Source of the DNA: Spiroplasma endosymbiont of Panorpa germanica
Lineage (GTDB): Bacteria; Bacillota_I; Bacilli_A; Mycoplasmatales; Mycoplasmataceae
Direction: 5' to 3'
DNA: 64,000 bases
Assembly (NCBI RefSeq): GCF_964019765.1
Contig: NZ_OZ026461.1
Coordinates: forward strand, 558,001-622,000
Below are positions 1 to 64,000 of this stretch, piece by piece. Position numbers and translations under genes: made by a program. Every line of letters starts with the position of its first letter. Within the stretch, counting starts at the first letter, position 1. The notes below the pieces were generated by a model, which was given only the letters and a program-made list of their open reading frames with translations, had not been told where the DNA came from and did no database searches.

Positions 1-1812
1 TTCGATTGTTAATAAAATTAATTTTCTTTTAGTTGGATCCATGGTTGTTTCTCAAAGTTGATCTGCATTCATTTCTCCAAGTCCTTTATATCTTTGAATT
101 TCATATTTTGATTTTGAAGTTTTAAGAATTTTTGCTAGTTCTTCTTCATCTCAAACGTAGTAAAAATCACTTTTCTTGCTTGTTGAAGTTAATTTATAAA
201 GTGGTGGTAAAGCTAAGTAAACCTTGTGATTTTGAATTAGCTCTTTCATGTATCTAAAGAAGAATGTTAATAGTAGAACTTGAATATGCGCTCCATCAGT
301 ATCAGCATCCGTCATAATAACAACTTTACCATAATTTACATCATTGATATCAAAATCCGAACCAATTCCAGCGCCGATTGCTGTAATGATTGTACTAATC
401 TCTTCGTTTTTTAGTAAGTCAATTAGTTTGGTTTTTTCAGCGTTAATTACTTTTCCTCGTAGTGGCAATATCGCTTGGAATGTTCTATCTCTTCCAGATT
501 TAGCACTACCTCCCGCTGAATCTCCTTCGACTAAGAACAATTCATTTTTATCTTTGTTTTTTCCTTGAGCTGGAGTAAGTTTTCCCAACATTCCCCTAGT
601 CTTAGATTTGTTTTTTGAATCACGAATTGCTTGACGAGCTTTTCGAGCTTCATCACGAGCTTTTCGAGCAAGTAGTGCTTTTTCAATAATAATCACAGCG
701 ACTGTTTTATTTTCTTGTAATCAAAAACTAAAGTGTTGATTAGTAATTGTCTCAGTGGCGCTCTTAGCCTCACTAGTTCCTAATTTACCTTTGGTTTGTC
801 CTTCGTATTGAATTAAGTTTTCAGGAATTTTTACAGTAACAACAGCATTCAAACCTTCTTTTATATCTGTGGAATCAAGTTTTCGATCTTTTTCTTTAAT
901 CAAGTTAGCTGATTTACCATATTCATTTAAAGCTTTAATTAGTCCAGTTCTAAAACCAGATACATGAGTTCCCCCATCAGCAGTTTTAACGTTGTTGGCA
1001 AAACCAAGCACTGTTTCATTATAATCTTCTGTGTATCGTAAACAAATTTCAACTTCAATTTCTTCTGCAGCCCCCTTGATTAGAATTGGACCAGTAATTG
1101 GTTTTTGATTTGTGGTCAATTCTTTGACGAATTCCACTAAACCATCTTCAAAGAAATATTCAACTTGTTTGTCACTTCTTTCATCACGTAGTTTGATTTT
1201 TAATCCTGAATTAAGTAATGCTGATTCTTTTAAGCGCTCTGAAATAGTTGAAAAACTAAATTTAGTTGTTGAAAATATTTCCTCATCTGGTAGGAAATTA
1301 ACCTTTGTTCCAGTAGTTTTAGTTTGACCAATTACAGTTAATGGTTCTGCTAATTTTCCACCTTTTTCAAATTTAATTGAATAAATTTGTCCATCACGGT
1401 TAATTTGTACTTTGAACTTTTTACTCAAAGCATTAACAACTGATGATCCAACTCCGTGCAGTCCACCCGAAGTTTTATAACCACTTCCTCCAAATTTACC
1501 TCCAGCATGTAAAACTGAAAAAATAATTTCTGGAGTTGATTGGTTTGTATCGCGATATTTACCCGTTGGAACTCCACGACCATTATCAGTTACAGTAACT
1601 GAACCATTTTTTTCTAAGACAACTTGAATTTCTGTTGCATATCCTGCAAGAGCCTCATCGATTGAGTTATCAACGATTTCTCAAACTAAATGGTGCAAAC
1701 CCCTTACATCAGTTGAACCGATGTACATTCCTGGTCTTTTTCGAACCGCATCTAGGCCTTCTAAGACCTGAATACTATCTTCGTTATATGATAAGTCCTT
1801 TTTTTCTGACAT
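1..1812 (-). CDS. parE: DNA topoisomerase IV subunit B, 3' end cut by window
   Basis: ATPase subunit of topoisomerase IV, which unlinks daughter chromosomes together with ParC. The visible 604 codons hold the GHKL ATPase part ([11 protein letters not shown], then GRGVPTG and [13 protein letters not shown] near residues 45-120), the transducer region, and the TOPRIM start [15 protein letters not shown] with the metal site [26 protein letters not shown] favours ParE over GyrB, whose equivalent usually reads [16 protein letters not shown]; GyrB is not fully excluded. The ATG at 1812 follows a good GAGGTG ribosome site. Translation needs TGA read as Trp. The frame is still open at base 1, so the C-terminus lies outside; parC would be expected next in this direction. 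Confidence 0.88.
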
Positions 1813-1895
1813 TTATAATCCACCTCTTAAACTTTTTTTAGTATAAATAGATTTTGACAAAATAGCAAATTTTTTAACTATTTTATTTATTAATT

Positions 1896-2363
1896 TTAAT
1901 TATCTAGGATTAAATCCCTTAAAACAACGCTATTATCCTTAAAAATTGGGTAATAATCGTTATTTTTATCTATTCTACTGACCACAGCTTCAAGCAAATC
2001 GCTGAGCTGGTAATTTGTAATATATCTTGCTAGTTTGAAATCTTGTGCCTTTTTCCTTGATAATTTCAATATTGTATTAATTTCCCAACTTTGATCTAGT
2101 AAAGCAGTTTCATCTTTAATAGTTATCACTTCTAGTTCTGATAAATCAAATAAACAGTTAGAAACCATTTTATCTCAGTACCAATTTTGTTCATCATTTT
2201 TTAATTCAAAAATATCAGATTTAAAGTAGTTTAAATAGTCGGGTTCACCTTTACCTAATTTTTTCAAATTTAATAAGTAATAGAAATTATCATCAGCCCC
2301 AAGTAATGTTGTACCAATAATGTATGTTGAAGTCTCCAGAATATTTATTTCATTTAAGTACAT
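1896..2363 (-). CDS. hypothetical protein, coupled to udk
   Basis: A 155-residue protein of unknown function. It is one frame once the TGA at 2175-2177 is read as Trp (NWYWDKM). Mixed alpha/beta composition, acidic, with no signal peptide or membrane segment and no recognised motif. Its ATG overlaps the stop of udk in a one-base TAATG arrangement, so its translation is probably coupled to the uridine kinase gene. That is the only hint to its role. Confidence 0.7.
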
Positions 2364-3001
2364 TATTTATCCCTACTTTTTAACAGACTTTCAATTTTTG
2401 TTGCTATTAAATCAACAGCTACCTCATTACCCTCGTAGTATGGGATGATAATATCTGCATATTTAATACTTGGTTCAACAAAATATTCGTGCATCGGTCT
2501 AACTGTTTGCAAGTATTTATTAACAATGTCGTCAAATTTACGACCATAATCTTTCATGTCCCTGGTTAATCTTCTAATTAATCGAATATCATCATGGGTT
2601 CTAATGAAAATTTTAATATCTCCTAGTTCTCGAATCTTTTCCACGTGTAAAGCTAAAATACCATCTAAGATAATTACATCTGCTGGTTCAATATGATTTT
2701 TATGTTTCAATCTTGAACTAGTTGTAAAATCATAAACTGGAGAATCAATAGCTTCGCGATTTTGAAGTTTTTTCAAATCTGAAACTAATAATTCTACATC
2801 AATAGAGTCAGGATGATCAAAGTTGATATCCTCGGTTTCAATCTTTCCATCTTTTTTAAAATCACGATAATAACTATCCATTGATAAATTTATCACCGAT
2901 TTTCCTTTGAGAATATCATTCGCTATTCTTTTTGCTACAGTAGTTTTACCACTAGCACTTCCTCCGGAAATGATAATAATACTTGTTTTTTTATTTTCCA
3001 T
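2363..3001 (-). CDS. udk: uridine kinase
   Basis: Phosphorylates uridine and cytidine to UMP and CMP in pyrimidine salvage. The 212-residue length matches the bacterial family. The P-loop GGSASGKTT lies near residues 13-21, followed by the substrate segment SMDSYYRDF and the family pattern FDHPDSID. The ATG is preceded by AAAGGAG. Its stop overlaps the start of the next gene, a hypothetical protein. It is transcribed divergently from the gene at 3094, sharing a roughly 90-base AT-rich promoter region. Confidence 0.93.
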   Translation of the reverse strand: MENKKTSIIIISGGSASGKTTVAKRIANDILKGKSVINLSMDSYYRDFKKDGKIETEDINFDHPDSIDVELLVSDLKKLQNREAIDSPVYDFTTSSRLKHKNHIEPADVIILDGILALHVEKIRELGDIKIFIRTHDDIRLIRRLTRDMKDYGRKFDDIVNKYLQTVRPMHEYFVEPSIKYADIIIPYYEGNEVAVDLIATKIESLLKSRDK

Positions 3002-3093
3002 TTGACTCCTTTAAACTATTAATCATTTTAACATTAATTTGAAAAATAAAAAATTTTTGTAAATTTTGATAAAATATTATTAAGTTGGTGCCT

Positions 3094-4101
3094 ATGAAAA
3101 AAGACGAAAATCAAAAAATAATCAAGGAATTAAAAGAATTCTTTACAATTCACAATTTTTATAAACTTGTCTCAGATTTTGATGGGATTCAAAATTTGTA
3201 TGATCCCTTGGAAATTAAAGTAAATGAGCACGAAGATCCAGAAAATGCCAAATTATTGAATAATTCTGAATTATTAAGACTTTCCACAGAAGAAAGAAAC
3301 AAGTATTTTTCTCAAGTGAAAGCTGATTATATAAATAAAGTTGTTAATGAGCCAGTCAGAAAGTCTATCCCCTTTTTAGCGATGATACACAAAAAGATGA
3401 GTTTCATTACTTATGAATTTTTGCAAAAACTTGGAACTAAGGAAATTGGATTTAAAAATATTTCTGACTATGATTTTGATTTTACAGCCATTGTTGAATT
3501 TCAAAAAGAGTTTGAAAATTATTTGAAAATTTTTAGAAAGCAATTAAAAAAGAGTAAATCAAATTCAGCATTGGGAATTTTAAAAGATTTTGAAATAATT
3601 TATGATAATTTCAAAAGTATGAATCATGATTTGGAAAAATATTTTTTAGAACAAGGATTTTCTGAACTTATTTTGTATAATAATTATTCCTTCTTTGTTC
3701 TCTATAAATTTAGCGCTCAATTATTAGAGCAATTTTGAAATGAAAATTTTGAGAATAAAAATGGTGAATTTATTTTTGACAAGACCGACAAGTACTTTAT
3801 AACTTTTTATTTGGAATACCTTGAAATTAAGAAAAATAGAGAAAACGAGTATTTTAAGGTTAAGGACTCTACAAGAAATCTTTTGAAAGCGATGGAATTG
3901 GTTAATGATTTTAAAGAGAAGATGCAAAGCAACTTAATTCGCCTAAGTTATCGTAAATTAATCGATTCTTTTGATGGTTGAATGATTAAGTTTTACTTTC
4001 TGTATTTAATTCATTTAAGCATTTATGAATTCAACAAAATTATTGACATGGAAAAAATTTACAATTTTTTTAAATTAGATATTTGGCCTACTCGTTTTTA
4101 G
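3094..4101 (+). CDS. hypothetical protein, 335 residues
   Basis: Unknown function. The frame runs through two TGA-Trp codons (3736-3738 and one near 3980) and ends in WPTRF. It is Lys-, Phe- and Asn-rich and predicted mostly helical, with no signal peptide and no convincing membrane segment. ATG at 3094 is preferred over an in-frame TTG at 3085 because GGTG lies just upstream. It stands alone on the plus strand between divergent udk and convergent mgtA, with a shared inverted repeat after its stop. It may be genus-specific; nothing in it identifies a family. Confidence 0.65.
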
Positions 4102-4123
4102 AACCACAAAGTAAATACTAACA

Positions 4124-4170
4124 GAACTTTATATTCATTTCTTAAAAATTTGAATATAAAGTTTTTTATT
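4124..4170. terminator. bidirectional terminator between convergent genes
   Basis: A 13-base perfect inverted repeat, AACTTTATATTCA at 4125-4137 and its complement at 4151-4163, is followed by a T-rich run on the plus strand. It serves the 335-residue gene and overlaps the last codons of the convergent P-type ATPase gene. Confidence 0.7.
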
Positions 4171-6789
4171 TATTTCACCAAGAGATCAAGCCGCTATCAT
4201 TAATCCTGAAATGATAGCTAATCAATATGCTGGAGGAGCTTTGAAACCTAAACTATTATTTAAATTTGGAATAAAAACCATTCCAAAAACAATAATTGTG
4301 AAACCAGAAATTATGAATAAAATTATTCAGTTAACATTACTTTGTCAAATTGAAATTTTTTCAGTTCGATATACAATTGAGATAATCATATGAGTTAAAA
4401 AGCTCTCTATGAAAAAAGCTGCTTGAAACATTTTTAAGGCTTCGGTGTCTCCCGCATTAATTTGTCCTACTAGTCCAAATCCATAACCAATAATTAAAAA
4501 ATTAATAATCGAAACCGTTGTAGCTGCAATCGCATTAAAAATAGCAAATGGTAAAATTGATTTAGTTGATCATTTTTTGGGTTTGACAATTAATTCTTTA
4601 TCAACATTATCTCAAACAAAAATTAGATTAGTGAAATCATATAATAGATTTTGCATTAATAAGTGCAACGGCAACATTGGTTTAAAATCAAATCACAACA
4701 ATGCGATTATTAAAGTTAGCATTAACGAAAAGTTGTTTGTAACTGAAATCTTAATATATTTAATTGCATTAGTAAAAATATGGCGACCTTGCAGAAACGC
4801 CTTCTCCAAAACAAGCAAATCTTTTTCTAACATAATAGCATCCGCACTAGCTTTCGCAATTGGAGAACCTGTATTAACACTTATACCCACATCACTTTGT
4901 CTCAAAGCCTTAGCGTCATTTACTCCGTCCCCTAAAAATCCAACGCAGTGACCTTCATCTTGTAAAGTCTTGATAATTTCAGATTTTTGAAACGGGGTTA
5001 GTTTACAAAAAACATTATAGTTCAAAGCAACTTCTTTAAGTTCATTTTGTTTTAAGCCTTCTAAATCTTTTCCCAAAATTGCTTGAGGATTATTTAGCCC
5101 GACATTTTTGGCTACCAATAATGAATTGTCGACAGAATCACCGGTTAAAATTTTTAAGTCAACATTGTTTTTATAAATCAATTCTACGACTTTGTCAACA
5201 TCTTTTTTAATATTATCGGTAAAAATTAAGAAACCTAAAAATGTCAAACCAATCTCGCTAACTTCAAATTTATTTAAACTTTCACGGAATGCTAAACCAA
5301 CAACACGATAACCTTGATCTGAAAAAACCTTAGCTTTTTTTAAAATTAAATCCTTATCTGGGTTTTTTATGGCTCCAGATTTTTTTTCATTTTCTAAAAA
5401 ACCTAAAGTTTGAATAATCTCGTCGATTCCCCCTTTAGTGATTTGTAAGTATTTTTTATCTTTAAGCAATAAAGTCGAGACCATTCTTCTTTCGTGATTA
5501 AAGGGAATTTCGTCTATCAAAATAGTTTCCTCTATTTTTTTTTCATCAAAAGGGTTTTGTTCTAAAATAGCTTTATCAATTGCGTTTGATATATTTGATT
5601 GAAAGTAAGAATTTAAAAATGAAAATTCTAAAAGTTCATTACTTTTATTTAAATCTAAATCTAAATAGCTATGCAAGCTAATTTGTGAGTCTGTCAAAGT
5701 TCCGGTTTTATCTGTACATAAAATATCAATCGCCCCTAAAGTTTGGGTTGTTGAGTTATTCTTAACAACAATCTTTGCATCCTTAAGTCTTTTAGCACCT
5801 TCGTGTAAATTCAAAGTCATGATAGCTGGGAGAGATTCTGGGGTTATTGAAACAATTAAACTGATCGCAAATACTAATGACCCAATAATTAATCCGGTTT
5901 TGAAAAACAATATTAAAAATACCACAGGAAAAACAATTAGTAAAGTTAAAAGTAAAATTTTAGTGACTTTTTTTAGTCCCAATTCATATTCGGTTACATC
6001 ATCTTCGACCCCTTCCTCACTCATTAAATTTGCATAAGTATTTTTACCAATTGAAAAAATTACTGCATAGCAACTACCTGAAGTTATTTTGGAGTTCTGA
6101 AAAATAATGTTTGAAAGTTCAAAAACGTTATCACTGGATTCGTTAATTTGAGATGTTGATTTTTGGATTCATTCACTTTCACCAGTGAAATCTGATTGAT
6201 CGGCTGTGAGATTGTTACTTCAAAGAATTCTAGCATCTGCCGGAACCTTATCACCCGCTGATAGATAAACAACATCTCCCACTGTTAAATATTTTTCATT
6301 AATCATTTTTAAATTATTCATCATTTTTGGGTTGTTATTATCAAAAAAAACTTCAACTTTTTCTCTCAACACAAAAACGTTATTATCAATCAGTTGTGTT
6401 AACTTTTGATTCATCTTATAAGCTTTAAAATCCTGGATATAATCAACAGAAGCTGAAAGAACCACCATAAATATAATTATACTAAATGAAATAATATCAA
6501 TTTTTTCATAACCCTGGGTAAAGTAAATGAAGATTTGGATTATAGCAATAAACCAAAGCAGTAAGTTAAAAGGAGCAAAAAGCGCTGTAATAATTTTTTG
6601 AAAATGATTAAAAGTCTTGTTGATGGGCACATTCTCCCCTTGTATTCTTCTTCTTGTAAATACTTCCTCTTCATCTAAACCTCAATCAACCACATCTATG
6701 TCTTTTTTTAAATCGTTAATATCCATTTTTGAAGCTGTTAAAATCTTATCTGTAATATCGCTTTTTGAAAATTTACTATTTTTTTTCAT
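4129..6789 (-). CDS. mgtA: Magnesium-importing P-type ATPase
   Basis: Membrane pump of P-type ATPase class IIIB, expected to import Mg2+ driven by ATP. The 886-residue length fits MgtA/MgtB. Motifs in order: actuator loop FTGES, the TM4 segment with TPESLP, GAIDILCTDKTGTLT with the phosphorylated Asp, and hinge GDGVNDAKALRQSDVGISV; three or more C-terminal helices follow. GAxDILCTDKTGTLT and the xTPExLPxIxT pattern are typical of MgtA and unlike Ca2+ or K+ pumps. Several TGA-Trp codons break the frame under the standard code. ATG at 6789 follows GAGGTAG. The gene is monocistronic, and its end overlaps a shared terminator hairpin. Confidence 0.88.
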
Positions 6790-6848
6790 AGAACTACCTC
6801 ATTTAAATATAATTTTATATTAAAAACCATTTAAATTAAAATAACTTG

Positions 6849-6883
6849 AAAAAAATAAAACCCGAGATTATGAAAATCTCGAG
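6849..6883 (-). terminator. terminator of the 499-residue lipoprotein gene
   Basis: Inverted repeat CGAGATT at 6863-6869 and 6875-6881, followed on the minus strand by a T-rich run (A-rich 6849-6860 on the plus strand). Confidence 0.8.
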
Positions 6884-6905
6884 AATAATTAATCAATGAA
6901 TTTAA

Positions 6906-8405
6906 TTACGATTTTAAAGTGGTACTTGGATTTGTTATATTTTCAGTTGGTTGACTAGCAATAACTGCGGGTTTACTTTCAGGTTTACTTTCAGGTTTAT
7001 TTTCCGGTTTATTTTCCGGTTTACTTTCAGGTTTGCTTTCCGGTTCTGGTTTATCAGTTACTAATTTAAAAAATATTTTAATACTATCAAAAATTGATAG
7101 CTTTTCTGAAGTTGGTATTACAGTAATGTCAACGCTTCCAAATGAAGTATTCATTTTCATTTTAAGATCATTCATGTATTCTGCAATTTCAGGATTTTTT
7201 TCAATAAAGATCACTTTAAAATCATCAATTGTAAATTCTTCTTCAGTTTTTTGAATTATGCCAACCTTGTCTACTTTTATTAAACTTTTCAAAGTTGGTA
7301 ATTTTGATTCAACCACATAAGTTACAGTAATACTTGAATCTGGAATTAAAATTACTGAATCAGATTTAACCGATATGGTCGCACTTGTCAGATTTAGATT
7401 TCCTAAAATTGTTAAGCTACTTTTAAAATTGCCAATATTCGGATTCTTTTCAATTAATCTGTCAATAACTTCTTCTTTAGTTGGCAGTGATTTTTCAACT
7501 AAAAATTTTCCTAAATTGTTTTCAATAACTATGTCTTCTAATTTATTTCTTAAAATAAAATTAACTTCAACACTACCACCTTGAACCAATTCGTTTGAAT
7601 TGCTTTTTACTTTAATGGTAGCTTTTGTTGATTGAATGTCTGTTACTTCTAATTGAGATTTGTATCTAACCAGATCACTATTACTTAAAATTAGTTTTTC
7701 CATAACTTCATCAGCTCTGGGTTTTTCGCGACTTATTTTAAATTCTCCAATATTTTTATTTTTTAAAAGAGTTTCCAATTTAATTTTTTCTGTTGCTGTA
7801 GATTTTAAAGTATATTTAAAATCAATTTTTTCATTTTCAACTAAGTATTTTGATTCCTTGCTTATAGTTAAAGTAAAGCTATCATTTTTAACATTATCAA
7901 AAGAAAATCCTTCAGTTTGGCTGAAAACGTTATTTATTAATGAATGAAAATTGCTTTTTTTAATAGCGTTTATTAGTTCTTGACTGTTTGGGACAGTATT
8001 TTTAGTACTGACTTCTCCCAATGACATTTCAGTAATAATATTTTTTACATTTTTTTTAACATATTCAACAACTTTAATTTCAAGATTTTTAATGCTTCCG
8101 CTCACTGTTTTGGAATTTTCCAATGAAACAATATCAACTGTGATTGTTTTTTTAACCTCATCGTTTTTAAAGTTCTCAAATTTAATCTCAGAAGGATTAA
8201 TTTTTTCAAGTCCAGTTATTAAATTTTTGTTGGCTTTTAAATATTCTAGATCAATTGATTTTTGATCTGCAAATTTTTCTATTGAAGGTGATTTTAGATT
8301 GCCAAGATTGACAACCCCAGATTTTGTAAATTCACAAGAAACAACAGTTCCACCAACGGAAGCTGTTATACCAAGAGAACCTAAGATAATTAGTAATTTT
8401 TTCAT
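6906..8405 (-). CDS. large repeat-modular surface lipoprotein
   Basis: Membrane-anchored surface lipoprotein of 499 residues. The leader MKKLLIILGSLG ends in lipobox VVSC, with acylated Cys near residue 24. The body holds about four diverged modules of 80 residues, each with a start like LGxFxxxxxxP, a middle xxN, and an end like ATIxVKSxSxxLxxxxSVxVxFxxxxK. The short lipoproteins nearby carry one copy of the same module. The C-terminus carries Pro-Glu-Ser/Asn-Lys repeats (PESKPENKPE type, about residues 455-480), perhaps a stalk or charged surface tail. ATG at 8405 follows AGAGGTAAG. Its own promoter (TATAAT near 8455-8465) and terminator make it monocistronic. The ligand is unknown. Confidence 0.85.
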   Translation of the reverse strand: MKKLLIILGSLGITASVGGTVVSCEFTKSGVVNLGNLKSPSIEKFADQKSIDLEYLKANKNLITGLEKINPSEIKFENFKNDEVKKTITVDIVSLENSKTVSGSIKNLEIKVVEYVKKNVKNIITEMSLGEVSTKNTVPNSQELINAIKKSNFHSLINNVFSQTEGFSFDNVKNDSFTLTISKESKYLVENEKIDFKYTLKSTATEKIKLETLLKNKNIGEFKISREKPRADEVMEKLILSNSDLVRYKSQLEVTDIQSTKATIKVKSNSNELVQGGSVEVNFILRNKLEDIVIENNLGKFLVEKSLPTKEEVIDRLIEKNPNIGNFKSSLTILGNLNLTSATISVKSDSVILIPDSSITVTYVVESKLPTLKSLIKVDKVGIIQKTEEEFTIDDFKVIFIEKNPEIAEYMNDLKMKMNTSFGSVDITVIPTSEKLSIFDSIKIFFKLVTDKPEPESKPESKPENKPENKPESKPESKPAVIASQPTENITNPSTTLKS

Positions 8406-8492
8406 ACTTACCTCTTTTCCAAGGATTTGTTTCTGAAATCTTCTAGTCCCAAAAGTATTATAGTACTAATTTGAAAAAAGTGGGGAAAAATA

Positions 8493-8522
8493 AAAAAAAC
8501 GAAACTTTAAGTTTCGTTTTTT
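8493..8522 (-). terminator. terminator of lipoprotein gene A
   Basis: Inverted repeat AAAACGAAACTT/AAGTTTCGTTTT centred at 8507, with a T run on the minus strand. It lies just after the 8531 stop codon. Confidence 0.85.
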
Positions 8523-8530
8523 AAAAGATA

Positions 8531-9100
8531 TTAAACTGTTTCTGCTACTGTGAAAGTTACATTGATTGTACCATCAAGTAATTCAGAATCAGATTTAGCA
8601 GTAATTGTTGCTGAAGTAGCTGTAATTGCTGTAACATCAACTCCTGAGTGCATTTCTGATGTAAATTCAACATTCAATTCAGTTACTTTAGTTAAAATGT
8701 CAGCTGCTTGAGGAGCTGCTTCAAATTCACCTAAAGCTAAAACTTTAATTAAATCTGTTAAAAGAGTTTTTTCAACTTCTTTAACTTCTGTTAATAAAAC
8801 ATGTAAAGTAATTTCTTTAGTAGCTTCTCCATCAGCGATAGTTAGGACAAGTTCAAAAGTTCCTTCTCCTGCTTCTGCTTTAATTTCAACATTAACTGTT
8901 GCAGTTGCTAAAGCAATAACAGCAGCTTCTGCTAATTCTTGAGTTGCAAATGGTTCTGCTTTTGAAGAAGCAGTTAAAGCAACGATGCTTTCTTTTACTT
9001 TTTCAACTTCAGTTTTATCTGCTTTTTCACAAGCGATAACAACTGATCCAGCAGATGCAGTTAAACCGAAAGCTGCTAATAAACCTAATAATTTTTTCAT
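8531..9100 (-). CDS. spiralin-like lipoprotein A
   Basis: Short surface lipoprotein of 189 residues. Leader MKKLLGLLAAFG with lipobox VVIAC, Cys near residue 24. The rest is Ala-, Glu-, Thr- and Val-rich with almost no aromatic residues, as in spiralin-type proteins. The C-terminal 75 residues (ALGEFEAAP to the end SELLDGTINVTFTV) match the module found four times in the 499-residue lipoprotein. TAAGGAGAA precedes the ATG. The promoter has an operator-like palindrome. Codon use favours GCT, GCA and GAA strongly, suggesting high expression. A structural or adhesive surface role is inferred from spiralin. Confidence 0.85.
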   Translation of the reverse strand: MKKLLGLLAAFGLTASAGSVVIACEKADKTEVEKVKESIVALTASSKAEPFATQELAEAAVIALATATVNVEIKAEAGEGTFELVLTIADGEATKEITLHVLLTEVKEVEKTLLTDLIKVLALGEFEAAPQAADILTKVTELNVEFTSEMHSGVDVTAITATSATITAKSDSELLDGTINVTFTVAETV

Positions 9101-9177
9101 TCTCTATTCTCCTTAAAATTATTTATTTTGTTAATATCCTAATTTCATTTATCTATTAAGATATACAAAATTAATTC

Positions 9178-9204
9178 TTGGTATTCCATACCAAAATTAT
9201 TATA
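9178..9204 (-). promoter_or_regulatory. lipoprotein A promoter with palindrome at the start site
   Basis: The -10 hexamer TATAAT (minus strand, 9204-9199) is followed after 4 bases by the palindrome TTGGTAT-3-ATACCAA (9178-9194), which covers the expected start site. This could be a repressor site or a 5'-end RNA hairpin. A related GGTAA/TTACC repeat is found in the same place at genes B, C and D. Confidence 0.55.
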
Positions 9205-9244
9205 ACAAAATTACACTAATAAGTTTAAAGTTTTTTAAAGAATT

Positions 9245-11113
9245 TTAATGAAAATCGTTAATTTTATCTGAACGCGCTGGTTTTTGGGAAATTATACTAA
9301 AAGTTAAGGCTAAAGTCGCCAAGATACTAATAACACCCACAACAATCATGATCATAACATTTGTAATTGCTACAAAAGCAAAAATCATTGTAATAATAAA
9401 TCCGATAATAAGCGAGTATAGACCACGACCTAAAACGTGATCAAAGATCATAGCTAAATTATTATGGCGACCATTAATTTGGGTTAAAGTATTTTTCTTA
9501 GTTCGTGACATGATAGCTAAACCTACTCCTAACATTACTTCATTGATTAAGAATGTTATAAAGTAAAGATATCAGTATTGCGGAAATAAGAATAGTAATG
9601 TTGAACCGATAAATAAAACTATCAATCCAGTAACAACTAAAATATATGAAATAATATTAACTTGGTAAACCTTTTCAACACTAACTTTTAAATTAACAAC
9701 TAACAAAGCTCCGATTTTGCGAGTTAGAAATCCAGTTACTAGCAATCCGATTAAGATTAGTTCACTCAATGGTCAGTGTAAATTTTTAGCTAAAATATAA
9801 ATAAAAGCGATGGCAGTATAAGTGAAAGCCTCTCCCAGAGCGTAAAAGAAACTATTAGAAAAGATAAATAAAAAGTATTTCTTGTGAGCTTTTAAATTAG
9901 CCATATCATCAGGTTCGGTTTTGAATGTCACCTCTTCAATTTGAGTTTTGCGATTGAAGTTGATCAAACAAGTTAATAATAACCCTAAACCAGAAAATAG
10001 TCCAATTAAACAAAACAACATTATTTTTTCATTATCAATAAAAGCATAAATTAAATACGGAATCGGAATTAAAACCAAACTAAACAAAATTTGAATTAAC
10101 TCAAATCGATATTTTTTATTAAAGTTTTTTCCGTGACTTCTCAAGATTTCCATAGTAAAAGGCACAATCCCAGCAACAAATGAACCTGTAAAAAACAGTA
10201 AGACTGCTAAGCCCATTGTGAAGTTATCACTACCCTTTTGTAATCCTCAAGCTATTAATAAAGTTAGCATTAAAAATAATCCAATACTCGTCATTTTAAT
10301 AGTACTGTGGTTTCCAATCACCGCTTTTAATTTTCTCCACATTGGGGTGAATAAGAACATTCCCAAGGGAATTAGTAAAATTAAACTTAAACCTTGAATT
10401 CCCACTAAATGATAAATAAAGAATGGTAGAAAACTAAAGACCACCACCACTAGACCAGTTTCGATCCCAAAAGCGATTTTTCAAGTTCTAATCGAACTTG
10501 GTGATAAGTCTTTGATATTGTTTTTACTATATTTGTTAAAAGCAATTTTGTCATTTTGACAACTTAAAAAATCCTTATTGAAGACAAATGGCATACGATT
10601 CTTAAGATTACTAAATAATTCCCAAATTAACGGAGTTATTAGTAATGGCAAGATTAGATAGGCTGTAAATAAGACATCATTTCTTAATACTCTGCTTAAG
10701 TATAAAACTTTAGCTTTTTCTCAACTTTGAGTAATTGCTAATTCAAATAGCATATTATTCAATTCTAATAGACAAGATAAAATTGGGGCAACAATTAGAA
10801 TTATTCATCAACGCTTAATTATTGATTTACGTAGTAAGAAAACCACTAATCAAATAATATTTAAACTGATCCAGTAAGGTATGAAGAAAATTGCTGAAAA
10901 CGAAGATAATATTTTCAAGATTCCTAAAATATTGGTAAAAATGGCTGATAGTGATGTTGATAAAAATGTTGTTATTAAAATAACCATGAAAAAACCAATT
11001 TCTAGTTCATATAGAAATTGTGTTAGCATGTCAATTGTTATTGTAAAAGCTAAAAGTATCCCGATTAGGGTAAATGAGTACGTTGTGGCTAGACGCTTCG
11101 GTGGATTATTCAT
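9245..11113 (-). CDS. multispanning membrane transporter, MFS-like
   Basis: Polytopic membrane protein of 622 residues with roughly 14-16 hydrophobic helices and short polar loops; a charged loop lies near the middle (KTEPDDMANLKAHKKY). The overall pattern resembles major facilitator permeases, but I see no diagnostic motif and the substrate is unknown. Five open segments join in one frame once TGA is Trp. ATG at 11113 is chosen because AAGGATGG lies about 10 bases upstream, whereas the earlier ATG at 11128 has no room for a ribosome site. A 14-codon ORF overlaps this start, and an 18-codon ORF lies further upstream. Lipoprotein genes flank it on both sides. Confidence 0.75.
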
Positions 11114-11150
11114 AATTTCAGTACCCATCCTTAATTATTAATTGATTCAT
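11106..11150 (-). CDS. tiny leader ORF overlapping the permease start
   Basis: A 14-codon ORF (MNQLIIKDGYWNYE) with AAAGGA eight bases before its ATG. Its TAA overlaps the ATG of the permease gene by a few bases, the geometry of translational coupling. It is too short to judge by composition; support comes only from the ribosome site and the overlap. Confidence 0.4.
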
Positions 11151-11173
11151 TAGATTAGTTCCTTTCATTTTAA

Positions 11174-11230
11174 TTAAATTGAAATTCACCAATAAAAATT
11201 GCATTGACTTTTAAATAGAAAATTAATCAT
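11174..11230 (-). CDS. candidate leader peptide with adjacent Trp codons
   Basis: An 18-codon ORF (MINFLFKSQCNFYWWISI) preceded by an excellent ACGGAGGAC ribosome site, stronger than that of the permease it precedes. It has TGG TGA in a row, both Trp under code 4, plus Phe and Tyr. A promoter-like TTAAAAT lies about 20 bases upstream. It may be a regulatory leader for the permease or a small membrane peptide. Confidence 0.45.
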
Positions 11231-11314
11231 GGTAAAAGTCCTCCGTAAAATAATTTTAACACAATATTTATTGATAAATAAAATTAAATTCTCAATAAAA
11301 ATTCTAACTAACTA

Positions 11315-11350
11315 AAAAATAAAAAAATTAGGACAGCAACTTCCTAATTT
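11315..11350 (-). terminator. terminator of lipoprotein B
   Basis: AAATTAGGA (11325-11333) and TCCTAATTT (11342-11350) with an 8-base loop, then a T run on the minus strand. Stem and loop recur after genes C and D. Confidence 0.85.
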
Positions 11351-11385
11351 TATGATTAATATTTAGTTTGATAATTAGTTAATAA

Positions 11386-11982
11386 TTAAGCTTCTTCTCC
11401 AGTAGAAAATGAAACTTCAACTGAACCCTTAACTAAAGTAGCTCCATCAACTGCTGAAATAGTTTTTTTACCATCTACAACTGCTTTTTCTACTTCTTTA
11501 ATTTCTAATTCTTTAGCTTCTGCTTCTGATAAGTTGTTTGTTTTTACAAACGCAGCAATAACTGTTGCGTCTTTATCATCAGCTAATTTACCTAATTCTT
11601 TAGTCATTCCTGATAAATCTTTTACAGATGCTTTTTCAGTAAATAATACATTTACTTTAACTTCGATATCTTTTGCTTCAACTTCTTTTGTTTCAGCTGC
11701 TTTAACTACAGCTTTAGTAACTCCTTTAACTGTTTTAACAGCTGCGATTGCTGCTGCATCAGAAACTGATTGTTTTTCTTCTTTAGTTCCTTCAGCTTTG
11801 ATTTCTAATTTTTCAATTGCTTCTTTAACTTCAGCTTCTTTAGTTCCATCTTCGATTGAAACTGTTAATGCAACTTCAACTGTTTCAGTTTTAGCTTCGG
11901 CTGTGTCACCACAAGCAACAACAACTGATCCAGCAGATGCAGTTAAACCGAATGCTGCTAATAAACCTAATAATTTTTTCAT
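11386..11982 (-). CDS. spiralin-like lipoprotein B
   Basis: Surface lipoprotein of 198 residues. Leader MKKLLGLLAAFG, lipobox VVVAC followed by GDTAE. The mature part is extremely rich in Ala, Glu, Lys, Thr and Val and lacks Trp. The C-terminal half (from DLSGMTKELG to VKGSVEVSFS) is a diverged copy of the module in genes A, C, D and the 499-residue protein. TAGGAGAAACACAAT precedes the ATG at 11982. It is the most diverged of the tandem trio and has its own promoter and terminator. Confidence 0.87.
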   Translation of the reverse strand: MKKLLGLLAAFGLTASAGSVVVACGDTAEAKTETVEVALTVSIEDGTKEAEVKEAIEKLEIKAEGTKEEKQSVSDAAAIAAVKTVKGVTKAVVKAAETKEVEAKDIEVKVNVLFTEKASVKDLSGMTKELGKLADDKDATVIAAFVKTNNLSEAEAKELEIKEVEKAVVDGKKTISAVDGATLVKGSVEVSFSTGEEA

Positions 11983-12024
11983 ATTGTGTTTCTCCTATTT
12001 TCTTTCTTTTTTATATTGATACAT

Positions 12025-12054
12025 GGTAAATAAACATTACCTTTAGATATTATA
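12025..12054 (-). promoter_or_regulatory. lipoprotein B promoter with GGTAA/TTACC repeat
   Basis: -10 TATAAT at 12054-12049 (minus). The inverted repeat GGTAA (12025-12029) / TTACC (12037-12041) lies just downstream, near the start site. The same sequence is present before genes C and D. Confidence 0.55.
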
Positions 12055-12103
12055 ATACAAAAATTAGAAAAAAATGCTTTTTTATAAACACTTCAAACAT
12101 TTA

Positions 12104-12138
12104 AAAATAAAAAAATTAGGACAGCAACTTCCTAATTT
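12104..12138 (-). terminator. terminator of lipoprotein C
   Basis: AAATTAGGA (12113-12121) and TCCTAATTT (12130-12138), with the same 8-base loop as after gene B and a T run on the minus strand. Confidence 0.85.
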
Positions 12139-12173
12139 TATGGTTAGTATTTAGTTTGATAATTGGTTAGTAA

Positions 12174-12755
12174 TTATTCTGCAACTTTTACAGTAAATGT
12201 TACTTCAGCTGTTCCACTTACTAATTTTGCATCTTTTGAAGCAGTAATAGTTGCTTTAGTATCAGTAATATCTGAAACTGCGATTTCAGCAACTTCTTCA
12301 TCTGATAATGAATTTTTTGCTTTAAGTGCAGCTAAAATAGTTGCATTTTCTTTATCAGCAATTTCTTCTAAATCTAGAGTTAATTTTGATAAATCTTTAG
12401 CTTCAACTTTGATATCTTTTACTAAAGCATGAATTTCAATTTCTTCAGTTTTAACTTCTTCGTCTTTAACTTCGTCTGCTTTTACAATTGTAACTTTAAC
12501 TGTTACATTTGCTTCTTCTGCTTTTTCTTTTATTTCAACTGATACTTTATCAGTTGCAGTACCTTTAACAGCTTCTTCAGCTGCTGCTTTATCTGTTAAT
12601 GGTTTTGCTTTTGATTCTTCACCAATTTTGTTAATTGCTGCAATAACTGCTGCTACTTCAGCGCTTTCTTTGGCTGTGTCACCACAAGCAACAACAACTG
12701 ATCCAGCAGATGCAGTTAAACCGAATGCTGCTAATAAACCTAATAATTTTTTCAT
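12174..12755 (-). CDS. spiralin-like lipoprotein C
   Basis: Surface lipoprotein of 193 residues with the leader MKKLLGLLAAFG and lipobox VVVAC-GDTAK. The mature protein is Ala/Glu/Lys/Val-rich. The module near residues 115-190 runs from DLSKLTLDLEEIADKE to KLVSGTAEVTFTV. Long segments are identical to gene D, including the N-terminal 30 residues and the core module, while the linkers differ by substitutions and small indels. This points to recent duplication with diversification. Independent promoter and terminator. The antisense open frame at 12163-12432 is a composition shadow. Confidence 0.88.
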   Translation of the reverse strand: MKKLLGLLAAFGLTASAGSVVVACGDTAKESAEVAAVIAAINKIGEESKAKPLTDKAAAEEAVKGTATDKVSVEIKEKAEEANVTVKVTIVKADEVKDEEVKTEEIEIHALVKDIKVEAKDLSKLTLDLEEIADKENATILAALKAKNSLSDEEVAEIAVSDITDTKATITASKDAKLVSGTAEVTFTVKVAE

Positions 12756-12797
12756 ATTGTGTTTCTCCTATTTTCTTTCTTTTTTATATTGATATAT

Positions 12798-12827
12798 GGT
12801 AAATAAACATTACCTCTAAATATTATA
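12798..12827 (-). promoter_or_regulatory. lipoprotein C promoter with GGTAA/TTACC repeat
   Basis: -10 TATAAT at 12827-12822 (minus) with GGTAA (12798-12802) / TTACC (12810-12814) just downstream, as at genes B and D. Confidence 0.55.
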
Positions 12828-12879
12828 ATACAAAAAACTTAAAAAAATGTTTTTTTATAAACACTTTAAAGATTTAAAT

Positions 12880-12911
12880 ATAAAAAAATTAGGACAGCAA
12901 CTTCCTAATTT
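12880..12911 (-). terminator. terminator of lipoprotein D
   Basis: AAATTAGGA (12886-12894) and TCCTAATTT (12903-12911); third copy of the same terminator. Confidence 0.85.
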
Positions 12912-12949
12912 TATGGTTAGTATTTAGTTTGATAATTGGTTAGTAATTA

Positions 12950-13540
12950 TTATTCACCTTTTGCTACAGTAAATGTAACTTCAGCTGAACCACTTACTAA
13001 TTTTGCATTTTTTGAAGCAGTAATAGTTGCTCCAGTTTCACTAGCTTTTGAAACTTCAATTTCAGCAACTTCTTCATCTGATAATGAATTTTTTGCTTTA
13101 AGTGCAGCTAAAATAGTTGCATTTTCTTTATCAGCAATTTCTTCTAAATCTAGAGTTAATTTTGATAAATCTTTAGCTTCAACTACGATGTCTTTTACTA
13201 AAGCATAAATTGTAACTTCTTCAGTTTCAACTTCACCTTCTCTAGTTGAATCAACAGCTTCTGCTTTTAAAATTGTAACTTTAACTGTTACATTTGCTTC
13301 TTCTGCTTTTTCTTTTATTTCAACTGACACTTTATCAGTTGCAGTACCTTTAACAGCTGCTTCAGCTGCTGCTTTATCTGCTAATGGTGTTGTTTTTGAA
13401 TTTTCAGCAATTTCGTTAATTTTTGCAATAACTGCCGCTACTTCAGCACTTTCTTTGGCTGTGTCACCACAAGCAACAACAACTGATCCAGCAGATGCAG
13501 TTAAACCGAATGCTGCTAATAAACCTAATAATTTTTTCAT
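12950..13540 (-). CDS. spiralin-like lipoprotein D
   Basis: Surface lipoprotein of 196 residues and nearest paralogue of gene C. Same leader and lipobox (VVVAC-GDTAK) and the same core DLSKLTLDLEEIADKE with the following stretch almost unchanged. It differs in a central linker with an extra charged STREGEVE segment and at the very C-terminus (KGE instead of AE). TAGGAGAAACACAAT precedes the ATG. As with the others, the function is inferred from spiralin: an abundant, possibly host-interacting coat protein. Confidence 0.88.
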   Translation of the reverse strand: MKKLLGLLAAFGLTASAGSVVVACGDTAKESAEVAAVIAKINEIAENSKTTPLADKAAAEAAVKGTATDKVSVEIKEKAEEANVTVKVTILKAEAVDSTREGEVETEEVTIYALVKDIVVEAKDLSKLTLDLEEIADKENATILAALKAKNSLSDEEVAEIEVSKASETGATITASKNAKLVSGSAEVTFTVAKGE

Positions 13541-13582
13541 ATTGTGTTTCTCCTATTTTCTTTCTTTTTTGTATTGATACAT

Positions 13583-13612
13583 GGTAAATAAATATTACCT
13601 CTAAATATTATA
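13583..13612 (-). promoter_or_regulatory. lipoprotein D promoter with GGTAA/TTACC repeat
   Basis: -10 TATAAT at 13612-13607 (minus); GGTAA (13583-13587) / TTACC (13595-13599) just downstream. Confidence 0.55.
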
Positions 13613-13741
13613 ATACAAAAAACAGAATTTTTTAAAATAACTTTGTTATTTTAAATCAAAACTTCTTATAAAGAAGAACAAGTTTCAACAAAATTATTTA
13701 CAAAGTTAAAAGCAATTTTTAGCTTAAATTATAAAAAATTT

Positions 13742-13773
13742 ATAAAAAAAGCAAAAAATTAGCCTTTTTGCTT
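13742..13773 (-). terminator. terminator of the ABC transporter gene
   Basis: AAGCAAAAA (13749-13757) and TTTTTGCTT (13765-13773), then T-rich on the minus strand, 30 bases past the stop. Confidence 0.8.
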
Positions 13774-13802
13774 AAAATTTTGGTTTTAATGGATTTTGAC
13801 GA

Positions 13803-15629
13803 TTATTCCATCAGTCCAGCTTCATAAAGATTCTTGAAATGACCAGGTTCTGATTTTAGTTGGTTAAATGTTCCAGTTTGCACAATTCCAGCTCCATCAG
13901 GGCCTAAAACAACGATTTGATCGGCATTTTTAATGGTACTCAAGCGATGGGCAATTGAGACGGTTGTACGGCCCTTCATTAGTGATTCAAGTTTTTCTTG
14001 GATCTCTTTTTCCACAATATTATCTAAAGCACTTGTGGCTTCATCTAAAATTAAAATGGTTGGATCTTTTAAGAACATTCTAGCAATTACTAGACGTTGT
14101 TTTTGACCCCCAGATAACAAGAATCCTCTTTCCCCTAAAATGGTGTCATAACCATCTGGTCAAGTTTGAATTAAATCATGTAATTCTGCTTTTTTACAAG
14201 CCTCGATTACTTGTTCATTGGATGCCTCAAAACTTCCATATTTGATATTTTCATAAACATCTCCAAATAGAATTTGGGGTTCTTGTTCAACATAACCCAC
14301 ATGGCTTAAATAACTAGATAAATTCACATCTTTTAAGTTTATGTCTTGGTTAATAATGATTTTACCCTCTGTGGGGTCGTAAAACCTTAATAATAGCCTT
14401 GAAATCGTTGATTTACCACTTCCAGTGGCCCCTACAAAAGCATAGCTCTTCCCCTCTTTAAAGGTGAAATCAAATTTTGGTAATACTGTTTTAGTTGGTT
14501 TCTCAGGATAAGCGAAACGAATTCCTTCAAACTTAATATCACCACTAATTTTGTCAATAACTTTACCATCAAAATAATGTGGTTCCATAATTGATGGTGA
14601 TTTTAAAGTTTTATCAATTCTTTGAGCTGCCACAGTGGCCATTGCTAGTCCAAAAGCACAGTTCATTATATTAAATAAGGGTCCGATTATCATACCTTGA
14701 GCTAAGGTGAACGAAGCAAAAGTTTGAGAAAAGAATGTTTGTACAGCTTCATCACTATTGGAATTACCAAATAACAACATTGCTGAGATGATTGTTGAAA
14801 ATTGAAGCATCGAAACTCCACCAAATAAAATGGTTAGCATTGAAGCTTGCATTTTACCAACAGGACGACTTCTTTTATAGTATTCTTCATGAACATTTTT
14901 GAATCTTTGAGTTTCGTAGTTTTCAGTTCCCGAAGATTTAATTAAACGTACTGTCACAATTCGATCTGTAACATTACCATTTATTTCAGTTAGTACTTGA
15001 CGAACTTTGTAATATCTTTTAGTAGTGATCACAAAGCAAAGTCCCATAGAAACTAAGATAATTAAGAAAGTTGAAAATGCCACTAAAGCGATTTGTCATT
15101 GGAAAATAAACATCATTGAAAGTGATGCAACAATTTGGAAAAACGAAATCCCTACTTGCATTGGGATATTAACAGCTCAATCTCCAAATAACTGGGTATC
15201 TGAAACAACATTAGTTAAAATTTCTCCAATTTTTTTATCTGAGTAATATGAAATATCTTGACGAACTAATCGTTCTAAACAGCGATTTCTTAAATCAATT
15301 TCGATTTTTTTACCCATTAAATAACCTAAGTAGTTAAAGGTAAAAGAAGCAAGAGAGTTGGTAATAACAATTCCAATTCCCACATAAATCAATTTGTCTC
15401 AAGGAACTCCTCAGTACATTGGATTTGGTTGACCAATATTTCGTTCACTTAAAATTGAAATGGTCATTTGATTTGTTAAAATTGGTATCATAATTTGACA
15501 ACTAACAATGATCATCATTAAAAATAGCATGCGAATTGAGATTTTTCATTCTCTAACATAATATCCTGCAATCATTTTAAAAAACATGCTATTTTTTGGA
15601 CCTGCTGGTTGGTTTTTATTTGTTTTCAA
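13803..15629 (-). CDS. ABC transporter, fused permease and ATPase
   Basis: Exporter-type half transporter of 608 residues (ABCB/MsbA-like layout). About six membrane helices lie in the first 320 residues. The ATPase has Walker [11 protein letters not shown]-loop EQEPQILFG, signature LSGGQKQR, Walker [13 protein letters not shown] and switch His in SIAHRLSTI. The start is TTG at 15629, set by GAGGGG five bases upstream; the next in-frame ATG has no such site. It likely works as a homodimer, as no second half-transporter is adjacent. Substrate unknown; lipids, peptides or drugs are possible for this family. Confidence 0.88.
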
Positions 15630-15680
15630 TTATACCCCTCATTTCTATTTAAGAAAGTTTCTAAAAAAGATTATACATAA

Positions 15681-15717
15681 AAAAATGCGAGTTTTTAATA
15701 AAATTTAAAACTTTCGC
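15681..15717 (-). terminator. terminator overlapping the end of the CPWC gene
   Basis: GCGA-GTTTT (15687-15695) pairs with AAAACTTTCGC (15707-15717) with one mismatch or bulge; T run on the minus strand. Confidence 0.6.
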
Positions 15718-16382
15718 TTTTTTAACATCTTGTCAATTTTTTTATCCATTCGCTCTTGAATATTTGAACTTTCAAAATTTCGATTAACACGACTAGCAAA
15801 AATCGATTCGCTTTGCGTAGATTCATTTACCTTATTGTCAACCTTTTTATTTTTTGGTTTCCAAAATTCCTTAGATTCTTTTTCTGGTTTAGCTTCCCTT
15901 TTGGGTTTTTCTGGTTTTATGGGTTTTATTTTTTTAGGCTTTTCGAATTTGATTTCATCAACAACTTCAATTCCCAAGTCAGGATCAAAATCAAATTCTT
16001 GTGATTCTTCAACGACTGGTTCTTCAACTACAACGACTGGTTCAATTGGTTCTTCAACTTTTTCAACCACAATTGATTCTAGAACTGTTAAATCATCAAT
16101 TTTGATTATATCTTTTTCTTGATCCTTAAGATTTTTTTCTCCATTACAAGAGATATGGATTGGTTGTCAATTTTTATAATGGAGGTCACCGTTTTTCTCT
16201 AAGGGAATAATAAAGCCAATTTCTCAACTATTAGAATTTTTAAAATCATAAGCTTCATAGAAATTCATCATTTTATTGCATCAAGGACATTTTAATTCTA
16301 AGGGGAAAATTGGACCAGGAAGACCTAATTTAGTCGCATAATTAATTCATAATTTATGTAATTCAATTTTAGTAAATTCCAT
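15705..16382 (-). CDS. hypothetical protein with CPWC motif and charged tail
   Basis: Unknown 225-residue protein in two parts. The first 95 residues are compact and contain CPWC near residue 32 and a later ISCNGEK, which together could bind zinc. The remainder is low complexity: an acidic Glu/Val/Pro stretch (VVEEPVVEE type) followed by Lys/Pro repeats (KPKKIKPIKPEKPK) and a basic end. ATG at 16382 follows GGGGG. The gene lies between the 5S rRNA terminator and the ABC transporter gene. A nucleic-acid-binding or scaffold role is possible but not shown. Confidence 0.7.
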
Positions 16383-16413
16383 CGTCTAACCCCCAATTAA
16401 AATCCGTTTAAAT

Positions 16414-16439
16414 AGGAAAAAAACAGTCTTTCGACTGTT
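16414..16439 (-). terminator. rRNA operon terminator
   Basis: AACAGTC (16422-16428) and GACTGTT (16433-16439) with loop TTTC, right after the 5S rRNA, T run on the minus strand. Confidence 0.85.
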
Positions 16440-16443
16440 TATG

Positions 16444-16551
16444 AACTGGCACCGTGCTATTTTGCACTTTCGTACTATCGTCGCCGCAGTAGAGCTTAAC
16501 TTCTGTGTTCGGCATGGGAACAGGTGTGACCTCTACGCTATGGGCACCAGA
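16444..16551 (-). rRNA. rrf: 5S ribosomal RNA
   Basis: On the minus strand the sequence begins TCTGGTGCCCATAGCG and contains the conserved CCGAACACAGAAGTTAAG, ending in the complementary GGTGCCAG region. Length is about 108 nt. The ends are estimated from the terminal stem. It is the last gene of the 16S-23S-5S operon. Confidence 0.93.
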
Positions 16552-16629
16552 TCGGTTTTTTTGAAACAATAATATCCTTCAATAAATATTCAAGGGGATT
16601 ATTCTTTCAAAACTGAACATTAGATTTAA

Positions 16630-19601
<2,972 letters not shown>

Positions 19602-19779
19602 ATTTCAATTTTAGTTTTTTTAATAACAATTGATGTCTAATTTTTTATTTATATAAAACAAATAAGAAAATTGTATTTTTTCATCTAATATTCAGTTTTC
19701 AAAGAACAATTCTTTTTTCAAAGATTATCAATAATTTGTTGCCAAATTATTCAAATAATCTCTGAAAACTAAATAGAAC

Positions 19780-21406
<1,627 letters not shown>

Positions 21407-21489
21407 TTTATTAAACTCAAACAAATTGATACAAGTTAAATTGTACAATTAATGATTGTTGTAAATTGTTCTATTTAGTTTTCAAAGAT

Positions 21490-21545
21490 CATTTGTCGCA
21501 TATTGCGCCACAAATGAATATATAATATTCCTGATTAAAATACAA
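21490..21545 (-). promoter_or_regulatory. rRNA operon promoter and leader hairpin
   Basis: On the minus strand, -35 TTGTAT (21545-21540), 17-base spacer, -10 TATATT (21522-21517). Just downstream, CATTTGT (21490-21496) and ACAAATG (21510-21516) form a leader hairpin with a smaller GCA/TGC stem inside. It lies about 145 bases before the 16S gene. Confidence 0.65.
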
Positions 21546-21623
21546 CCTTTTTTGCAAAAAAAATTAATTTTTTTTGCTTTTTATTTCGAAATCATTTTAA
21601 ATAATTTAAGATTATATAAATAT

Positions 21624-21650
21624 TAAAAAAACCGAATTAATCGGCTTTTT
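21624..21650 (-). terminator. terminator of copA
   Basis: CCGA (21632-21635) and TCGG (21641-21644) with flanking T and A runs, next to the copA stop codon. The stem is short but the T run is clear. Confidence 0.6.
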
Positions 21651-23843
21651 TTATTTAATTTTTAAGAATAGTGAATTAATAATAACTGAAATTGAAGATA
21701 GCACCATCACCAAAGCTCCTAGTTCTGGAAAAATCAGACCAAAGGCAGCTAAAGGGATTGCTAAAACATTATATAAAAAAGCTCAAAATAAATTAGTCTT
21801 AATCTTTTTATAAGTTTTCCTAGCAATTATAATGGATCTAAAAACATTCATAACATCATCTTGAAGTATTAAAACATCACTAGAACTAATAGCTATATCT
21901 GTGGCATTGGCAAAAGTAATTCCAATATCAGCTTGATTTAAAGCAACCGCATCATTAATCCCATCACCAACCATAGCCACATTTTTATACAAACTTTGTT
22001 TTTTTTCAACTTCCAATGATTTTTCAAATATCTTGACCTCGCTGATGATTTCTGGAATTTTTAAGATTTTTCCAATTGCTTGTGCAGTTTGGCGACCATC
22101 CCCTGTTAACATCGCTGAGGGTATCTTAATGTTGTTGAGTTTTTCAATCATATCAACTCCATTAGGTTTAACTTTATCACCAAGAGCTAAGTAAGCAATT
22201 AATTCATTATCAATGGCCAAGTAAATAATGGTATTTCCCAAATCCTGTCATTTTGAAATTTCACTAGCAAATTCTTTCAAATCAATTTTATTTTGATTCA
22301 TAAGACTGTTGTTACCTAAATATAATTGTTTTTCATTTCATCTAGCTTGTAAACCAAGACTAGTCAAAGTTTGATAATCTTGAAATTCTCATGACACTTG
22401 ATTTAAAAACTTGTCTGTCAAACTCTTGCTAATTCCATATCCAATCGGATGCTCTGATTGTTTTTCTAAATTATAAATCAATTGCTCAATTTGATCTTGA
22501 GGGTACTTTTGTGAAACTAATTTTAATTCCAAGATACTAATAGCTCCCTGGGTTAGAGTTCCGGTTTTATCAAAAATAATAAAATCGGTTTTGGCAAGTT
22601 TTTCTAAGCTATCTGCTGATTTGAAAATAATCCCTAATTTAGCAGCCTTACTAGTTCCCACTAAAATAGCAGTCGGAGTTGCTAGACCCAAAGCACAAGG
22701 ACAAGCAATCACTAAAACTGTTATAGCTCTTAATAAACTCAGTTGGTTTCAACCTTGAAAATAAATAGTTCAACCAATTAAGGTAATTAAAGCTATGGTG
22801 AATATGATCGGAACAAAGTATCCCGAAATCCTATCAACCACTTTTTGAATTTGAGTTTTTTTAGTTTGAGCGGTTTTCACCATTTCAACTACTTGATAAA
22901 GCACTGATTGATTAACTAATTTTTCAACCTTAATAACCAAATACCCATTAAGGTTAATGGTTCCTGCGTTTACCAAGTCATCAACTTTTTTAAAAATTGG
23001 TCGACTTTCACCCGTTAGCATGCTCTCATCGATGCTGCCTTGACCAGAAATAATTTTGCCATCAAAAGGGATTGAAGATCCAGTTTTCACAACGATTTGA
23101 TCATTAATTTTAATATAATCTAGGTTAGTTTCCACAACTTCATCACCCACAAGTAACAAAGCTTTTTGAGGTAACAGATTAACTAGTTGATTTAAAGCAC
23201 TACTTGTTCTAGTTTTAGCACCCTCTTCTAGTAATTTACCTAAAAGTACAAAAGCTACAATCGTTGCACTTAATTCGAAATACAGAACTTCACCTTCCAT
23301 GGTGGCTTGTCAATTATTAACTGTGGCATTATAAATACTTAAACCATACGCTGATAGAGTACCCACAACAATTAAGAATGCCATATTGGCTTGACGTGAT
23401 TTTATTCCGTTATAAAATTCTTTATAAAATCGCACTCCTAAAATAAATTGTATAATTGAGGTTAAAATTAATTGAAAGATGGGATTGTGCAAAAATAAAG
23501 CAAAATCATTGTGAACCTTACTGATTGATAAAATCATCGCCAATCACATAGGCAGCGTTAACATTAAGGCCATAACTACTTTAGTAATGCTAAATACCAT
23601 ATTTTTATCCATTTTGGTTTCAAATTGATTATTATGAATTAACCTAGCTTTATAACCAGTTTTTTTGACAGTTTGTAAAATCAAGTTGTTGTCAACTGGG
23701 GTTTGAAAACTAATAGTCATGAGGTTTAAAGCAAGGTTAACATCGACAACTTCAACGTTCTCTAATTTTTCAACCGCTTTAGTGATTGAGATAACACAAT
23801 TACTACATGTCATTCCTGAGATTTTGTAGTCGCTAGTTTTCAA
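21651..23843 (-). CDS. copA: Copper-transporting P-type ATPase
   Basis: Exports Cu+ across the membrane (730 residues, class IB). The N-terminal metal-binding domain has GMTCSNC near residues 10-16. Then come membrane helices, TGES actuator loop, metal-channel motif ACPCALG, DKTGTLT, the SEHPIG motif of class IB pumps and hinge [10 protein letters not shown]. Five open segments fuse with TGA as Trp. The start is TTG at 23843, preceded by GGAGATTAAGA; it overlaps the end of copZ by 11 bases. It is the last gene of csoR-copZ-copA, and the CsoR operator upstream implies copper induction. Confidence 0.93.
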
Positions 23844-24051
23844 TCTTAATCTCCTGAATTTGATACCCTAATTCTTCAATTAAGATTTTAAGTTCTTCTA
23901 ATTGCATTTGATCTTTGACCACACAATTTAAAGCCTCGGTTTCTAAGTCTAAAGCAATTTTTTTAATTTTCAAGGTCTTTTTCAAAGATTTAGTAATTTT
24001 ATCAACACAATGTTGACAATTCATATTTTTAATTTTAGCTGTAATATTCAT
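23833..24051 (-). CDS. copZ: copper chaperone, HMA domain
   Basis: A 72-residue stand-alone heavy-metal-associated domain with metal-binding MNCQHC near residues 10-15, where the usual motif is MxCxxC. It is expected to carry Cu+ to CopA. TAAGGAGTCAAA precedes the ATG. It lies between csoR and copA and overlaps copA. The metal identity is inferred from the operon. Confidence 0.88.
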   Translation of the reverse strand: MNITAKIKNMNCQHCVDKITKSLKKTLKIKKIALDLETEALNCVVKDQMQLEELKILIEELGYQIQEIKIEN

Positions 24052-24060
24052 TTTGACTCC

Positions 24061-24336
24061 TTATTTAGCGATACGATCAATTAAATTATTAATCTCTTTA
24101 AATGCTGTTTCATGATTTTGATTGTCACCAACAATACACCCTTGAATATGTTCGTTAACCAGCTTCTTGCTAATCGAAAGTAAGGAACCTCTAATGGCGC
24201 TAATTTGGTTAATAATATCAACACAATATTCATTATTGGTAATTTGATTACCAATTCCTTCGATTTGTCCCTTAATTCGATTCAAATGCTGGTGATATGA
24301 TTTTTGTAAAGCTTCATCGCGAATTGTTGTCTTCAT
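24061..24336 (-). CDS. csoR: copper-sensing transcriptional repressor
   Basis: CsoR/RcnR family repressor of 91 residues, all helical. The copper ligands Cys38, His63 and Cys67 (Y-C-V-D, then E-H-I-Q-G-C) match the CsoR fingerprint. The start is ATG at 24336, which has GGGAGG at good distance; the upstream ATG at 24348 overlaps that site and is rejected. First gene of the copper operon. Its promoter carries a palindrome of the kind bound by CsoR, so it likely represses itself, copZ and copA until Cu+ binds. Confidence 0.92.
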   Translation of the reverse strand: MKTTIRDEALQKSYHQHLNRIKGQIEGIGNQITNNEYCVDIINQISAIRGSLLSISKKLVNEHIQGCIVGDNQNHETAFKEINNLIDRIAK

Positions 24337-24346
24337 AAATCCTCCC

Positions 24347-24401
24347 ATATATACCCCTATGGGTATATATAGATATTAACACTATTTTGATAAAATAACA
24401 A
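24347..24401 (-). promoter_or_regulatory. csoR operon promoter with CsoR-type operator
   Basis: On the minus strand, -35 TTGTTA (24401-24396), 17-base spacer, -10 TAATAT (24378-24373). Directly downstream is the palindrome ATATATACCCCTATGGGTAT (within 24347-24370), which matches the known CsoR box with ACCCC/GGGT arms. Binding there would block transcription start and elongation. Confidence 0.8.
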
Positions 24402-24411
24402 CTTAGTTTAA

Positions 24412-24445
24412 ATAAAAAAAAACTTTGAAAACATAGTTTTCAAAG
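24412..24445 (-). terminator. terminator of the rdgB-to-dNK operon
   Basis: CTTTGAAAAC (24423-24432) and GTTTTCAAAG (24436-24445), perfect 10-base stem, T run on the minus strand. Confidence 0.85.
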
Positions 24446-24471
24446 ATTTTTAAAATATACAATAGTTGCTC

Positions 24472-25482
24472 TTATTTTTTAATAATTTTAAGTGTTACCT
24501 CAAACAATTCCTTCATTTTTAATAATTCAAAATCAATTTTGCTTGCTAATAAATTTTTAAAATTAGATTTTGAAACGTCTTTTTTAATATAATCAAGACA
24601 CTGATGATTGAAGATTTCTTCATAGACTTTAAAGTTAAAACAAAAATAAATTTTATTCTCAAGAATTTGCAATGTGAGTTCACCAAATTCTTTCAAATTC
24701 AAGTCTCCTAATCATTTATCAAATTTCAAAATATCACAAATTTTTTGCACCTGTTGCGCTTCAAATTCGTTATCCTTATCAAAACCTGTTTGATTATACA
24801 AAAAATCTTCAATTTTATTATTTAAAAAAGCTATTTGCATATCTTCACTAATTTCAAGTAGCAATTCACTTTCAAACCAATTTGCTTGATCGGTTAATTC
24901 CAGACCAAAAAATTTTAAATATGTAAAGTCATTCTTATTATTTGGAAAATAAATATCTCCATATGAAATTAAATTTTTATCGTATTGAAAATTTAAGGCT
25001 CGGTGGGTTAAAAAATTTTCAGCTCCGATTAGCGAAACTATTTTTTGATTATCTTCAAAAATATAAATATGTTCATCAATATTTAATAATTTTAAATTGT
25101 TGTCAACAATTATTTTACTTCGCAATTCATAAAGAAATTCTCAATCTTCAAAATACTCAAAGCCGTTTTCCAATTCGCGACGCTTGAAAAAAGAAAATAT
25201 AGCAAGAACAGCTCCAAGTGAAAATATCAAAAATGGTAAAATGTACCTACAAAAAATTCTTAAAGATTCCCCATTTTTAACATCTTTAAATGCTTTATCA
25301 AACTCTTGGTAAAAAATTGATGATATATAAAAATAAAAAAAACTAACGGCAATTAATGACATTCCATAGTAGATTAATTTCGTTGATCAGTTATTTTTTT
25401 TGAAATTAACTGTTTCAGAATAAAAACTATTTACAGAGTTTGCTAGGAGTTTTTGGTATTTTTGCTCATTTGTTAAATCCAT
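24472..25482 (-). CDS. membrane protein of unknown function
   Basis: A 336-residue protein with two membrane helices near residues 40-60 and 85-105, followed by a large, probably cytosolic domain of mixed alpha/beta type (FEDWEFLYELRSKI onward). The layout resembles DUF3137-type membrane proteins known in mollicutes, but I cannot confirm this from sequence alone. Three open segments join through TGA-Trp codons. ATG at 25482 follows GGTGAG. Last gene of the seven-gene operon, 23 bases after the deoxynucleoside kinase gene. Confidence 0.65.
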
Positions 25483-25505
25483 GTCTATTCTCACCACCCT
25501 GGTAA

Positions 25506-26126
25506 TTATTTTAGGTTATTAATTTTGCTAAAAAACATGTCTACTTTTTCATCGATGCTATCAATATTTCCATCAATAACTATGAATGGTATTTTATCAA
25601 TTCATTCTAGATATCATTGTTCATATAAACTATTTAGCAACTCCCAAAAGTGCCTCTTAACTTTTAATTCATTTGGAATTGCTCTTTCATTAATTCTGTT
25701 AATTGAGGTTTCATTACTAACTCTTAGATATACAACAAGTTCATATGATTTAATATTTTCATTATTAAATATTGCAGGAATTATGTTAGTCTCAAAAAAA
25801 GTCCGATATGTATCTCAATCCCTTTTATCAAGATTACCCTCCTCATAATTTGCGTTGGCAAAAATCAAAGTATCCATAACTCCGCGGTCAAAAACAACAT
25901 CTTTTAGATTTTGAGAATCTAAAAATTGTTTCATTCTTTCTGATAGCATAAATAATTCCATTTTATATGTATTGGAATTCTTATCTTGGAATTGTTCATA
26001 AAGTTGGTCAAAATAAGGATTTTTATTTAAAGGTTCTGCATAAACCTTGTAACCCATTTTTTCATTTAAAGCTTTAATGAAAGAAGTCTTCCCTGCTCCT
26101 ACTGTTCCAAAAATTACTAACCTCAT
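25506..26126 (-). CDS. deoxynucleoside kinase
   Basis: Salvage kinase for deoxynucleosides (dGuo/dAdo/dCyd kinase family), 206 residues. P-loop GTVGAGKTS near residues 7-15; DRGVMDT is the DR motif that positions the substrate, and the ARG-rich lid region RINERA lies near residue 150. Which deoxynucleoside is used cannot be read from this. RBS AAAAGGAGCAAG. It follows mtnN in an operon devoted to nucleotide and NAD metabolism, fitting an organism without de novo purine or pyrimidine synthesis. Confidence 0.85.
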
Positions 26127-26147
26127 AAACTTGCTCCTTTTATTTAA

Positions 26148-26810
26148 CTATTTTAATACAGGTTTTAGGATTTTGCTTATTTTTGTTGAAATTTCTTGCA
26201 GAAATTTGTCAAACTGAAATTCACTATTTTCCTTTAAAAGATTATCTGAAATGAACTTTATGATTATCATGGGTTTGTTAAATCTTTTGACTACATGAAA
26301 TAGTGCTGCACCTTCCATATCAAAAACCTCAACACTTGAATCGGTTTTCTTAACAAAATTATCAAATTTACTTTGATCGTTGATAAAAATATCACTTGAA
26401 CCTAAAGAACTAAATTTTGGTTCAAAATCTTTTAATATTTTTTGATATTTTTCAATCATACCTGAGTCTTGATAATATTCAAGTTCTTTAGGAATTTGAC
26501 CATATTTATAGTTAAATCCTGTCAAATCAGCTGCTGAATAATATGTCTTTTGAATTAAAACTAAATCCTTGACATCCAAAATTTTAGAACAACTCCCAGC
26601 TGTTCCGATGTTAATGATTTCATTTATTTCATGATTCATTAAAAAAGCTGTTAAGTTGAAACTTGCATTGACCAAACCAATTCCTGTAATTAATAAATAA
26701 CTATTTTCATTTTTATAGTAATGTAAGAATTTATGTTCAACCTTTGAATAATTTAAATTTGATATACTTTCTTGAGCTTCTTCTATCATTGCAAATACTA
26801 TTAATTTCAT
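26148..26810 (-). CDS. mtnN: 5'-methylthioadenosine/S-adenosylhomocysteine nucleosidase
   Basis: Hydrolyses MTA and SAH, releasing adenine; removes by-products of SAM-dependent methylation. 220 residues, the usual size. NIGTAGS near residue 75 is the phosphorylase-fold Gly-rich loop; EVFDMEGAALFHV holds the ribose-binding Met-Glu; the later FISDN contains the catalytic Asp. ATG at 26810 follows AAAAGGAG, three bases after the nadD stop. Confidence 0.88.
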   Translation of the reverse strand: MKLIVFAMIEEAQESISNLNYSKVEHKFLHYYKNENSYLLITGIGLVNASFNLTAFLMNHEINEIINIGTAGSCSKILDVKDLVLIQKTYYSAADLTGFNYKYGQIPKELEYYQDSGMIEKYQKILKDFEPKFSSLGSSDIFINDQSKFDNFVKKTDSSVEVFDMEGAALFHVVKRFNKPMIIIKFISDNLLKENSEFQFDKFLQEISTKISKILKPVLK

Positions 26811-26813
26811 AAT

Positions 26814-27917
26814 TTACTCCTTTTGAACTCAATGATCATAACTAGCTTTTAGCATAGTACCAATATTTTCAACACCATTTTTGGCCAATGCAAATTCATA
26901 TTGTTGCTTTAAAAGTGTTTTAAAACCAACAACTAAATCATTTTCAACTATCGCTCTAATTTCCTCGACTCCAGGATAATTTCTCTCTTCACTAATTTTA
27001 TCAGCACAAAAAACCACCATATCCAATGGGCTCATTTCTAAGCTACCTACAGTATGATTAAATACAGCTTGCAAAATTTCAACATCTTTAATTTGTCAAT
27101 CTTTTTGTAAATGTAAATATCCTGTAAAGCTGTGTCAAACTGGCTTTGGTTCTTTTAAAAGCGGAGGCAATCATTTTTTTAAATATGTTAAATGTTGCTC
27201 ATTGGTTCACCTTTTAGTCACATCATGAAGAGTTCCAGAAATTAAGGCTTTTTGTTGATCTAAATTATGAATTTTGGCCAATCGTTTTGCCATCATTCCA
27301 ACATTTAAACAGTGTTGAAATCTTTTTTCATCCATTTTACAAGCCAGACGATCATTTAAATATAAAAGATTATTATTGATATATTCGTTGACATCTTCAT
27401 CTTGGAGATGAACATCAACTAAATTCCTAATTTTAGTTGAAGATAAATGATTATTATCAAATTCAAAAATCTGTAAATTATATTTATCCACAATTTCTTT
27501 ATTATACTCAGGACTTCTTAAAAAAACCTTAAAATCAATTATTTTTATCAATTCTTCAAAATGATCTCATTTTTCAAAATCATCTAATTGGTCGCTGCCC
27601 ATTACAAACGAAAATTGAAAACCTTGATATTCAGGTTGGGATTTTAAGTAGTTGATTGTTTCATACGTAAAACTTCGCGATTGCTTGCGAATTTCATACT
27701 CATTAATTCTTATAAAACTATATTTTTTTCGAACAATCTCGAGCATTTCTAATCGATCTTTTATTGAACTATTTATATGCTTTTTGAAAGGATTTAGATA
27801 ATTTGGAATCAATCAAACTTCTTCAAAACCTAGAGCTTCAATACATGCTTTAGCAATATTGATATGGTCACTGTGAACTGGATCAAATGTTCCTCCAAAC
27901 AAAGCTATTTTACGCAT
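26814..27917 (-). CDS. nadD: NadD fused to a YqeK-type HD hydrolase
   Basis: Two enzymes in one 367-residue chain. Residues 1-190 are nicotinate-nucleotide adenylyltransferase (NAD synthesis), with GGTFDPVHSDHI near residue 9 and a C-terminal SSTKIR motif. Residues 195-367 are an HD-domain protein of the YqeK type, with HCLNVGMMAKRLA, then GTLHDVTK and FNHTVGS; YqeK proteins hydrolyse Ap4A. In most Firmicutes nadD and yqeK are neighbouring genes, while fused forms are known in mollicutes. Four open segments join under code 4. GAGGT precedes the ATG. Confidence 0.9.
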
Positions 27918-27931
27918 GACAAACCTCGGTT

Positions 27932-28453
27932 CTATTCTTTTGTTAAATAATCAGCACCTTTTTCAACTTCTACCTTGCTTAAATCTAAATAGTCTCATTG
28001 ACGCAAAACTTCATAAGTTGATATTCCAACTGTGTTTGCTATATTTAAACTTCTACCAGTTGCAACCATCGGGATTCTAAAAACTGTTTGAATATTTTTT
28101 TGTAAAATTGATTTTGGGATTCCTGTTGATTCTTTACCAAATAACAAAAATACTTCTGAGTTAATTTTTGTAAAATCAAAATCACTAATTGGTTTTGAAC
28201 CATATCGGCTTAAACAATAAAGAACAGCTTTAGGGTTTTTTTCACAAAAATCATCTCAGTTATCGTATTTAAAATAAGGAACCCCATCAAAAGTATTTGC
28301 GCTACTTCTAGCAAAATTGCGGCGGTCAAAAATAAAACCAAATGGCTCGATTAAGTGCAAAACTGAATTTGTTAAACTAGCAGTACGAAAAATAGCTCCA
28401 ACATTATCGGCAATTTCTGGTTCAAACAAAACAATATTAATTTTTCTGCTCAT
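27932..28453 (-). CDS. trmL: tRNA (cytidine(34)-2'-O)-methyltransferase
   Basis: SPOUT-class RNA methyltransferase of 173 residues that 2'-O-methylates the wobble base of tRNA-Leu. Short TrmL form without extra domains. LFEPEIADNVGAIFRT lies near the N-terminus, LFGKESTGIP near residue 105 and RSLNIANTVGI near residue 135, the knotted cofactor site. AAAAGGGAG precedes the ATG. It sits between a small hypothetical gene and nadD with gaps of about 15 bases. Confidence 0.88.
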
Positions 28454-28467
28454 TTTACAGCTCCCTT

Positions 28468-28815
28468 TTAGTTTATTTTTTTATTTACTCCCGTAAAGTT
28501 ATTACGATAGTAATCGTATCATTGTTCTGGGGATTTATATTCATCTGGTGCATTTGTTACAAAATTAATGTCAAACATTGGGTCGTAACGATTTTGGTCT
28601 TCAAAATTTAAAGCTCTAAATAATAATTGTACATCTTCGATATTAATTTCGCCACGATTTTTTAAAAGTCCGTTACGATCTAACATTCCTGTATCTTTAA
28701 AAATTTTACGGTAGTCCGGAAAGTATTTAAATAGATTTTCTAAGTGTACATAAACATTAATAGAAATTATTTTGTATTTACTTTGCATTTGATAAAAGTA
28801 TTGATTTTTTTTCAT
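28468..28815 (-). CDS. small hypothetical protein
   Basis: Unknown 115-residue protein starting MKKNQYFYQMQSK, charged and Asn/Tyr-rich, no signal peptide or membrane helix. An upstream in-frame ATG at 28863 exists but lies inside rdgB; ATG at 28815 has AAGGAGAA and is preferred. It sits between rdgB and trmL in the operon. No family recognised. Confidence 0.65.
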
Positions 28816-28826
28816 ATTTCTCCTTG

Positions 28827-29426
28827 TTAATTTTTTTCTAAAAATTCTTTTAATTTTTGACAAGCAATTGCTCGATGTGAATATTGATTTTTTTCTTCTG
28901 TATTCATTTGAGCGAAGCTAATGCCCTTTTCACCTGGTGCAAAAATTGGGTCATATCCAAATCCTTGATCACCTGTTAGTTGATCTAATATCAAACCGCT
29001 GATTTCACCGCGAAAAACTTCGCAAATATTTTCTTGTTTGTTATAAATAGCTATAGCTGTAACAAAACTGGCTTGTCGTTGAGATCTGGTTGTTAAGTTT
29101 TTAGTTTTCATTTTCTCAAGCAACAATTGATTAATCTTGTTTCAATCTTTTTCTGGTTCAGCTCAGCGCGCTGATTTGACTCCAGGAAAATCATTTAAAC
29201 CCTTAATACACAAACCCGAATCATCAGCAATCACTGTTTGATTAATTAAGGCATTAAGGGTTTGAGCTTTAAAAAGTGAATTTTCTTCAAACGTATTGAA
29301 ATCTTCGGGTATATCTAAAACTTCATCAAAATCTAATAGCGATTTCACTTCATAATTTGGTAATAAGACTTTAAACTCTTCTACTTTATTAATGTTTGCA
29401 GTTGCCAATCAGATATTTTTTTTCAT
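28827..29426 (-). CDS. rdgB: non-canonical purine NTP pyrophosphatase
   Basis: Ham1/RdgB family: hydrolyses ITP, dITP and XTP, keeping deaminated purines out of nucleic acids. 199 residues. The N-terminal ATANINKVEEF is the substrate-binding T/SxNxxK motif; DDSGLCI holds the catalytic Asp; GFGYDPIF and SHRAIA are the C-terminal family motifs. CAAAGGAGTAGTA precedes the ATG. First gene of the operon running to 24472. Confidence 0.92.
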
Positions 29427-29495
29427 TACTACTCCTTTGAAATAATAGTATAATATAATAATAACATATTTAAAATGTATATTTTGAGGTGATTT

Positions 29496-30290
29496 ATGAA
29501 AAATGTAACCTTTTTGGAATTAGGATTAAGTAATACAACTTATTTGGAAAATGGATTATTTTGTAAGAAAAGCAATTTTATAGTAGATGATTTTTTAATC
29601 CGTAAAAATGAGGCTCAGGTTTTAAAAGAGATTTCCCAAATCAGTAATGATTTTTTAATTAAACCTGTAAAATTTGGATTTAAAAATGGTTTGTTTATTA
29701 GTAGTTATGAGTACTTTCCTGAAAGTCCAACACTAGAAAACTTAATAATCAATAACGAAATAATTTCTCAAATTGCTATGGCCATTAAAAGCATTCATAG
29801 TATTAATATTGAAAATAGCAAGATTAAGAAATTTAATTTCAAAAAGATTTTAGATTTTTTTGAGACCCAAACCCAAGAAATTATTTTTGATTTGTCAGAA
29901 TTTAGAGATAGAATTATCACTTTTTTACAAAACAACAAAATTCAAAACTATAGTTTATGTCACAATGATTTAGTACCAGGTAATTTCTTGTTCACTACCC
30001 TCGGGTTGAAAATCATTGATTATGACTTTATGCATTTAAATGATCCTTTGTTTGATTTGGCAAGTTTTGTTAGTGAAACTCTCAAAGAGGAACCGACTAA
30101 TACACGTTTTTTTCTAAAGCAGTTTGATCTTAGAATTGAAGAATTTAAGAAAATAACTAACTATATTTTTTATCAAAATTACTTATGATGCTATTGGGGA
30201 ATGTATATGTTTCAAAGAACTAAGTTGCAAATATACAAAAATATAGCTGAGGAAAAATTTCAGCAACTAAAAAACACCAAGTTTTTTTAA
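29496..30290 (+). CDS. choline/ethanolamine kinase-like protein (LicA/APH fold)
   Basis: A 264-residue protein with the aminoglycoside-phosphotransferase/choline-kinase fold. The catalytic loop CHNDLVPGNF lies near residue 155 and the metal-binding IIDYDFMHLNDPLFDLASF near residue 175; these match choline kinase and LicA more than resistance enzymes. It probably phosphorylates choline or a similar alcohol for lipid or surface modification. The start follows GAGGTGATTT. Two TGA-Trp codons occur near the end. Divergent from rdgB; ends inside a shared terminator. Confidence 0.8.
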
Positions 30291-30307
30291 AAAAACTTGG
30301 TGTTTTT
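30270..30307. terminator. bidirectional terminator
   Basis: A nearly perfect 18-base inverted repeat (AAAACACCAAG then its complement) centred at 30288, between convergent genes; T runs on both strands. It overlaps the stop of the choline-kinase-like gene. Confidence 0.9.
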
Positions 30308-30312
30308 AAACG

Positions 30313-31032
30313 CTATTTTTTTGACTTAGAATTTTCATTCTTAGTGGTTGATTTATTCAATTCTGCTATCTTGCGTTTTTTAGCTTCTTTTTCTAAAAGT
30401 TCTTGACTAATTTTAGCTTGCAATTCTTTTTTGAAAGCCTCTAACTCTTCTTTAGTTTGTTGTTTTTGTTTTTGTTTTTCTTCATAACGACGCAGTTTTA
30501 AAATTTTATTTTCAGGGATTTGTTCATTATTTTTATACGCTTCATACATAACCGCTAAATTCTCTTGACGCTTATTGTCATAATTGCGCATTAAAGCTGT
30601 AATTAAAGCTCCTAAGATTCCTGAAGCAATTAAGATTAAAACCCCCATAAAGGCTTTTAAAACTACTCCTGATGGGGTGTTTCCCATTCATAAACCATTG
30701 TAAATAAACGATGTTAAAACCATTGAGGTAATAAAAGCAAAAGTAAAATTATCACTTTCATGTCATTTAAAACGAAATATTAGCATCGTGCTAAAAATAC
30801 TTCAAGCCACTACTAATAAACAAGCTAACACAACTCATAATTCTTTTGGTTGTTTTAAATCGTTGAAGAAACTAAAACTGAAATCTTTACCCATCAATAA
30901 CCAAACTAATAAAGCAGGAATAATTGCCTCGATTCACAATCACCCAAAACTAATTCAAAATGGTGTTCTTTGAGAGTTAAATTCATTTAATAATTTAGCT
31001 GGCTTTAATTTTTCTTCTTTTTCAGTCATCAT
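30313..31032 (-). CDS. membrane protein with coiled-coil tail
   Basis: Unknown 239-residue protein. Four hydrophobic helices in the first 150 residues (rich in Trp, several coded by TGA), then a long charged helix with Glu-Lys-Gln repeats (EEKQKQKQQTKEELEAFKK type), predicted coiled coil, and a basic end. The start is one of two adjacent ATGs at 31032 and 31029 after GAGG. Monocistronic. No family assigned. Confidence 0.7.
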
Positions 31033-31064
31033 TCTAAACCTCGTTAATGAAATTATACACTAAT

Positions 31065-31094
31065 TAAAATATAAAAATCCAACCTAAGTTGGAT
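31065..31094 (-). terminator. terminator of tRNA-Gly
   Basis: ATCCAAC (31077-31083) and GTTGGAT (31088-31094), followed on the minus strand by a T-rich run. Confidence 0.75.
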
Positions 31095-31110
31095 CATTTG
31101 TTTTTTTAAA

Positions 31111-31184
31111 TGGAGCGGGTGAAGGGAATCGAACCCTCACAGTCAGCTTGGAAGGCTGAAGTTCTACCATTAAACTACACCCGC
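31111..31184 (-). tRNA. tRNA-Gly (UCC)
   Basis: Cloverleaf on the minus strand: acceptor GCGGGTG/CACCCGC, anticodon loop CTTCCAA with anticodon TCC, T-loop GTTCGATTC, encoded CCA end. In mollicutes this UCC tRNA is expected to read all four Gly codons. Confidence 0.96.
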
Positions 31185-31200
31185 ATTAATAACCTTTGAT

Positions 31201-31229
31201 ATAATACAAGATTTTGAAATTAATGTCAA
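31201..31229 (-). promoter_or_regulatory. tRNA-Gly promoter
   Basis: On the minus strand, -35 TTGACA (31229-31224), 17-base spacer, -10 TATTAT (31206-31201), about 17 bases before the tRNA. Confidence 0.8.
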
Positions 31230-31261
31230 TATTTTAATGAAAAATAATTTAAAAAATATGT

Positions 31262-32191
31262 TTAAAAGGTATTGTGAATGTATTTGATAATGGCTTGACA
31301 GGTTTTATCAAAATCAATTAAGTCATATTCAAATCATTGAACGTTTTCTAATTGATGTTTGAATCAAGTAATCTGTTTTCTAGCATATCGTCTGTTGGCT
31401 GTTTGCATGTCCAAAATTGCTTGTTCATAACTAATCTCCCCTTTTAAATATTTAACGATTTCTTTACCACCAATACATTTTAACGCTTGTGCTGCGTCAT
31501 TATAATTATTGTCTTCATAAGCTTTTTGAATTTCTTCAAACAATCCTTTGGAAATTAAACGATTAACTCGGTTATTTAATGCTTCATGGAGGTTGGCTCG
31601 ATTTGGGTTTAAACCAATAATAATCAACTTGTTCGGAAAGAAAGGCTCATGACCATTTTGGATTATCTCACTTTTAAGAAATTCCTTATTAAATATTAGC
31701 GAATTTGCTCTTAGCAATCTTTGGCGATTATTAACATGAATTTTTTTAGCCTCTATGGGATCAAATTCATTAATCATATTTCAAAGCTGTTGATTATTGT
31801 ATTTATCCAATTCAGGGTTGTAAAGTTCACTCTTCTGCTCTTCTGGAAAATTGTATTTTTTGATTAGACCATTAATGTATAATCCAGTACCACCAACAAT
31901 CACAGGGACTAAATTGTTGCTCAGTAATTTTGAAATAATATCTCTTCCTTGTTTTTGAAAGTCAGCTACAGAATAAGTTCCTGTCACAGGTATTGCTGAT
32001 AACAAGTGATGCTTTACTCCTTGCATTTCCTTTTCTGTTATTTTGTTTGTGGCAATATCTGTACCTGAAAAAATCTGAGTCGAATCTGCATTAATACATT
32101 CACCGTTAAAAGTTTTTGCAACCTTAATTGATAAATCCGTTTTCCCCGAACCTGTTGGTCCGACTATTAAAATAATTGGCAGTTCGTTCAT
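31262..32191 (-). CDS. miaA: tRNA dimethylallyltransferase
   Basis: Adds the dimethylallyl group from DMAPP to A37 of tRNAs reading UNN codons. 309 residues. P-loop GPTGSGKTDLS near residues 10-20, ADSTQIF, GGTGLYI near residue 100, and the C-terminal RRYARKQITWFKHQ. ATG at 32191 has AAAGGTAAT eight bases upstream; the ATG at 32206 overlaps that site. Its DMAPP substrate would come from the MEP pathway suggested by dxr elsewhere in the window. A structured RNA lies immediately upstream. Confidence 0.92.
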
Positions 32192-32249
32192 AATATTACC
32201 TTTCATTTTTCATTTTTAAAAAATCTAAAAATTAAATCGCTTAAAAATA

Positions 32250-32367
32250 AAAAATGCCCCCACCCGCTATAACCATGTATAAGATAAGAAGCATTAATTT
32301 ATATAGCGGTTTTATAACACTTACACATACTTAAGAATAAACTTTGTATTCTTTGTGCTTTCGCACA
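32250..32367 (-). ncRNA. candidate structured RNA with pseudoknot
   Basis: On the minus strand: TATAAT -10 box at 32378-32373, then hairpin GTGC-GAAA-GCAC (32366-32355), hairpin AAGAATA/TATTCTT (32353-32333), then two interleaved helices. The 9-base ATGTGTAAG (32328-32320) pairs with CTTATACAT (32283-32275), and CCGCTATA (32309-32302) pairs with TATAGCGG (32271-32264). Together they make an H-type pseudoknot. GTGGGGGC and a T-rich run follow. It could be an independent small RNA or a leader element of miaA. It does not match the 4.5S, tmRNA or RNase P RNA sequences I know. Confidence 0.55.
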
Positions 32368-32402
32368 ATTAAATTATACTATAAATTAGGTTAAATCAAA
32401 AA

Positions 32403-32422
32403 AACAATCTAGAAGGATTGTT
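32403..32422. terminator. terminator of the 117-residue gene
   Basis: AACAATC (32403-32409) and GATTGTT (32416-32422) with A and T runs on both sides. Confidence 0.75.
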
Positions 32423-32454
32423 TTTTTGACTTTAATATTAATAAAAGCTAACTA

Positions 32455-32808
32455 TTAATTTCAATATGATAATGGAGGTTTGATTGCTGTGATAATATTA
32501 TTTGATGCTTGAGCAATAGTTCAAGCTGGTGCAAAAATTTGCATTCCTGGCAGCATTGTGTTTACAGCTCCGCCAATTTGCAAGAGATCCCCGATAAAAT
32601 TTTTAGAATCTTGATTCACATTTTCTGAATCTTTATTGCCAAAAGTTATATCGTAATCTTGACCAATTTCTGATTTTAAAGAAAGAGTGTCATTCTGCTC
32701 TTTATTTTCAATATGAAGATTATTCAAACTTGTTAAGCTTTTGTCCTGAACTTCTGGACTACTTGCATTCAACATTACACTATTACATAAAACTAAAAAA
32801 ATATTCAT
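32455..32808 (-). CDS. small exported protein candidate
   Basis: Unknown 117-residue protein. A short hydrophobic N-terminus (NIFLVLC) could be an export signal. The middle is polar and Asn/Ser/Asp-rich; the last 50 residues are hydrophobic with Gly, Ala and Pro (FIGDLLQIGGAV, later PGMQIFAPAW, ending PPLSYWN). GGGGGAAA gives it a strong ribosome site. Two TGA-Trp codons. The hydrophobic tail recalls pore-forming peptides, but this is only a resemblance in composition. Divergent from the membrane-protein gene at 33011. Confidence 0.6.
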
Positions 32809-33010
32809 ACATTTCCCCCTTCCTCTAATAATATGTGAAACTAAAATATGCGCCTGTATGTAATTAATACCATAGTTTCAAATTAATAATAACTCCTTTT
32901 TGAAAAAATGGAAGGGATAAATAAATTTAAAAATCTGCACTTTTTTCTATTTTGTAATAAAATAAACATGTAAAAATAGTAACATTAAAATTTATGGAGG
33001 GGGAAAAATT

Positions 33011-33769
33011 ATGCAAATTTTTTACCAAAAATTATGCAATCCTATTTTGCTACTATTAACATTTGAGATCGTTTCCTTGTTTATCATAATAAGTATTAAC
33101 ACAAGTAGAACAATCAAGTCCAACGAATACTTCAAAAAACATTTGTCCAAATTTAATTTAGAATTAAAGTTTGTTGGAGGATTTAACTTATTTTCACACC
33201 TATTTTTATTTCTTATTTTACTAAACACTATTTTATTTGCGGAAACATTATTATTTTTACTTTTCTTATATTACGAATCTAGTGTAGACCCAAAAAAATG
33301 AATTATTCTAATATTTTGAGTTGCGCTATATATTTCAGTAATAAAAATTTATTTAAATCTTGATGAAATTTTTATTACTGAAGATAGGAAAAAAATATTA
33401 ATATCTAGTATAAATTATTTGAATAACTTTCAGTATCATTTTTGTTTTAATAATAATTATGAATCAATTAAAGCCGTTAAAAATAAGTCAAAAATTTCTA
33501 AAAAACTATTAAAATACATAAACGACTTAAATGATTGCATTAATCAAGATGATAAAAACAAAAGCGAAAATTGTTTACAGTGCGAAAAGTATTATGACGA
33601 CTTTATCAAGTTCTTACTTTGGAAGCAAAAAGATTTGATTAAGATAGAATATTTTTTCAATGTCAAAAACGAAAAGCAGATAAATCATTTTTTTGAAAGT
33701 GAAAAAATATCGAATATTAAAGAATCGATTTTAGAGGCAACGATAGAAAGATGATACTCAAAAAAATAA
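33011..33769 (+). CDS. hypothetical membrane protein
   Basis: Unknown 252-residue protein with three membrane helices (about residues 8-30, 55-85 and 98-115), then a charged cytosolic-type domain containing four Cys within about 60 residues (including ENCLQC). GGAGGGGGAAAAATT upstream is one of the strongest ribosome sites in the window. Read through TGA at 33299 and 33752. It may form a functional pair with the divergent gene at 32455, because the two share one 200-base promoter region. Confidence 0.65.
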
Positions 33770-33781
33770 TAGGATAAATTA

Positions 33782-33808
33782 AAAAATCACATACAAGGTG
33801 TGATTTTT
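33782..33808. terminator. terminator between convergent genes
   Basis: AAAAATCACA (33782-33791) and TGTGATTTTT (33799-33808) with a 7-base loop. Confidence 0.8.
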
Positions 33809-33839
33809 CTGTATTTGAATATAATATTGATTTGATATT

Positions 33840-34109
33840 TTATTCTGCTTGTTGAATTTCTTCTTGTCCTTCTGAATAATTTTCTTTTTTGTTAGTTAAA
33901 ATTAGTATTCCTGCAATTATTCCAAATAAAGCCATAAATAAAATTGAACAAACTCCTAAACCAGTTGCTTCACTATACTCAAATTGTAATTTTTTAGCTT
34001 TGCTGGTGATTGGGATTGATCAAATTAATGGAATTATAAAAAATGCGAAAAGAATAGTATGAATTAACAAAAGAATGTAAGCTGCTTTCATTGTGTTATT
34101 TTTTACCAT
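33840..34109 (-). CDS. small two-helix membrane protein
   Basis: An 89-residue protein found only when TGA is read as Trp (LIWSIPI). Two membrane helices (residues 8-30 and 48-70) with a short linker and a charged Glu/Gln tail. AAGGAGGTAATAAAG precedes the ATG at 34109. Small proteins of this shape are common in mollicutes; function unknown. Confidence 0.7.
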
Positions 34110-34202
34110 CTTTATTACCTCCTTGTCTACGTTTAAATCATAAACTATTTTATCCAAAATATATAATAAAAATACATATTTTTATTATCTCTAAATTTAA
34201 AA

Positions 34203-34230
34203 TAAAAAAACATGTTTCAAAACATGTTTT
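34203..34230. terminator. terminator of the HNH-like gene
   Basis: AAAACATGTTT (34207-34217) and AAACATGTTTT (34220-34230), T run on both strands. Confidence 0.8.
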
Positions 34231-34234
34231 TTTA

Positions 34235-34759
34235 TTATTTTTTGTTAGATTTTCTAATTTGTAAGTTGATGCGTTTTGGTTCAACTTTAGTATCTTGGAA
34301 TAAAGTTGTTTTACGAACTTTTTGGATAACTTCTGCTGGGATTTTTACATCTCTTAATTCATTATATGTATCTTTTGTATCTCATGAACCAGTAACTGGT
34401 GCAATTCACATTTCATCTGGTTTACGTTTTACTTTTGCATTCATTCAGTGCATTGCAATGATGTTGTTTACTTCATCTGCATCTCCGTTTGGATCTGCTA
34501 AAGTTAATACTCAACCAAATTCTGATTCAAGATTTTTCTCTTGAACTTTAATAATCGCTCCACAAACGTCACGACGGTAAATAGATTGATTATGTCCTGA
34601 AACTGGTTCAGCTTTTTCTCAAATGAATTTTTCTTGAACTTCAGTTAGTTTAATACCTTCTACTACGATTTTTTTTGGTTTAGGATCACTTGCTTTTTTA
34701 CGAGTTTCTAAGTGTTGGGGCTTAGATCCTTTAGATTTGTTTGTTGTTTTAGTAGCCAT
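34235..34759 (-). CDS. HNH-fold-like protein lacking the catalytic motif
   Basis: A 174-residue protein with a basic, disordered N-terminus. Residues 70-125 follow the plan of small HNH nucleases: IYRRDVCGAIIK, then SEFGWVL, then NNIIAMHWMNAKVK. Family members have a D-H pair (GWEIDHI) where this has GWVLTLADPNG, and only one Cys is kept. It therefore looks like a non-catalytic relative, perhaps a nucleic-acid or ribosome binding protein. The family link is inference from pattern. Monocistronic; CTCTACCC upstream gives only a weak ribosome site. Confidence 0.6.
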
Positions 34760-34892
34760 GTGCTCTACCCATCCTTTTCTTTTTTATTCGATTAGATTCT
34801 AGCAATAACTAATTTATAATTAATTACCAAAATACTTATATATTATATCAAAAAAATGGCTTTTTTAAAATACTATATAAAAAATTTAAAAC

Positions 34893-34917
34893 ATTATAAA
34901 AAAATTTATTTTTATAA
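34893..34917 (-). terminator. possible rpsO terminator
   Basis: Ten-base AT-only inverted repeat ATTATAAAAA (34893-34902) / TTTTTATAAT (34908-34917), after the rpsO stop. Weak stem, so modest confidence. Confidence 0.45.
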
Positions 34918-34944
34918 TTTTTTAAAACAAATATAGAATTTTAA

Positions 34945-35211
34945 TTATTTTCTTAGATTTAATTTTGCGATAATTGCTTTGTAACGTTCAAAATCATTTT
35001 TGATTAAGAAGTTTAAGTGATGTTTTCTTTGAGAAACTTTTTTCAATAAACTTCTTCTTGAAGTGATATCTTTTTTATGTAACTGTAAATGTTCAGTTAA
35101 GTTTCTAATATCATCAGTTAAAAGTGCGATTTGAACTTCAGCACGTCCAGTGTCTTTGTCGTTTTGACCGAATTCTTTAATAATTTCAGCTTTTCTTGCT
35201 TTTAATACCAT
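34945..35211 (-). CDS. rpsO: 30S ribosomal protein S15
   Basis: Primary 16S-binding protein of the small subunit platform; 88 residues, full length. GRAEVQIALLTDDIRNLTEHL and LLKKVSQRKHHLNFL are the family signature. CAAGGGGGAAAATATT precedes the ATG. It follows ribF, as in many Firmicutes, after a 110-base gap with its own promoter region. Confidence 0.97.
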   Translation of the reverse strand: MVLKARKAEIIKEFGQNDKDTGRAEVQIALLTDDIRNLTEHLQLHKKDITSRRSLLKKVSQRKHHLNFLIKNDFERYKAIIAKLNLRK

Positions 35212-35322
35212 AATATTTTCCCCCTTGTTTTTTTCACTGGTTTTGTTTTGACAAAGTAGTAATTTTGGGATGAATTAAAACAATGACAAACTATACCTTT
35301 TGTTATTATAAATGAAAATATG

Positions 35323-36078
35323 CTATTTTCCTAAATATTTTAAAAATATTATTGATTTTGGTAAAATACCTTCTAAATCAATTTCATTAATTTTTAAACG
35401 ATTGGCAACTACATGAAAGTAAATTTTTTTGTTCTCAATTAGCCCCAGATATTTACCATCCATTACTGTGATCGCATTATCCTCAAGTTCATATAAATTA
35501 GCCTTTATTTTTGAGATTTTAAGTTCCAATTTCTTCAGCATCATTTTATTAGCCTGAGCCACATGTCCTGTTGAAATAAGTTCTTTTAATTCACTAGAAG
35601 AAAATTCATTTACTCTGTGATAAATTACAACATTATCTGTACCAAATTTAGATAGTAAATCGTAGATATCACCTTGACCTCTGAAACCAAAGTTGACATC
35701 ACTTCCGACCACGATTTTTTTAGCACATAACCTCTCCTTCATTCACTCAATAAAAATATCTTTATTGATTTTTATCATTTCCTCGTTTACCTGAATTTCG
35801 ATAATATAGTCAATGTAGGTTAAATCATCAATTTCCTTGTATTTTATTTCATTATCAAGGATTTGTTCTGAATTACCAGATAAGTATGATTTAACTTTTC
35901 GTGAAAAGGTTACAACTACTGCTTTTAAATCATTTTTAGTTGCCATCTTAGCGGTTTTCTTTAGGATTTCTTGGTGAATTCGATGAATTCCATCAAAAAA
36001 TCCGATTGTTACAACACTTGGTTCGTTAATTAATTGTTCGTTAATCTTTTCGCTAAGATCTATTTTAATAATTTCCAT
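35323..36078 (-). CDS. ribF: FAD synthetase/riboflavin kinase, reduced C-terminal part
   Basis: Makes FMN and FAD from riboflavin. 251 residues; usual length is about 300. The N-terminal adenylyltransferase is clear: TIGFFDGIHRIHQ near residue 25 and GSDVNFGFRGQGD near residue 120. The C-terminal riboflavin-kinase half is only about 75 residues and I see none of its usual ATP-binding PTAN motif. It may therefore adenylate FMN without phosphorylating riboflavin, or hold a diverged kinase. ATG overlaps the truB stop (TAATG). Confidence 0.85.
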
Positions 36079-36998
36079 TAATAGCCCTCCATTTCGGCTT
36101 CTGTTTTTTTAATAGCTGGATCATCTTGCCAAAGTCCTCTTTGGCAAGTATAAATATGGTTAGCTACATGTTTGTAAATTCCAATTACCTCTTTTTTATC
36201 ATTTACAATAAAGACAATCGGGAATGAAACTCTTGGTAGAATAATCGATTTTCCCTGACGAACATCTTGTTCAAAATGATATTGAATCAAAACTTGCTCT
36301 GATTTTGTTAAAGTGTCGTAGAGAGAAATTAAGTTATTTCAGCTTAAATCCTCAATATTTTTAGCATTACTCAATTTAAATAAGCCTGAAGCACTACGTT
36401 CTAATTTTGAAACAGTTGCAATAGTGTTTAAATCATTTGCAAAATCTGTGACAAAACTTCTCACATAAGTTCCCTTGCTAACCTTAAGTTTGAAGGAAAT
36501 TTCGTGATCCTTTTTATTGTACTCAACTAGTTCACACTCTTGAATCGTGACAGTACGTGGTTTAATTTCCACTTCATCACCTTTATTCTCGCGAGCATAT
36601 TCGTAAAGTTTTTTACCCTGCACTTTGATAGCCGAGTAGATCGGAGGATATTGTTCATAAATGTAACCATTGTATTTTTTGGCAACTTCTTTAATTGTTT
36701 TTTTGGCAATTTTTACAGGTTCCTCTTGGCTAATAACTTTTCCAGTAGTATCTTTAGTGTCTGTGTCGATGAACAATTTAGCGGTAACATTATATGATTT
36801 ATTGGCAGAAAGTAAAAAGTCACTAACTTTGGTGGCTTGATTAACCAAAACCACCATCAATCCCGAAGCTAAGGGATCTAAAGTACCAGCATGTCCAATT
36901 TTCTTAATGTTAAGCTTTTTTTGAATTTTTTTAATCAAATCATTTGAAGTCATTCCCGATGGTTTGTTGACTAAAAAAATGCCAGATTTTTGTAACAT
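36078..36998 (-). CDS. truB: tRNA pseudouridine(55) synthase
   Basis: Converts U55 of tRNAs to pseudouridine. 306 residues. NKPSGMTSNDLIKKI at the start, GHAGTLDPLASGLMVV with catalytic Asp near residue 40, then YPPIYSAIKVQGKKLYEYAR and VSKGTYVRSF. The C-terminal 100 residues follow after a TGA-Trp at 36339-36341 (LSWNNL) and would look like a separate gene under the standard code. ATG at 36998 has TAGGAGTGA. The stop overlaps ribF by one base. Confidence 0.93.
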
Positions 36999-37084
36999 TA
37001 ATTTCACTCCTAAGTCCAATAAATTTATTTTACCTTATTTATGGTACTAAAAATTTATTTTTTTCATTAAGATATTTATTGAGT

Positions 37085-37333
37085 TTACGAAATTATCAAA
37101 TTTAAATAAATATATATAAAAAGCACTAATTTAAGGAAATTATTGCATAAATGAAATATTACTATTAAATTTTTATCAATTATTTCATAATGCATTCTAT
37201 TGAAACAACGAACATGATTTGTAATTTTTTCTTTACCACCAACTGCTTCTATAAAAAAGATTAATCTTGATAATTTATACTTTTTTTCATAAAAACTTTT
37301 ACCTCAAATGCAATTATATTTAACATATCGAAA
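37085..37333 (-). pseudogene. decayed PTS EIIB-like fragment
   Basis: This is the main content of the 440-base gap between truB and the next gene. An 83-codon frame without start codon reads ...IEAVGGKEKITNHVRC... followed by FNRMHYEIIDK. PTS EIIB domains of the glucose/sucrose family have [I/V]GGKENI..V.HC.TRLR..L.D, with the phosphorylated Cys in HC; spacing and residues match well. No ribosome site and no EIIC part nearby. Best seen as the remnant of a lost sugar transporter gene, though a short functional product is not excluded. Confidence 0.45.
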
Positions 37334-37442
37334 CTATTCATATATATAATTATAGGTTAAACTAAGTTAAATTATATTTTATATATTTAATAAATTTAAT
37401 AAATTATGTGGTATAATTATTTAAATGAAAGGTTGTGTCTAA

Positions 37443-37982
37443 ATGATTTATAAATCAAAATTGTTTGATGAAATTGAGCAAGAATTTGAGAAAATTTCTA
37501 AAAAGGAATATTCGACTTCTGGAAACCCTTTAAGTAATCTCAAGACAAGCATTTTTTATCTTAAAAAACACCACTTCTCAAGTAAAGAAGAATTTGAGAA
37601 AACGGTAGTTAAGAGAATTGCTGATACTATTAAAACAATTGAGAAAGATATTGTAACTAAGTCAGTTGCCTTTCAGGAAATAGCGTATCAAAATTATAAT
37701 CAATTGATTGATCCTGAAAAATGAGTAAATTTTAGTAAAAAAGAAGCGACAGAGCTAAGCTATAACGAATATGGTGAAGATGAGATAAAATTCCTAAGAC
37801 ACCTTTATATTTTGTGATTAACCTGAGTTTACTGTGATGAAGAATTAAAGAAACTGAGAATAAAAAGTAGTAAAGAACAATATAAGAATCTAGGTAAGTC
37901 TCAAAGAGAGTATATCACCAAGAGAAATGATATTTTAAAGCAACGCGTTAAAGCTTGACATGTCGAAGAAGTAGAAGAATAA
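37443..37982 (+). CDS. hypothetical protein, 179 residues
   Basis: Unknown, highly charged, helical protein without membrane segment. Read through several TGA-Trp codons (EKWVNF, LWLTWVY, KAWHVEE). AAAGGT upstream and a promoter-like TATAAT about 25 bases before the ATG support expression. It is convergent with the ABC permease gene and shares its terminator. Confidence 0.68.
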
Positions 37983-38000
37983 AAATTTACGAAATTAAAA

Positions 38001-38020
38001 AAACTCTCATTTGAGAGTTT
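38001..38020. terminator. bidirectional terminator
   Basis: AAACTCTCA (38001-38009) and TGAGAGTTT (38012-38020) with A and T runs; serves the 37443 gene and the operon ending at 38040. Confidence 0.85.
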
Positions 38021-38039
38021 TTTTAATGTTATTTTTGGG

Positions 38040-38909
38040 CTATTTTTTAGCACTTCATTTAAAAGTAAATACTGTTATCAAAAACAAAGCTGCTATAATT
38101 AAAGTTGCTCCAAGAATTGGTTGTCATGTGGCTGTGAAATCTTTTCCACCAAATGCTACATGGTTATTAAAACTTGAATCTCAACCTGAATTAATTGATC
38201 CTTGAGTCGCATATAAGAATAAAAAGACTGAGTATTTATGAGGAATGAAGTACGTGAATATCATCATCCCTTTTGAAGTTTCTACAACCGAAGGATCTAT
38301 CATAATTCCAGAAAAGAAGATTGAGAAAAAATATACCATCATCACAATTCCTTGCATTGCCCCTTCTGAATTGAAAAGTCCCCCAAATAATGTTGCTAAA
38401 CCAATTGAGGTTAGTGAAACTAAAATTGTTGCTAAAATAAGTCATCCTCAATTTATTTGTGACAAGGTGCTCGCAAATGATTTGGTCCCTTCTGGTGATT
38501 TAATAATTTCCCCAATTATTAAGGCAACGATAAACATCACAACTAAGGCAACTAAAGAAACCAATAAGTAAAATAGTCATAATGCTCCTAGAAACATTCC
38601 CTTTTTAACACCAGTAGTATCAATTCTTTTTAAAAATACTGAGTTTTTTCACTCCACGATTGCTGGAGCAAGTGATGTTAAAATTGTTAGTGATGGTAGA
38701 AGTAAATATGGATAAAGTGATTGACCCCCCGATGATTTGTTTCCGATTACACTAAAGAACATAATCATGAAAAATATCGGAACAATAAACATAAATAAAG
38801 GTCCGCGAGCATTTCTAAAGAAAGACTTAGATATTAACAAGAAAAGATTTTTAAAAACATTTAAGCTGCGTTTTAAACCAAATTCTGATTTTTCTAAATT
38901 AGTTGTCAT
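38040..38909 (-). CDS. ABC-2 type permease
   Basis: Membrane subunit of an ABC exporter, 289 residues, six helices in the ABC-2 layout: an N-terminal helix after ISKSFFRNARGP, a glycine-rich loop, and a last helix ending FTFKWSAKK. It partners with the ATPase gene that overlaps it by 11 bases. AAGGGAGTTT precedes the ATG. Substrate unknown. Last gene of an operon that begins with rsmE and includes the two unknown proteins described below. Confidence 0.85.
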
Positions 38910-39612
38910 ATTTTAAACTCCCTTCAAAATGTTTATCCATAATATTTCTAACGCTTTTAAACTCTTTAATAGCATCAGTTATTTTTCTGTCAAAACAAAC
39001 TTTTCCATCATTGATAATAATCATTCGCGTACACAACAATTCTACTTCTTCGGGACTATGTGATACTAATAATAAAGTTTTGTTATCTTTTTTTAGTTTT
39101 TCTTTAAAGAATGTAATAATTGAGAATTGCAATTGCATATCCAAACCAGTTGTTAGTTCATCTAAAATTACTAATTCTGGGTCATTCATCATTGAAATCA
39201 TTGCATTAAAACGTTGCTTTTGACCTCCAGATAATTTTTTGATTGGACGTTTACGAAACTCTTCAATATCAAAAACTTTATTTAATTGTTCTTCTCATTG
39301 CAAAGTAAATCTAGGATAAATTGATCGATAAAATTTCAACATGTCATCAGCACAAATTCCTGCAGGTCATTCTCCTTGTTGAAATTGTATCCCAATTTCT
39401 TTTTTTAAATCCCCTTCTAAATCAAAATGAATTGATCCAGATGTTGGTTTTGAAGTTTGAGCAATCATTTCCACTAAAGTAGTTTTACCACAACCATTAG
39501 ATCCTAAAATTGCTAAACGTTCTCCTTTTTTAATATTTAAATTTAAGCCTTTTAAAACCTTTTTTTTACCAAATTCCTTTGATAAATCTTTTATCGTAAT
39601 AAAATCGTTCAT
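38899..39612 (-). CDS. ABC transporter ATP-binding protein
   Basis: ATPase of the ABC-2 exporter, 237 residues. Walker A GSNGCGKTT near residue 37, signature LSGGQKQR near residue 133, Walker B LVILDELTTGLD and switch His in SHSPEEVE. It resembles drug, antibiotic and sodium export ATPases of the DrrA/NatA type. AAAAGGAGAAAC precedes the ATG. It lies 16 bases after the 456-residue gene, so expression is likely shared with it. Confidence 0.9.
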
Positions 39613-39628
39613 GTTTCTCCTTTTGTTC

Positions 39629-40999
39629 TTAGTTATCAAAACCTATTAAAAATTGCTGTTCAGAAATTCCATCAATTGTTTGCATCATCGTGATCAAAAG
39701 ATCATCAAAGTTTTTAATTAGTTGAATTGGGTATTTTGAATCAAAATACGGTTTTGAGTATGTTATTTTAGCTCGATATGAAGATAATCAGCTATGAGCT
39801 AAAAGATTTAGAGCCTCCATCGCCTCGCGTTGTTTTAGAGACTTTATCTCTGCAATAATTTCACGCGGCAGTTTATCATATAGTTCCTTAGATTTTTTAA
39901 TTAGAGCTTTTTGATATATTACTAAATTAGCAATTCCAGTCTTCATTACTGGGCTAACAACATATCTGCGGTCTGATGCCCTTGCTTGATCAAATGCAAC
40001 CTTCGAATAACCATTGCTTTCACTCAATCCCGACTGAAGTTCATATTGAGACTCATAATTTTTTAAATCAAATATTTTAAAGTCTTCAAAGTAGTCGCTG
40101 GGAAGTTGAAAATTTGAATTAGTAAATACTGAGTAACGCGAAATTGAATCAAACAACTCTTCTTCAATAAAGTTGAAGTTGTTGAAGAAATAAGTATTGG
40201 TTTGAAACATTCTTTCCAAAATGTATGTAAACATCTCCTTGAAATTAATATTTTTTAAAAATCAATTTCTAATATTTTTAATTTTTAAGAAATTGTTAAT
40301 ATCAAAATTTTTGTACTCATCGTCATTTTTTTTAAATGTCACTTTTAAAATATATTTATCAACCTTTTTACAAAGATATTCATAGAACCAGCGCAAAATT
40401 AAAATATCAACATTATAGTTGTAATCAAAATCATCTTTTAGAGTATACTTAATTATTAATTTTAATGATACTAAATTACCTCTGGTAATTTTATTTGCTT
40501 TTTGAAAACTATCAGTTACATTAACCATTAAATCCTCTTGAACAAACTGGTTTCTTAATATGAAGTTAGTAGACTTATTCTTTGCATTTTTAAATCTAAT
40601 GATCGGTTGTAAATAAAAATTAATATTCACATCTTTTGAAGATAAATTAATTTTTATGTACTCATCGTTTTTTATTTTGGTGACACTTAACTGATGACTA
40701 AGATTTTCAATTACTTGATTAATCTTTTTTTGAAGTTTTGAAAATGAAGCTTTATTAGGCTTAATTTTGGAATACGTAATTAATCCTACATCAAGATTAA
40801 CCTCCTGAGAAAACTCAGTTAAGGAATTATAATCAAAATCACCAAGTTTTTTAAAATGAATTTGTGCATCTTGAAAACTTGCTTTTAAATGCGAAGTGGT
40901 CTTAGAGATTAGCTCGCGAACCTCTTTTGATATGTTGATATGTTTTTTTACAGACTGATTAAACTTACTAGAATCACTTTGAACACCTTTTTTCTTCAT
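39629..40999 (-). CDS. hypothetical protein, possible NTase-fold relative 2
   Basis: Unknown 456-residue protein. Joining two frames through TGA at 40262 gives one chain. Near residue 50 it reads LGDFDYNSLTEFSQEV followed by NLDVGLITY. This has the spacing of the G-S...DxD motif of nucleotidyltransferases (poly-A polymerase/OAS/CD-NTase type), but with G-D and N-x-D. DVNINFYLQPIIRF, about 75 residues later, would be the third acidic strand, also altered. A helical C-terminal half follows. The neighbour at 41010 has the same plan. The fold call is a guess. ATG follows CTAGGAGAA. Confidence 0.55.
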
Positions 41000-41009
41000 C
41001 CAATTTCTC

Positions 41010-42155
41010 CTAGTCTATTTCTACTTTATAAAATATTGAAAATAATACGAAAGTTCCAATTTCCTTGTTATCAGGATATATGTATTTTTTCAATAATTTT
41101 AAATTAGATTCTTCGTTTAAACGCTGCCAATTTCTAATCAAAACATTTTTATTTAAACCCTTACTGGTTAAATACGGGTTAAATTCATATAAAAGATAGA
41201 GCGAATCTGAATCATTAAAGTCCTTCTTATTATACTTTTCAATAAATTTTTTTGCAAATTGGGTGTAATTTTCTAAAAAATCACCAACACTAGGGTAAGT
41301 CATGTTAAAAACATAGTTTAGTCTTCTTAATTTAAAGGAATTAAAAATTTGATAAAATATCTTTGAACTTTTAAAATAGAAATCCTGAGTTTTAAATAAA
41401 CTATCAACATAAACTTCATTTCTTAAAAATTTCTTAAAAACTAAACTAACCCATTCCCTCATAAACTCATTTTTATTAAGTTGTATTTGCAGATCACTTA
41501 TAATAGCCAATTTTAGAATTGGAATGTTGGCTTGTTTTATTTTAAAATCCTCATTCGAGATAAGTGAGATAATTAAGTAATCCAACTTATTCAATAAAAG
41601 TTTATTCATGATTTTATATTCTTTTCGAAAATGAATGCTAAAGTCTAGGGCAAATTTCTTATTTTTTTCTGTAATCTGGTAAATCTGTTTTGAATCAATT
41701 GCAAAAGCCAAATTCATTTTGATTTTTATTCCTCTAATCTCCCAAGCCAAAACTAAGCTATTTTCACTTTTACTAAAACTAATAATTTCAATTTTTATAC
41801 GTTTTAGCTCTGGGGTAATTTTTTTGTACACTAAAGTTTTAAAATCTGTTAAGATTTTTGATTCATCATCAGCTTTTAAATTTTGCTCCACTAACTTTTC
41901 ATACTTTTGAAATTCTTTAAAACTCACAAATTTTAAAACCATAGCTTCAATATTCAAGTTTTTTTTATCAAAATACAGGTCATTTTTAATATCAGATGTA
42001 ATGTGCATTTTGCCAAAATTTGATATTAACTGTGAAATTTGATCCAGAGTTCTTTTTAATTCAACCAAAATATTTCTTGGAGTTTTTTGAAGACTTAGTA
42101 AGTCGTTAACAAATTCATATTCTCTGGTTACATCTTTGTAACTTCTATCTTTCAA
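41010..42155 (-). CDS. hypothetical protein, possible NTase-fold relative 1
   Basis: Unknown 381-residue protein. Its start is TTG at 42155, set by GGAGGTTTTAG. Residues 40-75 (FGKMHITSDIKNDLYF, then KKNLNIEAMVLKF) line up with the equivalent segment of the next gene, and KIKMNLAFAID lines up with its later strand; all candidate acidic positions are lost. This suggests two diverged paralogues in tandem, this one with no catalytic residues. Ten bases separate the two genes. It follows rsmE by 15 bases. Confidence 0.55.
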   Translation of the reverse strand: MKDRSYKDVTREYEFVNDLLSLQKTPRNILVELKRTLDQISQLISNFGKMHITSDIKNDLYFDKKNLNIEAMVLKFVSFKEFQKYEKLVEQNLKADDESKILTDFKTLVYKKITPELKRIKIEIISFSKSENSLVLAWEIRGIKIKMNLAFAIDSKQIYQITEKNKKFALDFSIHFRKEYKIMNKLLLNKLDYLIISLISNEDFKIKQANIPILKLAIISDLQIQLNKNEFMREWVSLVFKKFLRNEVYVDSLFKTQDFYFKSSKIFYQIFNSFKLRRLNYVFNMTYPSVGDFLENYTQFAKKFIEKYNKKDFNDSDSLYLLYEFNPYLTSKGLNKNVLIRNWQRLNEESNLKLLKKYIYPDNKEIGTFVLFSIFYKVEID

Positions 42156-42170
42156 ACTAAAACCTCCGTT

Positions 42171-42890
42171 TTATAACTCATATTCAAAGATTATGTTACT
42201 TAAAAACATTAACGGTGCTGTTTCGGCACGCAGAATTCTTTTACCAAGAGTTACAATATTATAATCATTTTCTTTAAATCAATTTATTTCTTTTTCCTCA
42301 AAGCCGCCTTCTGGTCCAACAACTAAAGTAATTTCTTTCAAGTCTTTTGATAAATACTTCTTAAAGCTTTCATCTTTTTCAGATTCATAAGCAACTAGTT
42401 TAATTTTTGAATTCACAAAATTTTTTAGATTTTCAATTTTGTCAATAATTGGTCTAATTTTTGGGGTTGAGATTTGATGAGATTGCTCTGCTGCATCTTC
42501 ACAAATTCTCTTTCAGCGTTCAATTTTATTGTCTATTTTCTTAGCATCAATCTTAACAACACTGCGTTTAAACATAACAGGAATAATTTCATCAACACCA
42601 AGTTCGGTCGCTTTTTGTAAAACAAAGTCTCATTTTTGTTCGCGAATCAATCCTAAAACCAAAGTAACTCTAACATTGGATTGCTTGGCTTCTTGTTTTT
42701 TTGAAATAATTTTGGTATCAACTAAATTATCAGTTAAACCTAAAACTTCTACTAAATATTCAACTTTATCATGAACGATCATGATTTGCTCACTTGTCTT
42801 AATTTTGACTACATTCTTAAAATGGTGTAGATTTTGGGTGCTGAAGACAAAAGAGTTGTTAATCTTTTCTTCAACAAAATAACGATGCAT
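42171..42890 (-). CDS. rsmE: 16S rRNA m3U1498 methyltransferase
   Basis: SPOUT methyltransferase of 239 residues that methylates U1498 in the decoding centre. The N-terminal PUA-like part begins MHRYFVEE and has HHFKNVVK; the knotted domain has LVVGPEGGFEEKE and LGKRILRAETA, the family signature. CAAAGGAGGAAG precedes the ATG. First gene after the rbfA terminator. Confidence 0.92.
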
Positions 42891-42917
42891 GAATCTTCCT
42901 CCTTTGTATGAAAGGAA

Positions 42918-42940
42918 AACAACTGAAAAATTCAGTTGTT
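42918..42940 (-). terminator. terminator of the infB-rbfA operon
   Basis: AACAACTGAA (42918-42927) and TTCAGTTGTT (42931-42940), 10-base stem, T-rich after it on the minus strand. Confidence 0.75.
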
Positions 42941-42947
42941 TTAAAAT

Positions 42948-43298
42948 CTATTTATTTTTAATATTTTTTAAAATTTCTTCAATTTTATTGGCATTGCTTA
43001 AAGATTCATCGTAAATGAATTCCAACTCTGGAACAAATTTCATTTCAACTTTCCCTGCAAGCTTATGTCTAACCTCTTTGCTCTTAGCTTTCAATTCTTC
43101 TATCACATCTTCTTTTGAAATTGAATCTATTAAATGTGAGTAAAAAACTTTTGCGTGGCTTAAATCATTAGTTAAACGTACCTCTTTTACTGAAATTGAT
43201 CTCATGATTTCATTATCATGAAATTCCTTTGAAAAAATTAAACTCAATTCTCTTAAAATACTTGAATTTAAACGTTCTACTTTAATATCGTGTCCCAT
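42948..43298 (-). CDS. rbfA: 30S ribosome-binding factor A
   Basis: Assists late 30S maturation near the 5' end of 16S rRNA. 116 residues, normal size. DIKVERLNSSILRELSLI at the start and the KH-like VRLTNDLSHAKVFYS; ELEFIYDESLSNANKIEEIL at the end is the family C-terminal motif. Ribosome site AGGTGAAATAG lies in the last codons of infB. Confidence 0.93.
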   Translation of the reverse strand: MGHDIKVERLNSSILRELSLIFSKEFHDNEIMRSISVKEVRLTNDLSHAKVFYSHLIDSISKEDVIEELKAKSKEVRHKLAGKVEMKFVPELEFIYDESLSNANKIEEILKNIKNK

Positions 43299-43299
43299 A

Positions 43300-45192
43300 C
43301 TATTTCACCTCTTCAACTTTATATACTTCTATAATATCATTTTCTTTAATATCATTAAAGTTTTTTATAGTTAATCCACAATCTTGGTCTTTTTTAGCTT
43401 CTTTGATTTCTTCTTTAACATGTTTTAGTGAAGAAAGTTCACCAGTATAAATAATTATACCTTCTCTTAAAATTCTTAATTTTGAACCTCGAGGAATAAC
43501 CCCATCAATAACGTGACATCCAGCAATTGTCCCCACTTGAGAATGCTTAAAGATTTGTCTAACTTCAGCTTGACCTAAAACTTTTTCTTCCATAATTGGA
43601 TCTAGCATTCCTTTAGCAGCTTCTTCTAATTCTTCAATAACTTTATAAATAATTGTGTGTAATCTAATTTCCACACCATCTTCATCAGCTTTTTGACGAA
43701 CTTGAGCTGTTGGACGAACATTAAATCCATAAACAATAGCATTACTTGCTAAACCTAAGGTAATATCTGAGTTTGAAATTGCCCCAACTGTTGCTCTAAT
43801 AACATCTAGTTTTACTCCAGGAATTGTTATTTTTTGCAACGAGTTACGAACCGCTTCAACCGAACCTTGAGTATCTGCTTTTAAAATTACGTTTACAGAT
43901 TTCAAATTCCCTTGATCGATTTGATTTTTAATTGAATCTAAAGTGAAAGATTGAGCTTTATTTCTGCTTTCTTGAATTTGACGTTCAAGTTGAGCTTCTG
44001 CTATTTCACGAGCCATTTTTTCTTCACTTACTACCATAAACTTGTCACCAGCTCTTGGAACATCATTTAGTCCCACAAGAACAACTGGTTGAGATGGCAG
44101 TGCTGATTTAATTTTGGCACCATTTTCATTTTCCATATCTTTGATTAAACCATATGTAGCTCCAGCAACAACTAAATTTCTCATATTAAGAGTCCCTTGT
44201 TGAACCAGTACTGTAGCCATTGGTCCTCGCGACTTACTTAAGTGACCTTCGATAACTGTTCCAATTGCGAATTTTTCAGGGTTAGCTTTTAATTCTTTTA
44301 ATTCTGATACTAATATTATTGTTTCAAGCAAATTATCTAAACCTTGGCGATTTTTAGCTGAACCTTCAATGAAAGGAACATCTCCACCAAATTCTTCTGC
44401 AACTATATTAAAACGCATTAACTCAGTTTTTACACGATTTGAATCTGCCCCTGGTTTATCAATTTTGTTAACAAAAACAACAATTGGTACTCCTGCAGCT
44501 TTGGCATGATCAATTGCTTCTTCAGTTTGAGGCATAACCCCATCATCTGCGGCAACAACTAAAATAACTATATCAGTAACATCAGCTCCTCTGGCACGCA
44601 TTTCTGTAAAAGCCTCATGACCCGGAGTATCAATAAACGTAATTTTTTGATTTTTATCAGTCTTAATTTGATACGCTCCAATATGTTGAGTAATTCCACC
44701 AAATTCTCCATCAGTAACATTGATATTGGCGTTTCGAATTGAATCTAAAAGCGTTGTCTTTCCGTGGTCGACATGACCCATAATTGTCACAACCGCTGGA
44801 CGAGCTTTTAAATCTGACTCTTTGTCGTCAACTTGAAGAGTTTCAAAGATGTTTGATTTGGTTACTTCAACCTCTTTTTTAAAGTCAAAGCCAAATTCTA
44901 ATGCTAATTCTCCAATTTGTTCTTCTGTAAGAGTCGTGTTTGGTGTAACCATACCCCCACTCTTAAAGAAATACTTGACTATTTCTGCCACATTTTTATT
45001 TATTTTTTTACCAAATTCTGAAATAGTAATTGGTCCGGTAAAAATAAATACTCCATCAATCAATCCTGTAGCTTTTGTTTCCTTCAATTGACTTTTTAAA
45101 GTATTTGAGTGAGCCTTAAGTTTATTCTTGTCTGGATTTTGTTTTGATTTGACAGGATTTTGTTTATTAGATTTCACATTTTTTGTAGCCAT
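43300..45192 (-). CDS. infB: translation initiation factor IF-2
   Basis: GTPase that places fMet-tRNA on the ribosome. 630 residues, the compact mollicute form without the long N-terminal region. G1 GHVDHGKTT near residue 145, G2 GGITQHIG, G3 DTPGHEAF, G4 NKID. ATG at 45192 follows GGAGGAATCAAAT; the upstream ATG at 45216 has no ribosome site. Part of the nusA operon with ylxQ upstream and rbfA downstream. Confidence 0.97.
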   Translation of the reverse strand: MATKNVKSNKQNPVKSKQNPDKNKLKAHSNTLKSQLKETKATGLIDGVFIFTGPITISEFGKKINKNVAEIVKYFFKSGGMVTPNTTLTEEQIGELALEFGFDFKKEVEVTKSNIFETLQVDDKESDLKARPAVVTIMGHVDHGKTTLLDSIRNANINVTDGEFGGITQHIGAYQIKTDKNQKITFIDTPGHEAFTEMRARGADVTDIVILVVAADDGVMPQTEEAIDHAKAAGVPIVVFVNKIDKPGADSNRVKTELMRFNIVAEEFGGDVPFIEGSAKNRQGLDNLLETIILVSELKELKANPEKFAIGTVIEGHLSKSRGPMATVLVQQGTLNMRNLVVAGATYGLIKDMENENGAKIKSALPSQPVVLVGLNDVPRAGDKFMVVSEEKMAREIAEAQLERQIQESRNKAQSFTLDSIKNQIDQGNLKSVNVILKADTQGSVEAVRNSLQKITIPGVKLDVIRATVGAISNSDITLGLASNAIVYGFNVRPTAQVRQKADEDGVEIRLHTIIYKVIEELEEAAKGMLDPIMEEKVLGQAEVRQIFKHSQVGTIAGCHVIDGVIPRGSKLRILREGIIIYTGELSSLKHVKEEIKEAKKDQDCGLTIKNFNDIKENDIIEVYKVEEVK

Positions 45193-45205
45193 ATTTGATT
45201 CCTCC

Positions 45206-45520
45206 TTATTTTTCAATTATACTTCTTAATCATTTTGCATTGCTAAAATTTTTAATTCCAACCGCTCTAACATTGTCTCTGCCGATTGCTTTGGAAAGTT
45301 CACTACTTGTTATTAAATCCTTATAATAATCAATTTTATAAAAAGCGCATTTGTCTGTAATCTTTTTCTTTTGACTTAAGCCCATATCTGAGCTAATTAT
45401 TACCAATTTTATTTTACTTGTTTTGATTGCGTCAAATAACATTGTTCCACTAGTTAGAGAACGGCTGGCTTGAAGCATCCCAAGCGTTTGAAGCAATTGC
45501 TTTGTGTTTTTGAATTCCAT
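45206..45520 (-). CDS. ylxQ: YlxQ, L7Ae-family RNA-binding protein
   Basis: A 104-residue L7Ae/L30e-type protein, read through TGA at 45230 to end in KWLRSIIEK. TSGTMLFDAIKTSKIKLVIISSD carries the kink-turn-binding fold pattern and GRDNVRAVGI the C-terminal strand. Its ATG at 45520 overlaps the ylxR stop (TAATG). Standard member of the nusA-infB operon; a ribosome-related role is assumed. Confidence 0.88.
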
Positions 45521-45798
45521 TAATCTCAATTCTCATTAATTTCTTTTGAAAGTAATTCCCAAAAATCATCATTCAATTTTATTTTTAAAACTCTTTCGAT
45601 GATATTAGACTTTTTAACTTTTTCAAGAGAAGAAATTTGCGGACTTATATAAATGCCACGACCGTTAGCTTTTCTACTTTGATCTATAAAGACGTCTCCA
45701 TCTTTATTTTTAACAATTCTAATCATTTCTTGCTTTGGCAACATCTGATTAGTAGCCACATCTTTGCGAGTAACAACTCACTTATTGTTTTCTGACAC
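45520..45798 (-). CDS. ylxR: YlxR, RNA-binding protein of nusA operon
   Basis: A 92-residue DUF448 protein. TRKDVATNQMLPKQEMIRI and the conserved NGRGIYIS are visible. The start is GTG at 45798 after AGGTCTGTAA, which restores the usual N-terminal RK motif; starting at the later ATG would lose it. In Bacillus and Clostridium it is linked to RNase P or transcription. It overlaps ylxQ by one base. Confidence 0.88.
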
Positions 45799-45806
45799 TT
45801 ACAGAC

Positions 45807-47195
45807 CTACTTGTCATAATATTGATCATAGTCATCAATTTCTTCGTCTTCTTCTTCAACAACTTCTTCTTTTGCTAAGATATCAAAAGCTTCTAGATTA
45901 GCTTGAATGTCATCTAAACTGGCAGCTTCCACTTCGATCTCAGGTTCTTCAATATAACCATCTCATTCTTCAACTTCATGGTCATAATTTGTCTTCTCAT
46001 TTTGGAAGTTTCTTTCAACATTGTTACGTCTTTTGAAAATGTTGTTAATGAAATCTGGGTCATTCATTTCTGATTCAGTAATATTCCCATTTCAACTAAT
46101 TTCAATTCCCTTTTCCAAAGCGCTATCATATGATAAAATGTTTATTTTCATTTTTACCAAATTAGCAACTAATCTAGCCGCCATTCCTGATTTACCAATT
46201 GCTAATGAAAGTTGGTTATTTGGAACAACAACATCACATTCTCTGTGAGCGTCTTCTAGATTTCCCTCTTCATCGAAGAATTCTTCTTCATCAACAGCAA
46301 TATTGATAACTCTAACTGGTGCTAAGGCATTCATAATGAATTTTTCAGAATTTTCATCTCATTTTACAATATCGATTTTTTCACCCTTAAGTTCATTTGT
46401 AACGTTCTTAATTCGACTACCCCCAGAACCAACACAAGCTCCAATTGGATCAATATTTTCATCATGAGAGTAAACTGCAACCTTGGCTCTACGACCTGGC
46501 TCACGAGAAACTGATTTAACTTCAATAATTCCCTCGGCAATTTCAGGCACTTCAATTTCAAGTAATTTTGCTAAAAAATCGGGGTGAACTCTAGTGGTAG
46601 AAACTTGGGAATGTTTGTTTTCTTTGGAAACATCTTCTACATAGAAAGTAATTCTATCACCGATATTGATTTTTTCTTGATTAATAGTTTTTTTATTTCA
46701 AAGTGAAACTACTGTTCCATCAACATCAATTAAATAAGAATTTTCAGTTAAATCAACAACTCTTCCTGTTTGAACTTCATGTAGTTTTGGTAAAAAATAA
46801 TCGTAAACTTTATTTTTTTCACCTTCTCTAATTTTTTGTTTAATAATTTGTCCAACTTGAAAAATTGCTAAACGAGAGTACTCTTCGTCAAATTTAATTG
46901 GCTCATTAATAATATCCCCAATTGTACAATTTTCTGAATATTTTTGTTTAGCCTGAGAAAGACCAATTTCAAGTCATTCATCTTCAACTTTTTGAACTAC
47001 TGTTAACCTTTTTGTAACATTTATCATTCCTGTCACTTCATCAACATTAACATCGATTACAGCTTCTGGATCAAAAAACTTTTCATAAGCTTTTTGAAAA
47101 CCTTCACGAATTCCTTCAAAAATAATATCATCAGGAATTTGTTTTTCTTGTGAAATTGATTTAATTGCATTAAGCAATTCTGCTCCGTTTACCAT
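45807..47195 (-). CDS. nusA: transcription factor NusA
   Basis: Modulates RNA polymerase pausing, termination and antitermination. 462 residues. The N-terminal polymerase-binding domain, then an S1 domain, then two KH domains with DPIGACVGSGGSRI near residue 245 and LSLAIGKSGMAARL near residue 320. The C-terminal 90 residues are very acidic (EEVVEEEDEEIDDYDQYY type), in place of the repeats seen in proteobacteria. AAAAGGAGATAA lies 10 bases before the ATG. Follows rimP. Confidence 0.95.
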
Positions 47196-47213
47196 AAAAT
47201 TATTTATCTCCTT

Positions 47214-47708
47214 TTAAAATTTTACTGCTAATCTTACAAATTTAATATCTTCTCATTTGATATAAGAGTTCTTTTTTTTACCTTTTAAGAAAAAGAATAC
47301 TTTAAATTCATCTTTTGATGAATCATACTCAATTAAATCGGCATTAAATTCATCAACATATTCTATTTTGTGATTAATTTGGAAAAATAGGTATTTTCCT
47401 ACATTTTCAATTAACTCTTCTTTTGTAAATATCGTTCTTTCAATTCCTGCAGAAGCAACTTCTAAAATATACGCTTCGTTTAATTCCTTGATTTGGTCTA
47501 AGGCAATAGAAAGTTTTTCATTGGCCCCAACCAGGTTATCAAAATCAACAGTAAGCACAGATTTATCTTTATTGGTTACTAATACTTGCAAAACTGTGGT
47601 GTCAAAATCAAAAATTTGGTTTAATTCATATAAATTTAAATCAAATTCCTTTAGTATTGGCTCAATAACTTCGATCAAGCCTTTTTTTAATTCGCTAAAA
47701 TTATTCAT
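47214..47708 (-). CDS. rimP: ribosome maturation factor RimP
   Basis: Needed for 30S assembly; first gene of the nusA-infB operon. 164 residues. LKEFDLNLYELNQIFDFDTTVLQV and LEVASAGIER are the family core (the usual form is LEVSSPGxDR, here AGIER); the C-terminal Sm-like domain ends in NSYIKWEDIKFVRLAVKF after a TGA-Trp. AAAGGAATAGTGA precedes the ATG; a hairpin sits just before this ribosome site. Confidence 0.9.
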
Positions 47709-47729
47709 TCACTATTCCTTTCAATAATA

Positions 47730-47753
47730 AAGGAAGGCTTCCGCCTTCCTTTA
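47730..47753 (-). promoter_or_regulatory. hairpin between polC and rimP
   Basis: AAAGGAAGGC (47730-47739) and GCCTTCCTTT (47744-47753), a strong stem with a 4-base loop. On the minus strand it is followed by TTATTATTG and immediately by the rimP ribosome site. It may be a weak terminator for polC or a leader element of rimP. Confidence 0.6.
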
Positions 47754-47829
47754 AATTTATTGACCTGACTTTTAAATTATATGACTTTTATTTTTAAAAA
47801 TCAAGTATTTGCTATAAATTATCGAAAAA

Positions 47830-50800
47830 TTAGAAATCAAATTTTAATTGTTCATCATTCTCAAGTGAATTGGTAATTTGCAGTTCTTCAAAAATTTTCA
47901 TTTGTGTTTTAGTAATTTGAGTACGATTTTTCAAGTCCGTGATTGAGGTAAATTGACGTTCATCACGAGCTGCCACAATTGATTGTGCCACAGCTTCACC
48001 TAGAGAATCAATCACATTAAATGGTGGAATAATAAATTTTTCACCCGTTTTTGGTTCTACAAAGATTTTAAAATTTGAAGCATCACTATTTTTAAAGTCT
48101 ATGTTTCTGATTTTTACTCCACGAGCCATCATTTCTAGAACTATTTCATAAATCGTAATTAAGCCTCGTTCTTTTGGAGAAATTGGTTCATTTCTAGCGA
48201 TTTGGGTTTCTAACTCAGTTAATTTATCTTGAACTGCCACATGTCCAGCTAATACTGTTGGTAAATCAAAGGCATCAGCTCGAGTTGAGAAATATGTGGC
48301 ATAGTATTCATCTGGGTAATAAATTTTATATCAAGCCACTCTGTATGCCATTAAAACATAAGCTGTCGCATGGGCTTTAGGGAACATATATTTGATTTTT
48401 AAACAAGAATCAATATATCATTGTGGCACACCATGAGCTAGCATTGCATCAATTCATTCGGTTTTAGGAATTCCGTTTCCTTTTCGAACACTTTCCATGA
48501 TACTAAAGGCCATTGAAGGCTCTAGGTTCTTTTCTAAAAGATAAACCATAATGTCATCACGACAACCAATCACAGTAGAAATATTGGCAACATTTTCCCT
48601 AATTAGTTCTTGAGCATTATTAACCCAAACATCAGTTCCGTGACTTAATCCTGAAATTTGTACTAAGTCAGCAAAAGTTTTAGGTTGGGTTTCTCTTAAC
48701 ATCGATCTAACAAATTGGGTTCCAAACTCTGGTATCCCAATAGCTCCAGTGGTCTCTCCATTAATCGAACTTGGTTTAATACCCAAACTATCTAAACCCG
48801 AAAATAATTGATAAACTTTTACATCATTGGTAGGAACTTCAATGGGATCGACTCCAGTTAAATCTTTTAACATTTTTAAAGCGGTTGGGTCGACATGACC
48901 TAAAATATCCATTTTCAACAAGTTATCATGAATTGAATGGAAATCAAAGTGTGTTGTAAGTCAAGTAGAGTTTGTGTCATCTGCGGGATAATTTACCGGA
49001 GTGAAATCCTCGATTTCAAACTCTGCAGGTAAAATTACAATTCCCCCAGGATGTTGTCCTGTTGTACGTTTAACTCCTGTAGCTAAATCAGCGATTCTTT
49101 CAACTTCAACCCTTCTTTGATTGTTATCAACTCCATAAACTTTCTCAAAATATGCTTTTACATAACCATAGGCTGTTTTATCAGCGACTGTGGCAATTGT
49201 TCCTGCTCGAAAAACATTGTTTTCTCCAAACATTTCCTTAGTGAAATTATGAGCTCGAGCTTGATATTCACCCGAGAAATTTAAATCAATATCAGGAACC
49301 TTATCCCCATCAAAACCTAAAAAAGTTTCAAAAGGAATATCATGGCCATCTCCTACTAAAGTTTCTTTACAATTTGGACAAGATTTTGTTGGCAAATCAT
49401 ATCCACATTTAATTTCAATAGGAGTTTTAAAATCTGAGTACTTACATTTAACACAACGATAATGAGCTTTTAGGGGGTTAACTTCTGTAATTAAACTTGT
49501 GGTTGCCACAAAACTAGAACCAACCGAACCTCTAGAACCAACTAAATAACCATCATCTAGACTTCTAGCAACAAGCTTATGAGAAATTCAATAAACAACA
49601 GCAAAACCGTGTTTAATAATACTGCTTAACTCTTTTTCCAAACGTAGTGAAACTATCTCTGGTAGAACTTCACCATATAATTCTTTGGCATTTTTGTAGC
49701 AAAGGTCTGTCAATAATTTATCAACGTTATCAATTTTTGGAGGATAACTTCCTGATTTTAATGGTGAAATTTTAGCATCAATTTGATCTGCTATTAAATT
49801 AGTGTTAACCACCACTATTTCATTAACCAAATTTTTGTCATTTAAAAAATTAAACTCATCAATCATTTCATCAGTTGTGCGAAGATGTTGGTCAGGATAA
49901 TCACTTACCCTTTGTTTGAAATCATACAGTGGATGATTAGAACCTCCAAGTCCCTTAGAATTTATAAATACTTCACGAATAGGTTTTAACTGTGGATTAA
50001 CATAGTGAGCATCACTTGTTGCAACAACTATTTTTTGCATTGTCTGAGCCAAATTTATTATTTTTCTAACAATAATTTCTAGACCCTCTAAAGTTAAGTC
50101 ATTGGTTTGAAGAAGATTTTTATAAACACTAAGTGGTTGAATCTCAATATAATCATAGATTTTTATAGCTTTAATTAAATCTGATTCCAGACCAGTTCGA
50201 GCTAATTCAAAAATTTCTCCGTTTACACATCCCGATCCAATCAAGATGTTATTATTTTTTTTCACTTCTAAAATTTTGCTTTTAAAGATTTTTGGAGAAC
50301 CAAAAAAATTCTTTGTGTGGGAATGAGAAATTAACTTATATAATTCCTTGAGACCCGCTTGGTTTTTGGCCAAGACATTAATATGAAATCCTCTTGATTT
50401 AATGTAGTTGGCATTTTCTTTATCTTCTTGAGGAATCAATTTATTTCAATCACAATCAAAATTTAATTCATAACTTTTTTTAACCTCGATGACAATACGA
50501 TCATAAACTGCTTTTAGTACCTCAGCATCATAATCACCACGGTGAGCCACTCTTTCATCATACAAAACTCCCACTGCTTTGGCAATTGTACCTAACCGAT
50601 GGTTTTTCATTTTTGGATAAAAACTACGAGCAATTGTTAAAGTATCAATGGCTGTATTTTCGATTGGACCATAACCTAATTTTTTCGACCAAGCCTTTAA
50701 GAAGTTGATATCAAAATTTGCGTTATGTGCAACCAGAATTCTATTTTCAATAATTGAATAAATCTTTTCAAACACTTCTTCAATTGAAGGTTTATTTTCT

Positions 50801-52299
50801 AACATCTCATCGGTTATTCCTGTTAATTCAGTTGTAAATGCGCTTAAAGGTCTAGATGGTTTAATCAAAATATCAATTTTGGTACTTACCCCTGTTTTAG
50901 GAACATAAACTACCGCTCCAAATTCAATTATTTCATCGTACTCAGGAGAAAGTCCTGTAGTTTCTAAGTCGAAAAACACAAACTCATGTTCGTTTAATTT
51001 TTTATTTGAATCATTTTTTACAAGTCAATAGTCATCGTTGAGCATTGTCATTTCAACACCATAAATCATTTTTATCTGTTTATCTTGATCACGAGACTTA
51101 TTAATTTTTTGTAAAGCCATTGCAGCTTCAGGAAAGGCTTGTACATTTAAATGGTCTGTCAGGGCAATTGCTTTATGATCTCACTTGCTAGCATAATCTA
51201 AATAATCTGAAATTGAACTAACCCCATCCATTACTGACATTTTTGAATGAGTGTGTAACTCAACTCTTTTTAGAGGTGCTAAATCTTTTCTTGAATTTTC
51301 AACACGGTCAATTTTTTTAAACTCATCTATATAAAAAACATTATCTTTGCTGTAATCATTTCATCTGATTGAACCACTCATTCCAATTCAGTCACCAATT
51401 TTGACATACTTTTCAAAATCTACACAATCTTTTTCTGGTTCATCAAAAAAATTACCAACCCCACTAGATCTTTGAAAGAAATTGGCCATTAAAGAGGAGG
51501 TGTCATCTGTAATAATTAAGGTGTAAATATTTCTACCACTTTTTGGGGAGAACTTGATGGTCTTTTTAAGAACACGAGCATGAATAACAACATTTTGGGC
51601 TCCCTCTTCGGTATCCATTAGGCTTTTATAAGTTGGGGCATCTAAATCTGATTTCGGTTTACGATAAAAACTTTTCTTTTCATTTGTGTTTTCTGCTACG
51701 CTTTGATTAATATTTTTTTCTAAATTAACATTGGCCTGCTCGCGAATTTTTTTAACCTGTTGATTAGCTTCTTGATAAGATTCGTTTGCTTGTTCAATAA
51801 AGTTTATTGAACTTGGTTTTATTTTTAAATCAAAGTCTAAATTATCAAATCCATAATCTTTAAATTTTTTCAAGTAATATTTAAAGTGACCATCTCAAAT
51901 ATCTTTTTGAGTTTCATCATCTACAATAAACTTGATTGTTCTGTTTTCGAAACTAAAATTCTCTCTAGTTAAGTTTTCAACAAAACCATTTTTAAAATCA
52001 GCTTTATATTTGATAAAAAATTGTAAGTAGTTCCAAATAATTTCTTGATCGAAATTTTTATTTAAAACCTGAAAAACCAGTTTGGTATTTCAAACTGGGT
52101 TGTTAATAATTTGGTTTTCAATATCAATAATAGTTTTAGTCGGTAAAAATTTTTCAACTTTTATTTTAACTGTCACACGATTTTTTTTAACATCAAAAAC
52201 TGGTTTTCCAATAATCTTTGAATTTTTAAAGTGTTCTTCATGTTCATCGTCTAGATTAACATTTATTTTATCAAAGAATTTTTTTAGAGTTGTGTCCAT
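47830..52299 (-). CDS. polC: DNA polymerase III alpha subunit, PolC type
   Basis: Main replicative polymerase of low-GC Gram-positive lineages, 1489 residues. N-terminal domain; OB-fold near 250-300; PHP domain with [13 protein letters not shown], split by the 3'-5' exonuclease ([22 protein letters not shown] and later [10 protein letters not shown]); zinc-binding [12 protein letters not shown]; polymerase active site [15 protein letters not shown]. Seven open segments fuse with TGA as Trp. AGGAGGTATAA precedes the ATG. Last gene of the pepP-uppS-cdsA-dxr-rseP-polC run. Confidence 0.97.
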
Positions 52300-52313
52300 T
52301 TATACCTCCTAAT

Positions 52314-53684
52314 TTATATAAAGTCTTTTAGTATTACTACCAAGAAAATTGATAAGAATAACATTACTCCGATTAGAGTAATAAAAATTTTGAATTTTTC
52401 ATTTAATTCCCTGCGAATACATAGTTCGATTAAGTTTTCTAAAAATCTATAACCATCTAGTGGTGGCACGGGAATTAAGTTTAAAACAAATAAATTGGCA
52501 GAAATAAAGGCGATATACAAGAAGAAACTATCAGCACCCGATGAAAATGTTAAAAGTGACTGATTGGCAGTTTGAAATGGAGAAGCTACTCCCGAGAAAT
52601 CAAATGTCAACATTTTTCCGAAAGCTTTCATTATTTGTCAAGATTGAACAAATGTATCTCCTCAACCAAAAGCATATCCCTGCGATGAGTTTTTAAAATA
52701 ACGATTTGGTGCAGCTATTCCAACTGAATTACCAGGAGCGAAATTAATTTTTGAATCAAAATTTGTTAAGTCTTTTGGATCATAACCTTGAGATCAATTT
52801 GTTAAAAATAAATTATTGTCATTTTTCAAATCTGAATTTTGCAAAACAGTTCCATCATAACGACCAACTTTTTTAAAAGCAAATCTAATAAAAGTTGTTT
52901 TATCTTCTTCAGCATTTTTAAATTTTAAGTTATTAATAAAATTGTAAACGGTTTTTTCATAAGTTGCTGCTTGATTTGAATCATAGTTATTGATTAATAA
53001 TTTCTTTTCAACTTTGGGAGCATCTGTTAGAAATTGATCAGGTTTTTCAAAACCCTCGCTTTGAATATTATTAAATAAAAAAATGGTTTTATTCAAAGCA
53101 TCTGGAGAGGTTTGAGCTTGATTATATTCTTGTTGAATAACTTGTCAACCCCAAATAACATATTCTTGATTGGGTGTTAAAATTTCTGAATTTCCATTAG
53201 AGTTCAAACTTTCTTTTAACAAATTATATGTTATTTGATTTGAATCGTATTGAGCCCCATAAAACTGCATATCATTTTTTTTAACTCCAGTGGCGGCATA
53301 AATTGTTGTAATCAAGAAAAGCGCTAACGAAAGGTTAAAAGCAATTCCCCCGATTATAATAAAAAACTTTTTCCATCTGGCAATATAATCCATTTTACGG
53401 CTATCTGGGATATTTAATTCGTCCTGTTCTCGTCCCTTTGGAGGATCAGCCTTGTCTGAGGCGATTGAACAATAACCACCAAAAGGAATCACCCTTAGAG
53501 TAAATCATGTTTCTTTAGTTTTGATGGTAAAGATTTTAGGCCCTAATCCAACTGAAAATTCATAAACATAAGCTTTACAAATCTTGGCGATAACAAAGTG
53601 TCCAAATTCATGAATTGTAATCACGACTTGTAAAACCAAAAGTCCCAGAATTAGTCCCAAGATAATTTCAAATCAGGCTGGCAA
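52314..53684 (-). CDS. rseP: site-2 intramembrane metalloprotease
   Basis: Zinc protease of the RseP/RasP family, 456 residues. Catalytic TIHEFGHF near residue 24 and the second metal site LNLIPVPPLDGYRFLE near residue 400; four membrane helices. The region between them (about 210 residues, Asn/Lys/Gln-rich) lacks a recognisable PDZ domain and looks like a soluble lineage-specific insert. The start is TTG at 53684 with GAGGGG seven bases upstream. Located between dxr and polC, as in Bacillus. Confidence 0.9.
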
Positions 53685-53698
53685 AATAATACCCCTCT

Positions 53699-54832
53699 CT
53701 ATTTTTTAATTAATTTTTGAGTTTTACTCCTAATTAATAAATCATATTCTTTTATACTATTATAATCGTTTAACTCACAATTTTGAGAATTAATGAATAT
53801 TTTTTCAACGATATCAGTAATCTGTCAAAACTCGATTTCATCATTTAAAAAGGCCTCAACTAGAACTTCATTGGCAGCATTCAAGCAAATCGCCTTAGAA
53901 TTAAAACTATTTAAGCATTCATAAGCTCAAGCTATTGGTTTAAATCTTTTTTGATCAATTGTTTTAAGTTCTAATTTCTGTCAGTTTTTGAAATTAAGTT
54001 TTTGAAATTCAGGATGTTTTAGTCTTTTAGGAAAATTTAATCCATAGTTAATAACTTGGCTCATATCAGGTACACTTAGTTGGGCTTTAACCGAGAAATC
54101 TTCAAACTCTACCATTGAATGAACAATTGATTGAGGATGCAATAAAACCTCGATTTTCTTAGTTCGAAATAAGTGATAAGCTTCGATAATTTCAAAAGCC
54201 TTATTCATCATTGTAGCTGAATCAACTGTTATCTTAGCGCCCATTTTTCAGTTTGGGTGATTTAAAACCTGTTCTTTCGTGGTTTTTTTTGTTTCCTCAA
54301 GACTTAAATCTCGTAAACTTCCCCCAGATGCAGTTAAGTAAATTTTCTCAATCTGATTGCCCTCTTCTAAGCATTGAAGAATTGCTGAGTGTTCTGAATC
54401 AATTGAAATTATTTTTGAATTTAAAGATTTTTTTAATTCTTGATTAATTAGTTTTCCAGCAACTACCAAAGATTCTTTATTTGCTAGTAAAATTGTTAAA
54501 TTTTTTTGAATCGCCTTAAGAGTTACTTGCAATCCATAAAATCCTGACAAGGCATTGACGATGACATCACCATTACCCAAAAAATTAAAAAGTTCACCAA
54601 TTTGTGAATCTGAAAAGAAATTAATTTTAGGAAACTTGCTAACCAATTTTGGATCAAATTTAGTTGTATAGACATATTTTATCGAATCAAATTCCAGTAA
54701 AATACTCTCAAGCTTTTCTAAATTTTTACCAACTGAAACGGCTAATAAATTATACTTATTATTGTTTTTGATAACTTTCAAAGCTTGGATTCCCACGCTA
54801 CCCGAAGCTCCAAATACAATTATATTTTTCAT
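53699..54832 (-). CDS. dxr: 1-deoxy-D-xylulose 5-phosphate reductoisomerase
   Basis: Committed step of the MEP isoprenoid pathway (DXP to MEP, NADPH). 377 residues, normal length. NADPH-binding [12 protein letters not shown] at the start, [11 protein letters not shown] near residue 120, SEHSAI near residue 148, metal/substrate site TASGGSLRD and [14 protein letters not shown]. Two TGA-Trp codons. Starts one base after the cdsA stop, without its own ribosome site, so translation is probably coupled. Supplies precursors for UppS and MiaA in the same window. Confidence 0.94.
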
Positions 54833-54833
54833 A

Positions 54834-55919
54834 TTAGCGAATAAATAAAGTTATTATGAATACTACAAAAAATGCGAAGGTGAAAGAATCTAAACGATCT
54901 AAAACTCCACCATGACCAGGAATTATACGTGAGTAATCCTTGATATCCACTTTTCTCTTAATTCAAGAGAAAATCAAGTCTCCGAATTGACCAATAATTG
55001 AAAATATCGCAGAAAGACCAATGTATGAAAAGACTACGTAAATAGTGCTATTATTTTGTTGCATTGTCATTGTTAGTGGCGCAAAATCTCTAGTTGGTTT
55101 TAGAAAGAAAAACATTGATGCATATAGTGAACCAACTATAAATGCTACCAAAAACCCAATCGAAGCTCCCTCTCATGTTTTTTTAGGACTAATTGCTGGA
55201 GCTAATTTGGTTTTACCAAAACGCATTCCCCCAAGATAAGCAAATGTGTCAGTCAAAATAATAATCATTCAGATTCAAATTACTGTATTAAAACTGTAGA
55301 ATGCTTTAAATTCACCCTTACCAGTTTCTGTCACTGATAAACATAAAATGGTGAAACCTTTGTAGGCTAAAATGATTAAAATAGTCATCGAGAAAGCTAA
55401 TAAGCTTTTGATTAAAGTTGACTTTTTATTTAAATAACCATATGTTAAGTAAATCATTAATAAGATCGCTCCAATAGTTCAAAAAATTCAGGGTTTTAAT
55501 CATTCGAAATGCAAATCTTCTAAAAACTTCAATGATGATTGACTTGTTACAACTAAGAATTCCTCAGATCTAACTGGGGTCACAAAAATAATTAATGAAA
55601 ATATTATTGTTATTAAATGAATTCATCAATGCTTCAATCCTAAGGCACGATTCATTTCTCAAATACTAATAGAAATTAAAAAAACACTTCCCAATAAAGA
55701 AATAATGACAAAGTAAGGCGCACCGTCTCAATCATTAATAAGAGATGTATAGATGGCACCAGAAACTACATAAATTAGTAGTAATGTTAAAAGTACAATG
55801 GTTGACAAGATTCTAGCTTCTAAATTAGAAATCTCTTTTTTTCCTGTTTTAAATTCTTGTGAATTTTTTAGGTTCGAATCCTTAGATGAATTAGCCACTA
55901 AGTTTTTATTGTTATTCAT
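54834..55919 (-). CDS. cdsA: phosphatidate cytidylyltransferase
   Basis: Makes CDP-diacylglycerol for phospholipid synthesis. 361 residues with about eight membrane helices after a charged 35-residue N-terminal extension. SPKKTWEGASIGF and the CDS signature [20 protein letters not shown], then [12 protein letters not shown] are clear. The start overlaps the uppS end by 8 bases. GGGGGC lies upstream. Confidence 0.93.
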
Positions 55920-56625
55920 CTGCTATGCCCCCAAATCTTCTATTAACTTTATTATAATATGAAATTGCCTTTTTTAAATCTTTTTGAGAAAAATCTGGCC
56001 ACATTTTTTTATTAAAATAAATTTCTGCATAACTGCATTGCAACATCATAAAATTACTTAACCGAGTTTCTCCACCTGTTCTAATAACCAGATCAACATT
56101 TGGGATATCTTTTGTATAAAGATTATTCTTGATTAAAACATCATCAATAATGTCTAAATTTTCTTTTAATTTAGGCTGTTTTAAAACTATCTGTTTAAAA
56201 CAGTGGGTTAACTCTTCTCAAGAACCATAATCAAAAGCAATTGTTAAAACTAGACCATTATTATTTTTAGTTTTTTCCTTGGCGTCCAAAATGGCTTTTA
56301 AAGTACTGGCTGGAATTTTACTCTCACGACCAATTCAATTGATTTTTATATTATTTTCCATAAAAAAATCAATTTTCCCATCGCTAAATATTTTGTTTGG
56401 AACCTCCATTAAAAAATCTACTTCTTTTTGAGGTCGATTTCAATTTTCAGTAGAAAAAGTAAAAACAGTTAAAAACTTAATTTCATGTTTATGAGCATAA
56501 ATGCAAAAGTCCTTGATTTTTTCCATCCCTACTTGATGTCCATAGGTTCTGGCTTGGTTAATTTTTTTAGCTCATCTTCCATTTCCATCAAGAATTAAAG
56601 CCAAATGTTCTAGTTTCTCTTTCAT
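55912..56625 (-). CDS. uppS: (di-trans,poly-cis)-polyprenyl diphosphate synthase
   Basis: Cis-prenyltransferase making undecaprenyl-type lipid carriers. 237 residues, visible only when the several TGA codons are read as Trp. ILDGNGRWAKK near residue 11 holds the catalytic Asp; TFSTENWNRP and IRTGGETRLSNF follow, ending in [10 protein letters not shown]. In a bacterium without cell wall the product may be a shorter carrier for glycan export. AAGGAGCAAA precedes the ATG. Confidence 0.92.
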
Positions 56626-56639
56626 TTTGCTCCTTCAAA

Positions 56640-57713
56640 TTATTTTACAAAAATTAACTCTCTTCGAGCTGTTGTTATTTTTTTATAACCAGCTTGAGTG
56701 ACCAAAAGATCATCTTCAATTCTAACTCCACCAAGACCTGGAATATAAATTCCTGGTTCTACAGTAATTACGTGTCCTGGTGCCAGAGTTTTATTACCCC
56801 CAACAGATTGATACGGTTCTTCGTGAATTTCTATCCCTAGACCATGACCAGTTCCGTGGGTAAAATATTTCCCATATCCTTTTTTGTCAATATAGTCAAA
56901 ACAAATTTCATGAATTTTTTTAGCTTCAACCCCAGATTTAACAGCATCAATTCCCGCTTGTTGAGCATCAAATACGATTTGAAAAATTTCAAGCAACTTT
57001 GGATCTAGTTTATCCCCTAATGCAAAAGTTCTGGTTTGGTCTGAGGCATATCCGTTATAGAAGCATCCCATATCCAAAGTTACCAGTTCCCCGTTTTGAA
57101 GTTTTTTATCGCTTGGAACTGCATGAGGCATTGATCCGTTAACTCCAGAAGCCACTATTGTGTCAAAACTTAATTTCTCCGCTCCAAATTTTAAAAATGA
57201 GTCTGATACAAAACGAGCTAATTCTTTTTCGCTCATTCCCGGTTTAACATTTTTTAGTACGTCTTCAAATACTTGATTTGTTATATCACATGCTTTTTGA
57301 ATTTGTTCAACTTCTCAATCATCTTTGGTAATTCTTAGGTTTTCAGTATTTATACTTATTAATTCTGCTTTTATTTTTTGGGTCATTATTTCACTATCTT
57401 TTACATAAACTCAGTCACTTTCAAAACCAACTTTAGATATTTTTTCCTCTAATAATTTCGAATTGATTAAATCAAAAACAGGACCAAATCCAATTATTTC
57501 ATCTATATTTTGCAAGTCAGCTTTTTGTTGTGCGGCTGTTAAATAACGTCCATCAACAAATAAATAAGTTTTAGTTTTAGTTATTAAAATATAGCCCAGT
57601 GATGAATTAAATCGGCTAAATCAATAACGGTTTTGGGGTGAGTACAATAACATTGCTTCTACATTTTTTTCTTCCATAATTTTATGAACGATTGCTTTTT
57701 TATCTATTTTCAT
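56640..57713 (-). CDS. pepP: Xaa-Pro aminopeptidase
   Basis: M24 metallopeptidase releasing N-terminal residues before proline. 357 residues: N-terminal creatinase-type domain, C-terminal pita-bread domain with metal ligands in VTLDMGCFYNGYASDQTR, HGTGHGLGIEIHE, TVEPGIYIPG and GGVRIEDDLLV. AAGAGGTTTAAA precedes the ATG at 57713. It precedes uppS by 14 bases and heads that gene run. Confidence 0.92.
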
Positions 57714-57748
57714 TTTAAACCTCTTCTTCATTAAAATTTTACAATAAA

Positions 57749-57770
57749 AAAATAGGAAAATACCTATTTT
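57749..57770. terminator. terminator after rpmG
   Basis: AAAATAGG (57749-57756) and CCTATTTT (57763-57770) with T run; it includes the rpmG stop codon. Confidence 0.7.
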
Positions 57771-57907
57771 TTTTGCTTATGTATTTGATGGCTATTACAT
57801 TTAAAACAATGTTTTTTAACTTCAATTTTTTCCTTTTTTTTGTCGTTTTTAGCTATATAGTTTTCTTCTTTACAGCTTGAACAACGAAGAATGACACCTT
57901 CACGCAT
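57764..57907 (-). CDS. rpmG: 50S ribosomal protein L33
   Basis: A 47-residue zinc-type L33 with four Cys in two pairs: RCSSCKEE near residues 8-15 and HCFKCNSH near residues 33-40, the zinc ribbon. GGGGGCTTTAAAAA precedes the ATG. It is too short for automatic long-ORF detection. It stands alone in front of pepP. Confidence 0.93.
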
Positions 57908-58063
57908 TTTTTAAAGCCCCCTTTTAGTTTCTTAAATTTCCCAAATAAAATTTATTGGCAAATAAATAATAACACATTTTTTAATTATTTTTAAAAAATG
58001 TGATATTTTAATCATATTTCCTCATTTTTTGATAAAATAATAAAAATGAAAGCGAGTGTAATT

Positions 58064-58912
58064 ATGAGAAAGTTATTAGCTATTTTAGCATCAACAAGCC
58101 TAATAAGTGCTGCTGGGGTAACAGTTGTTTCTTGTACAAATGAGTTGTCAAATTACAACACATTTAAAAAGTGAATTAAAAAGAGAGAGACATTTATTTT
58201 ATATATTGGGGCTGAAGACTGTCCTTATTGTCAGAATTTTGTTAAATCAGCAACAGGTAAACCAGATGGAAATTTAGATGAATTTGAAAATCAGGTTAAC
58301 AATGGTGATAATAAACGTTTTAACGATTTGACAGAAACTTATAACAATACCCTTTCAGACTTAAAGGATAAAAATAATCAAACTGAGATTGAAGATGAAT
58401 TTAGAAATGGTTTTGGAGCCAAAGTTGATAAAGTTCAATTCCACCACTTTACAGAAGAGAAGAAAGAAACTGTTCAATCTAAAAAATGATTAACTAAGAT
58501 CAAAGAATGAATTTTGGATGAATATAAAGAGCAATACAAGATTCACAACGTTCCTGAAACAGACCCTAACTATGTAACTAAGGACTTAACAATTGATGAC
58601 TTAAAGATTAATTCAATTCCGGTTTATTTGATAATTCGTGATGGTAAATTGGTTAATATTGTTTCTGGATTTGACTCATTGGAAAACGGAGTTGGTCCCG
58701 AACAAGCCATGGACAATTTATTTAATGAATTTACAAGCTACTTTACAGATCCAGGTTCATTCTTCCAACCAACATCAACTGGTGGAGAAACTGGTGGTGA
58801 AGACGGAGATGGAGATGGTGGTGAAGGCATTGATGAGACTCAAACTTTATCTCCAAGCGCTGGAACCATACCTTTTGAAGATAAAATTTATGACTATCGT
58901 TTTCAAAAATAG
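58064..58912 (+). CDS. thioredoxin-fold lipoprotein
   Basis: Surface-anchored lipoprotein of 282 residues. Leader MRKLLAILAST with lipobox VVSC, Cys near residue 24. LYIGAEDCPYCQNF near residue 48 carries a CPYC redox motif, and INSIPVYLIIRDGKLV near residue 185 has the cis-Pro strand of the thioredoxin fold. A long helical insert lies between, and a Gly/Asp/Glu-rich flexible tail follows (about residues 240-260). It may reduce or form disulfides outside the cell. ATG at 58064 is preferred over 58046, which has no ribosome site. Confidence 0.78.
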
Positions 58913-58935
58913 AACTCCGTGAGTTCTATTTTTTT
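58911..58935 (+). terminator. terminator of the thioredoxin-like lipoprotein gene
   Basis: AGAACTC (58911-58917) and GAGTTCT (58921-58927), then a T run; overlaps the stop codon. Confidence 0.85.
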
Positions 58936-58956
58936 TATTCAATTTTGATCAAAAGA

Positions 58957-58982
58957 TAAAAAACGAACAATAAATCGTTCGT
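58957..58982 (-). terminator. terminator of the tRNA cluster
   Basis: ACGAAC (58963-58968) and GTTCGT (58977-58982), extended by A/T pairs, T run on the minus strand just after tRNA-Leu. Confidence 0.8.
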
Positions 58983-58998
58983 TTTTTAATATTTAAAA

Positions 58999-59088
58999 TG
59001 GTCCCCAGGGCCGGACTTGAACCGGCACGGGCGACAAAGCCCGCTGGATTTTAAGTCCAGTGCGTCTACCGATTCCGCCACCTGGGGA
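58999..59088 (-). tRNA. tRNA-Leu (UAA)
   Basis: About 90 nt with a long variable arm (GCGGGCTTTGTCGCCCGT), anticodon loop CTTAAAA with TAA, T-loop GTTCAAGTC, encoded CCA. Last of the five-gene cluster. Confidence 0.96.
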
Positions 59089-59118
59089 TAAAAAATCCAA
59101 AAAATAATTAATATAAAA

Positions 59119-59194
<76 letters not shown>

Positions 59195-59199
59195 GAAAA

Positions 59200-59274
59200 T
59201 GGCTGGGCTAGCAGGATTCGAACCGGCGCATGAAGGAGTCAAAGTCCTTTGCCTTACCGCTTGGCTATAGCCCA
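59200..59274 (-). tRNA. tRNA-Gln (UUG)
   Basis: Acceptor TGGGCTA/TAGCCCA, anticodon loop CTTTGAC with TTG, encoded CCA. Confidence 0.96.
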
Positions 59275-59278
59275 ATAA

Positions 59279-59362
59279 TGGTGGAGGGAGGCGGATTCGA
59301 ACCGCCGAACCTTTCGGAACTGGGTTACAGCCAGCCGCGTTTAGCCACTTCGCTATCCCTCC
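59279..59362 (-). tRNA. tRNA-Tyr (GUA)
   Basis: Long variable arm (GTTCCGAAAGGTTC), anticodon loop CTGTAAC with GTA, T-loop GTTCGAATC, encoded CCA. Confidence 0.96.
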
Positions 59363-59370
59363 GTTAATAA

Positions 59371-59446
59371 TGGTGCTGACTAAAGGATTTGAACCCTCGA
59401 CCTATTGATTACTAGTCAATTGCTCTACCAACTGAGCTAAGTCAGC
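59371..59446 (-). tRNA. tRNA-Thr (AGU)
   Basis: Acceptor GCTGACT/AGTCAGC, anticodon loop CTAGTAA with AGT, T-loop GTTCAAATC, encoded CCA. An AGU anticodon with A at the wobble position is known for a mollicute threonine tRNA. First gene of the cluster. Confidence 0.95.
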
Positions 59447-59473
59447 GTAATTCTAAAATTTAGAACCTAAAAC

Positions 59474-59503
59474 ATTATACAAAAAATATATTACTCTTGT
59501 CAA
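59474..59503 (-). promoter_or_regulatory. promoter of the tRNA cluster
   Basis: Consensus -35 TTGACA (59503-59498), 18-base spacer, -10 TATAAT (59479-59474) on the minus strand, about 28 bases before tRNA-Thr. Confidence 0.85.
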
Positions 59504-59524
59504 GAAAAAGAGCTAAAAAATTTC

Positions 59525-59552
59525 ATAAAAAAAGTACTCGGGCGGAGCACTT
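59525..59552 (-). terminator. terminator of the deoA operon or a small RNA
   Basis: AAGTACTC (59532-59539) and GAGCACTT (59545-59552) pair with one G-U, T run on the minus strand. It lies 150 bases after the deoA stop; a TATAAT on the same strand at 59619-59614 could start a separate short transcript ending here. Confidence 0.7.
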
Positions 59553-59703
59553 ATTCGTCATTTTTGAATAAAGAAAATTTAAAAATTAAAAATTTGATAG
59601 GGCTAAACAAATCATTATAATTTTTTTCTTCAAAAAGACATAATTATTATACGACTTTTAGTAAATTTAAACAATATAAAAAACTATTTTTTAGTCCAAT
59701 TAA

Positions 59704-61017
59704 TTACTTAATATCAAGATCGCTAATGACTTTTATTATTACTGGTTCATTGAAAGCTTTTTTACTAATTTCAAAGGTTAGTAGAGCCTGTTTGGTAAAT
59801 TCCTCACTCACGGCTCTATTTGTTTTCAAGGTCATTACAACCTCACCTGCACTAACTTTTTCACCAGAGACCTTATTTAGGGTGATTCCGGCGGCGAAAT
59901 CAATTTTCTCTTCCTTAGTAGCACGACCAGCACCGATCTGCATTGCTAAATAACCCAATTTATTTGTATCAGTATAGCGGATAAAACCTGAATCTTTGGC
60001 TTTTATTTCAATGATATTTTTAACTTTAAAACTTTTTTCATAGTTTTCAATAACACTAAAATCTCCACCTTGAGCTTCAACAAAAGCCTTCAAGATTGGG
60101 GCCCCAACTTTATCTTTGATTTTCTCTTGGACAGCCTTTTTAGCATCACTTAATTTGTTAAAAATCCCTGCTTGTAGCAAAGTAATACCAACTGCTTCCT
60201 GGGTTAACTCATTTAAGTCATCTGGTCCATTACCAAGCAAGGTTTGATAAGCTTCGTAAACTTCATTTGCATTACCAATTTCGCGACCTAAAGGTTTATC
60301 CATGTCAGTAATCATAGCAGCAATATTGCGATTATGTTTTTTACCGATTTCAACCATAGCTTGTGCTAATTTTGTTGCTGAATCGATATTGTCCATAAAA
60401 GCACCACTACCCATTTTAACGTCCAAAATAATCCCGTTTCCCGCGATAGCTAGTTTTTTTGACATTATACTTGAAGCGATTAAAGGAATTGAATCTACAG
60501 TACCCGTTACATCTCTTAGAGCATACATTTTCTTGTCTGCAGGAACAATGTCTTGAGATTGAGAAATAATACTCATTCCTACTTTATTAACAATTTCTTC
60601 AAATTTGCTTTCAGAAATCTCCCCAGTTCAACCGGGACAAGATTCTAACTTATCAATAGTTCCCCCAGTTTGACCTAAACCACGTCCTGAAAGTTTGGCA
60701 ACTTTAATACCAAAACTAGCAACTAAAGGAGCGTAAATTAGCGAGGTTTTATCCCCAACTCCCCCAGTTGAGTGCTTATCAGCTTTAAAGCCAGTAACCC
60801 CTTTTAAATCATAGGTTTTACCACTCTTGATCATGGCTCCTGTTAGAAATGAGGTTTCAGTGGCATCCATTCCTTGAAAGTATATTGCCATTGCCATTGC
60901 ACTCATTTGATAATCTTTAATTTCATTTGAAATAAATCCTTTTATTAAGTATTCAATTTCTGCTTGAGTTAAACTTAAGCCCTTTTTCTTTTTAGTAATT
61001 AATTCTGCAAAATTCAT
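59704..61017 (-). CDS. deoA: pyrimidine-nucleoside (thymidine) phosphorylase
   Basis: Phosphorolysis of thymidine/uridine to base plus (deoxy)ribose-1-phosphate, in salvage. 437 residues. ADKHSTGGVGDKTSL near residue 80 is the phosphate-binding signature; KLSGRGLGQTGGTIDKLES and LDVKMGSGAFM follow. The two frames join through a TGA-Trp in CPGWTGE. GTAGAGGTAAGAT precedes the ATG. Last gene of thyA-folA-plsC-deoA. Confidence 0.94.
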
Positions 61018-61037
61018 ATCTTACCTCTACGAAAAAA

Positions 61038-61931
61038 CTATTTTTTTTCTTTTTTCTTTTTCTTGGTTTCTACTTTTTCAAAATCTTTATATTTTTCCAT
61101 GTTTTTAACCACTTCTTTACGAACGTTATTGGTTAAAATATCAGTTTTAATCGAAATAAACTTCTCTGGTAGTAATGGCTTTCCAAAAACCACTTTTATA
61201 ACCACTTTTTTAGGTCTCTTTTTGGCGAAAACATAATGTGAGTCAATAATGGTTACTGGTACAATCGGCACATAAGCTGATTGAGCTATTTTCATACTTG
61301 CTCCTTGAAATTCACCAATTTCTTGATTACCACTTCTAGTGCCTTCTGGGAAAATTACTAAGCTTCTATGATATTGATTTAGTAATTCTTTCCCCTCTTT
61401 ATAAGCATTTAAAGCACTTCTTGGGTTTTGACGGTCCAATGGGATTGCATCAATTAATTTGATAAATCTTCCAAAAGTTTTATCCTCTCATAACTCTTTT
61501 TTTGCAATAAAAGCAATTGGTTGTTGACGAGAGAAATCATTTAATGCAATCAAGGCCACTGAATCAAAGTTTGATTGATGGTTTGGAGCTAAAATAACTC
61601 CTCGATCTAATCAGTTCTCAATATCAATAACTTGAATTTTAACATCTAAAAGTCACATCATTCTTCGAGAAAACTTTTTGATTCAATAGTAACGATATTC
61701 TTCACTATATGAATTTGGATCTTTTTTAATACGACGTGCCATTTTTTTGGCTTTTTTCATATTCATTCAAACGATGAATCAAATTAAAAACAACTTTCAT
61801 TTATTGAAGTTTTTACTTCCCCGGTCTTTTTCCTTGACCTCTTTTTTATTTTGTTCCAAATTTTCTTCAATGTTTGATTCTTCTTCAGGAAGTAAAATTT
61901 CGTTTTTTTCTAATTCTTTTTTATCTTTCAT
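61038..61931 (-). CDS. plsC: 1-acyl-sn-glycerol-3-phosphate acyltransferase
   Basis: Makes phosphatidic acid from lysophosphatidate. 297 residues: acidic 30-residue N-terminus, membrane helix LFLIWFIVWMN, then acyltransferase motifs NHQSNFDSVA (catalytic His-Asp), later IPLDR and FPEGTRSGN. Basic Lys-rich C-terminus. AAAGGAAAT lies upstream; the ATG is one base after the folA stop, so the two are probably coupled. Confidence 0.9.
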
Positions 61932-61932
61932 T

Positions 61933-62409
61933 TTAATATTTCCTTTCATATTTTTTTACAACAAATTTTTCCCTGTCAATTTCGCTATATAATTTAAAAT
62001 CATTTCAATTGATTTCAGGAAATTTAGTATCTCCGTCATATTCCTCTTTAATAAAGCTAACTATAAGTTCGTCAGCATATGGTAAAAACATTTGATAAAT
62101 TTGCGAGCCTCCAATTACAATTAATTCGTTGGCTTTTTTTTGATATTGTTCAATCAAATCATTGATATCACTTATTATTTTAATCTCATTATCTTGAAAT
62201 TTCAAATTTTCTTGTCTTGATATAACTAAATTCTCACGATTAGGAAGCGGCTTTGAACCAATTGCCTCAAAAGTCTTGCGACCCATGACAATAGTTTTGT
62301 TAGTTGTGTATTCCTTAAAAAATTTCATCTCTTCGGGTATTTTTCACGGCAGTTGGTTATTTTTACCAATTATTCCGGCTTGAGTTTGAGCTCACACCAA
62401 CTTTATCAT
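61933..62409 (-). CDS. folA: dihydrofolate reductase
   Basis: Reduces dihydrofolate with NADPH, recycling the cofactor used by ThyA. 158 residues. IKLVWAQTQAGIIGKNNQLPW at the start with LPW and the acidic P-E-E-M helix (KIPEEMKFF); GRKTFEAIG and VIGGSQIYQMF are the NADPH-site motifs. Read through TGA-Trp codons. The ATG overlaps the thyA stop by one base (TAATG), the classic thyA-folA pairing. Confidence 0.94.
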
Positions 62410-63278
62410 TAAACCGCCACCAGCCCTTTTATTCTAGGATGAAATTCATAATCTACCAAAACAATGTCTTCTGGGGTTAAGTTGAAAATTGATTTAATAC
62501 CATCTTTAATTTTTATTTTTGGCAGTTTTTTTGGTTCTCTTGTTAATTGCTCTTTCACTTGCTCAATATGATTTAAATATATATGAGCATCCCCGATTGT
62601 ATGAACAAATTCTCCCGCTTCAAGTCCAACTTCTTTTGAAATCAAGATTAATAAAAGTGCATAACTGGCAATATTAAATGGGACACCAAGAAAAATATCA
62701 CCACTTCTTTGATAAAGTTGCAAGTTAAGTTTTCTATCACCGCTCACATAAAACTGAAACATTGTATGACACGGAGGTAAAGCCATATCCTCAACTTCAC
62801 TTGGGTTTCAAGCAGAGATAATATGTCTTCTTGAATCGGGATCGTTTTTTAAATTATTGATTAAGGTTTTCAACTGATCTTTACCATTAAAATTTCGTCA
62901 CTGTTTACCATAAACGGGTCCTAAATTCGCATGTAAATCTGCAAATTGATAATCTGTGCGAATCTTCTCAACAAATGTGGATAAATCCTCACCTTGATAT
63001 TCCTTTGATTTTTTATATATTTCAAATGGTCATTCATTTCAAATATTTACATTATTATCAACTAAATATTTAATGTTAGTGTTCCCAGAAATAAATCATA
63101 GTAGTTCAACAACCACAGCATGAAAATAGATTTTTTTGGTTGTCACCAATGGGAAACCCTGAGCTAAATTATAGCGATTTTGAGTCCCAAATAAAGAGAT
63201 TGTCCCAGTTTTAGTTCGGTCGGCTTTTTCAACCCCGTTTTTTAAGACATTTTTAACTAATTTTAAATATTCTTGCAT
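62409..63278 (-). CDS. thyA: thymidylate synthase
   Basis: Methylates dUMP to dTMP using methylene-tetrahydrofolate. 289 residues. [12 protein letters not shown] near residue 20, catalytic Cys in [35 protein letters not shown] and [12 protein letters not shown]. Starts [12 protein letters not shown] after GGTGATAAA. Its first 15 residues match the family better than the upstream in-frame ATGs. Confidence 0.96.
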
Positions 63279-63313
63279 TTTATCACCACAATTATTATAA
63301 ACCAAAGTTAATA

Positions 63314-63336
63314 TAAAAAAGATTCCATTAAGGAAT
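63314..63336 (-). terminator. terminator of acpS
   Basis: ATTCC (63322-63326) and GGAAT (63332-63336) with T run on the minus strand, just after the acpS stop. Confidence 0.65.
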
Positions 63337-63339
63337 TTT

Positions 63340-63663
63340 TTAATCTTTTTTAATAGCCATTCCCACTGCAAAGCGTTTTTCGTGACTCAAAGAAATTAGA
63401 GTTTTCTCAAAACCAAAACTAGTAATAAATGGTTTCTCATTTTCATAAGAAATGTTGATTTGATTCATTGGCACCGGTTTTTCTAAAGTTTTTAAAACAG
63501 CTTCTTTAACCGCTCATCGACCCGCTAAAAACTCTCTTTTATTTTTAAGAGATTTTTTTTGATTTAATATTTTAATTTCGTCAAGGTGAAGTACTAAATT
63601 AATAAATCTGGTTTTTAATTTTATTCTTTTCACTGAAACAATGTCAATTCCAATTTTTTCCAT
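63340..63663 (-). CDS. acpS: holo-[acyl-carrier-protein] synthase
   Basis: Attaches phosphopantetheine to ACP. 107 residues, short but normal for Acp[12 protein letters not shown] at the N-terminus with metal-binding Asp, [14 protein letters not shown] near residue 45, and [14 protein letters not shown] at the end. The frame holds a TGA-Trp in the AGRW motif. AGGTGAATTTA precedes the ATG. Confidence 0.93.
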
Positions 63664-63672
63664 TAAATTCAC

Positions 63673-64000
63673 CTACGCATAATCTACAATATTAGCTCAA
63701 TCTTTAAAGGAGTATTTCTGATTCGTGTGGTAATCCAAACCAGTAAAGGCATTTATAACATTACCTGAACTTACAACTTCTAAACCAGCAATTAAACCAA
63801 GACTTGAATAAAATGATGGCAAAAAACTACCGTTTCCATATTCTTCGTTCATCATATTGACAATATAAAGGTTTTTAAAGAAATTATAGGTTCTACGACC
63901 GTTCCTTAAAACATCGATGACACTATTACTTCGTCCTGGAGTTTTGGAAATATCATTTTCTAGCGAATCTGCCACTTTTATAAATTCATTATTTGTAGCA
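63673..64000 (-). CDS. unknown protein, 5' end outside window
   Basis: The last 108 codons of a gene that continues past base 64000; the frame is still open there. It ends FKDWANIVDYA nine bases before acpS. The visible part has a Gly-rich hydrophobic stretch (FYSSLGLIAGLEVVSSGNVINAF), possibly a membrane helix or buried core. No family recognised. An internal GTG at 63975 is probably not the start. Confidence 0.6.

What the first reader, a model, noticed from the sequence alone, without database searches (positions are those of the whole stretch)
32250..32367. Unassigned structured RNA with an H-type pseudoknot upstream of miaA
Two hairpins are followed by two interleaved helices (9 and 8 base pairs) in 118 bases, with a TATAAT about 7 bases before the first hairpin and a G-run plus T-tract at the end. 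That much exact pairing is unlikely in an AT-rich spacer. The sequence does not match the common bacterial small RNAs I know (4.5S, tmRNA, RNase P). It could be a small RNA, or a metabolite or protein sensor controlling miaA.
Basis: partly seen in the sequence, partly recalled or inferred. Interest (0 to 1): 0.65.

Follow-up and report, generated by a model that had tools for sequence, protein, structure and literature searches.

The report
Conserved triple-pseudoknot small RNA of Spiroplasma
Next to the tRNA-modification gene miaA, Spiroplasma bacteria carry a short RNA gene, missing from RNA databases, whose pairing has been preserved across the genus in an unusual three-way interleaved fold; it probably works as its own small RNA rather than only as a switch for miaA.

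Summary
It is also the stem of the 3' terminator and crosses both P3 and P4, giving the order A-B-C-A'-B'-C' ('pseudotrefoil'). A covariance model finds the RNA in 40 of 60 genomes of the family (42 loci, 31 distinct sequences, counting one MAG contig outside it). Of 24 pairs in P3-P5, 14 show changes on both sides (0 of 500 shuffles). Rfam has no match, and none was found in other Mollicutes or Bacilli. It is present in 39 of 39 family genomes with miaA and 1 of 21 without. Control of miaA in cis cannot be the whole story: one genome deleted miaA but kept the RNA, one has it 47 kb from miaA, one contig has it beside another gene, and in the citri-poulsonii group a second terminator separates it from miaA. 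Best reading: a discrete ~118-nt small RNA acting in trans, with miaA reached by read-through in the other clades. Expression and function are untested.

The parts
32373..32378 (-). -10 box TATAAT of the RNA's own promoter; start of transcription expected at about 32366
   Evidence: Sequence; a TATAAT or TAAAAT box lies a few bases before P1 at nearly every homologous locus
32355..32366 (-). P1: 5' hairpin GUGC-GAAA-GCAC (outer U-A pairs extend it to 32368-32353)
   Evidence: in homologues GUCC/GGAC and UGCC/GGCA with UUCG, UUAG, GNAA, GAGA loops
32333..32353 (-). P2: hairpin AAGAAUA-CAAAGUU-UAUUCUU
   Evidence: replaced by GAUUAA/UUAAUC in L006 and ACGUU/AACGU in the citri clade
32320..32328 (-). 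P3 5' strand AUGUGUAAG
   Evidence: Pairs with 32283-32275; 6 of 9 pairs have changes on both sides among homologues
32275..32283 (-). P3 3' strand CUUAUACAU
32302..32309 (-). P4 5' strand CCGCUAUA (conserved core CCGCU)
   Evidence: Pairs with 32271-32264; nearly invariant, C-G to U-A on both sides in G008
32264..32271 (-). P4 3' strand UAUAGCGG (conserved core AGCGG)
32296..32304 (-). L2 linker AUAUAAAUU, 9 nt in 30 of 31 distinct sequences, A-rich and conserved (in this genome its first three bases also pair in P4)
32287..32295 (-).
   Evidence: Pairs with 32261-32253; 6 of 9 pairs with changes on both sides, 98.6% of cells paired
32253..32261 (-). P5 3' strand GGGGGCAUU; stem of the intrinsic terminator
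32249..32254 (-). U-tract of the terminator; expected 3' end of the RNA
   Evidence: long U-tract in all non-citri loci, short or broken in citri-clade loci
32204..32256 (-). P6: A/U hairpin (17 + 7 pairs) from the U-tract to just before the miaA ribosome-binding site, formed only in read-through RNA
   Evidence: z -6.07; ten loci with z -4.3 to -7.9, 0 of 200 shuffles each
31262..32191 (-). miaA (probable start ATG 32191 behind AAAGG; the listed ORF begins at 32206)
   Evidence: PF01715 E 3.5e-66

Best explanation
This is a small-RNA gene with its own sigma-A promoter and terminator, conserved across Spiroplasma. The RNA (about 118 nt) begins directly with a protective 5' hairpin (P1) and a second hairpin (P2). 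Its 3' two-thirds folds into a compact body of three mutually crossing helices (P3, P4, P5), with the conserved A-rich linker L2 running alongside the P4-P5 stack. P5 doubles as the terminator stem. I infer that the folded RNA acts in trans as a stable structured RNA, most likely by binding a protein or small molecule through the invariant P4/L2 core rather than by antisense pairing. In non-citri clades some polymerase reads through P5 and expresses miaA; in the citri-poulsonii clade miaA is a separate unit. Shown here: conservation, covariation, promoter and terminator anatomy, decoupling from miaA. Inferred: transcription, coexistence of the three helices, trans action, read-through.
For: Covariation in P3, P4 and P5. 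Promoter-proximal 5' end and terminator at the 3' end in every clade. Terminator exchanged, not lost: non-citri loci have P5 plus a long U-tract and no second terminator, citri-clade loci have a poor tail after P5 plus a separate terminator hairpin, yet P5 pairing is kept in both. Decoupling from miaA: G008 has the RNA, an RBS-ATG remnant, then tRNA-Gly and no miaA, with P4 re-paired by a double change; G204 has the RNA beside an IS element and thyA, 47 kb from miaA; the G274 contig has the RNA before a lipoprotein-like gene, miaA on another contig. Linkers L2 (9 nt in 30 of 31) and L3 (3 nt in 31 of 31) are fixed, as expected if the helices coexist.
Against: No transcript has been seen; no RNA-seq was available. 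The RNA sits next to miaA in 38 genomes and occurs in only 1 of 21 family genomes lacking miaA, as a cis element would. Short spacing and shared ancestry could explain that too. G008 may have lost miaA recently. The G274 contig may be a contaminant of unknown source. In G204 one P4 pair is A-A, which could be early decay. In G210 the miaA start lies only about 20 nt after the U-tract, so miaA there must depend on read-through.
Confidence: 0.6

Rival explanations
1. A cis-acting attenuator (riboswitch or protein-sensing leader) of miaA. A ligand such as a prenyl-donor metabolite, or the MiaA protein, stabilises the P3-P4 pseudoknot; because P5 crosses both, this hinders P5 and lets polymerase continue into miaA.
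For: Directly upstream of miaA in 38 genomes. P5 with U-tract is a terminator in the window's clade. No room for another promoter in G210. P6 is conserved in the read-through RNA of ten loci, which suggests that read-through RNA matters.
Against: P5 shares no nucleotides with P3 or P4, so there is no ordinary antiterminator. Fixed linkers argue for coexistence. In the citri clade another terminator follows, and G008, the G274 contig and G204 keep the RNA without miaA beside it.
Confidence: 0.28
2. Both at once: a trans-acting small RNA whose terminator is a regulated fork, so that the same signal sets the amount of the small RNA and of miaA mRNA in non-citri species.
For: The two kinds of evidence above come from different clades.
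Against: No direct evidence that the read-through is regulated.
Confidence: 0.1
3. A chance arrangement of inverted repeats in an AT-rich spacer with an ordinary terminator.
For: Ordinary z-score for single-sequence folding.
Against: Covariation and genus-wide conservation.
Confidence: 0.01

Closest known systems
Known ABCABC ('pseudotrefoil', class 1C) pseudoknots
   Same: Order of three helices A-B-C-A'-B'-C', each shorter than one helical turn
   Different: Rare: 51 sequences against 1688 H-type in one survey (PMC3390330). No sequence relation was tested, and here one of the three helices is also the terminator stem
Riboswitches and attenuators in 5' leaders
   Same: Pseudoknotted conserved core between promoter and terminator, upstream of one gene
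   Different: Separated from the gene by another terminator in one clade and found without it elsewhere; no overlapping antiterminator
6S RNA, SRP RNA (housekeeping small RNAs)
   Same: Discrete small RNA of similar length with its own promoter
   Different: No match to 6S in this genome; the SRP RNA is a different locus, G000:C1:8527-8623
MCS4 RNA of Mycoplasma capricolum (recalled from memory, Ushida and Muto 1993)
   Same: Small stable RNA of about 125 nt in a relative, as recalled
   Different: Sequence not obtainable here; the models find nothing convincing in the miaA-less genera of the family apart from G008. Relation unknown

Membership tests
Any Rfam 15 family | Score above the family's gathering threshold | tested here: not met
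   No hit at gathering in the region; with E up to 10 only chance matches far below threshold
6S RNA (RF00013) | Match to the 6S covariance model | tested here: not met
   No match in the genome at E <= 10
Bacterial small SRP RNA (RF00169) | Match to the SRP model at this locus | tested here: not met
   The only match is elsewhere, G000:C1:8527-8623
Riboswitch or attenuator of miaA | Located in the leader and transcription unit of the regulated gene in all members | tested here: not met
   Separate terminator in the citri clade, RNA without adjacent miaA in G008, G204 and the G274 contig
Riboswitch or attenuator of miaA | Alternative, mutually exclusive terminator and antiterminator | tested here: inconclusive
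   P5 crosses P3 and P4 but shares no bases with them; fixed linkers favour coexistence
Riboswitch or attenuator of miaA | Binds a ligand that changes read-through | not testable with these tools
   Needs in vitro transcription and probing
ABCABC pseudotrefoil RNA | Three helices in the order A-B-C-A'-B'-C', each supported by covariation | tested here: met
   P3, P4, P5 with 6, 2 and 6 pairs changed on both sides. P4 rests mostly on invariance plus one double change in G008 and one in L006
Stand-alone small RNA | Own promoter and own terminator | tested here: met
   -10 box before P1 and terminator after P5 or just downstream; sequence evidence only
Stand-alone small RNA | Discrete transcript detected | not testable with these tools
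   No RNA-seq data at hand
MCS4 RNA | Sequence similarity to MCS4 | not testable with these tools
   MCS4 sequence not in the library

The most novel reading that the evidence does not exclude
A genus-wide housekeeping small RNA of Spiroplasma that acts in trans and whose functional body is a three-helix pseudotrefoil in which the terminator stem is the third crossing helix, so that termination and final folding of the RNA are one event.
Probability: 0.45. Interest if true: 0.68.

Novelty: new variant of a known kind. Interest (0 to 1): 0.55.

Why it matters
Structured RNAs in small-genome Mollicutes are little catalogued, and this one was kept in every miaA-bearing Spiroplasma genome examined despite genome reduction. 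The fold is a rare topology with strong comparative support, and the natural losses and moves of miaA give ready-made tests of cis versus trans action. If it acts in trans, its partner would be a new piece of core Spiroplasma biology. If it acts in cis, it would be a regulator of tRNA prenylation with an unusual expression platform.

Tried and rejected
Plus-strand reading: rejected, since the promoter, terminator and miaA are all on the minus strand. Rfam at gathering and at E up to 10: nothing. 6S and SRP models on the genome: not this locus. Weak model hits outside Spiroplasma (G026, G015, G095, G264, G531, G338): read by eye and rejected as plain terminators or chance. Pattern scan of GTDB genomes: clear hits only in S. 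poulsonii and S. phoeniceum; the others were taken as chance from their scattered phyla and not inspected. Pattern scan of the order: confined to Spiroplasma apart from scattered single hits at about the rate of the reversed control pattern. MCS4 and miaA-riboswitch literature: nothing on this RNA. Antisense targeting: not pursued, because the conserved bases lie mainly in P4 and L2.

Full report
Check of the observation. The feature lies on the minus strand, the strand of miaA (31262-32206 by ORF call, probable start 32191). All are present as described. Folding one sequence does not stand out (z -1.14), as expected when most of the structure is pseudoknotted.

A third crossing helix. Aligning homologues showed that AAUGCUUCU (32295-32287) pairs with GGGGGCAUU (32261-32253) just before the U-tract. 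This P5 is the terminator stem, and its loop contains the 3' strands of both P3 and P4. The order is therefore P3-P4-P5-P3'-P4'-P5', the ABCABC or 'pseudotrefoil' class. A survey of RNA STRAND counted 51 sequences of this class against 1688 H-type pseudoknots (PMC3390330).

Comparative evidence. A DNA search found the element in ten genomes. A covariance model built from seven of them (only P5 given as structure) found it across the family, and a second model confirmed 42 loci with E of about 5e-11 or better. On 31 distinct sequences, 94.7% of cells of P3-P5 form standard pairs, 14 of 24 pairs have changes on both sides, and the covariation score of 0.353 compares with 0.187 in shuffles (0 of 500) and 0.04-0.11 when partners are slid. 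P3 and P4 were not used to make the alignment. Support for P4 is mainly invariance plus a C-G to U-A double change in G008 and an A-U/C-G exchange in L006. P1 and P2 also change sequence while keeping their pairing. Linkers are nearly constant: L2 is 9 nt in 30 of 31 and L3 is 3 nt in all. By hand reasoning (not modelled), P4 and P5 can stack through their continuous 3' strand with P3 docked at the junction, and nine nucleotides can span the 15-pair stack. I therefore think the three helices coexist, but this is inference.

Distribution. Of 60 genomes of the family, 39 have miaA and all 39 have the RNA; of 21 without miaA only G008 has it. No convincing match was found in the rest of the order, in a sample of the class, or in a pattern scan of GTDB species. 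The model search scored only 11-14 candidates per genome, so distant relatives may be missed. Named hits are S. poulsonii and S. phoeniceum.

Cis or trans. In the window's clade the RNA is followed by miaA with no clear second promoter, and in G210 the miaA start lies only about 20 nt past the U-tract, so read-through must express miaA there. Four facts speak against a purely cis role. (1) In the citri-poulsonii clade P5 has a poor U-tail and a separate terminator hairpin follows, of differing sequence between species. (2) G008 has lost miaA within a contig: RNA, RBS-ATG remnant, tRNA-Gly. (3) G204 carries the RNA next to an IS element and thyA, 47 kb from miaA, which itself has an IS upstream. 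(4) The G274 contig has the RNA before a lipoprotein-like gene, and that bin's miaA is elsewhere. P5 pairing is kept even where P5 is not a good terminator, so P5 is part of the fold and not only a terminator. Points (2) to (4) are one genome each and have the weaknesses listed under evidence against.

P6. In ten loci, including the window, the U-tract is the 5' arm of a long A/U hairpin (about 17 to 29 pairs) that ends just before the miaA ribosome-binding site (z -4.3 to -7.9, 0 of 200 shuffles each). It can form only in read-through RNA, so it suggests that read-through transcripts are made and their structure matters, perhaps for processing or protection of the miaA mRNA (inference).

Conclusion. 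A real, strongly conserved, undescribed RNA family. Best reading: a discrete trans-acting small RNA, with miaA downstream by read-through in some clades (0.60). Main rival: an attenuator of miaA (0.28). No transcript was observed, no ligand or partner is known, and relation to MCS4 RNA of M. capricolum (recalled from memory) could not be tested.

Noticed in passing
window 34235-34759 (-): Protein without any Pfam match that resembles a degenerate HNH domain by eye (IYRRDVCGAIIK...FGWVLTLADPNG...NNIIAMHWMNAKVK). Homologues lie upstream of the RNA in the window's own group, the large non-citri genus (g12), G008, the G274 contig and several citri-clade genomes.
   Followed up: partly
window 32204-32256 (-) and nine homologous loci: Long A/U-rich hairpin P6 joining the terminator U-tract to the miaA ribosome-binding site; function unknown, possibly a processing or stability element.
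   Followed up: partly
L068 (G023:C1:651158-651239): Second copy of the RNA about 11 kb from the first, next to a broken miaA copy.
   Followed up: no
L067/L082 (G204): One P4 pair, C-G elsewhere, is A-A here through changes on both sides, in the genome where the RNA was separated from miaA.
   Followed up: no
window 32396-32429: Bidirectional terminator-like hairpin just upstream of the RNA promoter, insulating it from the preceding gene.
   Followed up: no
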